Positions 1-64,000 of a stretch of 64,000 nucleotides of DNA are shown piece after piece. The stretch spans positions 1-64,000 of the forward strand of contig CAMVMF010000011.1 of assembly GCA_947168515.1 (NCBI GenBank), given 5' to 3'. Source of the DNA: an uncultured Bacteroidales bacterium. Lineage in GTDB: Bacteria; Bacteroidota; Bacteroidia; Bacteroidales; P3. The position numbers and the translations under genes were made by a program. Position 1 is the first letter of the stretch. Every line of letters begins with the position of its first letter. The notes under the pieces are model-generated. The model did no database searches, was not told the DNA's origin, and saw nothing but the letters and a program-made list of their open reading frames with translations.

Positions 1-68
1 TAATGTTCAATTAGATGGAAATTATATGTAAAGTATATTTGAACAATTACTTAATGAAAAATATTTTG

Positions 69-76
69 TATCTTTG
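69..76 (+). promoter_or_regulatory. candidate Bacteroidota -7 box TATCTTTG upstream of M16 peptidase
   Basis: matches TAnnTTTG consensus 57 bp upstream of ATG; no clear -33 box seen. Confidence 0.4.
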
Positions 77-132
77 TTTTTTGAATTATTTATATATTGT
101 TACGCTAAATTATTCATTAACAATTTAATAAT

Positions 133-3057
133 ATGAAACAAATCCGTCTTATCCTCTGTTTTGTAGCCTTAGCAGTGCTTTCTTGCGGCACCTCTATGGC
201 ACAAAAAACGTACCACTACAAGACCTATCCCAACGACCCGCTGAACGTGCGCGAGTATACGCTGGACAATGGTCTGAAAGTGTTTATGAGCGTCTACAAA
301 GACGCGCCCAAAGTGCAGACCTACATCGCTGTGCGTGCCGGCTCTCGCAACGACCCCCACGAGACCACTGGTCTGGCCCACTATCTGGAGCACATGATGT
401 TCAAAGGCACCCAGAAACTGGGAACCACCGACTGGGAGAAAGAGAAGGTGCTCATCCAAAAGATTGAAGACCTTTTTGAGGCCTACCGTATGTTCGACGA
501 CCCCACAACCCGCGCCGCCATCTATCATAAGATTGACAGCCTGAGCTATGAGGCCTCCAAGATTGCCGTGGCCAACGAGTACGACAAAGCCATGACGGCC
601 ATCGGCTCCACTGGCACCAATGCCTTCACCAGCAATGACTACACCATGTATGTGGAAAACATCCCCAACAACCAGATAGAGACCTGGTGCGAGATTCAGG
701 CCGACCGCTTCCAAAACCTGGTGCTGCGCCTATTCCATACCGAGCTGGAGACCATCTATGAAGAGAAGAACATGAGCCTCACCAAGGACAACCGCAAGGT
801 GAACGACGCCATGTTCGCCGCCCTCTTCCCCCACCACCCCTACGGCAATCAGACCACCCTGGGCAGTCAGGAGCATCTGAAGAACCCCTCCATGCGCAAC
901 ATCCGCAACTTCGTGGCCACCTACTATGTGCCCAACAACATCTGCATCAGCATGGCCGGTGACTTCGATCCCGACGAGGCTATCAAGATTATCGACAAGT
1001 ACTGGGGCAACATGAAGCCCGGCAATGTGCCCGAACTAAAGTTTGAGCGCGAAAAGCCCATCACCAGCGTCATCACCAAGACGGTCTCTGGCCTTGACGC
1101 AGAGAACACCGTGCGCGCCTACCGCCTCGACAGCGGCAACGGCAGCCACGACGCCATGCTGGCCGACCTGCTGGAGAGCGTGCTCAACAACGGCAAGTGC
1201 GGCCTCATCGACCTTAACATCAACCAACAGCAGCGCTGCATGGGTGCCTATGCAGGCACCTATACCCTCAACGACTACGGTGCTTTCATGTTCGGCGGCC
1301 AGCCCATCCAGGGACAAACCTTGGAGCAGGTGCAGGCCCTCTTCGACGAGCAGATTGCACTCGTGAAACAGGGCAAATTCGACGACTGGATGCTCGAAGC
1401 AGCCATCAACAACATGAAACTGGCCATCATGAAACGCGCCGAAAGCAACAACAGCCGCGCCAGCCAGATGGCCTATGCCTTTGTCGAACACCGCTCCTGG
1501 GGCGATGTCTGCAACGAGGTCAACGAACTCTCCAAGATTACCAAAAAGGAAATTGTAGACTTTGCCAACCGTCTGTTCAAGGACAACAACTACGTCATCA
1601 TCAACAAACTGAAAGGCGAACCCGAACCCATCCTGAAAGTATCCAAGCCCCCCATCACCCCCATCGAAGTGGGTCGCGACAAGGAGAGTGCTTTCCTGAA
1701 AGAAATCAAAGCCCGCCAAGTGAAACCCATCGAGCCCGTTTTTGTGGACTTCAGCAAAGACCTGACCAAGTCCAAACTGAAAAACGGCGCCGAAGTGCTC
1801 TATGTTCAGAACACCGAGAACAAGACCTTCAACCTCGTCTACCGTTTCGACTTTGGCTACCGCGCCGGACAAACGGGTAAGACCTTCGACCTTGCCGCCG
1901 ACGTGCTGGAATACCTCGGCACCTCCAAACATACCCCCGAACAGCTGCAGCAGGAATTCTACAAGCTGGCCTGCAACTACAGTGTGAGCGTGGGAACCGA
2001 GAACATCAACGTCAGCATCAGCGGTCTGAGCGAGAACATGACCAAAGCCATGGCCCTGATGGACGAAATACTTTGCGAGGCACAGCCCAACGAGCAGGCT
2101 CTCCAGTTGTTGGTGGCCCGTATCCTCAAAGGCCGTGAGAACGCCAAGCACAACCAGCAGAGCTGCTTCCGCGCCTTGGGCAACTACGGTGTCTATGGCA
2201 GCGACTCGCCTTCCCTCGACCAACTCAGCGAGGCCCAACTGAAAGCCATGACCTGCAACCAGCTCACCGATGCCCTCCACAGCCTCATGAGCTACAAGCA
2301 CCGCGTGCTGTACTACGGCCCCGAAAGTCTCGATAACTTCAAGGCCCTTGCCAACCAGTACACCCACCCCATGAACAAAAAGGCCCCGGCCAACAAGAAG
2401 ATTACCCCCAAGGCCGTCAACGAGAACACCGTTTACTTTGTCGACTACAACGCCAACCAGACCTATATGCGCGAGCACTTCCGCGGCGAGAAATTCAACA
2501 CCAAGAACGAAGCCGTCATGGATGTCTTCAACGAATACTTCGGCGGTTCGATGAACGCCATCGTCTTCCAAGAGATGCGCGAGAAACGCTCCCTTGCCTA
2601 CAGCGCACAGAGCTACTATGCCACTCCTGGCGACAAGGACGGCTACTTCACTAACGCCGCCATCATCGCCACCCAGAACGACAAGCTCATCGATGCCATG
2701 AATGCCTTCAACGAGCTCTTCGACCAGATGCCCGAAGCTCCGGCCAACTTCCAAATGGCCAAGGATGCACAAATCAGTGCCATCCGCACCGCCCGCACCA
2801 CCAAGATGGGCATCATCAACAGCTACCTCTACTACGAGCGCATGGGCTTCAACCCCAAGAAGAACCACGCCAAGATGCTCTTCGAGGCCTACCCCAACGT
2901 CACCATGCAGGATATTGTCAACTTCAACCACAAGTACATCCGTGGCCAGAAGAAGGTCTACATGTGCCTCGGTAAAGAAGCCGACATGGACTTCAACGCC
3001 CTCGCCAAATTCGGCAAGGTGAAGAAGCTGAAACTCGAAGACATCTTCGGATACTAA
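133..3057 (+). CDS. M16 family metallopeptidase (insulinase/pitrilysin-like), secreted
   Basis: 974-aa ORF with signal peptide; HxxEH motif in GLAHYLEHMMFKGT; two-domain M16 layout. Confidence 0.93.
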   Translation: MKQIRLILCFVALAVLSCGTSMAQKTYHYKTYPNDPLNVREYTLDNGLKVFMSVYKDAPKVQTYIAVRAGSRNDPHETTGLAHYLEHMMFKGTQKLGTTDWEKEKVLIQKIEDLFEAYRMFDDPTTRAAIYHKIDSLSYEASKIAVANEYDKAMTAIGSTGTNAFTSNDYTMYVENIPNNQIETWCEIQADRFQNLVLRLFHTELETIYEEKNMSLTKDNRKVNDAMFAALFPHHPYGNQTTLGSQEHLKNPSMRNIRNFVATYYVPNNICISMAGDFDPDEAIKIIDKYWGNMKPGNVPELKFEREKPITSVITKTVSGLDAENTVRAYRLDSGNGSHDAMLADLLESVLNNGKCGLIDLNINQQQRCMGAYAGTYTLNDYGAFMFGGQPIQGQTLEQVQALFDEQIALVKQGKFDDWMLEAAINNMKLAIMKRAESNNSRASQMAYAFVEHRSWGDVCNEVNELSKITKKEIVDFANRLFKDNNYVIINKLKGEPEPILKVSKPPITPIEVGRDKESAFLKEIKARQVKPIEPVFVDFSKDLTKSKLKNGAEVLYVQNTENKTFNLVYRFDFGYRAGQTGKTFDLAADVLEYLGTSKHTPEQLQQEFYKLACNYSVSVGTENINVSISGLSENMTKAMALMDEILCEAQPNEQALQLLVARILKGRENAKHNQQSCFRALGNYGVYGSDSPSLDQLSEAQLKAMTCNQLTDALHSLMSYKHRVLYYGPESLDNFKALANQYTHPMNKKAPANKKITPKAVNENTVYFVDYNANQTYMREHFRGEKFNTKNEAVMDVFNEYFGGSMNAIVFQEMREKRSLAYSAQSYYATPGDKDGYFTNAAIIATQNDKLIDAMNAFNELFDQMPEAPANFQMAKDAQISAIRTARTTKMGIINSYLYYERMGFNPKKNHAKMLFEAYPNVTMQDIVNFNHKYIRGQKKVYMCLGKEADMDFNALAKFGKVKKLKLEDIFGY

Positions 3058-3060
3058 ACT

Positions 3061-3147
3061 AATTGAGATTTGAGAATTGAGAATTGAGAAATATCCTGAT
3101 ACGGCCACTTTTTCTCAATTCTCAATTCTCTAATCTTAATTCTCTAT
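3061..3147. repeat. inverted pair of AATTGAG-type heptamer repeats, possible terminator or stem-loop
   Basis: gagaattgagaattgagaa ... ttctcaattctcaattctc arms between the M16 and DUF3667 genes. Confidence 0.6.
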
Positions 3148-3150
3148 ACT

Positions 3151-4059
3151 ATGAATATCAAGCGTCACATCAACCGATTCCGTGCTTGGCAGCGCAAACC
3201 CATCCAGTTCTCCAACCAAGGACTGGAAGAGCATTGTTGCGCCAACTGCGGACATACATATTCGGGCAACTACTGCCCCGTGTGCGGACAGAAGGCGGGT
3301 GACAAACGTATCACATGGCGGTTGGTAGGACAGAACTTTTTAAAGGCATGGGGCATCGATTCACGCTCGTTGCCGAGTACGTTGCTGCAACTGATACTGC
3401 GCCCCGGATACCTTATCGGAGACTACCTCGCCGGACACCGCCGAGTAAGCTACCCGCCCGTGAACACGCTCTTTGTGGTTACGGTAGTCTACCTTATCAT
3501 CACGCAAATGTTCGGTATCACCCGCATGGAACACTTTTCCTATTCCGACGTGCGTGCGAAATATGCCTTCTTTGTCGATGCCATCAACTGGATGATTGAC
3601 AATCCCGCATGGGGCATGATGTGCGTCACACTGATGTTTGTCATACCCACATGGTTCTTTTTCCGTTTTGCCCCACAGCATCCATACCATACCTTCGCCG
3701 AAGGCATCATCATCCAGATATACATGGCTACGATAGTCCTTATTGCCACCTTTATCTCATATATAACCGACCCATACATACTTCCAGCACTAATCATTGT
3801 GTACTACTATTTCACCTACCGGCAGTTGTTTGGCTATCGTTTTTGGGGTACCCTGTGGCGTTTATTGATAAGCATTGTGGTTGCCTTTTGGGAGATTGTA
3901 TTATCTATAGTTATTGTAGGGTTTACCTCATCGACAGGAATGATAACAGGCCTTTTCCGTACACTGATAATAATAGTCGCCCTTTTGGCTGTGGGCTATT
4001 ATATTAGCCGACGGACTGCCAAGAACCGGCTAGCCACCGATGATAATAAAATAGGGTGA
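3151..4059 (+). CDS. DUF3667 domain-containing membrane protein
   Basis: 302 aa; N-terminal zinc ribbon CANCGHTYSGNYCPVCGQKAG followed by several hydrophobic helices. Confidence 0.8.
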   Translation: MNIKRHINRFRAWQRKPIQFSNQGLEEHCCANCGHTYSGNYCPVCGQKAGDKRITWRLVGQNFLKAWGIDSRSLPSTLLQLILRPGYLIGDYLAGHRRVSYPPVNTLFVVTVVYLIITQMFGITRMEHFSYSDVRAKYAFFVDAINWMIDNPAWGMMCVTLMFVIPTWFFFRFAPQHPYHTFAEGIIIQIYMATIVLIATFISYITDPYILPALIIVYYYFTYRQLFGYRFWGTLWRLLISIVVAFWEIVLSIVIVGFTSSTGMITGLFRTLIIIVALLAVGYYISRRTAKNRLATDDNKIG

Positions 4060-6449
4060 AGCGAGTAATACTGGTCATAACATTGTTGCTGTCGTCTGTG
4101 TGCCACGCACAGACCGACACAGCCTTCTGGTTTGCACCCCCAGACCTGTCCAATTTTGCCTACACCAACTACGGGGAAACCCCTGTCCGCTTAGTCTTTC
4201 ACTCTTACGGACAGCCCGCCACCGTCACTGTGGAGCAACCCGCCAACCCCTACTTCCCCACCACGCGCATCATGCTGCATCCCTATGATGTCGACACCCT
4301 AGGGCTGTCGTCATGGGTCGATAGTATTGAGACCAAACCCGTCAACACCGTCCTGAACCGGGGTTTCTATATCCATTCCACCGCACCTATCACCTGCTAT
4401 TACCAATGCACCTCTGCCAATCGCGAGACCTACACACTGAAAGGGCGGAATGCACTCGGCACCGACTTTCAAGTGCTGATTCCCAAATGGCATGTGGAAT
4501 GGGGTATTCCTCACGAAGGCGAAAGTTTCGAAATGATTGCCACCGAGGACAGCACGCATATCTGGATAATGCCGCCCCCGCACTTGGGTGGCGGCACCGT
4601 CGTATTCGAAGGGGGCTTCACAACTACCGACACGGTCTCTATCACCTTGAATCGGGGGCAGAGCTACTCTATGCGGGCAAATAGGGCCTGTACCGACTTA
4701 ATGAAAACCATTATCCACTCCTCCAAGCCCATAGCAGTCAACACCACCCACTCACAACCCTCCACTGCTCCCTACCGATACCTGAACGTGGGTGACCAGA
4801 TTCTCCCTACCTCCTTTTGGGGGACACGCTACGTGCCATTTTTGGAATTCCCTACGGGCATTGGTTATAGCTATGGAGCCTTGGACTATATAGACACCGG
4901 CATCTACCATTATACTGTCTCGGGCATAAGAACCGACAGTATCAATGGCGGCTCAGTTTGGTCGAAATGGTGGTACGCATTGCTCCGCCCCTCGGCCAGC
5001 CTCATGTCGTGCGACACTGCCCTTTTTCTTGAGTTTGACCGTCCCGTTGGCCTGATACAGGAGTCGAACAAGCCCGCATGCGGAGTGGGTTGCACCGTGC
5101 TGCCCGACGTTGAGCACTCCGGATCTCATCAAATATCCTATCTGCGCACCGACAGTTTGTCCATTAAAATACAGATGGTGGTGAACAGCCGGGCCGTAAA
5201 CCATATACTTTTTAATTGGAACCCCACAGTGCTCACAGCCGCCGACTTCCAACCACTTGTGGGCTATCCCTCCCTATCGTGGTGCAGCAAAGAGGTGGGG
5301 CAATACCTCTCGACCGGAGGTGTGATGCACATACAGTGCGACAGCAGCCTGTTCATATTAGGCGTGATAGAATACGACACCAATACGGGTGCTTCATATA
5401 CCATCCTGACCGACTATGCCACACCCGCTACAGTTCGATTCAACATGAATGATACCTTCTGCCAGGGCGACAGCATACACTTCTTGTTTACCTCACACAA
5501 TGTTGCCTACACCCGACTGCAAAGCCCCGACGGAGCCATGCACGACATGCCCTATTCCATCCCCAACGCCGACACCTCCATGAGCGGACGGTATTGGCTC
5601 TATGGATACGACACCTTAGGCACCGTCCCCATAGCCATGGACTACATTGACATCACCATCAACCCGCGTCACACCGCCGAACTGCACGACACCATCCTTC
5701 CGGAACAACTGCCATGGAGCCGCTTTGGCCTAATATTTTATGCCGAGACCGACACGGCAATATACCGGCCCGACCCCACGTCAATGTGCGACAGTCTGAT
5801 AAACTACCACCTGCACATCTATGACACCATCTTCGACACCGTCCTTTACTACACCTGCGAAAGCGACCTGCCTGTACAATACGGCGACTCCCTGTTCTAT
5901 CATGAAGGATCGAGCACTTTCCACTTCTACGGCAGCCACGGCGAGGACAGCCTTGTCACCTTCATCCTCCATATCATCCCCACCAGCGACACCACCATCC
6001 GCGACAGCATTACCGAAGAGCAGCTGCCATGGTTTGCCTTCGACAGCGTGTTCAACGACACTGTCTCCGACTACATCTACCATACCTTTAACGAAGCCGG
6101 CTGCGACAGCATCATCCATTACAACCTCTTCATATTCTGGAATGGTGACCACTGCGACACCACCCTCTCCTATCCCAACGTAGTAACACCCAATGGCGAC
6201 GGCACCAACGATCGCTTCGTCATCATGGGCCTGTTGGAAAACAACTGCTTCAAATACAACGAGCTCTACATCTATGACCGCTCCGGCCGACGTGTCTACC
6301 ATAAAGTCAACATCGCCAACGAGAGCGACTGGTGGGACCCAGCCGCACAGCGCATCCCCGCCGGCACCTACTTCTACTATTTCAAGGCCCACGGCGTTAA
6401 TATCTGGACCCAACACCGTGGTGTTATCGAAGTATTACGAAACAAATAG
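4056..6449 (+). CDS. Secreted IgGFc-binding-like protein with gliding-motility/T9SS type B C-terminal domain (paralog 1)
   Basis: 797 aa; signal peptide; ALGTDF...MIATEDST motif of the IgGFc-binding N-terminal family; C-term VTPNGDGTNDRFVI...YDRSGRRVY; GTG start overlaps upstream TGA. Confidence 0.8.
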   Translation: MKRVILVITLLLSSVCHAQTDTAFWFAPPDLSNFAYTNYGETPVRLVFHSYGQPATVTVEQPANPYFPTTRIMLHPYDVDTLGLSSWVDSIETKPVNTVLNRGFYIHSTAPITCYYQCTSANRETYTLKGRNALGTDFQVLIPKWHVEWGIPHEGESFEMIATEDSTHIWIMPPPHLGGGTVVFEGGFTTTDTVSITLNRGQSYSMRANRACTDLMKTIIHSSKPIAVNTTHSQPSTAPYRYLNVGDQILPTSFWGTRYVPFLEFPTGIGYSYGALDYIDTGIYHYTVSGIRTDSINGGSVWSKWWYALLRPSASLMSCDTALFLEFDRPVGLIQESNKPACGVGCTVLPDVEHSGSHQISYLRTDSLSIKIQMVVNSRAVNHILFNWNPTVLTAADFQPLVGYPSLSWCSKEVGQYLSTGGVMHIQCDSSLFILGVIEYDTNTGASYTILTDYATPATVRFNMNDTFCQGDSIHFLFTSHNVAYTRLQSPDGAMHDMPYSIPNADTSMSGRYWLYGYDTLGTVPIAMDYIDITINPRHTAELHDTILPEQLPWSRFGLIFYAETDTAIYRPDPTSMCDSLINYHLHIYDTIFDTVLYYTCESDLPVQYGDSLFYHEGSSTFHFYGSHGEDSLVTFILHIIPTSDTTIRDSITEEQLPWFAFDSVFNDTVSDYIYHTFNEAGCDSIIHYNLFIFWNGDHCDTTLSYPNVVTPNGDGTNDRFVIMGLLENNCFKYNELYIYDRSGRRVYHKVNIANESDWWDPAAQRIPAGTYFYYFKAHGVNIWTQHRGVIEVLRNK

Positions 6450-6464
6450 TCAAAAAGCCCCCCG

Positions 6465-9122
6465 TTGAAACGCCTCCTGTTCATCCTCTTATTCCTATAT
6501 GTATGCGGCTGCTCGGCACAGACCGACACTGCCTTCTGGTTTACCGCGCCACATGAGTTCAGGAACTCACACTCGTCATACCTGCATATCTTCACCACCG
6601 ACCAGCCAGCAATAGTAACCATTAGCATGCCTGCTGCTTCACCTCTGACATATCCCCCTATCATTGACACCATCGAAGCCAATAGCTTTTCCAGGCATCA
6701 CCTACCATTGGTATGGGTGGGACGCAACATTGGGACAATACCCAATATAATCAACAACTTAGGAATCCTTATTACATCCACAACCCCTGTTTCATGCTAT
6801 CTGGACTACTCCCACATGACTAGTGACATCACTGCTTTGAAGGGAAGCCATGCCCTAGGCACCGACTTTGTGGTTCCTATGCAAAACATAATAGGCTGCC
6901 AGCCCAATGGGTACGACAGGGGCCACATACAGGTCGTAGCCACAGAGGATAGCACGGTGGTCCAAATGACACCACCACCTGGGCGGGCATTTAATGAGCT
7001 AAATATAGACGAGACGGTATCAGTCACTCTAAACAGGGGGCAGAGTTATGGCAGAGAATGTGCCGGTCTTACAGCCCATGACCGATTAGGAGGCACTACC
7101 ATCCATGCCTCGCGACCTATTGCGGTCAGCTTCAACGACTACGACCTGGCGCTCTACAGTCCTACCAATCCTTCCCCTTATGGAGCCTATAATGTGTTGG
7201 GCGACCAAATTCTACCTACCGACAAAACAGGCACACGATATGTAGCGATACGCTCACAAAATGCCGACTCTGACTATTATGAGCAAGTATGGATCTTCCC
7301 CAACCACCCCGACGACACGGTGGAAGTATACTTCAACGGCACCTTCAAGGACATCGTTCACCAACAGCATAATGGCCCATTCCTACTAGAAGACACCGCC
7401 ACACTAATCACCCTCAACAAGGCTGCCGTAGTACTCCAAATGACGTCTATGGCATCCCGTAGCAGCGGGGTAGGAACCACCATGTTGCCACCCATCGACT
7501 GCACAGGGACCCACAAAGCCTCCTATGTGCGCTATTCTTGGAACACTATGCTGCATATCCTGACCAAAAGAGCTTTCGTGTCTGACTTTCTGTTGGATGG
7601 GGACTCCACCTTTATAACAGCCAGCGACTTCCACACCCTTTCGGCCGACACCTCGCTGGCGTGGTGTTGCAAAGAGATTGTAACCCCCATAACCAATCCT
7701 TTCCATACAATTGACAGCCTGATAACCCTTGAAAATCGGTCCGGAACGTTCCATTTAGGTGTCCTTGAGCATAGAGGAGGTGCTCAAAACAATGCTGACT
7801 ACATCTACGATTGTGTGTTTGGCTATTTCTACGACTACAACCAACCATCACAAATCCGCCTCACGCTCGACACCGCCTATTGCAAAGGCGACAGCATCCT
7901 CTTCGCCTACGATGCCCCCCATATCGACGGTTTAGAACTTAGGGGTCCCAACGGCCTGCACCTGACTCAACCCCCCTTCGTACTCTACAATGTCGACAGC
8001 AACGCCACTGGGCGATACTATCTAGAAGGTGTTGACACCACCAGTTGCCACCAGTTGCGCACCGACTCGATAGACATAGTGGTGAGAGGTGGACACCTCA
8101 GTTTACTGACAGACACAACCTTCTGTACTGGAGACAGCATTTGTATCAATTATTCGGCTTCTGCCGATGTGGTAGACATTAGGCTGCATTGTCCTAACGG
8201 ACAAGTGATAGAGTCGCTCCCCTTAGTCCTCACCGAGGCAGACACCTCTATGAGCGGCCTCTATTGGATAGAGGGGAGGGATACGGGCCGTTGCCAGAGG
8301 GCTGTGGCCGACAGTTGCTATATACGAATAGTCAACAACCCCTATGCACAAGTATATGACACTATTGCCGAAAATCAACTACCATACACTCGCTACGAAA
8401 CCACCTTCGATGGGGATACCGATATTGTTTTGGTGGTGCCCAGTTCCTCATCGGTATGCGACAGCATTATAGACTACCATCTGAAAGTGTTTTACAATAC
8501 AGAAGACACTGTGCACTACTATACCTGCGAAAGCAATCTGCCAGTGCAATATGAGGGTGAGTGGTTTGATACGGAACAACAGCAAGGCCTATTCCACTTC
8601 ACGGGCAGCCATGGACAGGACAGCACCGTCACCTTCATTTTGCACGTCATACCCAACAGCGACACAACCATCTACGACACCATCCTAGACTCCCAGCTTC
8701 CATGGACCTTTAACGACATTGTTTTCGACGACTCGGTAGCCAACTACACCATCACCCTCACCAACGAGCAGGGTTGTGACAGCCTCATCCTTTACAACCT
8801 GCACGTATTCTGGAACGGCGACCGCTGCGACACCAACCTATCCTTCCCCAACCTCGTCACCCCTAACGGCGACGGCACCAACGACCGCTTCGTCATCACA
8901 GGACTACTGGAAAACAACTGCTTCAAATACAACGAGCTCTCCATCTACGACCGCACCGGCCGCCGTGTCTACCACAAAGTCAACATCGCCAACGACGACG
9001 ACTGGTGGGACCCCGCAGCACAACGCCTCACCGCCGGCACCTACTTCTACTACTTCAAAGCCCACGGCATCACCATCCACACCCAACACACCGGAGTCAT
9101 CGAGGTGCTGACCGATAAATAA
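6465..9122 (+). CDS. Secreted IgGFc-binding-like protein with T9SS type B C-terminal domain (paralog 2)
   Basis: 885 aa; same architecture; predicted TTG start. Confidence 0.78.
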   Translation: MKRLLFILLFLYVCGCSAQTDTAFWFTAPHEFRNSHSSYLHIFTTDQPAIVTISMPAASPLTYPPIIDTIEANSFSRHHLPLVWVGRNIGTIPNIINNLGILITSTTPVSCYLDYSHMTSDITALKGSHALGTDFVVPMQNIIGCQPNGYDRGHIQVVATEDSTVVQMTPPPGRAFNELNIDETVSVTLNRGQSYGRECAGLTAHDRLGGTTIHASRPIAVSFNDYDLALYSPTNPSPYGAYNVLGDQILPTDKTGTRYVAIRSQNADSDYYEQVWIFPNHPDDTVEVYFNGTFKDIVHQQHNGPFLLEDTATLITLNKAAVVLQMTSMASRSSGVGTTMLPPIDCTGTHKASYVRYSWNTMLHILTKRAFVSDFLLDGDSTFITASDFHTLSADTSLAWCCKEIVTPITNPFHTIDSLITLENRSGTFHLGVLEHRGGAQNNADYIYDCVFGYFYDYNQPSQIRLTLDTAYCKGDSILFAYDAPHIDGLELRGPNGLHLTQPPFVLYNVDSNATGRYYLEGVDTTSCHQLRTDSIDIVVRGGHLSLLTDTTFCTGDSICINYSASADVVDIRLHCPNGQVIESLPLVLTEADTSMSGLYWIEGRDTGRCQRAVADSCYIRIVNNPYAQVYDTIAENQLPYTRYETTFDGDTDIVLVVPSSSSVCDSIIDYHLKVFYNTEDTVHYYTCESNLPVQYEGEWFDTEQQQGLFHFTGSHGQDSTVTFILHVIPNSDTTIYDTILDSQLPWTFNDIVFDDSVANYTITLTNEQGCDSLILYNLHVFWNGDRCDTNLSFPNLVTPNGDGTNDRFVITGLLENNCFKYNELSIYDRTGRRVYHKVNIANDDDWWDPAAQRLTAGTYFYYFKAHGITIHTQHTGVIEVLTDK

Positions 9123-9135
9123 AAGTAAAAGGTAA

Positions 9136-9307
9136 GGCTCTAGTTTAATATAAGACTGATTTTTTACAGCCTCGAAGAGGCTGAATCTCAGTAACACCGT
9201 ACAAGCGTAGCGCAGTGCGGTGACGGAATAAACTCACTCCTAGCGTCCCGAAGGGACGCGACATTGAGACCGTTTGGCAAAAATCAGTCATATGTTGTAC
9301 TAGAGCG
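9136..9307 (+). mobile_element. MITE-like element copy A (172 bp)
   Basis: GGCTCTAGTTTAATATAAGACTGATTTTT ... AAAAATCAGTCATATGTTGTACTAGAGCG imperfect TIRs; 8-bp TSD AAAGGTAA at 9128-9135 and 9308-9315. Confidence 0.8.
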
Positions 9308-9619
9308 AAAGGTAAAAACTAAAAACTAAAAGGGTGGACGGGGCCGTTGAGAATGGAGAATGTAGAATTGAGAATTGAGATTTTTTTAAAGGTAAAAACT
9401 AAAAACTAAAAAGGTGGACGGGGCCGTTGAGAATTGAGAATTGAGATTTTTTTAAAGGTAAAAACTAAAAACTAAAAGAGTGGACGGGGCCGTTGAGAAT
9501 GGAGAATTGAGAATTGAGAATGGAGAATTGAGAATTTTTTAAAGGTAAAAACTAAAAACTAAAAAGGTGGACGGGGCCGTTGAGAATGGAGAATTGAGAA
9601 TTGAGAATTGCAATCCCAT
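9308..9619. repeat. Tandem array of ~66-87 bp units (aaaggtaaaaactaaaaactaaaa...gtggacggggccgttgagaat[t/g]gaga...)
   Basis: four unit starts at 9308, 9388, 9454, 9541; unit length varies with number of AATTGAG/AATGGAG sub-repeats. Confidence 0.85.
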
Positions 9620-9677
9620 GCAATAATTTTCTTCTCCGCACGTTATATCTAGAACACTTAATATACGTAATGGATAA

Positions 9678-12086
9678 ATGAAGCGGTTATTGCTTATAGC
9701 TTTTGTGTTTCTTTCTTCAGTCTGCCAAGCACAGACCGACACGGTATTTTGGTTTGCCGCACCCGACCTCTCCAGACTCAACAGCGATCCGTCGGAGCAG
9801 GTGGCCCGACTGGTCTTCCACACCTACGACCAACCTGCCACCATCACCATCGAGCAACCAGCCAACAGCCTCTTTCCGACCCATACCATCACCCTGCCTG
9901 CCAACGGACAGGCCGTCGATGACTTCATGTCTCTCTACTACAATAACTTTCTTGCCACCTCTCCTTCTAACACTATCCTAGACCGCGGTCTGCGCGTCTC
10001 TTCCTCCGCTCCCATCACCTGTTACTTCCAAATCACCTCCTCCCACCGCGAAACCTACACCCTCAAAGGTCGCCATGCCTTGGGGACGACCTTCTATCTG
10101 CTCTCGCCCTTGCCTTACCAGGACACCCCTTGGTTTGAAAATGGGCAAAGCATCGAAATTGTCGCCACCGAGGACAGCACCCTTGTCCTCATCACCGCAC
10201 CCAACTACGTCGACACTTTTGGCTACGACAATATTTGGTGGCACTACAACCATGGCACCGCCGTGTTCGAAGACAACGTGATGCCCGACAGCACCATCAG
10301 CATCATGCTCCACCGTGGCCAGAGCTACTGCTTGCGTGCCAAGCACCACGACACCGAAATCATCCGCACCATCATCCAGGCCTCACACCCCATCGCCGTC
10401 AACACCACCTCCTTCGACTGCATGTCCCGTGCCGTCGAGGGCGACACCACGCGGCATTCCGACATAGCCGGTGAGCAGCTGGTGCCTATTGAATATTGGG
10501 GGAATGAATACCTCCTCTTCAACACCCATTCCCATTCCGAGGTCTTCAAGGAACTCTTCCGCAGCTACACTTACCCGTCCGTCCATGGGTGGTTCAACAT
10601 CATCTTCAACGACGTCTATTACTTCATCGACGACCGCTGGTCGTTCAACGGCACCGGCTTCCTCCATCAGATTGACCCCAATCTACGCATGGGGGCCACC
10701 ATCCTCCCCCAGTTAGATTGTTCCGGCTCCCATCAAATCTCCTATCGCAGCTCCGATAGCACCTCCCTCACCATCCACATGGTCATCCCCACCTCTGCCA
10801 CCGGCCACATCCTCTTCAACGGTGACTCCACTATTATCACCGCAGCAGACTTCAGCCCAGCCCCACGCAACCCCCGGCTCTCCTTCTGCGTCAAAGAGGT
10901 CACCCCTTTCCTCACCCCCTTGGATTCCCTCACCACTGCCGGCGTGATGAACATCCGCTGCGACTCGGCCAAATTCCTCCTAGCCGTCATTGAATCCGAC
11001 AGCACCCACGGCACCTCATACACCTACCTCACCGACTACGCCCCCAACCCTAAGCTGTTCTTCAACATGGACACCGATTACTGTGCCGGCGACGACATAA
11101 TCTTCTCTTTCGACAATTACAACATCGACAGCCTTCGCATCCTCTGCCCAGACGGCAGCGTTCTGTCCGCCCCTCCCTACATCCTCTCCAATGCCGACAC
11201 CTCCATGAGCGGAGCTTACATCGTCGAAGGCATCACCCACAACGACTGCCACCCCATCGTATCCGACACCATCAACATCCACATCTTCGATGTCCCCCAT
11301 GAGCACATCTATGACACCGCCACCTCCAATGCCTTGCCGTTGAGCCGCTTCGGTATGCTCTTCTTCCACACAACCGACACTATCATCCTGCGTCCCAACC
11401 CTGCAGCACCCTGCGACAGCGTCCTGCACTACCACCTTTTTGTCCTACCCGATGTCTCCGACACAGTGATTTACTATACCTGTGAGGGCGACCTGCCGGT
11501 ACAATACGGCGACAGCCTTTTCTACCAAGAGGGCGAGGGCACATTCCACTTCTATGGCAGCCACGGCGAGGACAGCCTTGTCACCTTTATTCTCCACATC
11601 ATCCCCAACAGCGATACCACCATCTACGACACCATCACCGAAGACCAGCTGCCATGGTACGCCTTCGACACCGTGTTCACAGACTCGGTGGCCGACTATA
11701 TCTACCACACCAACAACGAGGCAGGCTGCGACAGCCTCGTCCACTACAACCTGTATGTCTTTTGGAACGGCGACCACTGCGACACCAATCTCTCCTATCC
11801 CAACCTCGTCACACCCAACGGCGACGGCACCAACGACCGCTTCGTCATCATGGGCCTACTGGAAAACAACTGCTTCAAATACAACGAGCTCTCCATCTAC
11901 GACCGCACCGGCCGCCGTGTCTACCACAAAGTCAACATCGCCAACGAGAGCGACTGGTGGGACCCCGCCGCTCAGCACATCCCCGCCGGCACCTATTTCT
12001 ACTACTTCAAGGCCCACGGTGTCACTATCCACACCCAGCACACCGGAGTCATCGAGGTGCTGACCGAAAAGAAAAGTAAAAGGTAA
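9678..12086 (+). CDS. Secreted IgGFc-binding-like protein with T9SS type B C-terminal domain (paralog 3)
   Basis: 802 aa; signal peptide; HALGTTF...IVATEDST; VTPNGDGTNDRFVIMGLLENNCFKYNELSIYDRTGRRVY. Confidence 0.8.
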   Translation: MKRLLLIAFVFLSSVCQAQTDTVFWFAAPDLSRLNSDPSEQVARLVFHTYDQPATITIEQPANSLFPTHTITLPANGQAVDDFMSLYYNNFLATSPSNTILDRGLRVSSSAPITCYFQITSSHRETYTLKGRHALGTTFYLLSPLPYQDTPWFENGQSIEIVATEDSTLVLITAPNYVDTFGYDNIWWHYNHGTAVFEDNVMPDSTISIMLHRGQSYCLRAKHHDTEIIRTIIQASHPIAVNTTSFDCMSRAVEGDTTRHSDIAGEQLVPIEYWGNEYLLFNTHSHSEVFKELFRSYTYPSVHGWFNIIFNDVYYFIDDRWSFNGTGFLHQIDPNLRMGATILPQLDCSGSHQISYRSSDSTSLTIHMVIPTSATGHILFNGDSTIITAADFSPAPRNPRLSFCVKEVTPFLTPLDSLTTAGVMNIRCDSAKFLLAVIESDSTHGTSYTYLTDYAPNPKLFFNMDTDYCAGDDIIFSFDNYNIDSLRILCPDGSVLSAPPYILSNADTSMSGAYIVEGITHNDCHPIVSDTINIHIFDVPHEHIYDTATSNALPLSRFGMLFFHTTDTIILRPNPAAPCDSVLHYHLFVLPDVSDTVIYYTCEGDLPVQYGDSLFYQEGEGTFHFYGSHGEDSLVTFILHIIPNSDTTIYDTITEDQLPWYAFDTVFTDSVADYIYHTNNEAGCDSLVHYNLYVFWNGDHCDTNLSYPNLVTPNGDGTNDRFVIMGLLENNCFKYNELSIYDRTGRRVYHKVNIANESDWWDPAAQHIPAGTYFYYFKAHGVTIHTQHTGVIEVLTEKKSKR

Positions 12087-12366
12087 AAACTAAAAACTAG
12101 AAGGGTGGACGGGGCCGTTGAGAATAGAGAATTGAGAATTTTTAAAAAGTAAAAGGTAAAAACTAAAAACTAAAAGGTTTATGAAGATTAGCTCCGCGTA
12201 TCTCACGTATATTCACGTATTTTTATCCTCGTGATACGTGTGATACGGGGATTTAACTCCGCTGCCAAATCCCTAAAACTAAAAAGGTGGACGGGGTGAG
12301 AATTGAGAATTGAGAGTTGAGAATTGAGAGTTGAGAATTGAGAATTGAGAGTTGAGAATTGAGCTA
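12072..12366. repeat. Degenerate copies of the gtaaaaggtaaaaactaaaa / gtggacggggccgttgagaat / AATTGAG repeat family
   Basis: same words as 9308-9619, interrupted by the hairpin at 12197-12247. Confidence 0.75.
12197..12247. repeat. Intergenic hairpin CGTATCTCACGTAT...ATACGTGTGATACG
   Basis: 13/14 complementary arms flanked by gattagctccgcg / ggatttaactccgctgcc. Confidence 0.55.
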
Positions 12367-12385
12367 ACAACGATTTTTCGGATCA

Positions 12386-14752
12386 ATGAAACGGTTATAT
12401 CTAATTATCCTATTACTACTCTCCACCGTCTGCCGCGCACAGACCGACACGGCGTTTTGGTTTGCTATGCCCTGCCTGTCTGATTCCATCGACTCTGCCG
12501 ACGGACCCATCACGGCCAATCTTGTTTTCCATACTTACGACCTGCCCGCCACCATCATCGTGGAGCAGCCCGCCAACAGTTTTTTCAGCACGGTGACGCT
12601 CCCCGCCCTGCCCGCCAACTCTCATACAGTCTACCATCTGCAACCTCAATTGAGCCTGATAGAGACCTCCCCCATCAACACCGTCCTCAATCGGGGCTTT
12701 TACATCCACTCCACCGCTCCCATCACCTGTTACTTGCAATACTACACCCCATCCAACCGTGAAACATACACGCTGAAAGGGCAAAAGGCTTTAGGCACCG
12801 ACTTTCAAATACTTGCCCCCACCAAATTTCGCCCCAACCCCATCCATGACTTAGGCCAGCGCATCGAAATGATTGCCACCGAGGACAGCACCCTTGTCAC
12901 CATCACTCCTTGCAACTCGACGGACACGGTGTTCGAAGGAGGTGTCGGCGTTGACGGTCACGCCCAGATAATGCTGGGCCGAGGGCAGAGCTATGCCTTA
13001 CGAGGCAACAATTACAGAACCGAAATCATCAAGACCAAGATACACGCCTCCCGCCCCATCGCCGTTAATACCACCTCCAATTTCAATATGTCGCGCCCCC
13101 AATCCGGCAATCCCTACACCTTCAACCTTGCGGGTGAGCAACTGCTTCCGCTTCCATACTGGGGAACAAAGTATGTCCGTATCAACCACTTTACCAACTC
13201 CGAGATGTTTCGCTCAGCCGAATACATCGATACAGGCTTCTGGCACACTTGGCGCAACGGCAACCCAACAGGTAGCAACTACGGGGGCACAGTCTGGAAT
13301 GTCGGATGTTATAACTTCTTCGACTCAGTCCATTTCATCGAAAGCGACCGTCCGATGGGCACTATGCACCAGCTGGATCCAAACCTGCAGATGGGGGCCT
13401 CCCTTCTGCCACAAATAGAGTGTGCCGGTTCGCACCAGATTGCATACTTCTACCCCGAAAGCATCCCCATCTCTATAGACATGATTATAGAAAGCCATGC
13501 TGTAGGCGACATTCTGTTCAACGGCGACTCCTCTATCCTCACCCCAGACCTGTTCCGGCCAGTGCCTGGGTTGCCATCCTATTCCTGGTGCAGTGTCGAT
13601 GTCACCCCCCATGTTAGACGCGGCACCGTGATGCACATCAGCTGCAGCACCTCCAAGTTCATGCTCGCGGTGGTAGAATCCGACTCTGCCAGTGGTACCT
13701 CCTACACCTACCTCACCGACTATGCACCCTACTCCTACCTGCAATTCGCTATGGACACGACTTTCTGTCTCGGCGACAGTCTGGTTTTCAACTTCACTGC
13801 CTACGCTATCGACAGCATCGCCATACACTGTCCCAACGGCATTACCCTCTCTGCCCCACCCTATGTCATCCCCAATGCCGACTCATCCATGAGCGGACAA
13901 TACGTCATTGAAAGCATTTCCAACGACACCTGTAAGCCTATCCGTTTCGACACCATCAACATCACCATACAACCCGCTCCTACCATAGACACTGCCGACA
14001 CCATCAACGCCAGCCAACTCCCATGGAGCCGGTTCGGCATCACCTTTGACGAGGCGGCCGACACCACCTTCTTCCGCCCAAGCGGTGAAGGCCATTGCGA
14101 CAGCATATTCCACTACAGCCTGTATGTACGCCGCACCATCGAGGACACCGTGCTCTACTACGCCTGCGAGGGCGAACTGCCTGTGCAATACGAAGACTCC
14201 CTCTTCTATCATGAGGGAGCAGGCACTTTCCACTTCTTCGGCAGCCACGGCGAGGACAGCCTCGTCACCTTTATTCTGCATGTCATCCCCAACAGCGACA
14301 CCACCATCTACGACACCATCACCGAAGACCAGCTGCCATGGTACGCCCTCGATACCGTCTTCACCGACTCTGTGGCCGACTATGTCTACCACACCTACAA
14401 CGAGGCGGGCTGCGACAGCCTCGTCCACTACAACCTGTATGTCTTCTGGAACGGCGACCGCTGCGACACCAACCTCTCCTATCCCAACTTCGTCACCCCC
14501 AACGGCGACGGTGCCAACGACCGTTTTGTCATCATGGGCCTACTGGAAAACAACTGCTTCAAGTACAACGAACTCTCCATCTACGACCGCACCGGCCGCC
14601 GTGTCTACCACAAAGTCAACATCGCCAACGAAAGCGACTGGTGGGACCCCGCCGCCCACCGCATCCCCGACGGCACCTATTTCTACTACTTCCGAGCCCA
14701 CGGCATCCACATCCACACCCAGCATACTGGCGTAATAGAGGTCATCCATTAA
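12386..14752 (+). CDS. Secreted IgGFc-binding-like protein with T9SS type B C-terminal domain (paralog 4)
   Basis: 788 aa; same architecture as paralogs 1-3. Confidence 0.8.
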   Translation: MKRLYLIILLLLSTVCRAQTDTAFWFAMPCLSDSIDSADGPITANLVFHTYDLPATIIVEQPANSFFSTVTLPALPANSHTVYHLQPQLSLIETSPINTVLNRGFYIHSTAPITCYLQYYTPSNRETYTLKGQKALGTDFQILAPTKFRPNPIHDLGQRIEMIATEDSTLVTITPCNSTDTVFEGGVGVDGHAQIMLGRGQSYALRGNNYRTEIIKTKIHASRPIAVNTTSNFNMSRPQSGNPYTFNLAGEQLLPLPYWGTKYVRINHFTNSEMFRSAEYIDTGFWHTWRNGNPTGSNYGGTVWNVGCYNFFDSVHFIESDRPMGTMHQLDPNLQMGASLLPQIECAGSHQIAYFYPESIPISIDMIIESHAVGDILFNGDSSILTPDLFRPVPGLPSYSWCSVDVTPHVRRGTVMHISCSTSKFMLAVVESDSASGTSYTYLTDYAPYSYLQFAMDTTFCLGDSLVFNFTAYAIDSIAIHCPNGITLSAPPYVIPNADSSMSGQYVIESISNDTCKPIRFDTINITIQPAPTIDTADTINASQLPWSRFGITFDEAADTTFFRPSGEGHCDSIFHYSLYVRRTIEDTVLYYACEGELPVQYEDSLFYHEGAGTFHFFGSHGEDSLVTFILHVIPNSDTTIYDTITEDQLPWYALDTVFTDSVADYVYHTYNEAGCDSLVHYNLYVFWNGDRCDTNLSYPNFVTPNGDGANDRFVIMGLLENNCFKYNELSIYDRTGRRVYHKVNIANESDWWDPAAHRIPDGTYFYYFRAHGIHIHTQHTGVIEVIH

Positions 14753-14909
14753 AAATCTTCATATCGATATCGCAAACACAAAAAGTCATTCTGTCAACAA
14801 TTCGCATACTTGCATTCTCACTGACCTGGCAACAAGGCGCAACAAAGTCCACCGCCCATTGTTTGACCAGTTATCATTAGAAAAACACTAAACAATAAAA
14901 TATCATACT

Positions 14910-16931
14910 ATGAAAAAAAACATTTCCCTCCTCCTTTTGTTGGCGTTCTTTGCACTCCCCTGCAAAGCGCAGACCCCCATGTCGGTGCCACATGGCAGTT
15001 TCGAACAGTGGGACTCTCACTTGGGCTACAGCATTTCTTTCATGATGGCCTCTATCCCTATCTTCGACAGTTATGCCACCCCCACAGGCTGGAACTATCT
15101 CTCCTACCCCGTCAACGAGAGCATTTCAGTCTTCGGCAACAACGTCTCTATCAGCACCTCCATCCCGCTGATCCTAGCCGAAGAAACCACCACCGCCGTG
15201 CCCGCAGGCAGCAAAGCGGCCAAACTGGAAAGCTTTATGTTGTCTGACGTGGTCTCTCCTGCAGCCTACGCCATGATGTCGTCCAATCTGGACTCCACCC
15301 TCACCCAGACAGTATTCCCCAGCATCCTCTGCAATGGTGCCGTCAACCTCGACAACTTCATGCCCCTCGTCAGCACGCTGCTCTCCAACTTAGACAGTGC
15401 CGCACAGCTGCTTACGGCCCTCGACACCGTTGATGTCAACCACCTCATCACTGGAGGCATGGCCTTAGGTTCTTTTGAGCCCACACGCCTCACTGGCAGC
15501 TACAAATATCAGGCCGCCGGCTCCGGCGACAATGGCGGCGTGGTCATTCTAGGAACACGCTACAACAACACCACCCATCGGCGCGATGTGGTCGGCGGCG
15601 GTGCCAATATCGCCCTCACCAATGCTGCCAACTACACCCCGTTCACCGTCAACTACCAGTCGCTCCACGAGCTTCGGCCCTCCGAACCCGAACAGGCCGC
15701 CGACTCCCTTATCATCCTCATCCTCTCATCCGCCAGCACCACCATGCAGCAGGGCTCCACCCTCTGCATAGACAATTTGGTCCTCTGGCACGACACCCTT
15801 ATCGGACCTGCCGACACCTGCGCTGCCATCGTGGGCCTGACGGCCACGCCCGACATCCACGAGGCTGCAATCAACTGGAGCACTACTGGCACGGTGGCGG
15901 GCTATGAGCTAGAGTATGGCGCAGCAGGCTTTACCCAAGGCACTGGTACCCTCGTGACCTTGACCAACAACACTTATTCGTTGTCCAATTTGGATGCCAA
16001 CAGTTCCTATGATGTATACGTGCGCGCCCTCTGCAACGACTCCATCTATGGCGACTGGAGCATGCTGCATTTCACCACCCTCCCCGACACCTGCGCCAGT
16101 GTTTTAGACTTGGTAATCGCCAACATCGTCTTCGATGATTTTCCACAATATGTACTCGAGTGGTGGCAGACTTCACAGCCCGACCACTGGGAGGTGGTGT
16201 ACGGCTTGCAGGGCACTGATGTGGAGCAAGGCACGGTAGTGACCACCAACGAGAATAGCTTTGCTATCTATGAATTGGAGGAGGCAGGTGCGCTGGCCCC
16301 GAATACACGGTATTACTTTGGCGTGCGGTCGGTTTGCGAAGATAGTGTCTATGGCGAGTGGGAGTTTGTGGAGTACCTTACCCCCTGCGCCCAAGTGGAG
16401 TCTCTTGTGGTGTGGGATGACAGTGTAACAGTCACTTCGGACAACCAATTGGAGGGCTATAGGGCCACATGGACCGATACGAACAACACACGGTGGTATG
16501 TCTCCGTAGGCAACCCCTCCAATTCCATCCCCGACCATTGGAATCCTGGCGAGGAAGTTTCTGAACCCATTTGGCACCTGCCCAAGCTTATGCCCAATCG
16601 CCAGTACTATGTCGAAGTGGTCCCCTATTGTGGAGAGGATAATAGTGGTGAGTTGAAGTGGATTCTTTTCACTACGACCACCATCGGAATCCAGCAAGTC
16701 CAGGTCTTGAACCTATCGGTCTATCCCAATCCTGCCTCGGGCAGCTGTTTTGTGAATCTCTCGTCGGACGAACCAGCCCTGCTGGAGTTGTTCAGTTACG
16801 ATGGACGCCTGCTCCAGACCGTGCAAAGCCATGGCGGCGACATACAGCTTGAGCTACCCTCGCAAGGGGTGTTCCTGCTACAGGCCACCACGCCCTCCGG
16901 TAAGGTGACGCGCAAGATTATCAACAAATAA
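14910..16931 (+). CDS. Secreted FN3 domain protein (PCMF-like N-terminus) with T9SS type A sorting domain
   Basis: 673 aa; signal peptide; FN3-like repeats (NTRYYFGVRSVC); C-term LSVYPNPASGSCFV...GKVTRKIINK. Confidence 0.75.
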   Translation: MKKNISLLLLLAFFALPCKAQTPMSVPHGSFEQWDSHLGYSISFMMASIPIFDSYATPTGWNYLSYPVNESISVFGNNVSISTSIPLILAEETTTAVPAGSKAAKLESFMLSDVVSPAAYAMMSSNLDSTLTQTVFPSILCNGAVNLDNFMPLVSTLLSNLDSAAQLLTALDTVDVNHLITGGMALGSFEPTRLTGSYKYQAAGSGDNGGVVILGTRYNNTTHRRDVVGGGANIALTNAANYTPFTVNYQSLHELRPSEPEQAADSLIILILSSASTTMQQGSTLCIDNLVLWHDTLIGPADTCAAIVGLTATPDIHEAAINWSTTGTVAGYELEYGAAGFTQGTGTLVTLTNNTYSLSNLDANSSYDVYVRALCNDSIYGDWSMLHFTTLPDTCASVLDLVIANIVFDDFPQYVLEWWQTSQPDHWEVVYGLQGTDVEQGTVVTTNENSFAIYELEEAGALAPNTRYYFGVRSVCEDSVYGEWEFVEYLTPCAQVESLVVWDDSVTVTSDNQLEGYRATWTDTNNTRWYVSVGNPSNSIPDHWNPGEEVSEPIWHLPKLMPNRQYYVEVVPYCGEDNSGELKWILFTTTTIGIQQVQVLNLSVYPNPASGSCFVNLSSDEPALLELFSYDGRLLQTVQSHGGDIQLELPSQGVFLLQATTPSGKVTRKIINK

Positions 16932-16953
16932 CGCGGTACGTATTCCTTTTTGA

Positions 16954-17000
16954 GAGAGAGGCTGCGCCCATTCGTTTAACGAATGGGCGCAGCCTCTCTC
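16954..17000 (+). terminator. Rho-independent-like terminator
   Basis: 23-bp perfect stem GAGAGAGGCTGCGCCCATTCGTT/AACGAATGGGCGCAGCCTCTCTC followed by tttt. Confidence 0.85.
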
Positions 17001-17093
17001 TTTTCACCACCTGCAACGGGGGTGCTTTTCGTGCATCACCTCAATGACAGGTGTGGATGGACATTCCGTGAGCCCGAAATAAATGCCCCAAGA

Positions 17094-17116
17094 GCGGCCT
17101 ACCGTAGGTAGGCCGC
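17094..17116. other. Short perfect hairpin GCGGCCTACC-GTA-GGTAGGCCGC
   Basis: 10-bp stem, 3-nt loop in the intergenic region. Confidence 0.45.
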
Positions 17117-17373
17117 CCTCAAAGCCGACCTACACCTTCATTTTCCCCTATAAAAAGTCCCCTTTATTGTCTACTCCGTAGCTTCGCCTTTTATATTACA
17201 TTTATATTATCATTAGATTAGTTTTTACTTATCAACATAATGCTAATATAACACAAACATAACAAAATAGTAATATATAGCGCGGACTTACTCTGTCGGA
17301 AGAATTTCCTTTGTGGTCTGATTACGTAGGTCGATTCGGACTTCTTTCATTGTCCGCAATTTGTCGGTACGGA

Positions 17374-17940
17374 CTATTTCTTCAGTTTCAGACCGTCCTT
17401 AAAGGCCTCGCCTACGCGCTGCGACACAAGGTAGTAGCCGTGGGTATAGGGGTCAAAGGCGATGGCTCGCAGGGCTTCGATGTCTATCTTGCCGTCCTTT
17501 ATCTTGTCGGCCTCCACCGAGGTTTGCAGCACCCTGCCTATAACGCCCATTCCCGTATCACCATTTTGATACTCGATAAACTCGCATTCCAGAGCAATCG
17601 GCAGCTCGTTGATGATGGGAGCATCGACCAAAGCAGACTTGGTGGCGGTGAGACCGCTACGCTCGAATTTGTCTTTTTCTTTGTGGCCGGACACCACGCC
17701 GAACCAGTCGGCTTCCACCACGTGGGCGGCATCGGCAATATGCACCACAAATCCCTTGCGGCGTTTGATGTTCTCCACCGTCTTGTGGGTCTCGGTCAGG
17801 TTGAGGGCCACCCGTTCACGGTCGAGCATAGTGCCCCAGGCGGCGTTCATTACATCCACGGTACCGTCCTCGTTGTACGTCGACACGAGCAGCACAGGCA
17901 TCGGGAAAATAGCTTCTGTAGTTTTGATAGGTTGTTTCAT
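17374..17940 (-). CDS. Flavin reductase family protein (flavoredoxin-like)
   Basis: 188 aa; MPVLLVSTYNEDGTVDVMNAAWGTMLDRERVALNL. Confidence 0.82.
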   Translation of the reverse strand: MKQPIKTTEAIFPMPVLLVSTYNEDGTVDVMNAAWGTMLDRERVALNLTETHKTVENIKRRKGFVVHIADAAHVVEADWFGVVSGHKEKDKFERSGLTATKSALVDAPIINELPIALECEFIEYQNGDTGMGVIGRVLQTSVEADKIKDGKIDIEALRAIAFDPYTHGYYLVSQRVGEAFKDGLKLKK

Positions 17941-17979
17941 TGTATTTGCTAGTTTGAATAGTTGTGTATAATTATAGCG

Positions 17980-18915
17980 TTAAGCCTTGTTGAACTTCTC
18001 TTTGGGTTGCTTGCACCGAGGGCACTTCCAGTCGTCGGGCAGGTCCTCGAAGGCCACGCCGTCGTGCTCGGCAGGGTCATAGACATAGCCGCAGATAGAG
18101 CATACATATTTGCCGCTGCCCTGCTGATTGCTGAAGTCCACTTCGGCCAGTACCGTCGGGACGGGGTTGTCCAAGTCCATCACCCGCTTGGCTTCCAGGT
18201 TCTCATAGCCCTGTGGCGTGTGGGTGCCGCAATAAACGGTGGGATGGTGGCGGACGAACTCGCGGATGCGGTTCTGCGTCTCGCGGGCTGCGGGCAAGTC
18301 GTCAAAGACGACAGACAGCTTGTCTTGGTAAAGGGCTTCGTCAACGTAGGTGATGTCGCCGTGGATCATGTAGAAGAGACCCTCCATCTCCACGATGATG
18401 ATGCTGTTGCCCTTGGTATGGCCTTTGGCTTTGATGAGGTAGATACCGTCCTGTATTTTCTGGCTCTCGGGGAAGTTGTAGTAGGGGCCGTCGGTGAAAC
18501 TGACAGGCACGAGGTTCTCCAAGCCTTGCAGCTCGGCAGAGTCCATCTCGTCCTGATTCACATATACCTTGGCGTTAGGGAAACTCTTGAGCTCGCCGGA
18601 GTGGTCAGAGTGGCGGTGGGTGAGCAAAATCTTGGTCACCTGCTCAGGCTTGTAGCCTAGGGCGGCAAAGGCCTCCATATAGGAGCAGATGTCCTTGCCC
18701 GTATAGGCAGGTGAGTTTTCGTCGGGAACCTCCTCGGGGGTGCCGGCAGGAATGCCAGTGTCCACCAGAATAACCTCTGAGCCTGTGTCGATCAGGTAGT
18801 TCTGTAGGCTGCCGCGATAGCGAATATTTTTATCGAACTCACCACCTTCGCCTCCCATGGCGAAAGGCTGTGAATAGAAACCGTCTTTACGGAATTTTAC
18901 TGCTTTGATTTCCAT
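17980..18915 (-). CDS. MBL-fold metallohydrolase with C-terminal rubredoxin domain
   Basis: 311 aa; HRHSDH metal motif; C-terminal [31 protein letters not shown] rubredoxin. Confidence 0.88.
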
Positions 18916-18964
18916 TGTCTACAAAATAAAAAGAGGAGGACCGCAGCCCTCCTCATGGTTAAAC

Positions 18965-19141
18965 TTACATGGTAGCGGGCTGCCATTTGCAGCGGACGGG
19001 TGACACGATGGCGCCCTCCTTTTTGAGTTCGGCAAAGGCCTTGTCCACTTCTTTGCGGTCGGCCCCCAAGGCCTTGGTCACTTCGCCAGCAGAGACAGGT
19101 TTTCCCGCCTCGCGCATGGCTTTAAGCACTTGTTCTTTCAT
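18965..19141 (-). CDS. Small winged-helix-like protein (58 aa)
   Basis: read by hand: MKEQVLKAMREAGKPVSAGEVTKALGADRKEVDKAFAELKKEGAIVSPVRCKWQPATM*; absent from the ORF track (<60 aa). Confidence 0.7.
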   Translation of the reverse strand: MKEQVLKAMREAGKPVSAGEVTKALGADRKEVDKAFAELKKEGAIVSPVRCKWQPATM

Positions 19142-19194
19142 TGTTTGATATATTAGAATTAGATGGTTCCAAAGGACACCATCGGATGATAAGA

Positions 19195-19256
19195 GGGAGG
19201 TAGGAGCGCCAGCCTGATTGTAGGTCAGACCACAAAGCCTCGCGCCTACCCCTCCC
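19195..19256 (-). terminator. Stem-loop downstream of ferritin-like gene
   Basis: GGGAGGTAGG...CCTACCCCTCCC arms with long loop. Confidence 0.4.
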
Positions 19257-19267
19257 GAAACTGCTAT

Positions 19268-19729
19268 TTACATCATAGCAATGAGAAAGTTCTCATAACC
19301 GAGTTTCTCGATGTAGTTGAGGTACTGAGCCTCCCAAGCCATATGTTCGGTCTCGCCGTCAATCCATTTCTGGATGAGCTTCTGCGTGGGATAGTCATCG
19401 GCAAAGGCTGCTGCCATCACGCTCAGCTGCTTGACTGCATCGGGGTTAAAGTCGGACTCGATCTGCTGTTTGGGGTCGTCGTAGAAGGGGAACTCGATGG
19501 TTTTCATAGCCTCCTGGAGGTCGGCAGGCTTGCAGCCGAGCTCCACCAGTCTGTTCAACACCTCTTCAGCCTCTTCCCATTCTTCTTCGGCCTCCTCTTT
19601 CCATTTGTCGGCCAACTTATTCCAGCCCTGCAGACGGTCGTAAGCGGAGAAAGCGAAATGCTGTTTGCTGTTGCCAAACCAGCCTGCACCATACATAGCC
19701 AGTTCTTTCAATGCTTCTTCTTTAGTCAT
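19268..19729 (-). CDS. Ferritin-like/bacterioferritin-like protein
   Basis: 153 aa helical E-rich protein; EEEWEEAEEVLNRLVELGCKP and ETEHMAWEAQYLNYIEKLGYENFLIAMM resemble ferritin-like helices. Confidence 0.6.
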   Translation of the reverse strand: MTKEEALKELAMYGAGWFGNSKQHFAFSAYDRLQGWNKLADKWKEEAEEEWEEAEEVLNRLVELGCKPADLQEAMKTIEFPFYDDPKQQIESDFNPDAVKQLSVMAAAFADDYPTQKLIQKWIDGETEHMAWEAQYLNYIEKLGYENFLIAMM

Positions 19730-19807
19730 AATAATATCATTTTAAATTGTTAATATACCAATAATTGTCTCTTTTCAGAAGAAAAGCGAATCATCTTATT
19801 GCAAATG

Positions 19808-19815
19808 CAAAAATA
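19808..19815 (-). promoter_or_regulatory. candidate -7 box TATTTTTG for ferritin-like gene
   Basis: CAAAAATA on + strand, 79 bp upstream of the start. Confidence 0.4.
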
Positions 19816-20003
19816 CGAAAAAAAACGCAAATTTTCACACCTGCAAACAAAAAAAAGCTATCCGTTCTAACTCAAAAGGTAAGAAAATACCTCCCCGGCA
19901 CTTTGCATGCAAGCACGTCTTTTCCATAGGTCTCTGATTAATAACACTATGACCTCCTGAGGAAAATCGACCTCTAACATACCATCATAGCGGAGGAACA
20001 ACG

Positions 20004-20055
20004 AAAGAATGCGTCAAGGTGGGCCTACAGGCAAGTCCACCTTGACGCATTCTTT
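20004..20055 (-). terminator. Terminator hairpin downstream of transglutaminase-like gene
   Basis: 19-bp perfect arms AAAGAATGCGTCAAGGTGG / CCACCTTGACGCATTCTTT. Confidence 0.8.
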
Positions 20056-20067
20056 ATCCTTATGGGA

Positions 20068-22884
20068 CTAGTTGGGACAGTATTTGAGGAGCAGTTCGGC
20101 GAGACCGATCTTGTAGCCGGTGCTGTGGAAGAGGATGTTGCCCTGCTTGTCCACCACGGCCACCAGGGGATATTCGTATTCGGTCAGCCCAAGCGCTTGG
20201 GCCACGGCCACCTCCAAGGGGTCTTTGTCGCCGGTGGGCAGCGGCACGATGTCGACATTCTTCAGCTGGACCAAGTCGCGATTGGCGGGTTCGGTGGTGG
20301 TGACATAGGCCATACCGTTCCAGCGTTTGAACTCCTGCTGGTGTTCCAACATCTCTTTGACAAGGTGCTTGGCGGGTTCGCGGTGGCTGCCGAGGAAGGC
20401 AAAGATGGCACCCGTGCCATCGGCATAGTCCTCGATAGTCACGCCCTCGGTGATGGCCAGTTGGTTGGAGATCTTGGCCCCCGAGGCCTGCTGCCGCTCC
20501 ACCAGGGGGCGGATGATGATTTCCTTGGTGACATGCTGGCCCTCACGGACTGTGAAGAACTCCATGCGGCTGAGCACATCGCCCTCGGGGTAGCGACTGC
20601 CGGTGCAGAGGCAGTAGTAGCCGGGCTCAAGGTCGATGGTGGCGGGGAAATGGTCCATGCGGGGGTCGCCCTCGAAGTCAAAGGTGCGGAAGTCGCCGTT
20701 CTCGAGCTTTTGTAGGGTGAAGTGGGGGTAGTAGATGGGGGTGGCGGGGTCTTTGCCACGGTAGGTGAGGGTTAATTGAGAATTGAGAATTGAGAATTGA
20801 GAATTGTTGGTTGTAGATTTGTGGTTGAAGTCGGTCTTTTGCCAGTCGGTGCCGTCCCAGACGTAGATGGTGTTGGTGGCGTTGTCGAGGTAGGCGGGTA
20901 TGTCTAATGCACGGCAGGCAGCCACAAAGAAGATGTCGCGGCTGTGGGCATCGGCGTGGCGCAGGCGGTACACGCCCATCGGAGAGATGGGGCAGTTGTA
21001 GTAGTTGCCGGTGTCGTCCACGGCAATGTTCTCAAGGGTCCATTGCTTCAGGGCTTCAAAATCTTGCTTATACTCTTCGGGCTGTTGTCGGTACCAAATA
21101 GGATAGGTGGTGTCAACTTTGCGGATACTGGGCGACAGCTCCTTTAACAGGGGCTTCCGCCAGTCGCGTACCAGCTCGTTGCTGATGCGGGCAGGGAGGA
21201 TGCCTTTCTTATAGACATCGTAGGTGTAGAGGGCTGTGGTGCAGGTGCCTTTGACGCGGTCCAGCCAGTCGAAGCCGGTTTCTTGGGCCTGGAGGACATC
21301 GGCGGTGATGTCGCGGAGGTCTTTGTCGGAGTAGGACTTTAGGTAGTCGTATATGTGTTCGCCACTGCGGTACTGGCCTCTCCAGTGCTCGAAGTAATTG
21401 TATATCTCGGCATAGTTGCCTTCGGATTTCTGGATGATTTCCCACACTTGCTCGTCGGAGAAGTGGTCGGGGCGCCAGAGCCAGTCCTTGGGGAGGAAGC
21501 TCTTGAAGTTGTCCTTGGAGGGGAAGGTGGCAGTGTAGGCACTGCGGAGGGAGTCCTCGTAGGCTATGCGGCGGGCGTTGGCGGCAGCGGCCTCGTCGGT
21601 GGGGGTCACCTTGGCCTGACCGGCCACGGGGGGCACGATGTCGAGGAGGACGACTTTGTGGGAGCTATCGGAGGGGTCGGAGTAATCGGAGTAATCGGAA
21701 TAATCAGAATAATCTGAGTACTCTGAGTACTCTGAGTTTTCTGATTTTCTTGAGAGGGTGAGGGTTAGGGTGCTGTCTTTTCTTACGTCGAGTTTGCTGA
21801 AGTTATAGCGGGTGCCGTCGGTGGCCCATACTAGGATGTCGCCGAGGCCGGTGGTGAGGCCGGCCTGACCGTTGGCATCGGTCTCATAGTCGGCCAGGGT
21901 GTAGTACTCGGCGTAGTTGTACATCTTGAATTTCACGTGAGTGCCGGGCAGGGGTTTGCCGCTGGGGTCGCACACGGTGACGGTGACGTGGCGGGTGGGG
22001 GCATAGTGGCTGAGGAGGTTGAGCTCGCTGTAGAGAGCGGTCTGCTTGACCACCTCTTCGTCGCCATGGTAGCGGCCAAAGGCCTTGCTGTGGACCATGA
22101 GGCAGCGGGTGCTGGGCACGGCAAACCAGCCCATGTTGAGCTCGGGGTCGGGTTCGCAGGCACCGAGGAACTTCCACTCACCACCTTTGCCTTTGGGGTC
22201 GGCAATCCACACCTCGACCCATGCGTGGTTGTCGTCGCAGTGGGCCCAGCGGGGGGTGTAGCACTGGCGGGCAGGGATGCCCACAGCGCGCAGGGCGGTG
22301 ACGGCAAAGGTGCTCTCCTCGCCGCAGCGGCCGAGAGAGGTGCGCATGGTGGCCAGGGGGGCGCTGGTGCGGCTGTCGGCGGCACGGTACGCCACATGCT
22401 CGTGGCACCAGTGGTTGACCTCTAGGGCGGCCTGCTCCATGGTCATGCCTTTGACACGGTCTTTGAGTGTGCGGAACATGAACATGCGGGCGGTGTCGAG
22501 GTTCTCGTTATTGACGCGGTAGACCAGCACAAAGTGGCGGAAGATGTCCTCTGGCACGTCCTTGCCCCAGCTGAAGGTGTCGCGGGCGGCAAAAGCGGTG
22601 CGCACCTGGGCAAGGTAGAAAGCACCGTCATAGTCGGCCAAATCGCTATAGGGCATATATGCATAGAGGAATTCCAAGGCCTCCCGGTCGCGGCGACAGA
22701 GCGTGTCCATGCCAGTGAAGAGGGCCTCTGCCCTACCCTGTGCTAGTTGCTGGCGCTGTAAGAAGTCGGCATGAACCTGGTCGCGGTACTGCCGGTCGGT
22801 GATGAAATGGGGGTCGCGGTTGCAGGCCGCAAAGGCCATGGCGGCAACCATGACGAACAAGAGTTTGATAAGATTCTGTTTCAT
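20068..22884 (-). CDS. Transglutaminase-like domain lipoprotein
   Basis: ORF track 20068..22914; lipobox start MKQNLIKLLFVMVAAMAFAAC at 22884; transglutaminase core GRCGEESTFAVTALRAVGIPARQCYTPRWAHCDDNHAWVEVW. Confidence 0.85.
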   Translation of the reverse strand: MKQNLIKLLFVMVAAMAFAACNRDPHFITDRQYRDQVHADFLQRQQLAQGRAEALFTGMDTLCRRDREALEFLYAYMPYSDLADYDGAFYLAQVRTAFAARDTFSWGKDVPEDIFRHFVLVYRVNNENLDTARMFMFRTLKDRVKGMTMEQAALEVNHWCHEHVAYRAADSRTSAPLATMRTSLGRCGEESTFAVTALRAVGIPARQCYTPRWAHCDDNHAWVEVWIADPKGKGGEWKFLGACEPDPELNMGWFAVPSTRCLMVHSKAFGRYHGDEEVVKQTALYSELNLLSHYAPTRHVTVTVCDPSGKPLPGTHVKFKMYNYAEYYTLADYETDANGQAGLTTGLGDILVWATDGTRYNFSKLDVRKDSTLTLTLSRKSENSEYSEYSDYSDYSDYSDYSDPSDSSHKVVLLDIVPPVAGQAKVTPTDEAAAANARRIAYEDSLRSAYTATFPSKDNFKSFLPKDWLWRPDHFSDEQVWEIIQKSEGNYAEIYNYFEHWRGQYRSGEHIYDYLKSYSDKDLRDITADVLQAQETGFDWLDRVKGTCTTALYTYDVYKKGILPARISNELVRDWRKPLLKELSPSIRKVDTTYPIWYRQQPEEYKQDFEALKQWTLENIAVDDTGNYYNCPISPMGVYRLRHADAHSRDIFFVAACRALDIPAYLDNATNTIYVWDGTDWQKTDFNHKSTTNNSQFSILNSQLTLTYRGKDPATPIYYPHFTLQKLENGDFRTFDFEGDPRMDHFPATIDLEPGYYCLCTGSRYPEGDVLSRMEFFTVREGQHVTKEIIIRPLVERQQASGAKISNQLAITEGVTIEDYADGTGAIFAFLGSHREPAKHLVKEMLEHQQEFKRWNGMAYVTTTEPANRDLVQLKNVDIVPLPTGDKDPLEVAVAQALGLTEYEYPLVAVVDKQGNILFHSTGYKIGLAELLLKYCPN
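20774..20806. repeat. (AATTGAG)n heptamer repeat inside CDS
   Basis: four and a half copies of aattgag; encodes NNSQFSILNSQL. Confidence 0.9.
21669..21752. repeat. 9-bp tandem repeat (TCGGAGTAA-like) inside CDS
   Basis: encodes SENSEYSEYSDYSDYSDYSDYSDPSD. Confidence 0.9.
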
Positions 22885-22935
22885 GAGACTATTGATGTAG
22901 GGCTGCCTATCCAATGGCAGGCAGGCGTGAATTGA

Positions 22936-23625
22936 CTAATCCGTTAATGCTTTGATCTGCTCCATGAGCGACAGCACAGTTTGGGTGTCGGTTTCGATGG
23001 TGCCGTCGGGGAGGGTGTGCTTGCAGGAACCGTGTATTTCGGTGACGCCGGTTTGGCGGACGATGTGGGCGGCATTTGCGGGGGTGACACCGGCACCCGC
23101 CAAAATGGTGATGCGTCCGGCGGCCTGATGCACCAGCTGCCGGAGTGTGTCAATACCTTCTTCGGCAGTGGGCTTGCAGCCCGAAGTAAGGATACGGTGA
23201 CAACCGCAGCCGATGACCTTTTCCAAAGCCACGAGGGGCTCTTCGGTCATCTCGTCAAAGGCGCGGTGAAAGGTAACCTCCATGGGGGCGGCCAACTCGA
23301 CAATATGGCGGGTCTTGGCCACGTCGATGCGACCGTCGGGGGTGAGGAAACCCACCACCACGGCATGTGCCCCGGCACGTTTGCACATCTCCACCTCCTC
23401 GCAGATGAGTGCAAATTCGGCATCGGAGTAGGTGAAATTGCCCTCACGGGGACGCACCAACACATGGGTGCGCAGTTGCAGCTGCCGGACACAATAGGCT
23501 ATATCTTCGGGAGAGGGAGTGGTGCCGCCCACCTCCAGGCGGGAGCACAGCTCGATGCGGTCAGCGCCGCCAGCTTTGGCATGCTCGGCGGAGCGCCGCG
23601 AGTTAGAACAAATCTCTACTTTCAT
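22936..23625 (-). CDS. cutC: Copper homeostasis protein CutC family
   Basis: 229 aa; MKVEICSNSRRSAEHAKAGGADRIELCSRLEVGGTTPS. Confidence 0.93.
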   Translation of the reverse strand: MKVEICSNSRRSAEHAKAGGADRIELCSRLEVGGTTPSPEDIAYCVRQLQLRTHVLVRPREGNFTYSDAEFALICEEVEMCKRAGAHAVVVGFLTPDGRIDVAKTRHIVELAAPMEVTFHRAFDEMTEEPLVALEKVIGCGCHRILTSGCKPTAEEGIDTLRQLVHQAAGRITILAGAGVTPANAAHIVRQTGVTEIHGSCKHTLPDGTIETDTQTVLSLMEQIKALTD

Positions 23626-24733
23626 ATTTTTCTTTTTTCATCAGCGGGGTTGTCCGCATCTTGTCTTGGAAGAGGTTGTTGTCGTGGACGATTTTCTGGA
23701 CAGTCTCGTCAAAGTCGTATTCTTTATTGGGGTGGATGCGCACCTCTATGGGCAGATAGTAGATGGGCAGTCCTGCCATGGCCTCTTTGTCGGCCAGCAG
23801 ACGCAGCCGCACGGCATCTTTCTCGGTAGTAAGGATAATCCGGCGGTCGCCTTTGACCTGCAGCTCGAAGGTCTTGCGGATGTGCTTGAGGTCGGACGCG
23901 GTATAGCGGTGATGGTCGGCATATTTGAGCAGCGAGGCAGGGCACTGGCCCGTCACATACTGCATCATAGGCTGTGGATTGGAGATGCCGGCAAGCACCA
24001 GGACTCCGTCGAGGGTCTTCAGAGGCAGCGGAGCCCCACCCATGAGCGGCAGAGGGTCGCTATAGTATATGCTGCTGAAGAAGACCTTCTGGTAGGGTTC
24101 TGGGTGCAGGTGGGTGACGATGTCGTGACGTTCGATGGGATTGAGGTCTTGGGGCGACTTGGTCACGACGATAATATTGGCGCGTAAACGTGCCCGGCGC
24201 GGCTCCCTCAGATTGCCAAAGGGGAGGATGGCATCTTTATAATAAGGATGGGCATATTCGGTGAGCAAGATGTTGATGGTGGGCTTGACGTAGCGGTGCT
24301 GAAAGGAGTCGTCGAGTACCACCACTTGGGGCGGATTGGGACGCTCAAGGAGACGGCTGATGCCTTCCAAGCGTTTCTCGCACACGGCCACGGTGACCTG
24401 TGGGAACTTCTGCGCCACCATGGCGGGTTCGTCGCCCAGCTGCGTCACGCTGTGCTCGCCCTCGTCGACCACATAACCCCGCGAGCTGCGGCGGTAGCCA
24501 CGGCTGAGCATGGCGGTATTGCACTGGTCGGCCAACAGGCGCAGCAAGTACTCGACATGGGGAGTCTTGCCCACGCCTCCGGCGCGGATGTTGCCCACGC
24601 CGATGGTGGTCACAGGGGGCGTTTCTTGATGTTTGAGACCGATGTTGAACAAAAGATTACGAAACCAAACGCCTATGGCATACCACATCGTGAGTGGAAA
24701 GAGGCACCAAGAAATGATTTTGCGAAACGTCAT
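23603..24733 (-). CDS. lpxK: Tetraacyldisaccharide 4'-kinase
   Basis: GVGNIRAGGVGKTPHVEYLL; start placed at MTFRKIISWCLFPLTMWY (24733) rather than 24922; 23-bp overlap with cutC. Confidence 0.92.
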   Translation of the reverse strand: MTFRKIISWCLFPLTMWYAIGVWFRNLLFNIGLKHQETPPVTTIGVGNIRAGGVGKTPHVEYLLRLLADQCNTAMLSRGYRRSSRGYVVDEGEHSVTQLGDEPAMVAQKFPQVTVAVCEKRLEGISRLLERPNPPQVVVLDDSFQHRYVKPTINILLTEYAHPYYKDAILPFGNLREPRRARLRANIIVVTKSPQDLNPIERHDIVTHLHPEPYQKVFFSSIYYSDPLPLMGGAPLPLKTLDGVLVLAGISNPQPMMQYVTGQCPASLLKYADHHRYTASDLKHIRKTFELQVKGDRRIILTTEKDAVRLRLLADKEAMAGLPIYYLPIEVRIHPNKEYDFDETVQKIVHDNNLFQDKMRTTPLMKKEKYESRDLF

Positions 24734-24790
24734 GTGTAGTAAACTAAATAATATTGTAAAACACTCAAAAACCAATACTTTTCTTCGCTG

Positions 24791-24798
24791 CAAAGATA
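24791..24798 (-). promoter_or_regulatory. candidate -7 box TATCTTTG for lpxK-cutC
   Basis: CAAAGATA on + strand, 58 bp upstream of lpxK. Confidence 0.45.
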
Positions 24799-24870
24799 CT
24801 AAAAAAAAATGACCTATAGAGAAAAAAAACAAATAAGCAGAAAAAAATGCAGTTATCGGAAAATTATTCG

Positions 24871-24878
24871 TATTTTTG
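24871..24878 (+). promoter_or_regulatory. candidate -7 box TATTTTTG for fprA operon
   Basis: TAnnTTTG match upstream of the FprA gene, divergent from the lpxK promoter. Confidence 0.45.
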
Positions 24879-25018
24879 CAGTCAGTCGTAATCACACAAC
24901 TGCGTGATACAAAACTATACACATTAGAGAAATAATCTGAATTCTGAACGTTGACTTACGGGTGTGCCTGATGTCACCCGCAATTCAGCAATCAGCGAAA
25001 ACAAAAAAAAACTCTGAC

Positions 25019-26215
25019 ATGCAAAATTCTGTTAGAATAAGCTCCGACCTCTACTATGTCGGCGCCAGCGACCGCAAGCTGGCTCTTTTTGAAAACATTT
25101 ACCCCATCCCCCGCGGGGTTTCATACAACAGCTATGTGCTCTTGGATGAAAAGAGCGTGCTTTTCGACACCACGGATGCCTCCGTCAGCAGCCAGTTCCT
25201 CGAGAACGTGGCCGCTGTGCTGGGCCAGCGTCCGTTAGACTACGTGGTGGTCCACCACATGGAGCCCGACCATGCCGCCACATTGATGGAACTGTTGCTG
25301 CGCCACCCCGAGGCCACGGTGGTCACCACCGCCAAAGCAGCCCAGATGATGGAGCAGTTCTTCGGCCTGAAACCCGCCCAATTGCAACTGGTGAAAGAGG
25401 GCGAAACCCTCTGCACCGGCAGCCATACGCTCTGCTTCACCATGGCCCCCATGGTGCACTGGCCCGAGGTGATGATGACCTACGACACCACGGCCAAGAC
25501 CCTTTTCAGTGCCGATGCCTTTGGCACTTTCGGAGCCCTGAGCGGCAACCTCTATGCCGACGAGGTGAACTTCGAGCACGAATGGCTCAACGACGCCCGC
25601 CGCTACTACATCAACATCGTGGGCAAGTACGGCATACAGGTGCAGAACGTGCTGAAGAAGGCCGCTGCCCTGGACATCCAGATGATTTGCCCGCTGCACG
25701 GCCCCGTGTGGCGCGAGAACCTAGGGTTCTTCATCGGCAAACACGACACTTGGAGCAAGTATGAACCCGAGGACAAAGGCGTGGTCATCATCTACGGCAG
25801 CATCTACGGTCACACCGAGGCGGCCGCCCTGCGCCTGGGCACCCTGCTGGGCGAGCGCGGCGTGAAAGGCATCAAGGCCTACGATGCCAGCCACACCCAT
25901 GCCAGCAAACTGGTGGCCGAATGTTTCCGCGCCAGCCACATAGTCTTTGCCTCCAGCACCTACAACAACGGCCTCTTCACCCCCATCGAAGGACTGTTGC
26001 TCGACCTGAAGGCCCACGCCTGGCAGAAGCGCACCGTGGCCCTCATCGAGAATGGCAGCTGGGCACCGCAGAGCGGCAAACTGATGCGTGCCGAACTGGA
26101 TCAGATGAAGGACATCACCTTCGTGGGCGACACCCTCAGCTTCAAGAGTGCCCTGCAGCCCTCGCAAGAGGAGCAACTGGCAGCCCTGGCCGACCAGATA
26201 GTTCAGAGCCTCTAG
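25019..26215 (+). CDS. FprA family A-type flavoprotein (flavo-diiron oxygen/NO reductase)
   Basis: HHMEPDHA metal site; C-terminal flavodoxin VVIIYGSIYGHTEAAA; start at MQNSVRISSDLYYVG more likely than 24962. Confidence 0.92.
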   Translation: MQNSVRISSDLYYVGASDRKLALFENIYPIPRGVSYNSYVLLDEKSVLFDTTDASVSSQFLENVAAVLGQRPLDYVVVHHMEPDHAATLMELLLRHPEATVVTTAKAAQMMEQFFGLKPAQLQLVKEGETLCTGSHTLCFTMAPMVHWPEVMMTYDTTAKTLFSADAFGTFGALSGNLYADEVNFEHEWLNDARRYYINIVGKYGIQVQNVLKKAAALDIQMICPLHGPVWRENLGFFIGKHDTWSKYEPEDKGVVIIYGSIYGHTEAAALRLGTLLGERGVKGIKAYDASHTHASKLVAECFRASHIVFASSTYNNGLFTPIEGLLLDLKAHAWQKRTVALIENGSWAPQSGKLMRAELDQMKDITFVGDTLSFKSALQPSQEEQLAALADQIVQSL

Positions 26216-26285
26216 TTTCTGCCGCTTACCGCTAGCGACAAGCACATCAAATACAAATATCAACCCATAAAATACCGTATAGAAA

Positions 26286-26444
26286 ATGGAAAAATACGAA
26301 TGCGACGTTTGCGGGTATGTCTATGACCCCGCAGTGGGCGACCCCGACAACGGCATCGCCCCAGGAACCAAGTTTGAAGACCTGCCCGCCGACTGGGTCT
26401 GCCCCCTCTGCTCGGTGGACAAAACCCATTTCGAGAAAAAGTAA
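26286..26444 (+). CDS. Rubredoxin
   Basis: read by hand: [52 protein letters not shown], 52 aa; absent from the ORF track. Confidence 0.95.
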
Positions 26445-26462
26445 TCCTAAATAACGACAGAT

Positions 26463-26978
26463 ATGTTAAACAAAAAAGTATCCGATCTGCTCAATCAGCA
26501 AATCAACAAGGAGCTCTACTCCGCCTATCTTTATCTGGACATGAACAACTACTTCCAGGGCCGCGGCCTCAACGGCTTCGCCAACTGGTACATGATCCAA
26601 GCCCAAGAAGAGCGCGACCACGCCATGCTCTTCTACCAGTATATGCAGAACAACGACTGCCCCGTCAGCCTCGATGCCATTGCCAAGCCCGACAAGACCT
26701 TTAAGACCGACATGGACGTGCTGAAAGAGGGTCTCGCCCACGAAGAGTATGTCACCTCCCTCATCAACAACATCTATGCTGCTGCCTACGAGGTCAAGGA
26801 CTTCCGCACCATGCAGTTCCTCGACTGGTTCATCAAAGAGCAGGGCGAAGAAGAAACCAATGCCCGCGACATGATTACCAAGATGGAACTCTTCGGCACC
26901 GACCCCAAGAGCCTCTACATGCTCAACCAAGAACTGGCCGGCCGCACATACAGTGCCCCCAGCCTGGTACTCGACTAA
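26463..26978 (+). CDS. Non-heme ferritin
   Basis: 171 aa; NQQINKELYSAYLYLDMNNYF...EERDHAMLFYQYM...EEETNARDMITKMELFG. Confidence 0.95.
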   Translation: MLNKKVSDLLNQQINKELYSAYLYLDMNNYFQGRGLNGFANWYMIQAQEERDHAMLFYQYMQNNDCPVSLDAIAKPDKTFKTDMDVLKEGLAHEEYVTSLINNIYAAAYEVKDFRTMQFLDWFIKEQGEEETNARDMITKMELFGTDPKSLYMLNQELAGRTYSAPSLVLD

Positions 26979-26994
26979 ATCTTACCCCATCGAT

Positions 26995-27029
26995 AAAAGG
27001 TGTGCAGGAGCATCTCTTGCACACCTTTT
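26995..27029 (+). terminator. Terminator downstream of ferritin
   Basis: AAAAGGTGTGCA...TGCACACCTTTT stem-loop. Confidence 0.8.
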
Positions 27030-27047
27030 CTAACACCGAAGTCCCTC

Positions 27048-27575
27048 ATGATGAAAAAAAACGGCAATCGTCCCACGGCCATATATAAAACCAAAGTCAG
27101 CATCGTGCTCCATCTAATCCTTTACGGAGCAGCCATCGCAGTGTTCATCCTCCCCTTCATCAAGACAGATGTGCTTTGGGCCAAGATACTCTGCGGAGGG
27201 GTAATTGCATGCATTCTCTGGGGAGCCTGCAACATCTTGCGCTTCTGGAACGACCGCATCATCGTCGCCCCCACTCACCTCTCCATCTCGCATGTGGCCA
27301 AGAAAACACTTAACGGCAAATGGACTGTAGTGAGCAAAGCAGTCATTAACTGGAACGACATCCGAGAGATTTCATCGCAATTCGACACAAGCATCACGAA
27401 TCATGTACACATCCAAAAAGAAGTATTCATCCGCCTAAGAGGGGGGACACAATACTGCATCGAGTCCGACCTTTATGACGTCATCCTACTCGAACACAAA
27501 CTAAAAAAAAACTGGCAGCAATACGCCAAAGGCCAATCGCTGAAGAAAGCAGAGTCTGCCAGAAAGGACTCCTGA
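27048..27575 (+). CDS. Hypothetical membrane protein (PH-like?)
   Basis: start MMKKNGNRPTAIYKTK; two hydrophobic segments then soluble domain. Confidence 0.65.
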   Translation: MMKKNGNRPTAIYKTKVSIVLHLILYGAAIAVFILPFIKTDVLWAKILCGGVIACILWGACNILRFWNDRIIVAPTHLSISHVAKKTLNGKWTVVSKAVINWNDIREISSQFDTSITNHVHIQKEVFIRLRGGTQYCIESDLYDVILLEHKLKKNWQQYAKGQSLKKAESARKDS

Positions 27576-27579
27576 CCGT

Positions 27580-28173
27580 CTATTCCATCGGCAGAGCAAC
27601 GGCAGGCCAACCATAGTCCTGTAGCCATGCAGCCTTCAGCCCATGCTCGCGCACATACTCGGCAGTCATATACAACCGGGCATTCTCGCGGGCATCCTGA
27701 TTACCCAACGAATTCATTAGCAAGTCATACTTGACGCCGAAAATCTCTCTGGCCGTGGGCTCAAACGATGAGCCGTCCTCCACGGCATCAAAAGCCGTCA
27801 CCTCATAACTGTCGACAGTCTGGCGCAAGTGAAACCGACCCGGATGGTCGCCGCCCGACACCATCTTCAGCGTGTCGCCGACCAGATTATACTGGAACAC
27901 CCAAAAATCGCCCCAAACCAGAATATCCTCCGGATTGTCCTCATTGGCGCTGAGAATATAGGCATACGGAATGCAAATCTCGCCCTGCAAATATTCCGGA
28001 CCCAACTCCTTAACCAAGTAGTCGTCTATGACGCCCAGATAGCCCGACTCGGCCTCCTGGACAGTATCCACCGCCTCTTCGGCAGCACCAGTGGAGTTGC
28101 CTCCGCAGGCAGCAAACAACAGACTCCCCATACACACCAGGGCAGCCATCAAAAAATAATAATTCCTTTTCAT
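27580..28173 (-). CDS. Hypothetical lipoprotein
   Basis: 197 aa; lipobox SLLFAACGGN. Confidence 0.7.
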   Translation of the reverse strand: MKRNYYFLMAALVCMGSLLFAACGGNSTGAAEEAVDTVQEAESGYLGVIDDYLVKELGPEYLQGEICIPYAYILSANEDNPEDILVWGDFWVFQYNLVGDTLKMVSGGDHPGRFHLRQTVDSYEVTAFDAVEDGSSFEPTAREIFGVKYDLLMNSLGNQDARENARLYMTAEYVREHGLKAAWLQDYGWPAVALPME

Positions 28174-28278
28174 TTCCGTATCAATTTAAATATCAACGTA
28201 ACGATAAAAACGAGTTTTTATTGTACCCTCATGCGTTGGAAAAGATAAGTGCACACCCTTCATTCCATTAATTTCTTG

Positions 28279-28286
28279 TACATTTG
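28279..28286 (+). promoter_or_regulatory. candidate -7 box TACATTTG for rubrerythrin
   Basis: TAnnTTTG match 144 bp upstream of ATG. Confidence 0.3.
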
Positions 28287-28429
28287 CACCACAAAAGAAA
28301 AGGCTCCATGACACCGCACTATCCTTCGTTTCGTTGAAAAACTAAAACCTTTTTTAATTCCCCACACAATAAAAACACCTCCCCCACGTTTCAAATTAGT
28401 TATTAATCCTAAAAACAAACGAATACATT

Positions 28430-28975
28430 ATGAGCAAAAAATTCATCTGCCCCGTTTGTGGCTATGTGTATGAAGGCGACGAAATGCCCGAGAAATGCCC
28501 CATCTGCGGCAAACCCATGCAAGAAGTGAAAGAAGAAATCAAAACGTGGGCTGCCGAGCACATCGTAGGCGTGGCCAAAGATGCCCCCGAAGACATCAAA
28601 GCCGACCTGCGCATGAACTTTGAAGGCGAGTGCAAAGAGGTAGGCATGTACCTGGCCATGGCCCGTGTGGCCCATCGCGAGGGCTATCCCGAAATCGGGC
28701 TCTACTGGGAGAAGGCCGCCTACGAAGAGGCCGAACACGCTGCCAAATTCGCCGAACTCCTGGGCGAAGTGCTCACCAACAGCACCGCTCAGAACCTCAA
28801 GATGCGTGTCGAAGCCGAGTTCGGCGCCACCGCCGGCAAGACCGACCTCGCCAAACGCGCCAAAGCCCTCAACCTCGATGCCATCCACGACACCGTCCAC
28901 GAAATGGCCCGTGACGAAGCCCGCCACGGCAAAGCCCTCGACGGCCTCTACAAACGCTACTTCGAAAACAAATAA
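28430..28975 (+). CDS. Reverse-type rubrerythrin (N-terminal rubredoxin-like domain)
   Basis: [21 protein letters not shown] at N-terminus, then diiron helices [19 protein letters not shown]...[15 protein letters not shown]. Confidence 0.92.
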
Positions 28976-29001
28976 AAACTCGGGCCACTGCCTAACAAAC
29001 C

Positions 29002-29036
29002 GAGAGTCCCGAGGGCCGCAGGTCCTCGGGACTCTC
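29002..29036. terminator. Bidirectional terminator hairpin
   Basis: GAGAGTCCCGAGG...CCTCGGGACTCTC between convergent genes. Confidence 0.75.
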
Positions 29037-29056
29037 TCTCTTTCTCAACCTCTCCC

Positions 29057-30010
29057 CTATTTCTTGATATATGACAGGAAGTCCAGGTCGATACTCATGG
29101 CCACAAAGGGCTTCACCAGCCACGACTTGGCAGTAACATCGTCGATGGTCTGCGAGGTGCCGATGATGTCGCCGTCGGCATAGCCCGACACCAACACGTT
29201 GTACTCGGCTATATTCACACCCACCGTGAGGTAGAAAAAGTCCACGAAGCGGAACGAAGGCCCCAGATAGAAGTTCTTGAACAGGTTGCTGCCGCCAAAG
29301 CCCACATAGATGCCTAAATCGTAGGCAAACTCTTGGTCGAATTTTCTCAGTTCATAGGTCTTAGTGGTGTCGCGGCGGTTCCTAATTTCAATATTCTTGT
29401 TGAAATACTTGGTCAAGTCCCACAGCATCACCGATGCCCCAGTGACAAAGTCGAACTCAATATTGCCCGCATTGCGGTTGCGCAGCACCTTGTCGTAGGT
29501 GCCGTCGAAAGCCCCGTCGGTGGTATGTGGGTTGAGCCGCACCTCCCAGTTAGGGGTGCGGTAGAAGCGCATGGCGATGCCCTGTATGGCACGTACTTTT
29601 TTCTTGCGGTTGGTGGACTCGGCCACCCTTCCTTCGGCATCCTGGGCACGCTGCTTGAGGTACTTGTTGGCCTCTTCCTTGCGCACATTCTCCAACTCGC
29701 AGCTGCGCACCAAGTCGCGCAACGAGTCTACTATATGGCGGTAGTGGTCGCGGTCGGCCTCTATCTTCGACTTGTCCACGCCCGAGTTGGTAAGGATACT
29801 CTTATAGAACTGGTCCTTCTCTTCGGCCAGTTTCAGCTTCTCCTGCAACATCTTAATCATGGTGCTGTCCACCACCTTCACATAGGTGGTGTCGGTGCGG
29901 GTCTGGTAGACCGTGTCTACCAGAGTGCGGGTGCTCCAGACGGTGTCCTGTGCCCTCGCACCAAGCGAAAACAGCAACACCGCAGCCAAGCAAAAAAGTT
30001 TTGTCTTCAT
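29057..30010 (-). CDS. Hypothetical secreted protein with coiled coil and putative beta-barrel
   Basis: 317 aa; signal peptide; coiled-coil middle; aromatic alternating C-terminal half. Confidence 0.6.
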   Translation of the reverse strand: MKTKLFCLAAVLLFSLGARAQDTVWSTRTLVDTVYQTRTDTTYVKVVDSTMIKMLQEKLKLAEEKDQFYKSILTNSGVDKSKIEADRDHYRHIVDSLRDLVRSCELENVRKEEANKYLKQRAQDAEGRVAESTNRKKKVRAIQGIAMRFYRTPNWEVRLNPHTTDGAFDGTYDKVLRNRNAGNIEFDFVTGASVMLWDLTKYFNKNIEIRNRRDTTKTYELRKFDQEFAYDLGIYVGFGGSNLFKNFYLGPSFRFVDFFYLTVGVNIAEYNVLVSGYADGDIIGTSQTIDDVTAKSWLVKPFVAMSIDLDFLSYIKK

Positions 30011-30028
30011 AACCTTGGTTTCAAAAAA

Positions 30029-31375
30029 CTAAGCCTGCATCATATCCAGAAGTTGTTCCATCGTGACAGTACTCTGCTCACCCGTAGTCATGTTCTTGAC
30101 CGTAAGTGTATTCGAAGAGATCTCCGTCTCGCCCACAAACACCACATAGGGGATGTGGTTCTTATTGGCAAATTCCATCTGTTTCTTCATCTTGACGGCA
30201 TCGGGATAAACCAATGTGCTGAACCCCGCCGCACGCAACCGAGCTGCACTCTTGATGCAGTACGGCAAGCTCTCGGCTCCAAAATTGATAAAGATAATTT
30301 GTGCCGACTGTCCTAAGTTGGCAGGAAATTTCTCTAGTTCGGTAAGCACATCATAAATGCGGTCGGCACCAAAGGATATGCCTACACCACTCACGTCAGG
30401 CATGCCGAAAATGCCCGTAAGGTTGTCATACCGGCCTCCGCCACAGATGCTTCCGATGCTTACATTATGGGCCTTCACCTCAAATATGGCACCCGTGTAA
30501 TAGTTCAAGCCGCGGGCCAGGGTCAGGTCAAGTTCCACTTCGCACTTGGGCTGCACCAAATCCACATATCCAAACAGTTCCTTCAGTTCAGCCACGCCCT
30601 TGGTACCGACCTCGTTGCCCTCAAAGAGGCGCGACAGTTGCTCCAGTTTTTCCTGAGCCGAACCATTGAGTTCAAACACTGGGTCCAAAGCCTTGATTTG
30701 TGCCTCGTCCAAACCACGCTCACGCAATTCCTGCCGCACGTTGTCCAAGCCTATCTTGTCCAACTTGTCAATGGCCACGGTGATGTCCACCAACTTGTCG
30801 GGGGCGCCTATCAGCTCGGCTATGCCGGCCAGCACCTTGCGGTTATTGATTTTGAGCGTCACCTCGATGCCCAGTTTCTCAAACACCGCATCTATCATCT
30901 GCACCAACTCCAACTCGTTGAGCAACGACGTGCTGCCAATCATGTCGGCATCGCACTGGTAGAACTCGCGGTAACGGCCCTTTTGGGGTCGGTCGGCACG
31001 CCAGACGGGCTGCAGCTGGTAGCGACGGAAGGGGAGCGAGATCTGGTCGCGGTGCTGCACCACAAAGCGGGCAAAAGGCACCGTGAGGTCGTAGCGCAGA
31101 CCGCGGTCGCAAATCTTGGGAGCCACCTTATGGTAATCCTGGCTGAAGTCGACCCCTTCCATAAAGTCGCCAGAGTTAAGCACCTTGAAGAGCAGTTTGT
31201 CGCCCTCCTCGCCATACTTGCCCATGAGGGTGGAGAGATTCTCCAACGAGGGAGTCTCAATGGGTTCGAAAGCAAAAGCCTTGAACACCTGACGGATTGT
31301 ATCGAAAATATAGTTGCGACGAGCCATCTCGGTGGGCAGAAAGTCGCGTGTACCTTTAGGAATGCTGCACTTCAT
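30029..31375 (-). CDS. hisS: Histidine--tRNA ligase
   Basis: 448 aa; [49 protein letters not shown]. Confidence 0.96.
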
Positions 31376-31455
31376 AGTATAAGTTTAAAAATATTGCTAA
31401 TCATTAATAACACAGAAAGAGTTTTTTTATTGCACCCAGGGGGCAAAAAAAAAAC

Positions 31456-31487
31456 GCTAGCGGGACATCCTTAGACACCCCGCCAGC
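31456..31487 (-). terminator. Terminator hairpin downstream of the T9SS remnant
   Basis: GCTAGCGGG...CCCGCCAGC with adjacent A-tract (T-tract on - strand). Confidence 0.6.
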
Positions 31488-31502
31488 ACTGACCATCATT
31501 TG

Positions 31503-31540
31503 CTATCTTACCACCAGTTTCTTCACCAAGTAAGACTTGT
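31503..31540 (-). pseudogene. Remnant 3' end of a T9SS type A protein gene
   Basis: reverse complement encodes KSYLVKKLVVR*, matching the VKKLVVR* ends of the four giant genes. Confidence 0.65.
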
Positions 31541-31584
31541 TGCATAAACCAAATTGGCATTTTGGCATTGGCATTTTGGCATTT

Positions 31585-32139
31585 TCAACACAGATGTTCG
31601 ACGTACCATCGGTTGACATTGAAGCAAGGGCAGGACTTTAGGGGGTTTATGTCGTTGTGTCCGTAAATCCTACCGATGGGGATATCGTAAAGTTTAGCCA
31701 AAGAATTGACCAACAGGAAGAGTGCCATATCCTGTGCTTCCGTCATGGTGTTGCAGTGTTTCTTGCCGTCAAGACCACCAACGTACACCACGCCTATGCT
31801 ATATTTGTTGAATGTCTTGCAGTGCGCACCCACCTGCGATAAGGGACGTGCGAAATCTATTTCGCCGTTTTGATGCACCACAAAGTGATACCCTATGCCT
31901 GCAAAACCTCTTTGCTTGTGCCATCGGTCAATTTCGGCTGTGGTTACCTCACGATCTTTCGGTGTGGCGGTGCAGTGGACGACAATAGAGTCTATCACTC
32001 TGCCGCGGTCGTTCTTTTTGGCCTTACTCAGCGCATCCCAAAGTTCGGAATACGTTACTGTTTTGATGCTTTCCTGGATAATTAATGGTAATTCGTGTAA
32101 AAAAACATGCACATTTTTTTTTGGCTGCTGACTTATCAT
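31585..32139 (-). CDS. N-acetylmuramoyl-L-alanine amidase (amidase_2/PGRP-like)
   Basis: 184 aa; SIVVHCTATP...GYHFVVHQNGEIDFARPLSQVGAHC...GRIYGHNDINPLKSCPCFNV. Confidence 0.9.
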   Translation of the reverse strand: MISQQPKKNVHVFLHELPLIIQESIKTVTYSELWDALSKAKKNDRGRVIDSIVVHCTATPKDREVTTAEIDRWHKQRGFAGIGYHFVVHQNGEIDFARPLSQVGAHCKTFNKYSIGVVYVGGLDGKKHCNTMTEAQDMALFLLVNSLAKLYDIPIGRIYGHNDINPLKSCPCFNVNRWYVEHLC

Positions 32140-32178
32140 CCTGTTTTCATCATCCGTGATGGGCGAACACAGAAAAAA

Positions 32179-32204
32179 GGCGGGCAGCCCTTCGGCCGCC
32201 CGCC
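32179..32204 (-). terminator. Terminator of giant gene 1
   Basis: GGCGGGC...GCCCGCC with adjacent A-tract. Confidence 0.75.
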
Positions 32205-32262
32205 CAACAAGTGTATCTTATTGTCTGCCTGCCAACGGCAGACATCAGATTCAGGGGAGGTA

Positions 32263-35200
32263 TTATCTAACAACTAACTTTTTCACCTGATTGACGTTCT
32301 CGCCAGCAATTCTTACGAAGTAAGTACCCTGGGCAAGGTTGTCGACATCCATGGTCTTCTCGCAGTCGGCGTTGCACTCGAGGGTCTCGGTGGCAACGGT
32401 GCGGCCGTTGATGTCAACCACGGTGATGCGGACCATGCCATTGACGCCGCTGACGCTGATGGTGGTAACGTCGCTGGTGGGGTTGGGGTAGATGGTGCAG
32501 AGGGCATCGCCAGCCACATCCTCTATGCCCTCGGTGCCGTCGGCGGCAAAGGTGGCGGTGAGGGTGATGTTGGCAACCACGGTGAAGGTGTAGGGATTAT
32601 CCGTCACGCCGTTGCTCCAGCTGACGAAGTGGTAGCCGCTGTTGGGCGTGGCCGTAACGGTGCAGCTCTGGCCGGCGCGGAAGGTGCCGCCGCCGGTGGC
32701 AGAGCCCATGGCAGCGTCGTTGACATTGACGGTGACGGTGTAGGTGGGATCGGAGGCTGCGGGGGTGGTGGCAGAGACGTGTGCCCATCCCTCGCTGTTC
32801 CAGTCGGTGCCACAGATGGCACGGACGTAGAAGTCGTAGGAGCTCTCGTCTTCGAGGCCGGTGACCACGTAGGTGGCCGCGTTGGTGGTGATACTGGTGC
32901 CGGTGCCCTGGGCAAAGCCGGCGAAGCCGTACTCAATCTGCCAGCTCTCAGCCATGGGGTCGGCGGTCCAGCTGAGGGTCACGCTGTTCTCGGTAACATT
33001 GCTGGCGGCAAGCCCGGTGACATCGGGGCAGGTGGCAGTGGTGAACGTGATGGTGTCGCCATAGTCACCTTCTAACTCCATAGATCCGCAGATGGCACGG
33101 ATGGCAGCGTTGTAGGTGACGCCGGCGGTGAAACCATCAACGGTAACCGGATTGGTGGTGACGCGGTAGACGGAGTCGAGACCACCGGTATTCCACACGT
33201 GAAGATCCCACTGGGTTTCGTTGCCGCGGGCAGTCCAGCTGAAGGTACCCTGATCGTTGGTCAGGTTGCTGACGGCAAGACTCTCGGGTGCGAAGCAGGG
33301 CAGGCTGTCGGTAGTGAAGGCTCCTAGGGTCCAGCTGCTCATGCCAGTGCTGTCGGCAGAGCAGTCCTGACGGACACGGAAGAGGTAGTCGGTTTCGGGG
33401 TTGAGTCCGGTGAAGGTGTAGGTATTGCCTGTAACCGTGGTCTCGGTAGGCCAGTCGACAGCAGTGCTCTCTTTGACGGCCACCTGATAGGTGTTGCCAG
33501 AGCCGCTCCAAGTGATGGTGGCAGACTCATAGTCGTGGGTCTCGGAGGTGATGACAGGAGCCACACAGGCACTGCCACAGACGATGAACTGCAGGTCGCC
33601 GACATAGTTTTGGGCGGTGCCGCCGCTGACAGTGGCAGGGTCGTAGGCCGAGCCATCCTCATAGATGTAGCGGCTCTTGGCAGAAGTGGTGCTGTGCACA
33701 TTGAAGGATGAACCGTAGGTGTAAAAACCATGCTGGCGGTTGACACTTACCAGGATGTTGCTGTGTCCGTCCCAGGTGAAAGTGGTGTCGAAGGCGAAGA
33801 GCTGCCAGCCGGCGGTACTGTAGCTGAGGTTGGCGGCATGGGTCACCTGCACAAACAGGTGGGTGCTGTCGGGATGGATGAAGCCAGCGTCGAGTGTGCT
33901 CTCGGAGACATTGGCCAGGTAGACATCCATATTGGTGTAATAACTGCCTGCAGAAGCCGAAGCGGTGCTAAAGGCCATGGCGGTGATGTCGCCGCTGAGG
34001 CCGGCCAGCATGGCGCTGTCGATGATGGTCTGGGTGTAGCTGTAATTGTAGTTGCTGTAACCCATGGGGCAAAAGTCGCTCGTAGTGCTGCTCATGGTGG
34101 AGTCGAAGCTATAGACGGTGGTCGGGTTGGGACAGAGGCTGGTGCGGAAGGTTGCCCAGCTGGACCAACGGCTTGTATCGGCACCCGAACAAATGGCGCG
34201 CACACGGAACTCGTAGCTGGTAAGACTGCTGAGGCCGACAGCGGTGAAGCTGTTGGTGGTGGTGGTGCCAGTGTAGGTGGTGGTGTCGCCCATCTGGCGG
34301 TATTCGACCTGGTAACTGGCGGCATTGGCAACCCACGAAAGGGTGGCAGTAATGTCGGAAGGCACGGCGCTGAGGGTGTCAGGACGTGTACAGGTAGGAG
34401 TGGCGAAGACCGTGATGTCGTCCAGTTTCACGCCATAGCCATAGCCGTCGACAGCCTTAAAGCCTATCTCGTAGTAGGAGGCATTGATGGAGCCCGGCAG
34501 CGGGATAGTCTCCTCGGTCCAATCGGCTATTTCGTTGGTATAGCCTTGCAACTGAATCCAAGCACCCGTGTCGGAGGTACGATAATAGACGTAGAGTTCG
34601 TCCTGGTCGCCTGCCCACGATACCTGGGTGTGCCAGAAACTGAGTTCGGCGCCCAAGTTGAGGGCAGTCATATCGAAGGCGGGGAGAATGAGCATGGTTT
34701 CGTCACCTGTGTTGACGTCGTGGGTGAAAGCAGCCACATAGGAGCCACTGTGGGCACTGTTGGGATTACTACTGGTGGTAGTGACCTCCCAGTCGTGGTT
34801 GCCGTACACATATTCCTGCGAGATGCAGGCTGACAAGCCCGACTCGAAGTCGTCCATGTAGGAGCTGCTGGTGGTAACCACCTCAAGAGGACAACTGGTG
34901 CGGAAACGCGGCACGGGGGCCCAGAAACTATTCTCGGCAACGCAGTTGGTGCGAATCCAAGCATAGTAGTAGGTGCTGCCCGTCAAACCGGAGAGGCTGA
35001 AGGGGCTGCCCGTGATAGTCATGCTGTCGGTGGCAGCGGAGATGTCATCAGAAGTACCCCAATAGAGGGTGTAGCTGCCCGCGTTGGCGGTGTCCACAAA
35101 GGTGATGTCGGCCGTAGTGCCGGTGATGTTGGATACGGAAACGCTATCGACGCGACGGCAGGTAGAGTTGCGCATGACGGTGAGGTCATCGATATAAACG

Positions 35201-38200
35201 GCATCGTCGAAACAACGTATAGCCAGGTAGTGGCCCGTGCCAGCATAGTTCCAGAACTCTACCTCTTGGCGATTCCAGTTGCCTGCCAATTCCAAGTTGA
35301 TGGTGTCGACAGTAACGAAGGAGCTGTCGACCGTGGGGTCGGACATCACACCCACGACGAGGGTGGGGCTGGAATAAGATGAGGTGTAAGAATAGAACGA
35401 CATGATGAGGGAGTCTGCCCCTACACTGATTTCGGGAAGAACCAACGTGCTGGGGGTATTATAGCCATCGAAATACATGCTGGCAGTGCCTGAGTGCACC
35501 GTATAGGTATTGGCATAAGGATAGTAGTACCAGTAGCCGTAGCTGGAGTAAGGTGCGCCACGATGCCAACAGGACTGCAACTCGTCGGCACTGCTGGAGG
35601 CAACAAAGTTATCGAAGTTTTCTACCAAGGGCAATTCGGCATCGGTAAGAGGGCCGCATTGGGTAGTCACCTGACGAAGGGTAGCAACGGAGGTGTCGCC
35701 GCAGAGGCTGCTCACACGGATTGTGTAGGCGGTGTTGGACAAAAGACCGGTGATGGTGGCGGTAGTGGCAGAGGTAGAAGCGGAGAGAACGGTCCATGCG
35801 GTATCGCCAACAAGCTTATACGCGACGCTCCATTCCGTCTCGCTGCTGCCAGGAATCCAGTTCAGGGTGATGCTGTTGGCACCGGTAACAGCCGTCACAT
35901 TGGGAGCCACACAGCTGACATCGGCACAAGGAGTCATGAAAATCACATTGGGACGGTTGTCGGTGGTGTTGAGGCTAACGGCCGTGGTAGGATCATAGTT
36001 GCTGCCATCGTTATAATAGTACAGCGTGGTGCCGGTCAGGCCACCAGTGCCCAGCCAACTGGAGCTGCTGCTGTACGAACCCGTGTTGTTGTCAATAGTG
36101 ACAATGATATTGCTGGTCATGTTGGGACGCAACCAAACGGAGTCGAAAGCAATCTCGTTCACGCCGGCCTGCAGGTTATAAATACCAGAGTATAACCGCT
36201 TAGTGGAATCCATGACAACAATTGGACCGGTGAGGGTGTCCAGACTGGTGGTATCGATATAGATGTCGATGTCGGCATAGCTGGCTCCGACGGAGTTAGC
36301 CAACAGTTTGATTCCAAAGATAGAGTCGTGCACTTCGGTTAACTCTTCGGCGCGGAACAACATCTGGCAGAGGCTGTAGTTGTAATACGTATTGATGGGG
36401 TGGGTAGTGAGACCCACGGTGCCCTCACCTATCTGAATATTGCCGCCGGCAAGACAGGGAGTGGTGAAACTGGTAGCGATGAAGTTGCTGGTGTCGCCAG
36501 AGGTGCAGGAAGCCTGTAGGCGGACGAGGTAGAAGGTGGTCTGGCTCAGACCCGTCAGCTGGCAGCTGCGGGCAGTGTCGGCAGCCGTAAAGGTAAGGGT
36601 GCTGCCAGAAGCGGTGTCTATCACCTCGATGCTCCAAAAGTCGGGCGTACTTGTGGTGCCATAGTTCCAAGTGAGGGTGGCGGAAGCACCCGCCACGTCG
36701 GTAACGGCAATGTCATAGGGGTCGGTGCAAGAAGAGAGGTCGCTGCAGCTGGTGGTCAGCAGGAAACCTGGTGCGCTATAGCTTTCGTCGTAGCCATAGG
36801 CGTAGAGCTTGATGGTCAAAGGACCGGAGGTAGAGGCAACAGAGACATTGTTGTTGCTGCCGGTGTACTCGCCCAGCACACGGCCGGTGGTACCCACACC
36901 CTCGTAGATAGTGAGCGTGGCATAATTATAGCCGTATGAGGTATAGAGGTCTACGGTACCCTGAAGTGAGACGGTCATGGTGCTGTCTTCGGGGAAGACC
37001 ACCATGTAGGATGTCTGGCTAGCGGAGTAGTTGCCCAACAAGCCACCATCATCGGCCAGGGTGCCTCCGCAGGTGCGGATGGTGTCGGTGGCGCCAGTGG
37101 TCATAGTAAAGAGATTGGGACGGGCCGTTACGGGACCCACCCAACGGCTCGGCTCGGTGCCGCAGTCGGCACGCAGATAGAAATCATAGGTGACGCTGTC
37201 GGCCAAACCCATAATCGTGATGGTGGTATCGGAAAGGCCCGATAGAAGGCCCGTCACAACGGTGTCGGGCGTGATACCCATAGGACCATAGGCAATCTCC
37301 CATGCATAGGAAGTGGTGTCGCGCCATTCCAGGCTCACCTCGCCGCTGGTGGTGCCAGTGACATAGAAAGCCATGGGAGCAGCGCAGCTGCTGGCGGCAT
37401 AGATGCTGACGTCGTCAATCTTCACGCCATGACCCCATTCGTCGACACCCTTGAAGGCAATCTGGTAGAAATCGGCAAAGGCGGAATTGGGCAGCTGGAG
37501 AACCTCCTCGGTCCAGCTGGTGATATTGTCGGTATAGCTCTCCAACAGCGTCCAAGCAGCGGTGTCGGAGGTGCGATAGTAGATATGCAGCTCGTCCTGG
37601 TCACTACCCCAAGAGACCTGGGTGTGCCAGAAACTGAGTTCGGCTCCGTTGGCGAGGGCCGACATATCGAAGTTGGGGAAAATCAACATGGTTTCGTCGC
37701 CCGTGTAGCTGTGGGTGAATGCAGCCACCTGGACCCCGCCGTGAGCGGAACTGGGGTAGCTGGTGGTGGTAGTGGCGTACCAGTCATTGGAACCACTCAG
37801 ATGCTCCTGCATAAAACATGGTGAAATGCCGCTCTCAAAGCCTTCGGCGTAGGAGCTGCCAGGGGCAATGACCACACTGCCACAGGGAGTGAAGAAACTG
37901 AAAGCCAAGGCATCGCTGGTGTCGGTGCCGTCGCAGGAGTTGTAGATATAGCCGCTATAATAGGTGCTGGGATTGAGTCCTGTAAAGGTATAGCTCTCGG
38001 TATAAGTGTTGTACCAAGTGCTGTCGTTGTTGAGGTAGATGAAGTAGCCGGCAGAGGTAGTGGGGGCCGTCCAGGAAAGGGTGGCACTGACACTGTCGGT
38101 GCTGACCACCAGGTTGCTGGGCATATAGGGGCAGCCGGGGATGTTAGAAATGGTCATATCGTCGATGAAAAAGGTGTACTGGCCGGAAGAACGCGAGGTG

Positions 38201-38697
38201 CGGAAAGCAATGCGATGGCCGTCGCCAGTGTAATCGGCAAAATAGACCCGGTAGTGCTGATAGTTACTGCTGCTAAAGCTCGAAGAATAGGTAAGGCTCA
38301 TCGTGTCGACAGGTACAAAGACCGTGTCTTCCATCACGCCAATCTCCACCATGTTGGGGGAATAGGCGCTAACGGCGCAGTAGTAGAAGTCCATCATGAG
38401 GTTGGAAACATTCTCGAACTCGGGCGTAGCGCCGATTTCCAGAGCACCGACGGTGCTTTCCAACTCATAGTAGTAGTTGCCTGTACGGGCGTTGGGTGAA
38501 TACTGGTAGGCACTGGGGAAAGTGCCGGCACTGGAAGAGCCAGTGGCATAGTCCACCCAACCTGCAGGCAATGAAGGAGAACCCGTCGGGTTTTCAAAAC
38601 CCTCCGAGTAGGGCACAGACTGATAGGACTGTGCACTCAGAGCCAATGGCACCAAAAGAGCCATTAGCATCATCATTTTGGTAAAAGCTTTTTTCAT
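32263..38697 (-). CDS. Giant modular T9SS type A surface protein (choice-of-anchor J, FN3, CUB-like, InlB-B-like repeat)
   Basis: 2144 aa; signal peptide; FWHTQVSWGSDQDELHIYYRTSD modules; CTIYPNPTSDVTTISV...VKKLVVR. Confidence 0.85.
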   Translation of the reverse strand: MKKAFTKMMMLMALLVPLALSAQSYQSVPYSEGFENPTGSPSLPAGWVDYATGSSSAGTFPSAYQYSPNARTGNYYYELESTVGALEIGATPEFENVSNLMMDFYYCAVSAYSPNMVEIGVMEDTVFVPVDTMSLTYSSSFSSSNYQHYRVYFADYTGDGHRIAFRTSRSSGQYTFFIDDMTISNIPGCPYMPSNLVVSTDSVSATLSWTAPTTSAGYFIYLNNDSTWYNTYTESYTFTGLNPSTYYSGYIYNSCDGTDTSDALAFSFFTPCGSVVIAPGSSYAEGFESGISPCFMQEHLSGSNDWYATTTTSYPSSAHGGVQVAAFTHSYTGDETMLIFPNFDMSALANGAELSFWHTQVSWGSDQDELHIYYRTSDTAAWTLLESYTDNITSWTEEVLQLPNSAFADFYQIAFKGVDEWGHGVKIDDVSIYAASSCAAPMAFYVTGTTSGEVSLEWRDTTSYAWEIAYGPMGITPDTVVTGLLSGLSDTTITIMGLADSVTYDFYLRADCGTEPSRWVGPVTARPNLFTMTTGATDTIRTCGGTLADDGGLLGNYSASQTSYMVVFPEDSTMTVSLQGTVDLYTSYGYNYATLTIYEGVGTTGRVLGEYTGSNNNVSVASTSGPLTIKLYAYGYDESYSAPGFLLTTSCSDLSSCTDPYDIAVTDVAGASATLTWNYGTTSTPDFWSIEVIDTASGSTLTFTAADTARSCQLTGLSQTTFYLVRLQASCTSGDTSNFIATSFTTPCLAGGNIQIGEGTVGLTTHPINTYYNYSLCQMLFRAEELTEVHDSIFGIKLLANSVGASYADIDIYIDTTSLDTLTGPIVVMDSTKRLYSGIYNLQAGVNEIAFDSVWLRPNMTSNIIVTIDNNTGSYSSSSSWLGTGGLTGTTLYYYNDGSNYDPTTAVSLNTTDNRPNVIFMTPCADVSCVAPNVTAVTGANSITLNWIPGSSETEWSVAYKLVGDTAWTVLSASTSATTATITGLLSNTAYTIRVSSLCGDTSVATLRQVTTQCGPLTDAELPLVENFDNFVASSSADELQSCWHRGAPYSSYGYWYYYPYANTYTVHSGTASMYFDGYNTPSTLVLPEISVGADSLIMSFYSYTSSYSSPTLVVGVMSDPTVDSSFVTVDTINLELAGNWNRQEVEFWNYAGTGHYLAIRCFDDAVYIDDLTVMRNSTCRRVDSVSVSNITGTTADITFVDTANAGSYTLYWGTSDDISAATDSMTITGSPFSLSGLTGSTYYYAWIRTNCVAENSFWAPVPRFRTSCPLEVVTTSSSYMDDFESGLSACISQEYVYGNHDWEVTTTSSNPNSAHSGSYVAAFTHDVNTGDETMLILPAFDMTALNLGAELSFWHTQVSWAGDQDELYVYYRTSDTGAWIQLQGYTNEIADWTEETIPLPGSINASYYEIGFKAVDGYGYGVKLDDITVFATPTCTRPDTLSAVPSDITATLSWVANAASYQVEYRQMGDTTTYTGTTTTNSFTAVGLSSLTSYEFRVRAICSGADTSRWSSWATFRTSLCPNPTTVYSFDSTMSSTTSDFCPMGYSNYNYSYTQTIIDSAMLAGLSGDITAMAFSTASASAGSYYTNMDVYLANVSESTLDAGFIHPDSTHLFVQVTHAANLSYSTAGWQLFAFDTTFTWDGHSNILVSVNRQHGFYTYGSSFNVHSTTSAKSRYIYEDGSAYDPATVSGGTAQNYVGDLQFIVCGSACVAPVITSETHDYESATITWSGSGNTYQVAVKESTAVDWPTETTVTGNTYTFTGLNPETDYLFRVRQDCSADSTGMSSWTLGAFTTDSLPCFAPESLAVSNLTNDQGTFSWTARGNETQWDLHVWNTGGLDSVYRVTTNPVTVDGFTAGVTYNAAIRAICGSMELEGDYGDTITFTTATCPDVTGLAASNVTENSVTLSWTADPMAESWQIEYGFAGFAQGTGTSITTNAATYVVTGLEDESSYDFYVRAICGTDWNSEGWAHVSATTPAASDPTYTVTVNVNDAAMGSATGGGTFRAGQSCTVTATPNSGYHFVSWSNGVTDNPYTFTVVANITLTATFAADGTEGIEDVAGDALCTIYPNPTSDVTTISVSGVNGMVRITVVDINGRTVATETLECNADCEKTMDVDNLAQGTYFVRIAGENVNQVKKLVVR

Positions 38698-38780
38698 TGC
38701 TAATACAGTTTAGTTGATAATAATAAAAAAGTATTTGATTAATAATATTTTATACACTTTACTAAACAAAAAAAGCGGTG

Positions 38781-38788
38781 CAAAGATA
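38781..38788 (-). promoter_or_regulatory. candidate -7 box TATCTTTG for giant gene 1
   Basis: CAAAGATA on + strand, 84 bp upstream of start. Confidence 0.45.
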
Positions 38789-38874
38789 CAAAAAAAAAAT
38801 CATTTATGTCGTTTTCACATTTTTTACCATTTGGCGAGAACCCCCGGCGTTGTAGTGCATCAGCACCTAAAAAA

Positions 38875-38900
38875 GGCGGGCGGCCGAATGGCCACCCGCC
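38875..38900 (-). terminator. Terminator of giant gene 2
   Basis: GGCGGGcGGCCgaatGGCCaCCCGCC with A-tract. Confidence 0.75.
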
Positions 38901-38980
38901 TAGCTAGCGTATCTATTGGTCTGCCCTTCTATGGCAAACACAGATGTATGGTAGTGAGCTAATAATCTCTTAGCCGCACG

Positions 38981-41900
38981 TTATCTTACCACGAGTTTCT
39001 TCACCAGGTTCACACGCTCACCCGTGATCTTGACGAAGTAAGCACCCTGGGCCAGGTTGGCTACATCCATGGTCTTCTCGCAGTCGGCGTTGCACTCGAG
39101 GGTCTCGGTGGCAACAGTGCGGCCGTTGATGTCGACCACTGCAATGCGTACCTTGCCATTGACGCCGCTGACGCTGATGGTGGTAACGTCGCTGGTGGGG
39201 TTGGGGTAGATGGTGCAGAGGGCATCGCCAGCCACATCCTCTATGCCCTCGGTGCCGTCGGCGGCAAAGGTGGCGGTGAGGGTGATGTTGGCAACCACGG
39301 TGAAGGTGTAGGGATTATCCGTCACGCCGTTGCTCCAGCTGACGAAGTGGTAGCCGCTGTTGGGCGTGGCCGTAACGGTGCAGCTCTGGCCGGCGCGGAA
39401 GGTGCCGCCGCCGGTGGCAGAGCCCATGGCAGCGTCGTTGACATTGACGGTGACGGTGTAGGTGGGATCGGAGGCTGCGGGGGTGGTGGCAGAGACGTGT
39501 GCCCAGCCCTCGCTGTTCCAGTCGGTGCCGCAGATGGCACGGACGTAGAAGTCGTAGGAGCTCTCGTCTTCGAGACCGGTGACCACGTAGGTGTTGACGT
39601 TGGTGGTGACACTAGTGCCGGTGCCCTGGGCAAAGCCGGCGAAGCCGTACTCAATCTGCCAGCTCTCGGCCATGGGGTCGGCGGTCCAGCTGAGGGTCAC
39701 GCTGCTTTCGGTGACATTGCTGGAGGTAAGCCCGGTGACATCGGGGCAAGTGGCAGTGGTGAAACGAATGGTGTCGCCATAGTCGCCTTCGATCAACTCA
39801 ACACCGCAGATGGGACGGATGGCAGCGTTGTAGGTAACGCCGGCCGTGAAGCCACCCACGGTGGCAGGATTGGTGGTGACGCGGTAGACGGAGTCGAGAC
39901 CGCCAGTGTTCCACACATGGATGTCCCACACGCTTTCGTTGCCGCGGACCGTCCAACTGAAGGTACCCTGGACGTTGGTCAAGTCGCTGACCACAAGGCT
40001 GTCGGGTGACAGGCAGGGCAGGCTGTCGGTGACAAAGCTTCCCTCATACCATTCGCTGTAATCGTTGCTGTCGGCCGTGCAGTCCTGACGCACACGGAAA
40101 GTATAGGCCGTCTCGGGATTCAGGCCCGTGAAGGTATAGGTAGTACCCGTCACAGCAATATCCGTAGAAGGCCAGTTGATGGCAGAGGTTTCCTTGATGT
40201 TCACCTCGTAGTTGCTGCCAGTGCCGTTCCAAGTGATGGTGGCAGAATGGTAGTCGTGGGTCTCGGAGGTGATGATGGGCACTGTGCAGAAAGTACCAGA
40301 GCAGGAAACCAGCTGGGTGACGGGGCGCCACGATGCTATATCCATGAGGTCATCGAACGATGAGGGACTGGTGGGACTGGGGTCGTCATCGTCGGAGTAG
40401 TAGTAGAGGGTCTTGCTACCGGAGCAGGGAGAGGTCTTGAAGACATAGGAACTACCGTCATAATCGCCGGAGTTGTCGTCGACAATAATCATCAGGTTGC
40501 TGAGGCCATTGTAGCTGTAGACCGTGTCGAGACGGAAGAAGTTCCAACCTTCCTGACAGTTGAGCGAACCTGTGTAGACCCTTACGGCAGAGGAATCAAG
40601 TGCCACAGCACTGGAGGTGCTGGCAAAGGTGCTCAGCGTGGTGGGCTGGAAGTAGATGGTGCAGTTGGTCTTGAGGGTCGAGGGAGAACTGTAGTCATAG
40701 TAGTAGCCTATGTACTCGATGTCCATCGGTCCGCCTATCTCGGCACTGTCGATGATGGTCTCGGTGAGGGTGTAGTTGTAGTAGTTGTTCAGCGGAGCGT
40801 AGTAGGTGGTGGTGGCGGAGCTGGTCGATCCGATGTCTACTGTCATGGTGTTGTCGCACATGGCAGTGATCATTGGGGTGGGATAATACCAGCGGGCTGT
40901 GTCGCCCACGCTGCAGATGGGACGCACATATACGTCATAGTTGGTCAACGTGTCCAAACCTGTAAGCATCACAGGGTGAGCGGTCACTGTCATGGCGGTG
41001 CCGGCGGCAGACCCGCGGGTGTAGCCCTGCGGACCATACTCTATCTGCCACTCGTAGGCGGAGGTGATGTCCGTCCAGTCGATGGTGATGGTGCTGGTGG
41101 TGGCAGCGGTAGCGTGCACATCGCGAGGCGCAATGCAGGTGGGTATGTAGTCGAGGGTGAAGTCGTCCACGTAAGCATACCACGAGCTAGAGGGTCGGTC
41201 GGCCTTGACGGCCACATACTGGCCGGTGCCGGCATACAATGCCAGAGGCACCTCGACGTTCTGCCAGGTGGTGCCGGTGATGGTCACGGTGTCGACACCC
41301 ACAAAGGAGGTAATGTCGTTGGGGTCGGTCATGACGCCAATTTTGAAAATGGGGACGTATGAGGACGAAGAAGCCTTGGCCCAGAAGCTCAACTGCAGCG
41401 TGCTGGCGCTGATGGTGGAATCCACCGGAGGCAGCACGACGCACTGGTAGTCGCCGTAGGTGCCCATAGTGGTGGTGTTGTACCAGTAGAGTCCTTTGGT
41501 ACCACTCGGGGTGTGGTTGTAGCTGGAGCTGCTGCTGACGTAGGGGTAACCGCCATAGCTGGTGCCGTTGTTCAGGCGGTACCAGCAGTTGACAAAGGCA
41601 CTGCCCGTGCTGCTGCTGCCCGTGGAGTATGACTCAAAGTCCTCGGTATAGGGCAACGTAATGTAGCCACATGGGGTACGGAAGTTGTAGGTCAACCAGA
41701 AGCTGCTGTTGGAGTCGTCGCAGACCGAACGCACCTTGAAGGTGTAGGTCGTGTTGGGGCTTAGGCCTGTGATGGAGGCAGTGGTGTCGTAGACGGTGTA
41801 TATCGAGTCGGAACCCAGCTGGTACTGCCATTCCGTGGCGTTGCCAGCCTCATGCCACTCAAAGTCGGCAGAGGTCTGCGTCAGGTTGGAGATGGTGAGG

Positions 41901-44900
41901 CCCGTGGGTCGGGAGCACACCAGGCGCATGATTTCGACATTGTCGATGGCGATGGGAGGTTGGTTGGTGACAGAACCGTCGTTGCGCCACACGAAGAGCA
42001 TGTGGTACACACCTGCGTTGGGGACACTGATGACGTCGCTCTGCGTCCGCCAAGTGCTGTTGAGATTGAGCTTGGTATTGCCGTCGAGCGAAATCCAGTC
42101 CGAAGGCATGGCACTAGCGCTCAGGCCAGAAGGCAGGGCGGTGCCGGCACTGAAAGATTGCGACACCGGCACCAGGGCGGCACGGAGGAAGTCGAAGGTG
42201 CTTTCGCCCTGGCACTTCCAGTCAAAAGAGTAGCCGTAATCGCCGGGAGCACTCAGCATCAGGTCCACATAGGCGTAAACTACCGAGCTGCTGGCTCCGT
42301 CATAGTTGTTGGTGGAACCGTTGGTGTTGGAAATGTAGAGGCCGTGGCCGCCGCCATTGTGGGCAGCGGTGCCAACGTACCACTTATTGGTTACTGAGCC
42401 GTTCTCCAGAATCCACAGATTATTCTGAGTCGTGTTCTCAAAGTTGCACACAAAGGGGAGTCCGACGTATGAGTTGGCAGTGCGATAGGAGGCAACGACA
42501 ACACCGCCAATGCCACTGGCGCAGTCGGGTGACACATACACGTCATACAGTGTGTTGGCGGTCAGGCCAGTGATGGTGTAGGGCAGCGATGTAACCGAAA
42601 CGGTAGTACCCGCACTGGAGCCTGGGGTGAATCCGGCAGGGCCATACTCCAACGTCCACGAAGTGGCAGTGCCCATCTCGGTCCATGTAAGCGTCAGGTA
42701 ATTGGAGTCGATGGCCGTGAGCGTGAGGTTGTCGATAGACGGACAATCGGGCGCATACTCCACGGTCAGGTCGTCGAGGTAGGGATAGCTGTATTCGCCG
42801 CTGGGCGACATGATGGCTATGCGGGCGCCGGGGGTGGTGTCCACATAGTTGGCAAAGGAAACCGTGAACTCTTCCCACGCAGAGAGAGCCGAGTTCTGCA
42901 CCGTGTCGATGGGGACGAAGGTGCTCTCGTCGTTCTCATTGGTGATCACACCCACGATGAGGCGGTGGTTGTAGGAGGTGTTGGTCTTATACAGCCAGAA
43001 ACGCACCTGCAGGGAGTCGATGGTAGGCTCAAAATCGGGCAGCACCATATAACTCCATGTGGTACTGGTAGAATACATATACAAGGCCTTGCTGCCACCA
43101 GGGTTGTGGTTGTAGCTGGTGGAGGCGTAGGGGTAGCTGGTGGAGTAGTTGGTCTTTTTATACCAGCATTGGGGCAACGGGTCGGCAGTAGAGCTGGACC
43201 AGGTGTCGAAGCCCTCAGTGAAAGGCACGGAGGCAGGCAGACAGGAAGTGTGGAAGGAGGTGTAGGCCGTACCGCCTATGCCATCAGCACAGTCGGTGGT
43301 GACATACACGTCGTAATTGGTGTTGGGGGTCAGGCCGACGAGGTTGACTATAGTGTCATAGGCATAGATGGTGTCGCCAGCACCGTCAGCAAAGCCGGAA
43401 GGTCCCATCACCAGGGTCCAGCTGGTGGCATCGCCCTGCTCTTCCCACTTGATGTCGGCGGAGTAGCCGGTAATATTGATGGCAGCCAGATTGTCGACAG
43501 GCGGACAGTCCGGTATGTACTCCACCGTCAGGTCGTCGAGGTAGGGATAGCTGTATTCACCGTTGGGCGACATGATGGCTATGCGGGCGCCGGGGATGGT
43601 GTCCACATAGTTGGCGAATGAAACCGTGAACTCTTCCCACGTAGAGAGAGCCGAGTTCTGCACCGTGTCGATGGGGATGAAGGTGTTCTCGTTGTTTTCG
43701 GCGGTGATCACACCCACATAGAGGCGGTGGTTGTAGGAGGTGTTGGTCTTATACAGCCAGAAACGCACCTGCAGCGAGTCCAACGAGGGCTCGAAATCGG
43801 GCAGCACCATATAACTCCATGTGGTACTGGTAGAATACATATACAAGGCCTTGCTGCCACCAGGGTTGTGGTTGTAGCTGGTGGAGGCGTAGGGGTAGCT
43901 GGTGGAGTAGTTGGTCTTTTTATACCAGCATTGGGGCAACGGGTCGACAGTAGAGCTGGACCAGGTGTCGAAGCCCTCGCTGAAAGGCACAGGATAGGCC
44001 CCACAGCTGGTGTGGAAGGTGATGTAGGCCGTACCGGCAACGCCGCTGGGACAGTCGGGGATGACATACAGGTCATAGTTGGTGTTGGGGGTCAGGCCGA
44101 CGAGGTTGACTATGGTGTCGTAGACATAGGTGGTGGTGCCAGTGCCGAGGGTGAAACCGGCAGGTCCCAGCTCTACGGTCCAGCTGGTGGCATCGCCTAT
44201 CTCCTCCCAAGCGATGTCGGCGGTGGTACCGGTGATACTGACAATTTCCAAATTGTCAACAGCCGGGCAGTCGGGTATGTACTCCACCGTCAGTTCGTCG
44301 AGGTAGGGATAGCTGTATTCGCCGTCGGGCGACATGATGGCTATGCGGGCGCCGCTAATGGTGTCCACATAGCGGTCCATCGGTATGGTGAACTCCTCCC
44401 ACGTGGAGGTGGTAGAGTTTTGCACCGTGTCCACGGGGACGAAGGTGGTCTCGTCGTTCTCATCGGTGATTACGCCCACGATGAGGCGGTGGTTGTAGGT
44501 GGAGTTGGACTTATACAGCCAGAAACGCACCTGCAGCGAGTCGATAGTAGGTATAAATTCGGGCAGCACCATATAGCTCCATGTGGTATTGGAAGAATAC
44601 ATATACATGGCTTTGCTGCCGCCGGCATTGTGGTTGTAGCTGGTGGAGGCATAAGGATAGTTGGTAGAATAGTTGGTCTTTTTATACCAGCAGTCGGGCA
44701 GCGGGTCGGCAGTAGCGGTGGACCAAGTGTCGAACCCCTCGTGGAAAGGCACGGGCGTACCTCCACAATGGGTACGGAAAGTGATTTGGGCGGCTATATT
44801 GGTGTCGGAGCAGAGCGACATCACACGCACCACATAGTTACTGTTGGCCTGGAGGCCGGTGATGGTGTAATCGGTAGCGGTGACCGCCATGGCAGCATTG

Positions 44901-47356
44901 GTCCAGGCGGTGTCCGTAGACAAACGATAGTCCACATCCCAGGTGGTCTCCTGATAGCCCGGAATCCAAGAGATGGAAACATCATTGGCATGGATGCTGT
45001 CGATAGCAATGCTGGGAGCGGCACAGTCAACCGTCTGCAGACAGGTGCCGCCGCCGTTGCCGCCAGTGGTCAGGCGCATATTGGTGCGCCAGTAGGAGTC
45101 CGAGGCCGTGGCCGCGGCCATATCGGCTAGAGTGTAGGGCGCATTGGCGCGGTAGACGCGGTGAGTCATGGAACTCGAAGTTTGCTGGTAGCGGAAGAGG
45201 GCATTCGGCTCCAGCGCACCGCTGTTCTTCACAATGGCCACCATGATGTTGCTGGTGCCGTTGTAGGCGAAGGTACCCCGGTTGAACTCGAAGTGGTTCC
45301 ACCCGTTAGTGGTGCAAATGATGGGACCCTCATATACCAACTGCAGGTCGGCCACAGGGGCAAAGGCGGTGCAGGTGGCCATGGTGGTATGGCACATATA
45401 AATGGAGCAGTTGACGGTGGACGTCATGGGCGAAGAACTGCCATAGTCGAAGTCGATGCCGCTGAAATAGACGGCACCACTGTTCACCTCGGAGGCCAAA
45501 ATCAGGTGGTTGCAGTAGGAGTAGTTGTATTCGCCGTTGACCGGCATCACGTTGTTGGTGCTGGTGCCGGGGGTGCCGACAGCGTAGGTTTCTGCCGGGC
45601 TGGAGCCGCCTCCCCCGCTGGTGGTGTCCCACTCCAGGCAGGGCAGCGCGGCAGTGCTGAAGACCCTGGTGAGGGGCTGGCCAAAGCCACCGTCGCCGCA
45701 GTTGGGCGTTACGGTGACGGTGTAAGAGGTGTCGGGGTCAAGACCGTTGAGTATGTAACTGAGGCTGTTGGTTGTCACCGTGGTGGGCGTGCCAAGCGTG
45801 TCATCGGTATAGCGATAGCTCAGCTCGAAATAGTCGGGAGCAAAGCCCAATTGGTCGGAGTAGTCCCAAGAGACGCGTGCTGCACCCACAGTGGCAGCCA
45901 CATTAAGCTCGGTCATCCGGGGGCAGGTGGGAGCAAGTTCGAGGGTGACATCATCCAAGTACACATACCACGAACTAGCGGGACGGAGGGCACGGATGGC
46001 CACGTAGCAGCCCGTGTCGGCGTAGGTGCCCAGGGGCACTTCGTACTCGGCGTAGACAGCGGAGTTGCCCACATTGACCGTGGACACCAGCTCAAAGGTA
46101 CTGTTGTCGTTGGGATTGGTCAGCACACCCACCTGCAAGACGGGGCTGTAGCTGGTGGAAGAGGCCCGGGCCCAGAAACGCACCTGCAGGGTGCGGATGG
46201 GGTTGTAGTTGGTGTCGACACCCGGCATCACTATCGTCTGGTAGTCGCCATAGGTGCCAGTGGTGGTAGTGTTGTACCAATAGAGGCCTTTGTTGCCGCC
46301 AGGGGTGTGGTTATATGTAGAAGAAGAACTGACGTAGGGGTAACCACCTGAGGAGGTGCCGTTGTTTAGGCGGGTCCAACAGTAGGCAAAGGGGCTGCCA
46401 GTAGTGCTGCTGCCCGTGGGGGAATCCTCGAAGTCCTCAAAGAAAGGCAACGAATCTAAAAAGGTGCAGGGCGTGCGGAAACTCGACGAGAGCCACATGC
46501 TGGTGTCGCCAGCATCGCACAGCGACGCCACACGCACATTGTAGGCCGTGTTGGCGGCGCGACCCACGACACTGTACATAGTGTCGTACACCACCGAGGA
46601 GTCGATGGCCGCTCCGGCGGAATCGACATACACCAGCCAGCTGCTGGCGGTGCCAGCCTCCGTCCAAGAGACATCAAACGAGTGAGGCAATACATTGGCA
46701 AACTGCAGGTTGCTCGGACGCGGACAGGTGGGCTGCTCGAAAATAATGTTGTCGATGGCACCCGGAGGGGTGGTACCGCCGCTGGCATCGTTGGCCCAGG
46801 CAAAAACCAAACGGTAGGTGCCGGGGGCCAACACGGTGAATTCCTCAAAGTGGTTCTGCCAATTGGACTGCAAGTTCAACCTGTTGGCCCCGCTGAGACT
46901 GATAAAGCCCGACGGGAGAGAGGCCGTACTCCAGGTGTTGGTACTAGTGCCGCCCGTAGGGTCGGTACCAGGATTTGGGGTGAAGGTAGACGGGGCCAGG
47001 AATACTCTGATGTAGTCCCAGCTGCTCTCGCCATAGCACTTCCAGTCGTAGCTGATGGCATAGCCGCCGGCACTGAGGGTGAATTCCTTGTAGGCATACG
47101 CAAACGTCACCGTAGAAACGGTGTAGGCGTTTGACGTGCCACCGTTGTTGGAGATGTAAAGGCTCTTGGAGCCTCCGTTGCTTGTGGCGGAGCCGATGAA
47201 CCACTGGTTGGTCTGGCTGCCGTTCGCAAACACCCATCCCGCGGTGTCGCTGTCGCTCTCGAAGTCGCACGAGAAGCTAAACGACTGACCTTGAGTTGCC
47301 CACGGCACAGCCAGCATGGCGGCCAAGAGCAATAGTCTTAGTAGATGTTTAAACAT
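38981..47356 (-). CDS. Giant modular T9SS type A surface protein (paralog A)
   Basis: 2791 aa; signal peptide; repeated choice-of-anchor J/FN3 modules; T9SS type A C-terminus. Confidence 0.85.
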   Translation of the reverse strand: MFKHLLRLLLLAAMLAVPWATQGQSFSFSCDFESDSDTAGWVFANGSQTNQWFIGSATSNGGSKSLYISNNGGTSNAYTVSTVTFAYAYKEFTLSAGGYAISYDWKCYGESSWDYIRVFLAPSTFTPNPGTDPTGGTSTNTWSTASLPSGFISLSGANRLNLQSNWQNHFEEFTVLAPGTYRLVFAWANDASGGTTPPGAIDNIIFEQPTCPRPSNLQFANVLPHSFDVSWTEAGTASSWLVYVDSAGAAIDSSVVYDTMYSVVGRAANTAYNVRVASLCDAGDTSMWLSSSFRTPCTFLDSLPFFEDFEDSPTGSSTTGSPFAYCWTRLNNGTSSGGYPYVSSSSTYNHTPGGNKGLYWYNTTTTGTYGDYQTIVMPGVDTNYNPIRTLQVRFWARASSTSYSPVLQVGVLTNPNDNSTFELVSTVNVGNSAVYAEYEVPLGTYADTGCYVAIRALRPASSWYVYLDDVTLELAPTCPRMTELNVAATVGAARVSWDYSDQLGFAPDYFELSYRYTDDTLGTPTTVTTNSLSYILNGLDPDTSYTVTVTPNCGDGGFGQPLTRVFSTAALPCLEWDTTSGGGGSSPAETYAVGTPGTSTNNVMPVNGEYNYSYCNHLILASEVNSGAVYFSGIDFDYGSSSPMTSTVNCSIYMCHTTMATCTAFAPVADLQLVYEGPIICTTNGWNHFEFNRGTFAYNGTSNIMVAIVKNSGALEPNALFRYQQTSSSMTHRVYRANAPYTLADMAAATASDSYWRTNMRLTTGGNGGGTCLQTVDCAAPSIAIDSIHANDVSISWIPGYQETTWDVDYRLSTDTAWTNAAMAVTATDYTITGLQANSNYVVRVMSLCSDTNIAAQITFRTHCGGTPVPFHEGFDTWSTATADPLPDCWYKKTNYSTNYPYASTSYNHNAGGSKAMYMYSSNTTWSYMVLPEFIPTIDSLQVRFWLYKSNSTYNHRLIVGVITDENDETTFVPVDTVQNSTTSTWEEFTIPMDRYVDTISGARIAIMSPDGEYSYPYLDELTVEYIPDCPAVDNLEIVSITGTTADIAWEEIGDATSWTVELGPAGFTLGTGTTTYVYDTIVNLVGLTPNTNYDLYVIPDCPSGVAGTAYITFHTSCGAYPVPFSEGFDTWSSSTVDPLPQCWYKKTNYSTSYPYASTSYNHNPGGSKALYMYSTSTTWSYMVLPDFEPSLDSLQVRFWLYKTNTSYNHRLYVGVITAENNENTFIPIDTVQNSALSTWEEFTVSFANYVDTIPGARIAIMSPNGEYSYPYLDDLTVEYIPDCPPVDNLAAINITGYSADIKWEEQGDATSWTLVMGPSGFADGAGDTIYAYDTIVNLVGLTPNTNYDVYVTTDCADGIGGTAYTSFHTSCLPASVPFTEGFDTWSSSTADPLPQCWYKKTNYSTSYPYASTSYNHNPGGSKALYMYSTSTTWSYMVLPDFEPTIDSLQVRFWLYKTNTSYNHRLIVGVITNENDESTFVPIDTVQNSALSAWEEFTVSFANYVDTTPGARIAIMSPSGEYSYPYLDDLTVEYAPDCPSIDNLTLTAIDSNYLTLTWTEMGTATSWTLEYGPAGFTPGSSAGTTVSVTSLPYTITGLTANTLYDVYVSPDCASGIGGVVVASYRTANSYVGLPFVCNFENTTQNNLWILENGSVTNKWYVGTAAHNGGGHGLYISNTNGSTNNYDGASSSVVYAYVDLMLSAPGDYGYSFDWKCQGESTFDFLRAALVPVSQSFSAGTALPSGLSASAMPSDWISLDGNTKLNLNSTWRTQSDVISVPNAGVYHMLFVWRNDGSVTNQPPIAIDNVEIMRLVCSRPTGLTISNLTQTSADFEWHEAGNATEWQYQLGSDSIYTVYDTTASITGLSPNTTYTFKVRSVCDDSNSSFWLTYNFRTPCGYITLPYTEDFESYSTGSSSTGSAFVNCWYRLNNGTSYGGYPYVSSSSSYNHTPSGTKGLYWYNTTTMGTYGDYQCVVLPPVDSTISASTLQLSFWAKASSSSYVPIFKIGVMTDPNDITSFVGVDTVTITGTTWQNVEVPLALYAGTGQYVAVKADRPSSSWYAYVDDFTLDYIPTCIAPRDVHATAATTSTITIDWTDITSAYEWQIEYGPQGYTRGSAAGTAMTVTAHPVMLTGLDTLTNYDVYVRPICSVGDTARWYYPTPMITAMCDNTMTVDIGSTSSATTTYYAPLNNYYNYTLTETIIDSAEIGGPMDIEYIGYYYDYSSPSTLKTNCTIYFQPTTLSTFASTSSAVALDSSAVRVYTGSLNCQEGWNFFRLDTVYSYNGLSNLMIIVDDNSGDYDGSSYVFKTSPCSGSKTLYYYSDDDDPSPTSPSSFDDLMDIASWRPVTQLVSCSGTFCTVPIITSETHDYHSATITWNGTGSNYEVNIKETSAINWPSTDIAVTGTTYTFTGLNPETAYTFRVRQDCTADSNDYSEWYEGSFVTDSLPCLSPDSLVVSDLTNVQGTFSWTVRGNESVWDIHVWNTGGLDSVYRVTTNPATVGGFTAGVTYNAAIRPICGVELIEGDYGDTIRFTTATCPDVTGLTSSNVTESSVTLSWTADPMAESWQIEYGFAGFAQGTGTSVTTNVNTYVVTGLEDESSYDFYVRAICGTDWNSEGWAHVSATTPAASDPTYTVTVNVNDAAMGSATGGGTFRAGQSCTVTATPNSGYHFVSWSNGVTDNPYTFTVVANITLTATFAADGTEGIEDVAGDALCTIYPNPTSDVTTISVSGVNGKVRIAVVDINGRTVATETLECNADCEKTMDVANLAQGAYFVKITGERVNLVKKLVVR
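42740..44760 (-). repeat. Three tandem ~762-bp (254-aa) modules inside paralog A
   Basis: P[VI]PF.EGFDTWSS.T.DPLP.CWYKKTNYST.YPYASTSYNHN.GGSKA.YMYS repeated; matching positions about 762 bp apart. Confidence 0.85.
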
Positions 47357-47443
47357 AACAATTTAGTATTTAATTAATAAAAGATATATGAATGATTTTT
47401 GAAGCCATCCTTATAAATTATCAAGTACCCAATGTTTATATTT

Positions 47444-47615
47444 GGCTCTAGTTTAATATAAGACTGATTTTTTACAGCCTCGAAGAGGCTGAATCTCAGT
47501 AACACCGTACAAGCGTAGCGCAGTGCGGTGACGGAATAAACTCACTCCTAGCGTCCCGAAGGGACGCGACATTGAGACCGTTTGGCAAAAATTAGTCATA
47601 TGTTGTACTAGAGCG
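47444..47615 (+). mobile_element. MITE-like element copy B (172 bp)
   Basis: one mismatch to copy A by eye; perfect 8-bp TSD TTATATTT at 47436-47443 and 47616-47623. Confidence 0.85.
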
Positions 47616-48139
47616 TTATATTTTCAGTTACATACAATCCATAAAACCATCAAACCGAACCTCCGTAAAGGCACACCAAAAATAAAAAAAAAAATTCATC
47701 CGACCCTATATTTCGCAGAAAATTAACATATATATTTGCACTTTTAATTCCTGTGTATCTTTTTTACATTCATACAAATACGCACAACCCAAGCCTCCCC
47801 TGCCCCTCTCCAACCCATCACTTCTCCTTTACCCTACCCCACCTGCATGGGCTGGCAAACATTGCTGCCACAGCATTCCTGCCCCCAACAGCCGAGACAA
47901 AAAAGCAAAAAAAGCCATCTACCTCAGTTCAACACTATGCAGCGCTTTTACACCACAACCCCATCGGCACTTTCTGCGGAACAGTTCAGCCACACCCCAA
48001 CGCCATCCTGTGGCCCAAACCAGTGTAAAAACATCAGGCAACCACAAAAAAACACCCCGAAAGGCACACACACCACCAGACATACACGCAACCTACAGAA
48101 AACAAACAAGATACCACACTACATCACCTAGCCCCTCCC

Positions 48140-48300
48140 CTAGAGACCTCCATAACGTAGTGCAGAAAGCAGCCCCTAGCAGTTGCTCCGCTGCCCAACA
48201 GCGGGTGAAGAAGGCCTCCAGTGGAGGGCTTCGATAACGAAGTGGAGAAAGCAACCCTCCGCGGTTGCTCCGCTGTCAAACAGCGGTCCGCGGATTCGAA
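48140..48300. repeat. Degenerate tandem hairpin-rich repeats including a free-standing GAAGAA...CCAGTGG...TTCGATAACGAAGTGGAGAA module (48207-48250)
   Basis: ccgctgcccaacagcgg / ccgctgtcaaacagcgg and gcagaaagcagcccc / ggagaaagcaaccct repeated with substitutions. Confidence 0.7.
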
Positions 48301-48398
48301 CATGGCGTAAGCGAGAGTCCGAAAATTTATTTTCGAGACCGAGCCATAGCCATGTCAGCCTCCGCTAACATGGCGCAAGCGAGAGTCCGATAATTTAT
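48301..48398. repeat. Palindromic repeat 2 (catggcg[t/c]aagcgagagtccga[a/t]aatttat...tttcgagaccgagcca[t/a]agccatgtcagcctc), second copy interrupted by MITE C
   Basis: copy 1 48301-48360; copy 2 starts at 48368 and resumes at 48623. Confidence 0.7.
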
Positions 48399-48622
48399 GG
48401 CTCTAGTTTAATATAAGACTGATTTTTTACAGCCTCGAAGAGGCTGAATCTCAGTAACACCGTACAAGCGTAGCGCAGTGCGGTGACGGAATAAACTCAC
48501 TCCTAGCGTCCCGAAGATGAAGAAGAGCCAGTGGCTCTTCGATAACGAAGTACAACGAAGTGGAGAAAAAAAACGACATTGAGACCGTTTGGCAAAAATC
48601 AGTCATATGTTGTACTAGAGCG
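48399..48622 (+). mobile_element. MITE-like element copy C (224 bp, one hairpin module inserted)
   Basis: same ends as A/B; 57-bp segment 48517-48573 replaces the 5-bp GGACG. Confidence 0.75.
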
Positions 48623-48800
48623 ATTAATTTTCGAGACCGAGCCAAAGCCATGTCAGCCTCTGCAAACATGGCGGACATCAAACAAAAGAAAACTTCATCG
48701 TACGAACTTACAATGGAAAGGGTATGTCTGTCTTGTCCATCTGCATTTCTCGAATTGTGAAAAAGGTCTCCGGCGACTTTTGGCAGGAAACGATTAAAAG

Positions 48801-48836
48801 AAGGCGGGTCGCCCCGCAATCGGGGCAACCCGCCTT
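48801..48836 (-). terminator. Terminator of giant gene 3
   Basis: AAGGCGGGTcGCCCCGcaatCGGGGCaACCCGCCTT. Confidence 0.8.
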
Positions 48837-48899
48837 TGATATGTAGACTGACAATTATTAATACTACATTATTAATTCTCAATCATGCTTGCTGCACGA

Positions 48900-51800
48900 C
48901 TAGCGCACAACAAGTTTCTTCACCATATTGACATTGTCGCCAGTGATCTTGACGAAGTAAGCACCCTGGGCCAGGTTGGCAACATCCATGGTCTTCTGGC
49001 AGTCGCTGCTGCACTCGAGGGTCTCGGTGGCCACAGTGCGACCGTTGATGTCGACCACGGCAATGCGTACCTTGCCATTAACACCACTGACGCTGATGGT
49101 GGTGACGTCGCTGGTGGGGTTGGGGTAGATGGTGCAGACGGCGTCGCCAGCCACCTCCTCGATGCCCTCGGTGCTGTCGGCAGCAAAGGTGGCGGTGAGG
49201 GTGATGTTGGCAACCACGGTGAAGGTGTAGGGATTATCCGTCACGCCGTTGCTCCAGCTGACGAAGTGGTAGCCGCTGTTGGGCGTGGCCGTAACGGTGC
49301 AGCTCTGGCCGGCGCGGAAGGAGCCGCCGCCGGTGGCAGAGCCCATGGCAGCGTCGTTGACAGTGACGGTGACGGTGTAGGTAGGATCGGAGGCAGCCGG
49401 GGTGGTGGCAGAGACGTGTGCCCAGCCCTCGCTGTTCCAGTCGGTGCCACAGATGGCACGGACGTAGAAGTCGTAGGAGCTCTCGTCTTCGAGACCGGTG
49501 ACCACGTAGGTGTTGACGTTGGTGGTGACACTGGTGCCGGTGCCCTGGGCAAAGCCGGCGAAACCGTACTCAATCTGCCAGCTCTCGGCCATGGGGTCGG
49601 CGGTCCAGTTCAGCGTCACGCTGCTTTCGGTGACATTGCTGGAGGTAAGCCCGGTGACATCGGGGCAGGTGGCAGTGGTGAAATGGATGGTGTCGCCATA
49701 GTCGCCTTCAAATTCATCGACACCGCAGATGGGACGGATGGCAGCGTTGTAGGTGACGCCGGCAGTGAAACCACCCACAGTGGCAGGATTGGTGGTGACG
49801 CGGTAGACGGAGTCGAGACCGCCAGTGTTCCACACATGGATGTCCCACCCGGTTTCATTGCCGCGGACTGTCCAACTGAAGGTACCCTGGACGTTGGTCA
49901 AGTCGCTGACCACCAGGCTGTCGGGAGTCAAGCAGGGCAGGCTGTCGGTAACGAAGGAGCCTTCGTACCATTGGCTGTAATCGTTGCTGTCGGCCGTGCA
50001 GTCCTGACGCACGCGGAAGGTGTAGGCGGTCTCGGGATTCAGGCCGGTGAAGGTGTAGGTAGTACCCGTCACGGCGATGTCGGTGGTAGGCCAGTTGATA
50101 GCGGAGGTTTCTTTGATGTTCACCTCATAGTTGCTGCCAGTGCCGTTCCAAGTGATGGTGGCAGAATGGTAGTCGTGGGTCTCGGAGGTGACGATGGGCG
50201 CGGGGCAGGAGACTCCCGAGCAGGAGAGCAACTGGGTAACGGTACGCCAAGAGACCGTACCCGTAGTACCCGAGAAGCCCGAGGGGTTCGTCACATCGGG
50301 ATCGTAAGTGTCGGAGTAGTAGTAGAGGGTCTTGTTGCCGGAGCAGGGCTCGGTCTTGAAGACGTATGAACTACCGTCATAGGCATTTGAGTTATCGTCG
50401 ACGATAATCAACAGGTTGGTGAGGCCGTCGTAGCTGTAAACCGTGTCGAGAAGGAAGAAATTCCATCCCTGCTGGCAGTTGAGGGCGCCAGTATACACCT
50501 TCACGGCAGAGGAATCAAGAGCCACGACACTGGAGCTACTGGCAAAGGTGCTCAGCGTAGTGGGCTGGAAGTAGATGGTGCAGTTGGTCTTGTCCGTCGA
50601 GGGGGAGCTGTAATCATAGTAGTAGGCTATGTATTCGATGTCCATCGGGCCACCGATTTCGGCACTGTCGATGATGGTCTCGGTGAGGGTGTAACGGTAG
50701 TAGTTGTTCACGGGTGATATGTAAGAGGTGCCCGTGGAACCAGCAGAACCGATTGCCACAATTTGCGAGTTGTCGCACATGACGGTGTTTAGTGTGGCAG
50801 GATAATACCAGCGGGCACTGTCGCCCACACTGCAGATAGGACGCACATATACGTCATAGTTGGTCAACGTGTCCAAACCAGTAAGCATCACAGGGTGAGC
50901 GGTCACTGTCATGCCGGTGCCGGCGGCAGACCCGCGGGTGTAGCCCTGCGGACCATACTCTATCTGCCACTCGTAGGCGGGGGTGATGTCCGTCCAGTCG
51001 ATGGTGATGGTGCTGGTGGAAGCAGCAGTAGCGTGTACATCGTGGGGCGAGATGCAGGTGGGTATGTAGTCGAGGGTGAAGTCGTCCACGTAGGCATACC
51101 AAGAACTAGAGGGCCGGTCGGCCTTGACGGCCACACAATGGCCGGTGCCAGTGTACGGTGTAAGATTCACCTCGACATGCTGCCAATTGGTACTGACGAT
51201 AGTCACAGTGTCTACACCCACAAAGGTGGTAACGTCGTTGGGGTCGGTCAACACACCAATTTGGAAGACGGGGGTGTACGAGGCCGAAGAAGCCTTGGCC
51301 CAGAAGCTCAACTGCAGGGTGCTGACGCTGATGGTGGAATCCACCGGAGGCAGCACGACGCACTGGTAGTCGCCGTAGGTGCCCATAGTGGTGGTGTTGT
51401 ACCAGTAGAGTCCTTTGGTACCACTCGGGGTGTGGTTGTAGCTGGAGCTGCTGCTGACGTAGGGGTAACCGCCATAGCTGGTGCCGTTGTTCAGGAGGTA
51501 CCAGCAGTCGACAAAAGCACTGCCCGTGGTGCTGCTGCCCGTGGAGGATGACTCGAAGTCCTCGGTGAAAGGCAGCGTGATGCTCCCACACAGCGTGCGG
51601 AAGGTATAGGTCAACCAGAAACTGTTGTTGGTGTCGTCGCAGACCGAGCGCACCTTGATGGTGTAAACAGTGTTGGGGCTTAGGCCTGTGATGGTGGCGT
51701 TGGTGTCGTAGACGGTGTATATCGAATCGGAACCCAGCTGGTACTGCCAGGTGGTGGCACTGCCCGCCTCCTCCCAACTGAATTCGGCAGTGGTCTGCGT

Positions 51801-54800
51801 CAGGTTGGTGAGGGTGAGGTTAGTGGGTCTGGTACAGACACTACGCAAGAATTCGACGTTGTCGATGGCGATGGGGGGCTGGTTGGTAACCGAACCGTCG
51901 TTGCGCCACACGAAGAGCAAGTGGTATACACCTGCGCTGGGAACATTGATAACGTCGCTCTGCGTCAGCCACGTGTCGTTCAGATTCAGCCTGGTGTTGC
52001 CGTCGAGCGAAATCCAGGTGGCAGGTATCGAGGTAGAACTCAGGCCTGTGGGCAGGGTGGTGCCAGCCGTGAAACTTTCAGTTCCCGGCACAAGGGCTGC
52101 ACGAAGGAAGTCGAAGGAACCCTCGCCGTGGCACTTCCAGTCAAAGATGTAGCCATATTCGCCGGGAGTGCTCAGCAGCAAGTCCACATAGGCGTAGGCC
52201 ACAGAGGCACTGGTGCCGTCGTATGCATTGGTAGATCCGTTGGTGTTGGAGATATAGAGACCGTTGGCCCCACCGTTTTGGGCAGCGGTGCCAATGTACC
52301 ACTTGTTGGTGACGGAGCCGTTCTCAAGTGTCCAGCAGCTGTTCTGTACGGTGTCCTCAAAGTTGCACACAAAGGGGAGTCCGATGTAGCTGTTGGCAGT
52401 TCGGAAGGTGGCACTGCGCGTCGCCGAGGCTCCCTCAGTGCAAACGGGAGTGACATAAATATCGTAATTGGTGTTGGGGGTCAGGCCGGTGATGGTGTAG
52501 GGCACGGCGGTGACCACATCAGTGGTACCACTACCGCGAGAGAAGCCCGCAGGACCATATTCAATATCCCAAGAGGTGGCGGTGCCGTTCTCCGTCCAGG
52601 TCACCGACAGCATATTGGTGTCAAGACCTGCTAAGGCAATGTTGCTGACCGGAGGACATGCCGGGATAGGTTCTACGGTGATATCATCAACAAAATAGTA
52701 CGTGGTCGTAGAGGGGTCGCGGAAGAACTTCAGCGCGATGTAGGCACCCGTGTCGGTGTAAGTGCTAAGGTAGGCCTCCTTCATGTCATAAACATCTCCG
52801 GCCACACTCACCGTGTCTACCGGCACAAAGGTGGAGTCCACGGTCGGGTCGGTCATCACACCCACCACGATGTCACCATCGGTGGTGGCGGAGTTCATCT
52901 TCACCCAGAAGGACACCTGAAGGGTGTTTGTCGGATGCAAGGTCGGGTTGATGGGGGGCAGCACACTGATAATCCAGTCGGCATAGGTGGTGGTGGTGGT
53001 GGGCATATAGTAGTAGAGGAAGCCTGTGCCGGTATGACCGCCAGTGGGCCAGGAAGAACGGGAACCCACATAGCCGAAGTGATAGGTGGTGGAATTGTCC
53101 AAACGGTGCCAGCAAGGCACGCCGCAGTCGGGAGGTGCGATGCTGCTAGCACCATCGGGATAGCTCTCAAAACTCTCGAAGTAAGGCAACGAGTCGATGT
53201 ATCCGCAGTTGGTGCGGAAAGAGTAGTAGGTCACGCCGGCAATGCCGCCGCTGCCGCAATCGGGTGTCACATAGACATCGTACAGCGTGTTGGACATAAG
53301 GCCGGTGATGTTGATGGTGGTGTCGTAGGCATAAACGGTGGTGCCGGTGCCGAGGGTGAAACCATTCACGCCGTACTCGACGGTCCAGCTGGAAGCATCG
53401 CCAAGCTCCTCCCAGATGATGTCGGCGGAACTCTGGGTGATGTTTGTTGCCCTGAGATTGTCAACAGGCAGACAGTCGGGCACATACTCTACCGTGAGGT
53501 CGTCGAGATAGGGATAGCTAGCCTCGCCGTTGGGCGACATGATGGCAATGCGGGCTCCGGGAATGGTGTCGGCATAGCGCGCCATAATAACGGTGAACTC
53601 CTCCCAGATGGACATGGCCGAGTTTTGCACCGTGTCGACGGGGATAAAGGTGGTCTCGTCGGTGGGGTCGGTAATTACGCCCACGATAAGACGGTGGTTG
53701 GCAGAGGCTGTCTTACGGAGCCAGAAACTCACTTGCAGCGAGTCGATGGAAGCGGCAAACTCGGGCAGCACCATATAGGAATATGTGGTGGCGGTAGAAT
53801 ACATATACATGGACTTACTGCCACCAGTACTGTGGTTGTAGGAGGTAGAAGCGTAGGGGTAGCTAGTCGTATAGTTGGTCTTTTTATACCAGCAATCGGG
53901 CAGCGGGTCGGATGTGACATTGGACCATGTGTCGAAATCCTCATAGAAAGGCACAGGGGTGGGACCGCAATCGGTGCGGAAAGTGATTTGGGCGGCTATA
54001 TTGGTGTCGGAGCAGAGCGACATCACACGCACCACATAGTTACTGTTGGCCTGGAGGCCGGTGATGGTGTAATCGGTAGCGGTGACCGCCATGGCAGCAT
54101 TGGTCCAGGCGGTGTCCGTAGACAAACGATAGTCCACATCCCAGGTGGTCTCCTGATAGCCCGGAATCCAAGAGATGGAAACATCGGTGGAATGGACGCT
54201 GTCGACCACAATAGAAGGAGCGGCACAGGAAGCCGTCTGCATGCAAATGCCACCGCCGCCAGTGGTCAGGCGCATATTGGTGCGCCACATGGAGTTGCCG
54301 GCTGTGGCTGTGCCCATATCGGCCAGAGTGTAGGGCGAATCGCTGCGATAGACGCGGTGAGACATGGAGGAACTAGTTTGCTGGTAGCGGAAAAGGGCAC
54401 CCGTCTCCAGCGCTCCGCTGTTCTTTACAATAGCCACTATGATATTGCTGGTGCCATCGTAAGCGAAGGTGCCTTGGTTGAACTCGAAGTGGTTCCACCC
54501 GCTAGTGGTGCAATTGATGGGACCTATGTAAACCAACTGCAGGTCCGACACAGGAGCAAAGGCGGTGCAGGTGGCCATGGTGGTATGGCACATATAGATG
54601 GAGCAGTTGACGGTGGACGTCATGGGCGAAGAACCGGCATAGTCGAAGTCGATACCGCTGAAATAGACGGCACCACTGTTCACCTCGGAGGCCAAAATCA
54701 GGTGGTTGCAGTAGGAGTAGCTGTAGCCGCCGTTGACCGGCATCACGTTGGTGGTGCCTGTGCCGGGGGTGCCAATTGGGTAAATGGCTTCAGGACTTGA

Positions 54801-56546
54801 TGGACCACCTGTGGTATCCCACTCCAGGCAGGGCAGCGCGGCAGTGCTGAAGACCCTGGTGAGGGACTGACCAAAGCCATTGTCGCCACAATTGGGCGTT
54901 ACGGTGACGGTGTAAGAAGTGTCGGGGTCAAGACCGTTGAGTATGTGACTGAGGCTGTTAGTTGTCACCGTGGTGGGCGTGCCCAGCGTGTCATCGGTAT
55001 AGCGATAGCTCAGCTCGAAATAGTCGGGAGCAAAGCCCAATTGGTCGGAGTAGTCCCAAGAGACGCGTGCTGCACCCACAGTGGCAGCCACATTAAGCTC
55101 GGTCATCCGGGGGCAGGTGGGAGCAAGTTCGAGGGTGACATCATCCAAGTACACATACCACGAACTAGCGGGACGGAGGGCACGGATGGCCACGTAGCAG
55201 CCCGTGTCGGCGTAGGTGCCCAGGGGCACTTCGTACTCGGCGTAGACAGCGGAGTTGCCCACATTGACCGTGGACACCAGCTCAAAGGTACTGTTGTCGT
55301 TGGGATTGGTCAGCACACCCACCTGCAAGACGGGGCTGTAGCTGGTGGAAGAGGCCCGGGCCCAGAAACGCACCTGCAGGGTGCGGATGGGGTTGTAGTT
55401 GGTGTCGACACCCGGCATCACTATCGTCTGGTAGTCGCCATAGGTGCCAGTGGTGGTAGTGTTGTACCAATAGAGGCCTTTGTTGCCGCCAGGGGTGTGG
55501 TTATATGTAGAAGAAGAACTGACGTAGGGGTAACCACCTGAGGAGGTGCCGTTGTTTAGGCGGGTCCAACAGTAGGCAAAGGGGCTGCCAGTAGTGCTGC
55601 TGCCCGTGGGGGAATCCTCGAAGTCCTCAAAGAAAGGCAACGAATCTAAAAAGGTGCAGGGCGTGCGGAAACTCGACGAGAGCCACATGCTGGTGTCGCC
55701 AGCATCGCACAGCGACGCCACACGCACATTGTAGGCCGTGTTGGCGGCGCGACCCACGACACTGTACATAGTGTCGTACACCACCGAGGAGTCGATGGCC
55801 GCTCCGGCGGAATCGACATACACCAGCCAGCTGCTGGCGGTGCCAGCCTCCGTCCAAGAGACATCAAACGAGTGAGGCAATACATTGGCAAACTGCAGGT
55901 TGCTCGGACGCGGACAGGTGGGCTGCTCGAAAATAATGTTGTCGATGGCACCCGGAGGGGTGGTACCGCCACTGGCATCGTTGGCCCAGGCAAAAACCAA
56001 GCGGTAGGTGCCGGGGGTCGACACGGCGAATTCCTCAAAGTGGTTCTGCCAATTGGACTGCAAGTTCAACTTGTTGGCTCCACTGAGACTGATAAAGCCC
56101 GAGGGAAGGGCGGCCGAGGACCAAGAATATGCGCTGGTGCCGCCCGCGGGGTCTTAGCCCGGTGTGGGGTTGAAGGATGAGGGGGCCAGGAACACCCTGA
56201 CGTAGTCGTAGTTGGACTCGCCATAGCACTTCCAGTCGTAGCTGATGGCATAGCCGCCGGCGCTGAGGGTGAATTCCTTGTAGGCATACACAAACGTCAC
56301 CGTAGAAACGGTGTAGGTGTTTGACGTGCCGTTGTTGTTGGAGATGTAAAGGCTCTTGGAGCCTCCGTTGTTTGTGGCGGAGCCGATGAACCATTGGTTG
56401 GTCTGGCTGCCGTTCGCAAACACCCATCCCGCGGTGTCGCTGTCGCTCTCGAAGTCGCACGAGAAGCTAAACGACTGCCCTCGGGTTGCCCAAGGCACGA
56501 CAAACATCGTAACCAAGAGCAAGAATCTGAGTAAATGTTTAAACAT
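48900..56546 (-). CDS. Giant modular T9SS type A surface protein (paralog B), interrupted by one in-frame TAA at 56154-56156
   Basis: ORFs 48900..56069 and 56154..56546 share a frame; untranslated gap reads *DPAGGTSAYSWSSAALPSGFISLSGANK, matching paralog A. Confidence 0.8.
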
Positions 56547-57205
56547 AACAATTAAGATTAAATTAATATAAAGATTATATGAAATGATTTTTAATTATTA
56601 TTTCAACCTATCAAAAAATAATCTAATAGTCATATTCTCAGTAATATACATTTTAAACATCGCTTCTATTGCCCCCTCAAAAAGGATTTTCAAAAGTAAC
56701 ATATTATTTTCATCTGAACAAATATTACGACCAGAATTAACATTCACTTTTGCAGCTTTAATACAAGTGTATCTTTATTACAATCAATAAATTCCACGTA
56801 TGGAAACTTCCAAAACATAACAAAACGCTGCTTATAGGCCACACCGTCCGCCACTATTTTTCACCCCATGCCACTCCACACGACATTGCCGTCTCTGACA
56901 GCTATGACAAAAAACTAAAATACAAAAGCAGCACCAGCCGCCTACGCTGAGACACTTTTTTTCGACAATTAGCCTACCCCTCTTTTTTCTCACCAATACC
57001 TTGAAAAAACCGCTGAGAACAATAGACCACACTTGCTAATTTTGCACTGCAATTTCTACATAGTTAAGTTACATTTATTTTATCGTTTATTTATGATTGA
57101 TAAGTAAACGATAATATAAGTATAATATAAATGAAGAGACAAAAAGGGCTTCCAGCGGAGGGACAGCGGGGGTCGCGACAGCGGTTAGTGGGACTACAAA
57201 AAAAT

Positions 57206-57468
57206 CGCTCTAGTACAACATATGACTGATTTTTGCCAAACGGTCTCAATGTCGTTTTTTTTCTCCACTTCGTTGTACTTCGTTATCGAAGAGCCACTGG
57301 CTCTTCTTCATCTTCGGGACGCTAGGAGTGAGTTTATTCCGTCACCGCACTGCGCTACGCTAAATTCTCCGCTTCGCTATCGAAAGTCCACTGGACTTTC
57401 TTCACAGTGTTACTGAGATTCAGCCTCTTCGAGGCTGTAAAAAATCAGTCTTATATTAAACTAGAGCC
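57206..57468 (-). mobile_element. MITE-like element copy D (263 bp, two hairpin modules inserted)
   Basis: reverse orientation; perfect 8-bp TSD AAAAAAAT at 57198-57205 and 57469-57476. Confidence 0.8.
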
Positions 57469-57478
57469 AAAAAAATAC

Positions 57479-57510
57479 GACGGGCCGCCTCGATTGGGAG
57501 GCGACCCGTC
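57479..57510 (-). terminator. Terminator of giant gene 4
   Basis: GACGGGcCGCCTCgattggGAGGCGaCCCGTC with A-tract at left. Confidence 0.8.
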
Positions 57511-57573
57511 GCTGATAAGTAGACTAATTATTAATAATGCATTAATAATTATCCATTAGGGTTTGCTGCACGA

Positions 57574-60500
57574 CTAGCGCACAACAAGTTTCTTCACCAT
57601 GTTCACATTCTCACCCGTGATCTTGACGAAGTAAGCACCCTGGGCCAAGTTGGCTACATCCATGGTCTTCTCGCAGTCGCTGCTGCACTCGAGGGTTTCG
57701 GTGGCAACGGTGCGACCGTTCATGTCGACCACGGCAATGCGTACCTTGCCATTGGCGCCGCTCACACTAATGGTGGTGACGTCGCTGGTGGGGTTGGGGT
57801 AGATGGTGCAGACGGCGTTGCCAGCCACTTCCTCTATGCCCTCGGTGCTGTCGGCAGCAAAGGTGGCGGTGAGGGTGATGTTGGCAACCACGGTGAAGGT
57901 GTAGGGATTATCCGTCACGCCGTTGCTCCAGCTGACGAAGTGGTAGCCGCTGTTGGGCGTGGCCGTAACGGTGCAGCTCTGGCCGGCGCGGAAGGAGCCG
58001 CCGCCGGTGGCAGAGCCCATGGCAGCGTCGTTGACAGTGACGGTGACGGTGTAGGTAGGATCGGAGGCTGCGGGGGTGGTGGCAGAGACGTGTGCCCATC
58101 CCTCGCTGTTCCAGTCGGTGCCACAGATGGCACGGACGTAGAAGTCGTAGGAGCTCTCGTCTTCGAGGTCGGTGACCACGTAGGAGTTGACGTTGGTGGT
58201 GATGCTGGTGCCGGTGCCCTGGGCAAAGCCAGCGAAACCGTACTCAATCTGCCAGCTCTCGGCCATCGGGTCGGCGGTCCAGTTGAGGGTCACGCTGCTT
58301 TCGGTGACATTGCTGGAGGTAAGCCCGGTGACATCGGGGCAAATCTGTGCGGTGAAGGAGATGGTGTCGCTATAGTTGCCTTCCAACTCGGCGGTGCCGC
58401 AGATGGGACGGATGGCAGCGTTGTAGGTGACGCCAGCCGTGAAGCCGCCCACGGTGGCCGGGTTGGTGGTGAGACGATAGACGGTGTCGAGGCCGCCGGT
58501 GTTCCAGACATGGAGGTCCCACTGAGTTTCAAAACCATTGACGTGCCAGCTGAAGGTACCTTGAGCATTGGTCAGGTCGCTGACCACGAGGCTGTCGGGT
58601 GACAGGCAGGGCAGGCTGTCGGTAATGAAGCCGCTCTCGACCCAGTTGCTGTAGCCGAGGCTGTCGGCGGTGCAGTCCTGACGGACGCGGAAGGCGTAGC
58701 CGGTGGCGGCAGAGAGGCCTGTGAAGGTATAGCTGTTGCCGGTGACGGAGATGGCGGAGTCGGGCCAGTCGAGGGCAACGGACTCTTTGATAGCGACCTG
58801 ATAGGAGGTGCCAGAACCAGTCCAAAAGACGGTGGCAGACTGATAGTCGTAGGTGACACCCGTGATGAGAGGATCGGCACAGGATTGGCCGCAGGCATAG
58901 AACATCATGTCGCCCACAGCCGAGGTGGCGGTGCCGCCAGAAACGGTGGCAAGGTTATAGGCAGTGCCATCATTGTATACGTAACGTGACTGACCCGAGC
59001 GGCCATTATGCACGTCGAAGGAAGCACCGTAGGAATAGGAGCCGTGTCGACGGTTGACTGTAACCAAGAGGTTGCTGTGGCCGTCCCAGGTGAAGGCAGT
59101 GTCGAGACCCGTCATGTGCCAGCCGCCAGTGGTGTAGCAGAGGTCGGCATCGTGGAGTACCTGCACGAAGACATGGTTGCTGTCGGGATGGATGAACCCG
59201 GTGCTGAGGTTGTTCTCAGTCACATTGGCGAAATAGAGATCGATGTGGTTGTAGTAGTTGCCTTGGTCGCCATCGGTGGATTTGAAAGCCCAGGCAGCAA
59301 TGTCACCCGTAAGGTCGGCAAGCCTAGCACTGTCGACAATGGTCTGGGTGTAGCTGTAATTGTAGTTGCTGTAACCCATGGGAACATAGGAGCTGGTGGT
59401 TGCCGACATGGTGCTGTCGTAGCTGAAAGCTTCAATGACGTTGTCGCACATAGGCACCTGTAGGGTTGCCATGCTGTAGGAGCCGGTGTCGGAACCACCT
59501 GTTCCGAAGGCATCGCAGATGCCGCGGACATACACGTCGTATCTGGCCATACTGGTCAGGCCGGGCAGGACGACATGGTTGGTGTAGACTGTCATGGTGG
59601 TGGCACTGGAGTCGTTTCTGTCGAAACCGGCAGGACCGTACACCACGGTGTACTCGGGGCTGGTGCCATCCCAAGTGAGGGCGAGAGCAGAGGACGACGG
59701 GGCGACGGAGGTGTCGGTGCGGATGTTGCGCACCCTGCAGTAGTCGGCCACACATTCTACGGTCAGGTCGAAACCGGCATAGTTGACAGAGCCGTCGGAA
59801 GAGAAGGTGAGGGTAATGGGGCCCGTGGTGGACTCAAAGGGTCCGACGGTGATGCCGCTGGTGCCGGCATAGCCGTAGTAGAACTGGGTGCCGGAGGTGC
59901 CGATGCCGTCGTAGATGCCGAGTCGGTCGCAGCAGCCTTCACTAATCCAACTACCGCCAATGCTCACACGGTGGATGGTGTCAGAGGGCATGAGTACGAT
60001 GGTAGCGTTAGCGCTGTTGCTGTAGTTGCCATTGGGACCGCCATCGTCGTAGATATGGCCTTGGCACATATAGAGGGTGTCGGTGTAGCCATTGCGCATC
60101 ACCCAAGTACCGGGACGGGCACTGAAGGCATCGCTCCAGATAGAGGTGTCGCCGCTGCCACAGACGGTGCGCACATAGAAGTAGTACAACGAATCGCCCA
60201 GACCGGTGAGGGTGTAGGGCTTGGTGGTGGTGTTGACCACGGTGCCGGTGCTGGGATCGGTCATGGGGCTGGTGCCGTAGGCTATCTCCCATTCGGAGGC
60301 AGGAACCATGTCTAGCCAGGTCAGTTGGATGGAAGAAGAGGTGTTGGCAGTAGAATGTACATCTAACGGGGGCAGACAGCTGGGCAGGTAATCGACGGTG
60401 ATGTCGTCGATGTAGTGTGTGCTGTAGTAGATGGTGGTGGAGGTACGGTAGTAGTTTCTGAAGGCGATGAAACGGCCTGTGCCGGTGTAGGAAGCCAACC

Positions 60501-63500
60501 GATAGGAAGTCACCCACTCGCTGGCAGCGGTGGACTGGATGGTGTCGATAGGCACGAAGGAGGCCTCGCAGCCAGGGGTGTTGGAATCGCAGACGCCGAT
60601 AACCATGTCGTAATAATTAGTACTAGTATTGTAGTGGTGGAAGCTTATCATGAGTTGGTCGACGGTGGTGGGCATTTCGGGCAAGATGGTCAGGGCATTG
60701 CCATAGAGGTGCAAGCTATAGTTGCCCGAAGAGGCATAGGTGGAGCTGTTGTAGATCTGAGGCAGGTAGTTGCCCGTGGCATAGGTGCCGGAAGCGAGCA
60801 TCTGGTAGGTCCAGCAGTTGGGCAGGATGCCCGTGTTGGTGAGGGCGGGAGCATTGCTGTGGTCGAAGTCCTCGAAGTAAGGCAGGCTGTCCACCGGCTG
60901 GCAGTTGGTCATGAAGACATAGGGGTTGGTAGCCAACGAGGTGTCGTTCATACTGGCGCAGACAGTTGAGACAGTCACCTGATAGCTGGTGCTATGGTGC
61001 AGACCCAGCAGGGTGATATAGTTGTTGGTGGTGGACACCGTGGTAGTAGAGTCGCTGCCCACGAGGCCGTATTGGACCAGATAGCTAGTGGCATTGGCAT
61101 TACCAACCCATGCAAAATCGGCAGAGGTGGTGGAGATGTTGGTGGCCATTAGCGAATCGACCGTAGGACAAGCGGGTATAGGCTCGATGCGGATGTTGTC
61201 GTAGTAGGACTGGTTGTAGCTGCTGTAGATGCAGATATATCCGGCAGTGTCGGTATAGCTGTCGAAAGGTACAATCACCTGCTCAGGAACACCGTTGGCA
61301 CTGGCCCACAGGGTGTCGATGACCGTCATGGAGTAAATGTCATGGGGGTGAGAGCAGATGCCTACCAAAGCGTAGATGTTGGTGTCGGCAACCACGTAGT
61401 CGCACCGCAGCTGCAAGGAACTAATAGACCCGTTTACTGCGGGTAGGATAACATAGCTACCTACGGGCATGAGCATCATCATACCCTGACCCGTGATGTT
61501 GATGGTGTAGGGTTCATTGGTGGTGCTGGCATTGCCATAGTACCAGCAGGCATTGAACCGGTAGGTGTTGTTGGCGTAATTGTTGAAGTCCTCAAAGTAG
61601 GGCACATCGTAAGCGCCACAGGCAGTATTGGCCAGGAGGTGGGCATACTGGGTGTCGGCAGCACAGAGGGCTCCCACACGGAACTGATACTGGGTAGAAG
61701 GATTCAGGCCGCCAACAACGGCAAAGGTGTCGGTAGTGCTGACGGTGTAACTGGTCCAAACCGTGTCGCCGTTCTGACGGTAATCCACCGTCCACGAGGT
61801 CTCGTCCTGTCCGGCCATCCAAGCCAGGGTGACACTGCTGCCTGTAGCATCGGCAGCCACCACATGGGGTGCCAGGCAGGTTGGGGCTATCAAGCGTGCA
61901 TTCAACATCATCTGGGCACGGCTAGTAGAAGTGTTCAAACTGCTGAGGTTGGTAGAGGAATAGGGGTCGTCGTCGTTATAGGCGAACAACGAGGTGCCGG
62001 CTCCAACTCCGCCATACCAACCTTCAAAGTCCTCATAATCACCTGTAGAATCCATGACCAAAACAACCAAGTTGTTGTTGCTGTTGCGGACATAGGGGGG
62101 GGTGAATTGGAAGTAGTTCCAACCGGTGGTAATGCTGTACGTGGTGTCATACACCAGCGTCATGTCGGCACTGGACACATAGTTGCTGGTACTGAGGTCG
62201 GAGAGTGTGGTGTCGACAATCCAAATCTTCATCACACGGTCCGGATTAATATCGGAAGAATTGAAATAGATACCGTTGACGGTGTCGCCGTAGATGTTCA
62301 GCTCGCTGGCAGTCCAGAGCTGCTCGGAGATACTATAGTTGTAGTATGGGTATGTGGGGAGAACCAGCTGTTCGCTGGAACCACCTAACGTACCAGTGGT
62401 TAATGTGGCAAAGCTTTGGGTGACGGCCGTGGCGGAGTCGGTATTGCAGATGGCACTGACACTGACACTGTAGGAGGTCCCCTCGGTGAGGCCCGTCAAG
62501 AAGTAGAAGGGCTGGGTGAGGTTCACCACATTCCAGGTGGTGGCGCTGTCGGCCTTCCACCTGAAGGTGTAGCCAATGGCAGGAGTCAGGTCGTTGTCGT
62601 CCCAAGTGATGGCTGCCATGTTGGTGGTCACTTCGGAAATGGTAATGTTGTCGATGGGGTTACAGGCTGCCGAGGTAGTGAAGCTGCAGCTGTAGGTGCG
62701 GCTGCCCTCATCGGCACACTGGGCAGTAATCCATGCATAGTAGGTAGTGGTGGGAGTGAGCGCATTCAAGACAACGCTGTTGGTGAAAACCTCAAGGCTG
62801 TCGGTGGCGGCATTGATGTTGTTGACAGTTCCCCACTTGACAGTGGCCGAGAGGTGTTCGTCGCTGCCATCCCATGCCAATTCGGCACTGACATCGGTGA
62901 TGTCGCGGGCATGGAAACGAGTGGGACGGGGGCAGCTGGAACGACGCCCAACATAGAGGTTGTCCATATAGGTATAGTTATAAGCATAAGAATAACCAGG
63001 GGCCAGGTCGGGCGACGGACTCAGGAAAGCAATATAGTGGGCACTGGTGTCGTGGTAGTTCTCTAAGGAGACATACTTGGGCTCCCAAACGCCTGCAACA
63101 GCGGCATCCACTACGGCTATCGTGTCGAAGGTGGCGATATTTTCGGGGTCGGTCATGGCACCGATAATCAGCCGTGACCAGTATTGGGAACCGGTGCTCG
63201 TGCGCCGCATATCGAATTCGAGTTCGTAAGTACTCAGGCTGTCCAGCATCTCCGGAGTGGTGGCCCAGCATAAATAACGGGTGGAGTTGTTAGAGTTGTA
63301 GCCGTAGAAATAAAGGGCTTTACTGCTACCGATGGTATTGACATAGGGGTACTGTGTCGAAGTGCCCTGGACATGTTTGTGCCAGCAGGGGTGGATGCTG
63401 CCGCCGGAACCTGTAGTGTAGGACTCGAAGTCCTCGTTGATGACGTTCACAGGGGCACAGGCGGTCATGACCTCTAAATCCGCATTGAACGTGTCGGGGT

Positions 63501-64000
63501 CGCAGACAGTTTGCACACGGAAAGTGTAGGTGGTGGCCGGCTGCAGACCATCGAACGTATAGGTCATATCGGAAACATTGTCCACATAGGTGAAGTCTCC
63601 GGATTCTCCCACACGGTAGTAGATGTTCCAGTCGGTCTCGTTGGCACCGGCAGTCCAAGACAGGACCACAGTGTCGGGCCCCACATAGTCGGCTGCCACG
63701 GCAGGAGCCGCACAGGTGGCATAGCGGGTGCAGGCAGAGCTGGTCAGGATGATATTGGGGCGGTATTGGCTGGTGTTGCCGCTGCTGGTGAGATTGGTCA
63801 CGTTGGAACCGTCAAAGGGGCTGCTGTCGCGATAGCGGTAGACCGTACGGGTGGCACCGCAAGAGGTGGAGTAACCGTAGAAACTACTGACGGACTGAGA
63901 GACACCTGTAGGCTGGTTCATGGTGGTGGTGATGACCAGGTTGCTCACACCGTCCCACTGGAAGGGGGTGTCGAGGTGGTAGGTCACCGTGCCGTTGGTG
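57574..64000 (-). CDS. Giant modular T9SS type A surface protein, 5' end beyond window
   Basis: frame open past 63987 to the window end; choice-of-anchor J, FN3, CUB-like and InlB-B-like modules; VKKLVVR* end. Confidence 0.85.
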   Translation of the reverse strand, partial: TNGTVTYHLDTPFQWDGVSNLVITTTMNQPTGVSQSVSSFYGYSTSCGATRTVYRYRDSSPFDGSNVTNLTSSGNTSQYRPNIILTSSACTRYATCAAPAVAADYVGPDTVVLSWTAGANETDWNIYYRVGESGDFTYVDNVSDMTYTFDGLQPATTYTFRVQTVCDPDTFNADLEVMTACAPVNVINEDFESYTTGSGGSIHPCWHKHVQGTSTQYPYVNTIGSSKALYFYGYNSNNSTRYLCWATTPEMLDSLSTYELEFDMRRTSTGSQYWSRLIIGAMTDPENIATFDTIAVVDAAVAGVWEPKYVSLENYHDTSAHYIAFLSPSPDLAPGYSYAYNYTYMDNLYVGRRSSCPRPTRFHARDITDVSAELAWDGSDEHLSATVKWGTVNNINAATDSLEVFTNSVVLNALTPTTTYYAWITAQCADEGSRTYSCSFTTSAACNPIDNITISEVTTNMAAITWDDNDLTPAIGYTFRWKADSATTWNVVNLTQPFYFLTGLTEGTSYSVSVSAICNTDSATAVTQSFATLTTGTLGGSSEQLVLPTYPYYNYSISEQLWTASELNIYGDTVNGIYFNSSDINPDRVMKIWIVDTTLSDLSTSNYVSSADMTLVYDTTYSITTGWNYFQFTPPYVRNSNNNLVVLVMDSTGDYEDFEGWYGGVGAGTSLFAYNDDDPYSSTNLSSLNTSTSRAQMMLNARLIAPTCLAPHVVAADATGSSVTLAWMAGQDETSWTVDYRQNGDTVWTSYTVSTTDTFAVVGGLNPSTQYQFRVGALCAADTQYAHLLANTACGAYDVPYFEDFNNYANNTYRFNACWYYGNASTTNEPYTINITGQGMMMLMPVGSYVILPAVNGSISSLQLRCDYVVADTNIYALVGICSHPHDIYSMTVIDTLWASANGVPEQVIVPFDSYTDTAGYICIYSSYNQSYYDNIRIEPIPACPTVDSLMATNISTTSADFAWVGNANATSYLVQYGLVGSDSTTTVSTTNNYITLLGLHHSTSYQVTVSTVCASMNDTSLATNPYVFMTNCQPVDSLPYFEDFDHSNAPALTNTGILPNCWTYQMLASGTYATGNYLPQIYNSSTYASSGNYSLHLYGNALTILPEMPTTVDQLMISFHHYNTSTNYYDMVIGVCDSNTPGCEASFVPIDTIQSTAASEWVTSYRLASYTGTGRFIAFRNYYRTSTTIYYSTHYIDDITVDYLPSCLPPLDVHSTANTSSSIQLTWLDMVPASEWEIAYGTSPMTDPSTGTVVNTTTKPYTLTGLGDSLYYFYVRTVCGSGDTSIWSDAFSARPGTWVMRNGYTDTLYMCQGHIYDDGGPNGNYSNSANATIVLMPSDTIHRVSIGGSWISEGCCDRLGIYDGIGTSGTQFYYGYAGTSGITVGPFESTTGPITLTFSSDGSVNYAGFDLTVECVADYCRVRNIRTDTSVAPSSSALALTWDGTSPEYTVVYGPAGFDRNDSSATTMTVYTNHVVLPGLTSMARYDVYVRGICDAFGTGGSDTGSYSMATLQVPMCDNVIEAFSYDSTMSATTSSYVPMGYSNYNYSYTQTIVDSARLADLTGDIAAWAFKSTDGDQGNYYNHIDLYFANVTENNLSTGFIHPDSNHVFVQVLHDADLCYTTGGWHMTGLDTAFTWDGHSNLLVTVNRRHGSYSYGASFDVHNGRSGQSRYVYNDGTAYNLATVSGGTATSAVGDMMFYACGQSCADPLITGVTYDYQSATVFWTGSGTSYQVAIKESVALDWPDSAISVTGNSYTFTGLSAATGYAFRVRQDCTADSLGYSNWVESGFITDSLPCLSPDSLVVSDLTNAQGTFSWHVNGFETQWDLHVWNTGGLDTVYRLTTNPATVGGFTAGVTYNAAIRPICGTAELEGNYSDTISFTAQICPDVTGLTSSNVTESSVTLNWTADPMAESWQIEYGFAGFAQGTGTSITTNVNSYVVTDLEDESSYDFYVRAICGTDWNSEGWAHVSATTPAASDPTYTVTVTVNDAAMGSATGGGSFRAGQSCTVTATPNSGYHFVSWSNGVTDNPYTFTVVANITLTATFAADSTEGIEEVAGNAVCTIYPNPTSDVTTISVSGANGKVRIAVVDMNGRTVATETLECSSDCEKTMDVANLAQGAYFVKITGENVNMVKKLVVR

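Follow-up and report, generated by a model that had tools for sequence, protein, structure and literature searches.

The 172-bp element designated here as copy A is a MITE of a known kind, the IS1595-derived one, with an interior that is not insertion sequence (IS) material. That interior is a widespread repeat of its own, made up of three hairpins and associated with Y1 (HUH) transposases, a feature beyond the view of an earlier reading made from the letters of the window alone (the window being the whole 64,000-nt stretch of DNA analysed). Since the ends are shared with an IS1595-family IS and the central module is linked to Y1 genes, we describe the element as an IS1595-type MITE with a REP-like core belonging to another system. 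It is probably a non-autonomous element moved in trans by the IS1595 transposase. The relevant features are listed in Table 1.

Table 1. Features of the element, of its relatives in the window and of the Y1 locus in the same genome (coordinates refer to the window unless preceded by L198).
Feature	Position	Strand	Details
MITE copy A, 172-bp short form	9136..9307	+	TIRs, TSD; 172/172 positions same as in six other genome copies
Left target-site duplication (TSD) AAAGGTAA	9128..9135	.	flank comparison; exact empty sites with one TSD copy
Right TSD AAAGGTAA	9308..9315	.	flank comparison
Left TIR GGCTCTAGTTTAATATAAGACTGATTTTT	9136..9164	+	25-26/29 against right end of IS1595-family IS
Right TIR, reading inward CGCTCTAGTACAACATATGACTGATTTTT	9279..9307	-	25/29 against left end of IS1595-family IS
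REP-like three-hairpin module, model R1	9166..9266	+	109.8 bits (a training sequence of R1)
Hairpin H1 (9167-9173 pairs 9177-9183)	9167..9183	+	covariation
Hairpin H2 (9195-9202 pairs 9215-9222)	9195..9222	+	covariation, e.g. CACCGTAC..GTGCGGTG vs CCCCATAC..GTGTGGGG
Hairpin H3 (9243-9249 pairs 9253-9259)	9243..9259	+	covariation
MITE copy B, 172 bp	47444..47615	+	TSD TTATATTT
MITE copy C, 224-bp long form	48399..48622	+	no TSD
Insert of copy C	48517..48573	+	57-bp hairpin in H3 loop, in place of the short-form GGACG
MITE copy D, 263 bp	57206..57468	-	inserts in H3 and H2 region; TSD AAAAAAAT
Y1 gene of the same genome	L198 1486-1935		flanked on both sides by modules pointing inward
Module beside this Y1 gene	L198 1310-1444	+	
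Module beside this Y1 gene	L198 1941-2049	-	

Copy A and the 8 bp repeated on either side of it lie exactly where the sequence-only reading had placed them, and a recount of the inverted ends agrees with its figure of about 23/27 after the first two bases (23/27 counted from base 3, 24/29 overall). The element is short and noncoding, being overlapped by mechanical ORFs only. When folded as single-stranded DNA, it reaches -41.1 kcal/mol (z = -8.0), a value that none of 200 shuffled sequences matched; in the predicted fold of the whole element the TIRs would form a stem and the three-hairpin module its tip. Copy A starts 14 bp downstream from the stop codon of an 885-aa protein (6465-9122) in which an IgGFc_binding domain is combined with a CHU_C type IX secretion signal. 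On its other side lies a low-complexity repeat (AAAGGTAAAAACTAAAAACTAAAA..GGACGGGGCCGTTGAGAATGGAGAATTGAG) spanning 9308-9560 and present again at 12072-12174; this repeat is dispersed, locally tandem and adjoins several MITE copies. Because copy A landed in such a repeat, exact empty sites are found at further places: the 30-bp sequence that results from joining the two flanks through a single AAAGGTAA occurs at 12145-12174 of the window, in L034 and in L008. The empty sites used for copy A are paralogous.

A DNA search of the source assembly (3.26 Mb in 112 contigs, 93% complete) with the element returned 51 matches, ranging from fragments to full copies. Nineteen complete copies could be delimited, all at unrelated sites; the TSD is perfect (8/8) in 14, scores 7/8 in two and is lacking in three. 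Other species of the genus contributed 15 complete copies, nine with an 8/8 and three with a 7/8 duplication. As a control, the left flank of each copy was paired with the right flank of another, and an 8/8 match was obtained in one of 1122 pairs. The target sites are A+T-rich. Seven copies are identical over the 172 positions, three have one base changed and one has a 1-bp deletion. Altogether, the number of copies, their TSDs, the identical copies and the empty sites demonstrate that the 172-bp element is a real mobile MITE that was recently active. The possibility that repeats were misassembled in this 112-contig draft, so that the copies are artefactual, gains something from the fact that several contigs terminate within copies. 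It seems negligible, since the flanks of 14 copies are unique, differ from copy to copy and show a matching TSD on either side, and the same pattern of flanks and TSDs recurs in other assemblies of the genus.

The count of four copies in the window made from sequence alone was correct, with the addition that two of them, C and D, are longer forms with hairpin inserts. The interpretation of that reading also withstands the check on copies lying outside the window, where it had seen a way to fail: their TSDs differ and their sites are unrelated. Copies B, C and D are located between the genes of a series of giant proteins (2144, 2791, 2389 and 2137 aa) encoded on the minus strand of 32263-63987. 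In the three of these proteins that were scanned, a type IX secretion tail accompanies fibronectin type III repeats and an InlB-type B-repeat domain; two of them also have a MAM domain. An IS1595-ended MITE of 183-184 bp is shared by three species of the genus (L167 in G006, L168 in G029 and L172 in G047) with 183-184 of 184 aligned positions identical, which suggests recent interspecies transfer.

The IS1595 link, previously suggested by the GGC ends and the 8-bp TSD, received support from the genome itself, and the full-length IS with the same TIRs that had been proposed as the thing to look for turned up in two copies. Both profile matches to PF12762 in the genome fall within an 1118-bp IS, and the two IS copies are 99.8% identical. 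The frame is intact and encodes a 353-aa transposase of the IS1595 family, exceeding the cut-offs of PF12762 (DDE_Tnp_IS1595) and PF12760 (Zn_ribbon_IS1595) and scoring 184.5 bits against NCBIfam NF033547 (transpos_IS1595; cut-off 75). The resemblance is end-specific, with the MITE's left end closest to the right end of the IS and vice versa (Table 1). The view of the element as a non-autonomous MITE is therefore upheld by its TIRs, by TSDs at independent sites and by autonomous partners in the same genome with matching ends. What MITE and IS have in common is limited to about 30 bp per end. In another Bacteroidales assembly, the same TIR motif precedes a partial transposase 98% identical to that of the IS (L098) and a second one 60% identical (L102). 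The 8-bp TSD expected of an IS1595 derivative is present in the MITE; none was found at either full-length IS copy (L033, L034), which counts against the explanation favoured here, and a possible cause is recombination or deletion beside these copies. ISL3, the other family with an 8-bp TSD considered as a parent, was set aside, PF01610 having no match in the 93% complete genome. A search of plasmid records gave no match. More distant transposases of the IS1595 type (46% identical; L054-L093) show near-uniform scores across many Bacillota and Fusobacteriota, e.g. streptococci, Veillonella, Selenomonas and Fusobacterium, and look like one widely transferred IS. As for the MITE, whose TSDs are directly visible, the enzyme acting on it would most likely be the IS1595 transposase, supplied in trans from another site in the genome and moving the MITE as a DDE-type element.

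To describe the interior, 30 module sequences were aligned. The alignment contains three hairpins, with 98.5% of the cells paired and nine pairs changed on both sides, and conserved linkers between the hairpins; none of 500 shuffled alignments reached any of five measures. Two of the hairpins, CAGCCTCgaaGAGGCTG and GCGTCCCgaaGGGACGC, had been recognized in the sequence-only reading, which left the third, CACCGTAC..GTGCGGTG, off its list. Copy A is one of the 30 sequences used to train model R1 and owes its score of 109.8 bits to this construction; the independent evidence thus lies in module matches elsewhere. These are abundant: the interior matches dispersed sequences devoid of MITE ends, some in this genome and others in further species of the genus. 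The covariance model, for a module of about 103 nt (about 101 bp in the MITE interior), finds 118 copies in the genome and at least one in 49 of 59 genomes of the genus, the genus-wide counts having a ceiling of 68 per genome. Copy number is highly variable from species to species and tandem arrays occur. The MITE interior is, then, a repeat in its own right. Length variants differ by added hairpins at three places: in the loop of H2, in that of H3, or in the linker from H1 to H2. In the model alignment, inserts of at least 6 nt fall in the H2 loop (23 of 81), the H3 loop (four) or the H1-H2 linker (eight) and nowhere else, an outcome that a structure-fitted alignment favours. A further hairpin unit, GTTGC..GCAACGTCTCG, lies between H1 and H2 in L289, L290, L291, L294, L297 and L298.

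Strong compensatory covariation, conserved linkers and intergenic location are also what one would expect if the module were a functional RNA or DNA regulatory element, active for example at mRNA 3' ends or on the expression of neighbours, which is carried by the MITE, maintained by selection and only secondarily linked to Y1 genes. We consider this improbable. No Rfam family was matched at gathering thresholds in the whole window and no terminator-like site was found around copy A; copy number varies widely between species, with modules in tandem arrays, and DNA hairpins recognised as single strands predict covariation just as well.

The module is not confined to IS1595-type ends. In the same genome it also occurs inside other miniature transposons, of two or more kinds. 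One has ends ATGAYTATCCGC... / ...GCGGATAATCAT, and several of its copies show an 8-bp duplication (exact in 7 of 19, a few offsets being allowed). Another has ends GGGGACTTCTATWA... / ...TTAATAGAACCCACC and a 4-bp duplication in almost every correctly paired copy. Pattern searches for autonomous elements with the second or third end type gave no clear candidate. These findings bear on the simplest alternative, namely that copy A is an ordinary deletion derivative of an IS1595 element whose interior is incidental filler, its likeness to other repeats being meaningless. Although TIRs and TSD are those of such a MITE, the IS does not contain the interior sequence, the interior covaries, and it recurs between two other types of ends and beside Y1 genes. 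Module copies that stand alone or have another wrapping already contradict this alternative, which we regard as very unlikely.

The genome has a single PF01797 (Y1) gene, encoding a 149-aa protein with the motifs DHVH and YIKGQKEHH; the modules flanking this gene were not used in building the module model. At 22 of 31 Y1 loci from the genus a module is found within 400 bp, on both sides in 11; genome densities would predict 0.3 such loci (Poisson 2.6e-33, or 2e-18 at a fivefold density). The nearest module is oriented toward the Y1 gene in 28 of 33 cases. The flanking of a Y1 gene by a dispersed repeat, as seen at these 22 loci, makes the arrangement REPtron-like. Not all repeats adjoining Y1 genes are inverted; some are direct, which counts against the explanation we prefer. 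Of 30 readable Y1 proteins, 29 have the Y---Q--HH signature; in three of these DH[VI]H is replaced by NH[VI]H. Y---Q--HH together with DH[IV]H is the signature of TnpA Y1 subclass 1.2, which was tabulated in 2018 without REP and is described as occurring mostly in Cyanobacteria and Bacteroidetes (PMC6006769). Across 59 genomes, the relationship between Y1 presence and module number is weak (Spearman 0.43, p = 0.012, for genomes with a completeness of 90% or more), with mostly non-significant Fisher tests, and no Y1 gene was found in some module-rich genomes. This counts against the preferred explanation, and it is solely the gene-flanking position that carries the association.

Dispersed palindromic intergenic repeats that flank a Y1 HUH gene and form hairpin mosaics recall REP, REPIN and BIME sequences with their TnpA-REP (RAYT) proteins, as in REPtrons. 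The present module differs by its three hairpins and length of about 103 nt, as compared to a canonical palindrome of 20-40 bp with a GT[AG]G foot; alignment A2 has no conserved GTAG or GTGG foot, another point against the preferred explanation. The protein also differs, being of a subclass (1.2-like) listed without REPs (PMC6006769). The core is thus REPtron-like and not a canonical REP. The CGTC in H3 led us to consider CGTC-tagged REPs (PMC3733652), where this motif is an unpaired foot; here it lies within the stem. The core would most likely derive from a genus-wide, Y1-linked hairpin repeat of the REP/BIME kind, presumably mobilised, now or formerly, by Y1 transposases as single-stranded DNA.

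How the module came to lie between IS ends can be envisaged in two ways. PMC3733652 describes TIRtrons, in which long inverted repeats, some belonging to dispersed families, surround a tyrosine transposase gene (TIRYT). The inverted modules around Y1 genes, about 100 bp long, fit this description, and dispersed TIR families of such genes are on record in the same source. The module could then have originated as a long terminal repeat in a Y1 element resembling TIRtrons (TIRYT; Di Nocera et al. 2013), caught repeatedly between unrelated IS ends without any Y1 insertion into palindromes. We consider this less likely than not, since alone it explains neither the central place of the module within at least three kinds of TIR pairs nor the further hairpins in module loops. 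The repeat described here differs from those of TIRtrons in serving also as the core of MITEs whose ends come from other transposons. In the alternative, a Y1 enzyme would insert the module at the tip of the TIR-TIR palindrome, entry into its middle thus replacing chance capture, a scheme consistent with both the central position and the loop inserts. Extending it, we tentatively propose that Y1 subclass 1.2 has its own REP-like triple hairpins in the genus, and that these may invade the tips of MITE palindromes and each other's hairpins, generating two-system hybrids that would spread both through HUH chemistry on single strands and through DDE transposition driven by several different ISs.

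The IS1595-ended MITE with a Y1-linked core has partial counterparts elsewhere. IS1595-family ISs and the MITEs derived from them share with it the transposase family, the 8-bp TSD and the ends, and differ in that its interior is a separate hairpin repeat and not IS sequence. The REP dimers within long palindromes of A. variabilis and H. neapolitanus are likewise REP-type repeats inside a palindrome; as far as the accessible text of PMC3733652 goes, those palindromes are not tied to an IS or to TSDs, whereas the palindrome enclosing the present module consists of paired IS1595-type TIRs bordered by TSDs. Bacteroidales MITEs with repeats inside IS-like ends also include BrickBuilt and others from Porphyromonas gingivalis; BrickBuilt differs by IS5-type ends, internal 23-nt tandem repeats, inconsistent TSDs and, in the available part of its description, no link to Y1 (PMC4596501). 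Searches of the open-licence literature gave no description of a MITE combining IS1595 ends with a Y1-linked core.

MITE interiors are commonly regarded as meaningless remnants. An interior that is a mobile-type repeat of a second transposition system, found within three kinds of ends, makes the acquisition of non-IS cores by MITEs directly testable. The same module, from a large genus of mostly uncultured Bacteroidales, could be the cognate repeat of a Y1 transposase subclass to which none has been ascribed.

Follow-up and report, generated by a model that had tools for sequence, protein, structure and literature searches.

Copy B, an element inserted upstream of giant paralog A in the 64,000-nucleotide stretch of an uncultured Bacteroidales genome analyzed here (the window), is best read as a non-autonomous IS1595 shell around a REP-like core and thus as the product of two mobile systems, a reading to which we assign a probability of roughly 0.78. 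This preference follows from the body of the element, which occurs independently of the shell, shows covariation, flanks a Y1 transposase gene and is also present in a second shell. Since the MITE body elsewhere flanks the gene of a different transposase, one of the type acting on single-stranded DNA, two unrelated mobile systems appear to have been fused. Judging by its sequence, copy B is a small and recently active jumping element. The outer shell, approximately 30 bp at each end, would originate from an IS1595-family insertion sequence (IS) whose transposase would act in trans and create an 8-bp duplication, and the inner 97 nt would represent a REP-like element, a core that a Y1 transposase of subclass 1.2 would have spread as single-stranded hairpin DNA. 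We infer mobilization by the IS1595 or the Y1 transposase as well as the order of capture, in which ends of the IS1595 type would have taken up one core, the chimera would then have been amplified, and copy B would have inserted upstream of paralog A, probably into its 5' leader, long after the two paralogs had split.

The copy B insertion and its unoccupied paralogous site

The original prediction had placed a MITE with identical flanks at 47436-47623. The element is present and both flanks consist of the same exact 8-bp target duplication, TTATATTT, although the predicted span comprises these two repeats in addition to the element proper, which is 172 bp long (47444-47615; Table 1), starts with GGCTCTAG and finishes with CTAGAGCG. 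Its classification as a MITE was borne out by 19 complete copies with shared terminal inverted repeats, most of them with 8-bp duplications, and no open reading frame of at least 100 aa is found within it. As had been noted by eye, copies A and B differ at one base (C/T at element position 150), and copy B indeed lies upstream of paralog A, 87 bp before its ATG.

Alignment of the two upstream regions, which had been proposed as a check, yielded a score of 81 for 47357-47790 minus the element against 56547-56800, whereas 500 shuffles reached 44 at most. When the left and right flanks were aligned separately, none of 1000 shuffles reached the score on either side, demonstrating that the regions are homologous. 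In this alignment TTATATTT|TCAG of paralog A faces TCATATTC|TCAG of paralog B, where TCATATTC is present in a single copy with neither element nor duplication, in agreement with the empty site that had been expected. Since the flanks of the paralogs have clearly diverged and copies at unrelated sites share 99-100% identity with the element, the insertion of copy B is much younger than the gene duplication, in line with the suggested insertion after, or independently of, this duplication, and this late arrival in turn indicates that the paralog B site represents the ancestral empty state. The alignment alone cannot separate such absence from a former presence of the element at paralog B followed by precise excision or gene conversion, but no remnant of a duplication accompanies the single TCATATTC, and this finding, together with the near-identity of the element to copies elsewhere and the divergence of the flanks, makes a loss highly improbable. 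An empty allele was seen in no strain; homologues in other species are too diverged to decide on an orthologous empty site, and ends like those of the MITE are absent near three distant and very diverged homologous loci (L213-L215). The predicted MITE and empty site thus stand, whereas the IS1595 partner, two extra copies in the window and the independent, structured, REP-like interior had been left out.

In the genome, a fragmented assembly of 3.26 Mb in 112 contigs, the 19 complete MITE copies are accompanied by three that are cut at contig ends (G000:C2:131846-131897, C11:68118-68176 and C47:1-53). Assembly breaks follow the element and, because contigs end inside MITE copies, the true copy number should exceed the one counted. 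Eleven of the complete copies are 171-172 bp long, seven 224 bp and one 263 bp, a foreign hairpin replacing half of H3 in the longer copies and an additional one being present in H2 of copy D. Target duplications are exact over 8 bp at 14 of the 19 complete copies and match at seven of eight bases in two more; a clear duplication is absent at copy C and two others among the 19 examined. Of 58 same-genus genomes that were sampled in addition to its own, 29 contain the MITE as judged by DNA similarity, many of these matches covering only the core, and it was detected in none of 40 sampled genomes of other genera. A second hairpin repeat (CCAGTGG...CGATARCGAAG) occurs on its own close to copy C and as an insertion within hairpins of copies C and D; hairpins seem to have been exchanged between repeats. 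Directly after copy A, four imperfect repeats (GGTAAAAACTAAAAACTAAAA...GTGGACGGGGCCGTTGAGAATTGAGA) form an array at 9349-9610, and AT-rich text resembling this array flanks other MITE copies.

Table 1. Positions of copy B, its components and related features in the window.
Feature	Position	Strand	Basis or remark
Left 8-bp target duplication, TTATATTT	47436..47443	.	exact match to 47616-47623
MITE copy B, 172 bp	47444..47615	+	one of 19 complete genome copies
Left terminal inverted repeat	47444..47472	+	common to IS1595-family element
REP-like three-hairpin core, 97 nt	47475..47571	+	covariance model R1, 101.9 bits, E 9.8e-21 (copy B core sequence type among the model-building sequences)
Hairpin H1, GAA triloop	47475..47491	+	alignment and covariation
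Hairpin H2, internal loop, preceded by TAAC	47503..47530	+	last base of TAAC is first base of H2
Hairpin H3, GAA triloop	47551..47567	+	alignment and covariation
Right terminal inverted repeat	47587..47615	-	common to IS1595-family element
Right 8-bp target duplication, TTATATTT	47616..47623	.	
Unoccupied paralogous site, TCATATTC, upstream of paralog B	56630..56637	.	upstream-region alignment
MITE copy A, duplication AAAGGTAA	9136..9307	+	
MITE copy C, 224 bp, foreign hairpin replacing half of H3, no clear duplication	48399..48622	+	
MITE copy D, 263 bp, foreign hairpins in H2 and H3, duplication ATTTTTTT	57206..57468	-	
Second hairpin repeat	48218-48242, 48528-48550	+	
Second hairpin repeat	57278-57300, 57372-57394	-	
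Giant paralog A, 2791 aa, fn3 and MAM domains, Por_Secre_tail	38981..47356	-	
Giant paralog B, homologous in one frame, in-frame TAA at 56154-56156	48900..56546	-	
TTTG-N19-21-TANNTTTG match, upstream of paralog B	56691..56722	-	only match in window

A three-hairpin core associated with Y1 genes

The single-strand fold of the MITE stands far above that of shuffled sequences (z -6.65 as DNA, -8.67 and -6.30 as RNA), and an unsupervised consensus fold of 43 cores from the own genome and same-genus genomes returned three hairpins, in which 11 of 22 pairs show double changes. With the structure named, these cores contain 92 compensatory double-change cells compared to 29.6 +/- 3.9 after shuffling, a number reached in none of 500 shuffles, and only 8-19 cells remained when the structure was slid; the cores had been collected by fuzzy matching of H1 and H3, which biases these two hairpins somewhat and H2 not. 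GNA triloops predominate in H1 and H3, and 40 of the 43 cores have TAAC ahead of H2. A strong fold and covariation are also compatible with a transcribed structured RNA or mRNA regulatory element whose position at Y1 genes is a by-product, and G.T pairs exceed C.A pairs on the core + strand by 38 to 12. However, this polarity shrinks to 19 versus 12 once a single pair is omitted and was rejected as too weak a proof of RNA function, an Rfam search of the window returned no match, and the copy number, the arrays, the occurrence in both orientations and the inverted pairs at Y1 genes suit a mobile repeat. We consider an RNA element unlikely and prefer the REP-like mobile core.

Our covariance model detected at least 113 cores in the own genome, most of them outside this MITE. 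Of 99 genomes sampled from the genus, the own one included, 78 contain cores, and within the order, from which 198 genomes were sampled, 37 do, with other families represented; the core counts in other genomes are lower bounds. A core private to this MITE was ruled out by these genome searches. Cores lie inside IS1595-type shells with several end variants and also inside a second, unrelated MITE shell with the ends ATGAYTATCCGC, for which direct repeats of 8-14 bp were found at 9 of 13 copies in a permissive search. This second shell encloses inserts of several lengths, approximately 160-330 bp, on contigs G000:C13, C22, C30 and C86, and no exact-end pair 1-2.5 kb apart was found that could represent its autonomous partner. 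Cores also occur in arrays and, near genes, in both orientations. One core (L075, G000:C28:30429-30525) lies within, and in phase with, an open reading frame of methylase-like sequence, which has an Eco57I match just under the Pfam cut-off and holds another repeated segment, ASERLNA.SANNPTQGTQC. In this position the core resembles the Rickettsia palindromic elements (PMC3733652, PMC10969869); in contrast to those elements, this is one in-gene case and most listed cores are not known to be in genes.

The genome contains one PF01797 gene, which encodes a Y1/HUH transposase of 149 aa (C95:5423-5872). This gene is preceded by a core at a distance of 45 bp and followed by an inverted one at 9 bp, an arrangement not expected by chance at a density of about one core per 29 kb. 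Among 71 Y1 loci of the genus (own included), which were picked from a score list and not at random, 70 have the motif Y---Q--HH, and no core was found at the one Y1 gene without it. Cores are present within 200 bp on both sides of 23 of the 28 Y1 genes whose products are nearest to the own protein (phmmer E below 1e-57) and on at least one side of 27, nearly always inverted; for the other 42 loci with the motif, the corresponding numbers are 3 and 14. The same core-flanked Y1 arrangement was found in a genome of another family (G218), and a missing Y1 gene in an incomplete genome was taken as no evidence. The association of Y1 gene and core is one of position. A Y1 gene with two flanking cores could alternatively be an ordinary IS of the IS200/IS605 type, with the dispersed cores as its solo ends, and subclass 1.2 lies near subclass 1.1, that of IS200. 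We judge this alternative a little less likely still than an RNA element: the genome has at least 113 cores but just one Y1 gene, and the two cores at its sides are inverted relative to each other, whereas the ends of IS200/IS605 elements are known not to be inverted repeats.

The own Y1 protein contains YIKGQKEHH and DHVH, and Y---Q--HH and DH[IV]H are motifs of subclass 1.2, for which the published table also lists a WQ motif (PMC6006769). This WQ motif is absent from the own protein, which reads ...GWAHEYAAF... at the likely place. Placed by its motifs, with WQ missing, the transposase would belong to subclass 1.2, with which it shares Y---Q--HH and DHVH, a length of about 149 aa, a low copy number and a Bacteroidales host (PMC6006769). 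A 2018 survey described TnpA Y1 of subclass 1.2 as generally without typical flanking structures (PMC6006769), whereas genes of the own type are flanked, in 23 of 28 cases, by conserved inverted three-hairpin elements that are not of the IS200 type.

Many dispersed hairpin repeats, present here in at least 113 copies, are likewise found in the REP/BIME/REPtron systems with TnpAREP (RAYT) (PMC6006769, PMC8266576, PMC3733652), and, as in the REPtron, the only Y1 transposase gene lies between inverted copies of the repeat family. REPs are palindromes of 20-50 nt that follow a conserved tetranucleotide, mostly GTAG (PMC8266576). In contrast, the core comprises three hairpins in about 100 nt, has no GTAG tag and carries TAAC before H2, and its transposase has the Y---Q--HH of subclass 1.2, not the class 2 motif of TnpAREP. 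The core may act as the components of a REPtron do, but it does not qualify as a classical REP. No account of a subclass 1.2 REP system or of REP-bearing MITEs was found in the literature searched. We lean towards the broader proposal that in Bacteroidales the Y1 transposases of subclass 1.2 operate an unrecognized REP-type system of approximately 100-nt, three-hairpin elements, and that at least two unrelated shells captured these elements, giving rise to chimeric MITEs with two independent mobility routes. The core would thereby provide a candidate substrate for a transposase subclass described without one, making its biochemistry directly testable, and the MITE a concrete escape of REP-like repeats from their own single-copy transposase by means of a conventional shell with clean 8-bp insertions.

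The IS1595 shell and its candidate helper

Using the conserved MITE ends, we found a 1118-bp IS that is present twice in the genome (G000:C8:12594-13711 and C21:46847-47964, which differ at two bases). Its ends match those of the MITE, and its intact 353-aa transposase belongs to the IS1595 family (NCBIfam NF033547, 184.5 bits; Pfam PF12762 match). The left terminal inverted repeat of copy B agrees with the C21 copy at 29 of 31 bp, including two bases inside. The IS1595 family produces target duplications of 8 bp. Similar to MITE derivatives of IS1595 insertion sequences, the MITE shares its ends and 8-bp duplication with the family, is non-coding, occurs in many copies and has a putative helper transposase in the same genome. 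Thus, the 1118-bp element is likely the helper of the MITE, although the case for these two IS copies as the active helper is weakened, since a comparison of the flanks of each revealed no 8-bp duplication.

Shared ends and duplications would equally fit an ordinary MITE, that is, an internal deletion derivative of IS1595 with a passive interior and no second mobile system. However, BLAST of the MITE interior against both IS copies gave no significant match outside the ends, which ruled out leftover IS sequence, and the interior shows compensatory changes; moreover, the core is found without these ends at many places and flanks Y1 genes. An ordinary MITE is already largely refuted by these results and appears less probable than either an RNA element or an IS200/IS605-type IS. 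Different from known IS1595 MITE derivatives, the body is a separate structured repeat and not IS sequence, as the reading of an IS1595 shell around a REP-like core proposes. No cores were found near IS1595 transposases of other organisms in 12 loci covering 72 kb.

The giant paralogs and the putative leader

Both giant paralogs are T9SS-type surface proteins. The Bacteroidetes promoter consensus, TTTG-N19-21-TANNTTTG, has one match in the window compared to a mean of 0.21 in shuffles. At the paralog A counterpart of this match (approximately 47677-47708) the downstream box is kept and the upstream box is not. Since this aligned promoter region is located beyond the MITE, on its far side from the start codon, copy B probably lies in the 5' leader mRNA of paralog A, in which its minus strand would be read as a stable fold, and an effect on paralog A expression is plausible. 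If the hairpins are part of the leader mRNA and affect paralog A, the paralog pair would offer a matched occupied/empty comparison for the effect of a hairpin leader on the expression of a giant secreted protein.

The in-frame TAA of paralog B (minus strand) falls near codon 131, and because the rest of this frame is homologous to paralog A, either a recent pseudogene or an error in the assembly seems likely. The region 32263-63987 holds four giant minus-strand tandem genes with nearly identical C-terminal ends (84-92% at the DNA level), and paralog A contains internal 762-bp repeats at 42726-44790.

Follow-up and report, generated by a model that had tools for sequence, protein, structure and literature searches.

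A putative new family of short REP/RPE-like palindromes with covarying stems in MITEs and genes of uncultured Bacteroidales

Introduction

The window analysed here, a stretch of 64,000 nucleotides from an uncultured Bacteroidales bacterium, contains four copies (A to D) of a Miniature Inverted-repeat Transposable Element (MITE), some of which carry an additional short hairpin module. The first-pass annotation of this DNA had described a series of 0, 0, 1 and 2 modules over the four copies and had suggested a second, smaller element that targets or replaces hairpin loops. The locus thus raises the question of whether the module is a mobile element in its own right and, if so, of what kind.

Results

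The host element has terminal inverted repeats and a target-site duplication, the features of a MITE, the duplication being 8 bp long at copies A, B and D and not clear at C. Alignment of the four copies bore out the 0, 0, 1, 2 series (Table 1). After GCGTCCCGAAG, C and D hold an A, a 50-bp module and AAAAAA instead of the 5-bp GGACG of A and B, which corresponds to the 57-bp insert described in the first-pass annotation. Copy D has a further 39 bp relative to C, its second site reading CACTG, a 40-bp module and TTTAGCG in place of CACCGTACAAGCG. The module replaces parts of hairpins in the MITE, a REP-like GCGTCCC-GAA-GGGACGC and a CACCG..CGGTG palindrome. The free-standing copy that the annotation had listed was also recovered, directly followed by AGCAACCCTCCGCGGTTGCT, the extra hairpin of a longer variant.

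Several other repeats were observed in the window. Copy C is embedded in another repeated sequence (48299-48398 and 48628-48672, CATGGCGYAAGCGAGAGTCCG..TTTTCGAGACCGAGCC), tandem arrays of a TTGAGAA-type heptamer with partly inverted copies lie at 3049-3150, 9269-9623, 12040-12374 and 20762-20819, and the region 32252-61017 holds large families of similar, apparently coding repeats, for example with a 762-bp period at 42726-44790.

Table 1. Positions of MITE copies, modules and associated hairpins in the window
Feature	Position	Strand	Description	Basis
MITE copy A	9136..9307	+	172 bp, no module, 8-bp TSD AAAGGTAA	alignment
MITE copy B	47444..47615	+	172 bp, no module, 8-bp TSD TTATATTT	alignment
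REP-like hairpin	47551-47567		GCGTCCCGAAGGGACGC, inside MITE B	
Module relic	48152..48205	+	degenerate, left-truncated, longer variant (ATAACGTAGTGCAGAAAGCAGCCCC..CAACAGCGG), adjoins free-standing module	by eye
Free-standing module	48206..48249	+	44 bp, stem GGCCTC/GAGGGC	
MITE copy C	48399..48622	+	224 bp, one module, net +52	alignment
Module in MITE C	48518..48567	+	TGAA..GGAGAA, 50 bp	
Hairpin of module in MITE C	48522-48540		GAAGAGCCAGTGGCTCTTC	
A-rich right junction in MITE C	48568..48573	+	replaces target bases (GGACG in A/B)	
MITE copy D	57206..57468	-	263 bp, two modules, 8-bp TSD ATTTTTTT	alignment
First module in MITE D	57261..57310	-	site and sequence same as in MITE C	
Second module in MITE D	57365..57404	-	40 bp, net +39 bp, hairpin GAAAGTCCAGTGGACTTTC	

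Over 175 instances with 139 distinct upstream contexts, the module has sharp ends and unrelated flanks. It is mostly 40-50 bp long, with one short asymmetric hairpin (8-bp stem, 5-nt loop), and is built, in order, of an upstream R-T-G-A-A, the hairpin GAA-stem-C-N-G-T-G-stem'-TTC, GATARCG, a variable spacer (A, T, TCA, ACCAAAGGG and longer), AGCGGAGAA and a weak A-rich run. Three pieces are fixed, namely the 5' foot RTGAAGAA, the loop CNGTG and a 17-nt 3' arm, GATARCGNAGYGGAGAA; nearly all instances have the foot TGAA on the 5' side and GATA, which reads TATC on the opposite strand, on the 3' side. Folded as single-stranded DNA, the copies in the window beat their shuffled counterparts (z -3.2 to -4.3). 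A coding motif was rejected as an explanation, since stem length shifts the frame between copies. In the longer variant (window 48206-48290; L012, L030, L069, L203), the module is followed by a second hairpin of varying stem (GCAACC..GGTTGC, GGCACC..GGTGCC, GCGCACC..GGTGCGC), which also seems to stay paired.

The observation that the flanks of this second, smaller repeat family are conserved, with stems that are divergent yet self-complementary, held up when the stems were collected by patterns that did not require complementarity. Variants include AGT/ACT, ATG/CAT, GTG/CAC, CAT/ATG, CTG/CAG, GCT/AGC and GGGTTG/CAACCC, and in 49 distinct arm pairs 90% of the positions were Watson-Crick paired, against 58% (maximum 68%) with the arms re-dealt. 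The covariation score was 0.481 against 0.116 after shuffling, with slid controls at or below 0.10 (nearly gap-free alignment), and the stems without covariation that the annotation had linked to simple duplication were thus not encountered. Depending on the species, one orthologous MITE site has GAG/CTC, a mismatched GTG/CTC (L072) or GTG/CAC, and these are the steps that would be expected of compensation. Pairing of this kind could also arise without selection, if template switching during replication perfects palindromes and the modules spread only by recombination or with host elements. Mismatched intermediates do exist (25 of 243 arm pairs, and the GTG/CTC stem just mentioned), as do tandem arrays of 41-42 bp units, found at contig ends. 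However, template switching accounts for the pairing and not for the precision with which modules of fixed ends have entered unrelated genes, and we consider it improbable as the whole explanation.

In regard to copy number, TTCGATARCGAAG with up to one mismatch was found four times in the window, against 0.07 matches expected. In the genome, the pattern CCASTGGN{2,12}TTCGNTARCGNAG had 33 matches, against 0 for the reversed pattern, and a covariance model detected 53 module copies at E<=0.001 in the 3.26-Mb draft; the scarcity of genome-wide matches that would have spoken for a mere duplication was therefore not seen. The true count is probably above 53, because several contig ends fall within module arrays. 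The idea that one sequence was simply duplicated along with the MITE is hardly credible: copies C and D do share one module, present also in the MITE copies of L001, L016, L024 and L026-L028, but the majority of modules are not in the MITE at all, differ in their stems and have flanks that are unrelated to one another. These non-MITE modules, the covariation of the arm pairs and the empty sites in a KilA-N gene (see below) refute it.

Matches to the module pattern were present in 60 of the 120 genomes of the genus and in all four genomes of the sister genus g5, and absent from every other genus of the about 128 sampled. When 296 genomes of the order were scanned with the covariance model, only the module's own genome and two weak single matches were returned, neither of the latter being accepted as a homologue (L400 is only loosely motif-like, L399 has no motif match). 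Five matches in viral contigs, as well as single matches outside the order (Hyphomicrobiales, Clostridia, Maribacter and others), involved long gaps and were taken as chance. The named records bearing modules are uncultured rumen and gut Bacteroidales, including bacterium P3 and UBA1219. Each genome is dominated by its own stem variants, such as ATG/CAT in G038, with 25 modules, or AGCATC/GATGGT in G105, which points to amplification within genomes.

Modules are mostly intergenic, with 22 sites between convergent and 11 between divergent gene pairs (p=0.08), a gene-end and convergent bias that resembles that of REPs. Together with the strong covariation and the conserved single-stranded arms, as in functional RNAs, the intergenic preference could suggest a structured RNA element (a regulator, a processing site or a terminator) that is retained for its role in gene regulation and has spread only incidentally. 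Against this, the preference in orientation for co-directional genes was not significant (27 against 17, p=0.17), modules also occur inside ORFs, MITEs and tandem arrays, an Rfam search of the window gave no match, and no conserved gene context was noticed around the modules. We regard an RNA function of this kind as very unlikely.

Among the loci compared, 31 modules have an empty relative. In the KilA-N gene, two modules are found in G054, the first only in G047, and none in G029, G037 and the outgroups; each module adds 39 bp, the ORF is still open, and the G047 protein is 96% identical to that of G054 at the amino acid level. A DinD-like Bro-N gene is longer by 42 bp through a module, again with an open ORF, and an IS5-type transposase of the window's own genome carries an in-frame module, with a net +33 bp relative to the empty L105 by hand count. 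All of these net gains (33-42 bp) are divisible by three. Read from the distribution among genomes, such comparisons show modules recently gained at defined sites in related species. No terminal inverted repeat or target-site duplication of the module itself was seen by eye in the 31 comparisons. On the left, most modules join the target directly after a purine-T step, with 7 of 18 empty targets not starting with T, and at the right junction about 6-11 target bases correspond to 8 filled-site bases, often CAAAA-like. The A content there is 0.56 in filled sites against 0.32 in the empty target bases, as hand-read in a table of 18 events; both the A-rich junction and the "RT" rule come from few clean events, whose flanks are roughly 75-100% identical. 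In several coding events the ORF does not continue through the module (L068, L282, L354), and retention of the frame therefore looks more like a result of selection than a property of the insertion mechanism. A binomial value of 0.001 for in-frame coding events was discarded, since it came from a hand-picked table in which some sites are not open ORFs.

A separate observation concerns the pyruvate:ferredoxin oxidoreductase (PFOR) gene, near whose intact copy partial, mostly C-terminal copies occur in several species (L352:7447-8493; L353:5113-5535, 6972-7670; L354:16864-17757; L355:2568-3959; L361:7161-7586; L362:178-843). Most of them have in-frame extra peptides, some module-encoded in either orientation and some from other sequences, and several of these inserts are common to different species. 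Values of dN/dS are 0.07-0.28 between fragments and the intact gene and 0.05-0.32 among fragments, for which gene conversion or older divergence may be the source.

The proposal that the module targets or replaces hairpin loops stood for the MITE and one other palindromic host and failed as a rule. In 8 of 9 settings, the complementarity of the flanks at 124 distinct sites did not exceed that of permuted flanks, and the ninth gave a marginal excess (3 of 200 permutations). Nesting as in the MITE is thus not the general case, and general hairpin-loop targeting was rejected. Unstructured sites, coding sequence among them, also receive modules. A second palindromic host family (CGTTTTCTCGCCTCAGCATA..CTGCGTTCGGCTTAACGAAAACG) was seen with zero, one or several modules (L020, L002, L246, L169, L191).

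A Y1 (HUH, RAYT) transposase of these genomes could mobilise the module in trans, as TnpA-REP does with REPs. The architecture fits, the hairpin having a fixed loop and a foot of four constant nucleotides, which read TATC or TGAA depending on the strand. RAYTs are also widespread, occurring in 73 of the 120 genomes of the genus, three RAYT genes are closely followed downstream by modules, TATC-footed hairpins are found near two (L149, L165), and RAYTs and modules co-occur weakly (odds ratio 2.5, p=0.02, uncorrected for phylogeny). On the other hand, a RAYT in a REPtron is flanked by inverted pairs of the same palindrome, and none of the 116 Y1 genes has inverted modules on its two sides in this way; the module was therefore rejected as the cognate REP of these RAYTs. 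Their own flanking palindromes, where present, carry other feet, e.g. GAGC or TGTC, the palindromes neighbouring the three module-adjacent RAYTs differ as well, and G038 and G050, both drafts, have many modules and no Y1 match. With no transposase tied to the module among the 116 Y1/RAYT genes, such mobilisation appears rather unlikely. Many RAYT genes have palindromes of variable stem next to them, and at a number of the RAYT loci (L149-L178, L295-L321, L446-L505) inverted palindromes have a foot in common (GAGC, TGTC, GGGC, others) and differ in their stems.

Discussion

The module probably belongs to the REP/RPE kind of mobile palindromes, as a non-autonomous element, and we read it as a new family of such palindromes. 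A trans-acting enzyme would recognise the folded single strand through the loop and flanks and put a copy of the module after a purine-T step, several target bases on the right presumably turning into a short stretch that is often rich in A. Pairing could be maintained in the stem variants through selection for recognition, through quasi-palindrome (template-switch) correction, or through both. Modules within the MITE would be amplified passively along with it, and insertions into genes would survive mostly if the frame is kept. A bolder and quite improbable version is a SINE-like or single-strand-templated bacterial element, a hairpin of ~40 nt recognised by its loop and 3' arm and copied by a putative enzyme, with an often A-rich 3' junction replacing target bases, so that genomes would accumulate families with freely drifting yet always paired stems and in-frame peptide inserts.

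How tagged palindromic repeats spread without a dedicated transposase is an open question (PMC3733652). The REP/RPE-like family described here offers near-identical filled and empty gene pairs (as in KilA-N), defined junctions, a stem series at one site and host-gene copies, making recognition and insertion directly testable. It also means that protein genes of gut Bacteroidales gain 11-14 codons in one step.

Among known systems, the module differs from cut-and-paste MITEs, in that the filled and empty sites compared by eye showed neither terminal inverted repeats nor a target-site duplication for it. With REPs and REPINs associated with a RAYT it shares a hairpin with a fixed foot, whereas it has no cognate RAYT among the 116 Y1 genes and no GTRG foot. 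Pneumococcal BOX elements have a modular structure, with a variable number of hairpin sub-modules nested in a larger repeat, which recalls the situation in the MITE. In contrast to the sub-modules of BOX elements (PMC3049150), the module is itself found dispersed, as insertions into many hosts that are not related. For REPs, insertion in frame has been described, for example within tnpA-REP of subclass 2.4, abundant in Bacteroidetes (Nunvar 2010, PMC2817692; PMC6006769). Rickettsia RPE-1 (Ogata et al. 2000, reviewed in PMC2229807) is likewise a selfish palindrome that occurs between genes and also, in frame, within protein genes, as the module does in KilA-N, DinD-like and IS5 transposase genes that have module-free relatives. 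However, RPE-1 is a palindrome of 105-146 bp with terminal inverted repeats, in contrast to the shorter, asymmetric module with its stem turnover at an orthologous site.

In the open-access literature searched, we found no description of the module family. The closest known kind appears to be the CGTC-tagged REPs (Di Nocera et al. 2013, PMC3733652), which include Rickettsia RPE-4/RPE-6 and Neisseria dRS3 and occur in Bacteroidetes, inside genes and near gene ends, without a dedicated transposase. The module resembles them in all of these respects of location and autonomy, as well as in its short stem-loop with a fixed tetranucleotide foot, a loop of 4-5 nt, an unpaired tail and heterogeneous stems; its stem length falls within their range of about 6-13 bp, and it is dispersed and mostly intergenic, as tagged REPs are. 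The unpaired tags of such repeats (GTAG, CGTC, TGTC/CCTC or GTRG) are, however, replaced by the feet TGAA/GATA (GATA being TATC on the other strand; the CGTC-tagged REPs have CGTC/TGTC/CCTC), the stem starts with G-A-A rather than A-T, and the module has a conserved 17-nt 3' arm, a CNGTG loop and an often A-rich right junction. It carries none of these tags, its loop and 3' arm are peculiar to it, and we file it as a new family of the REP/RPE kind.
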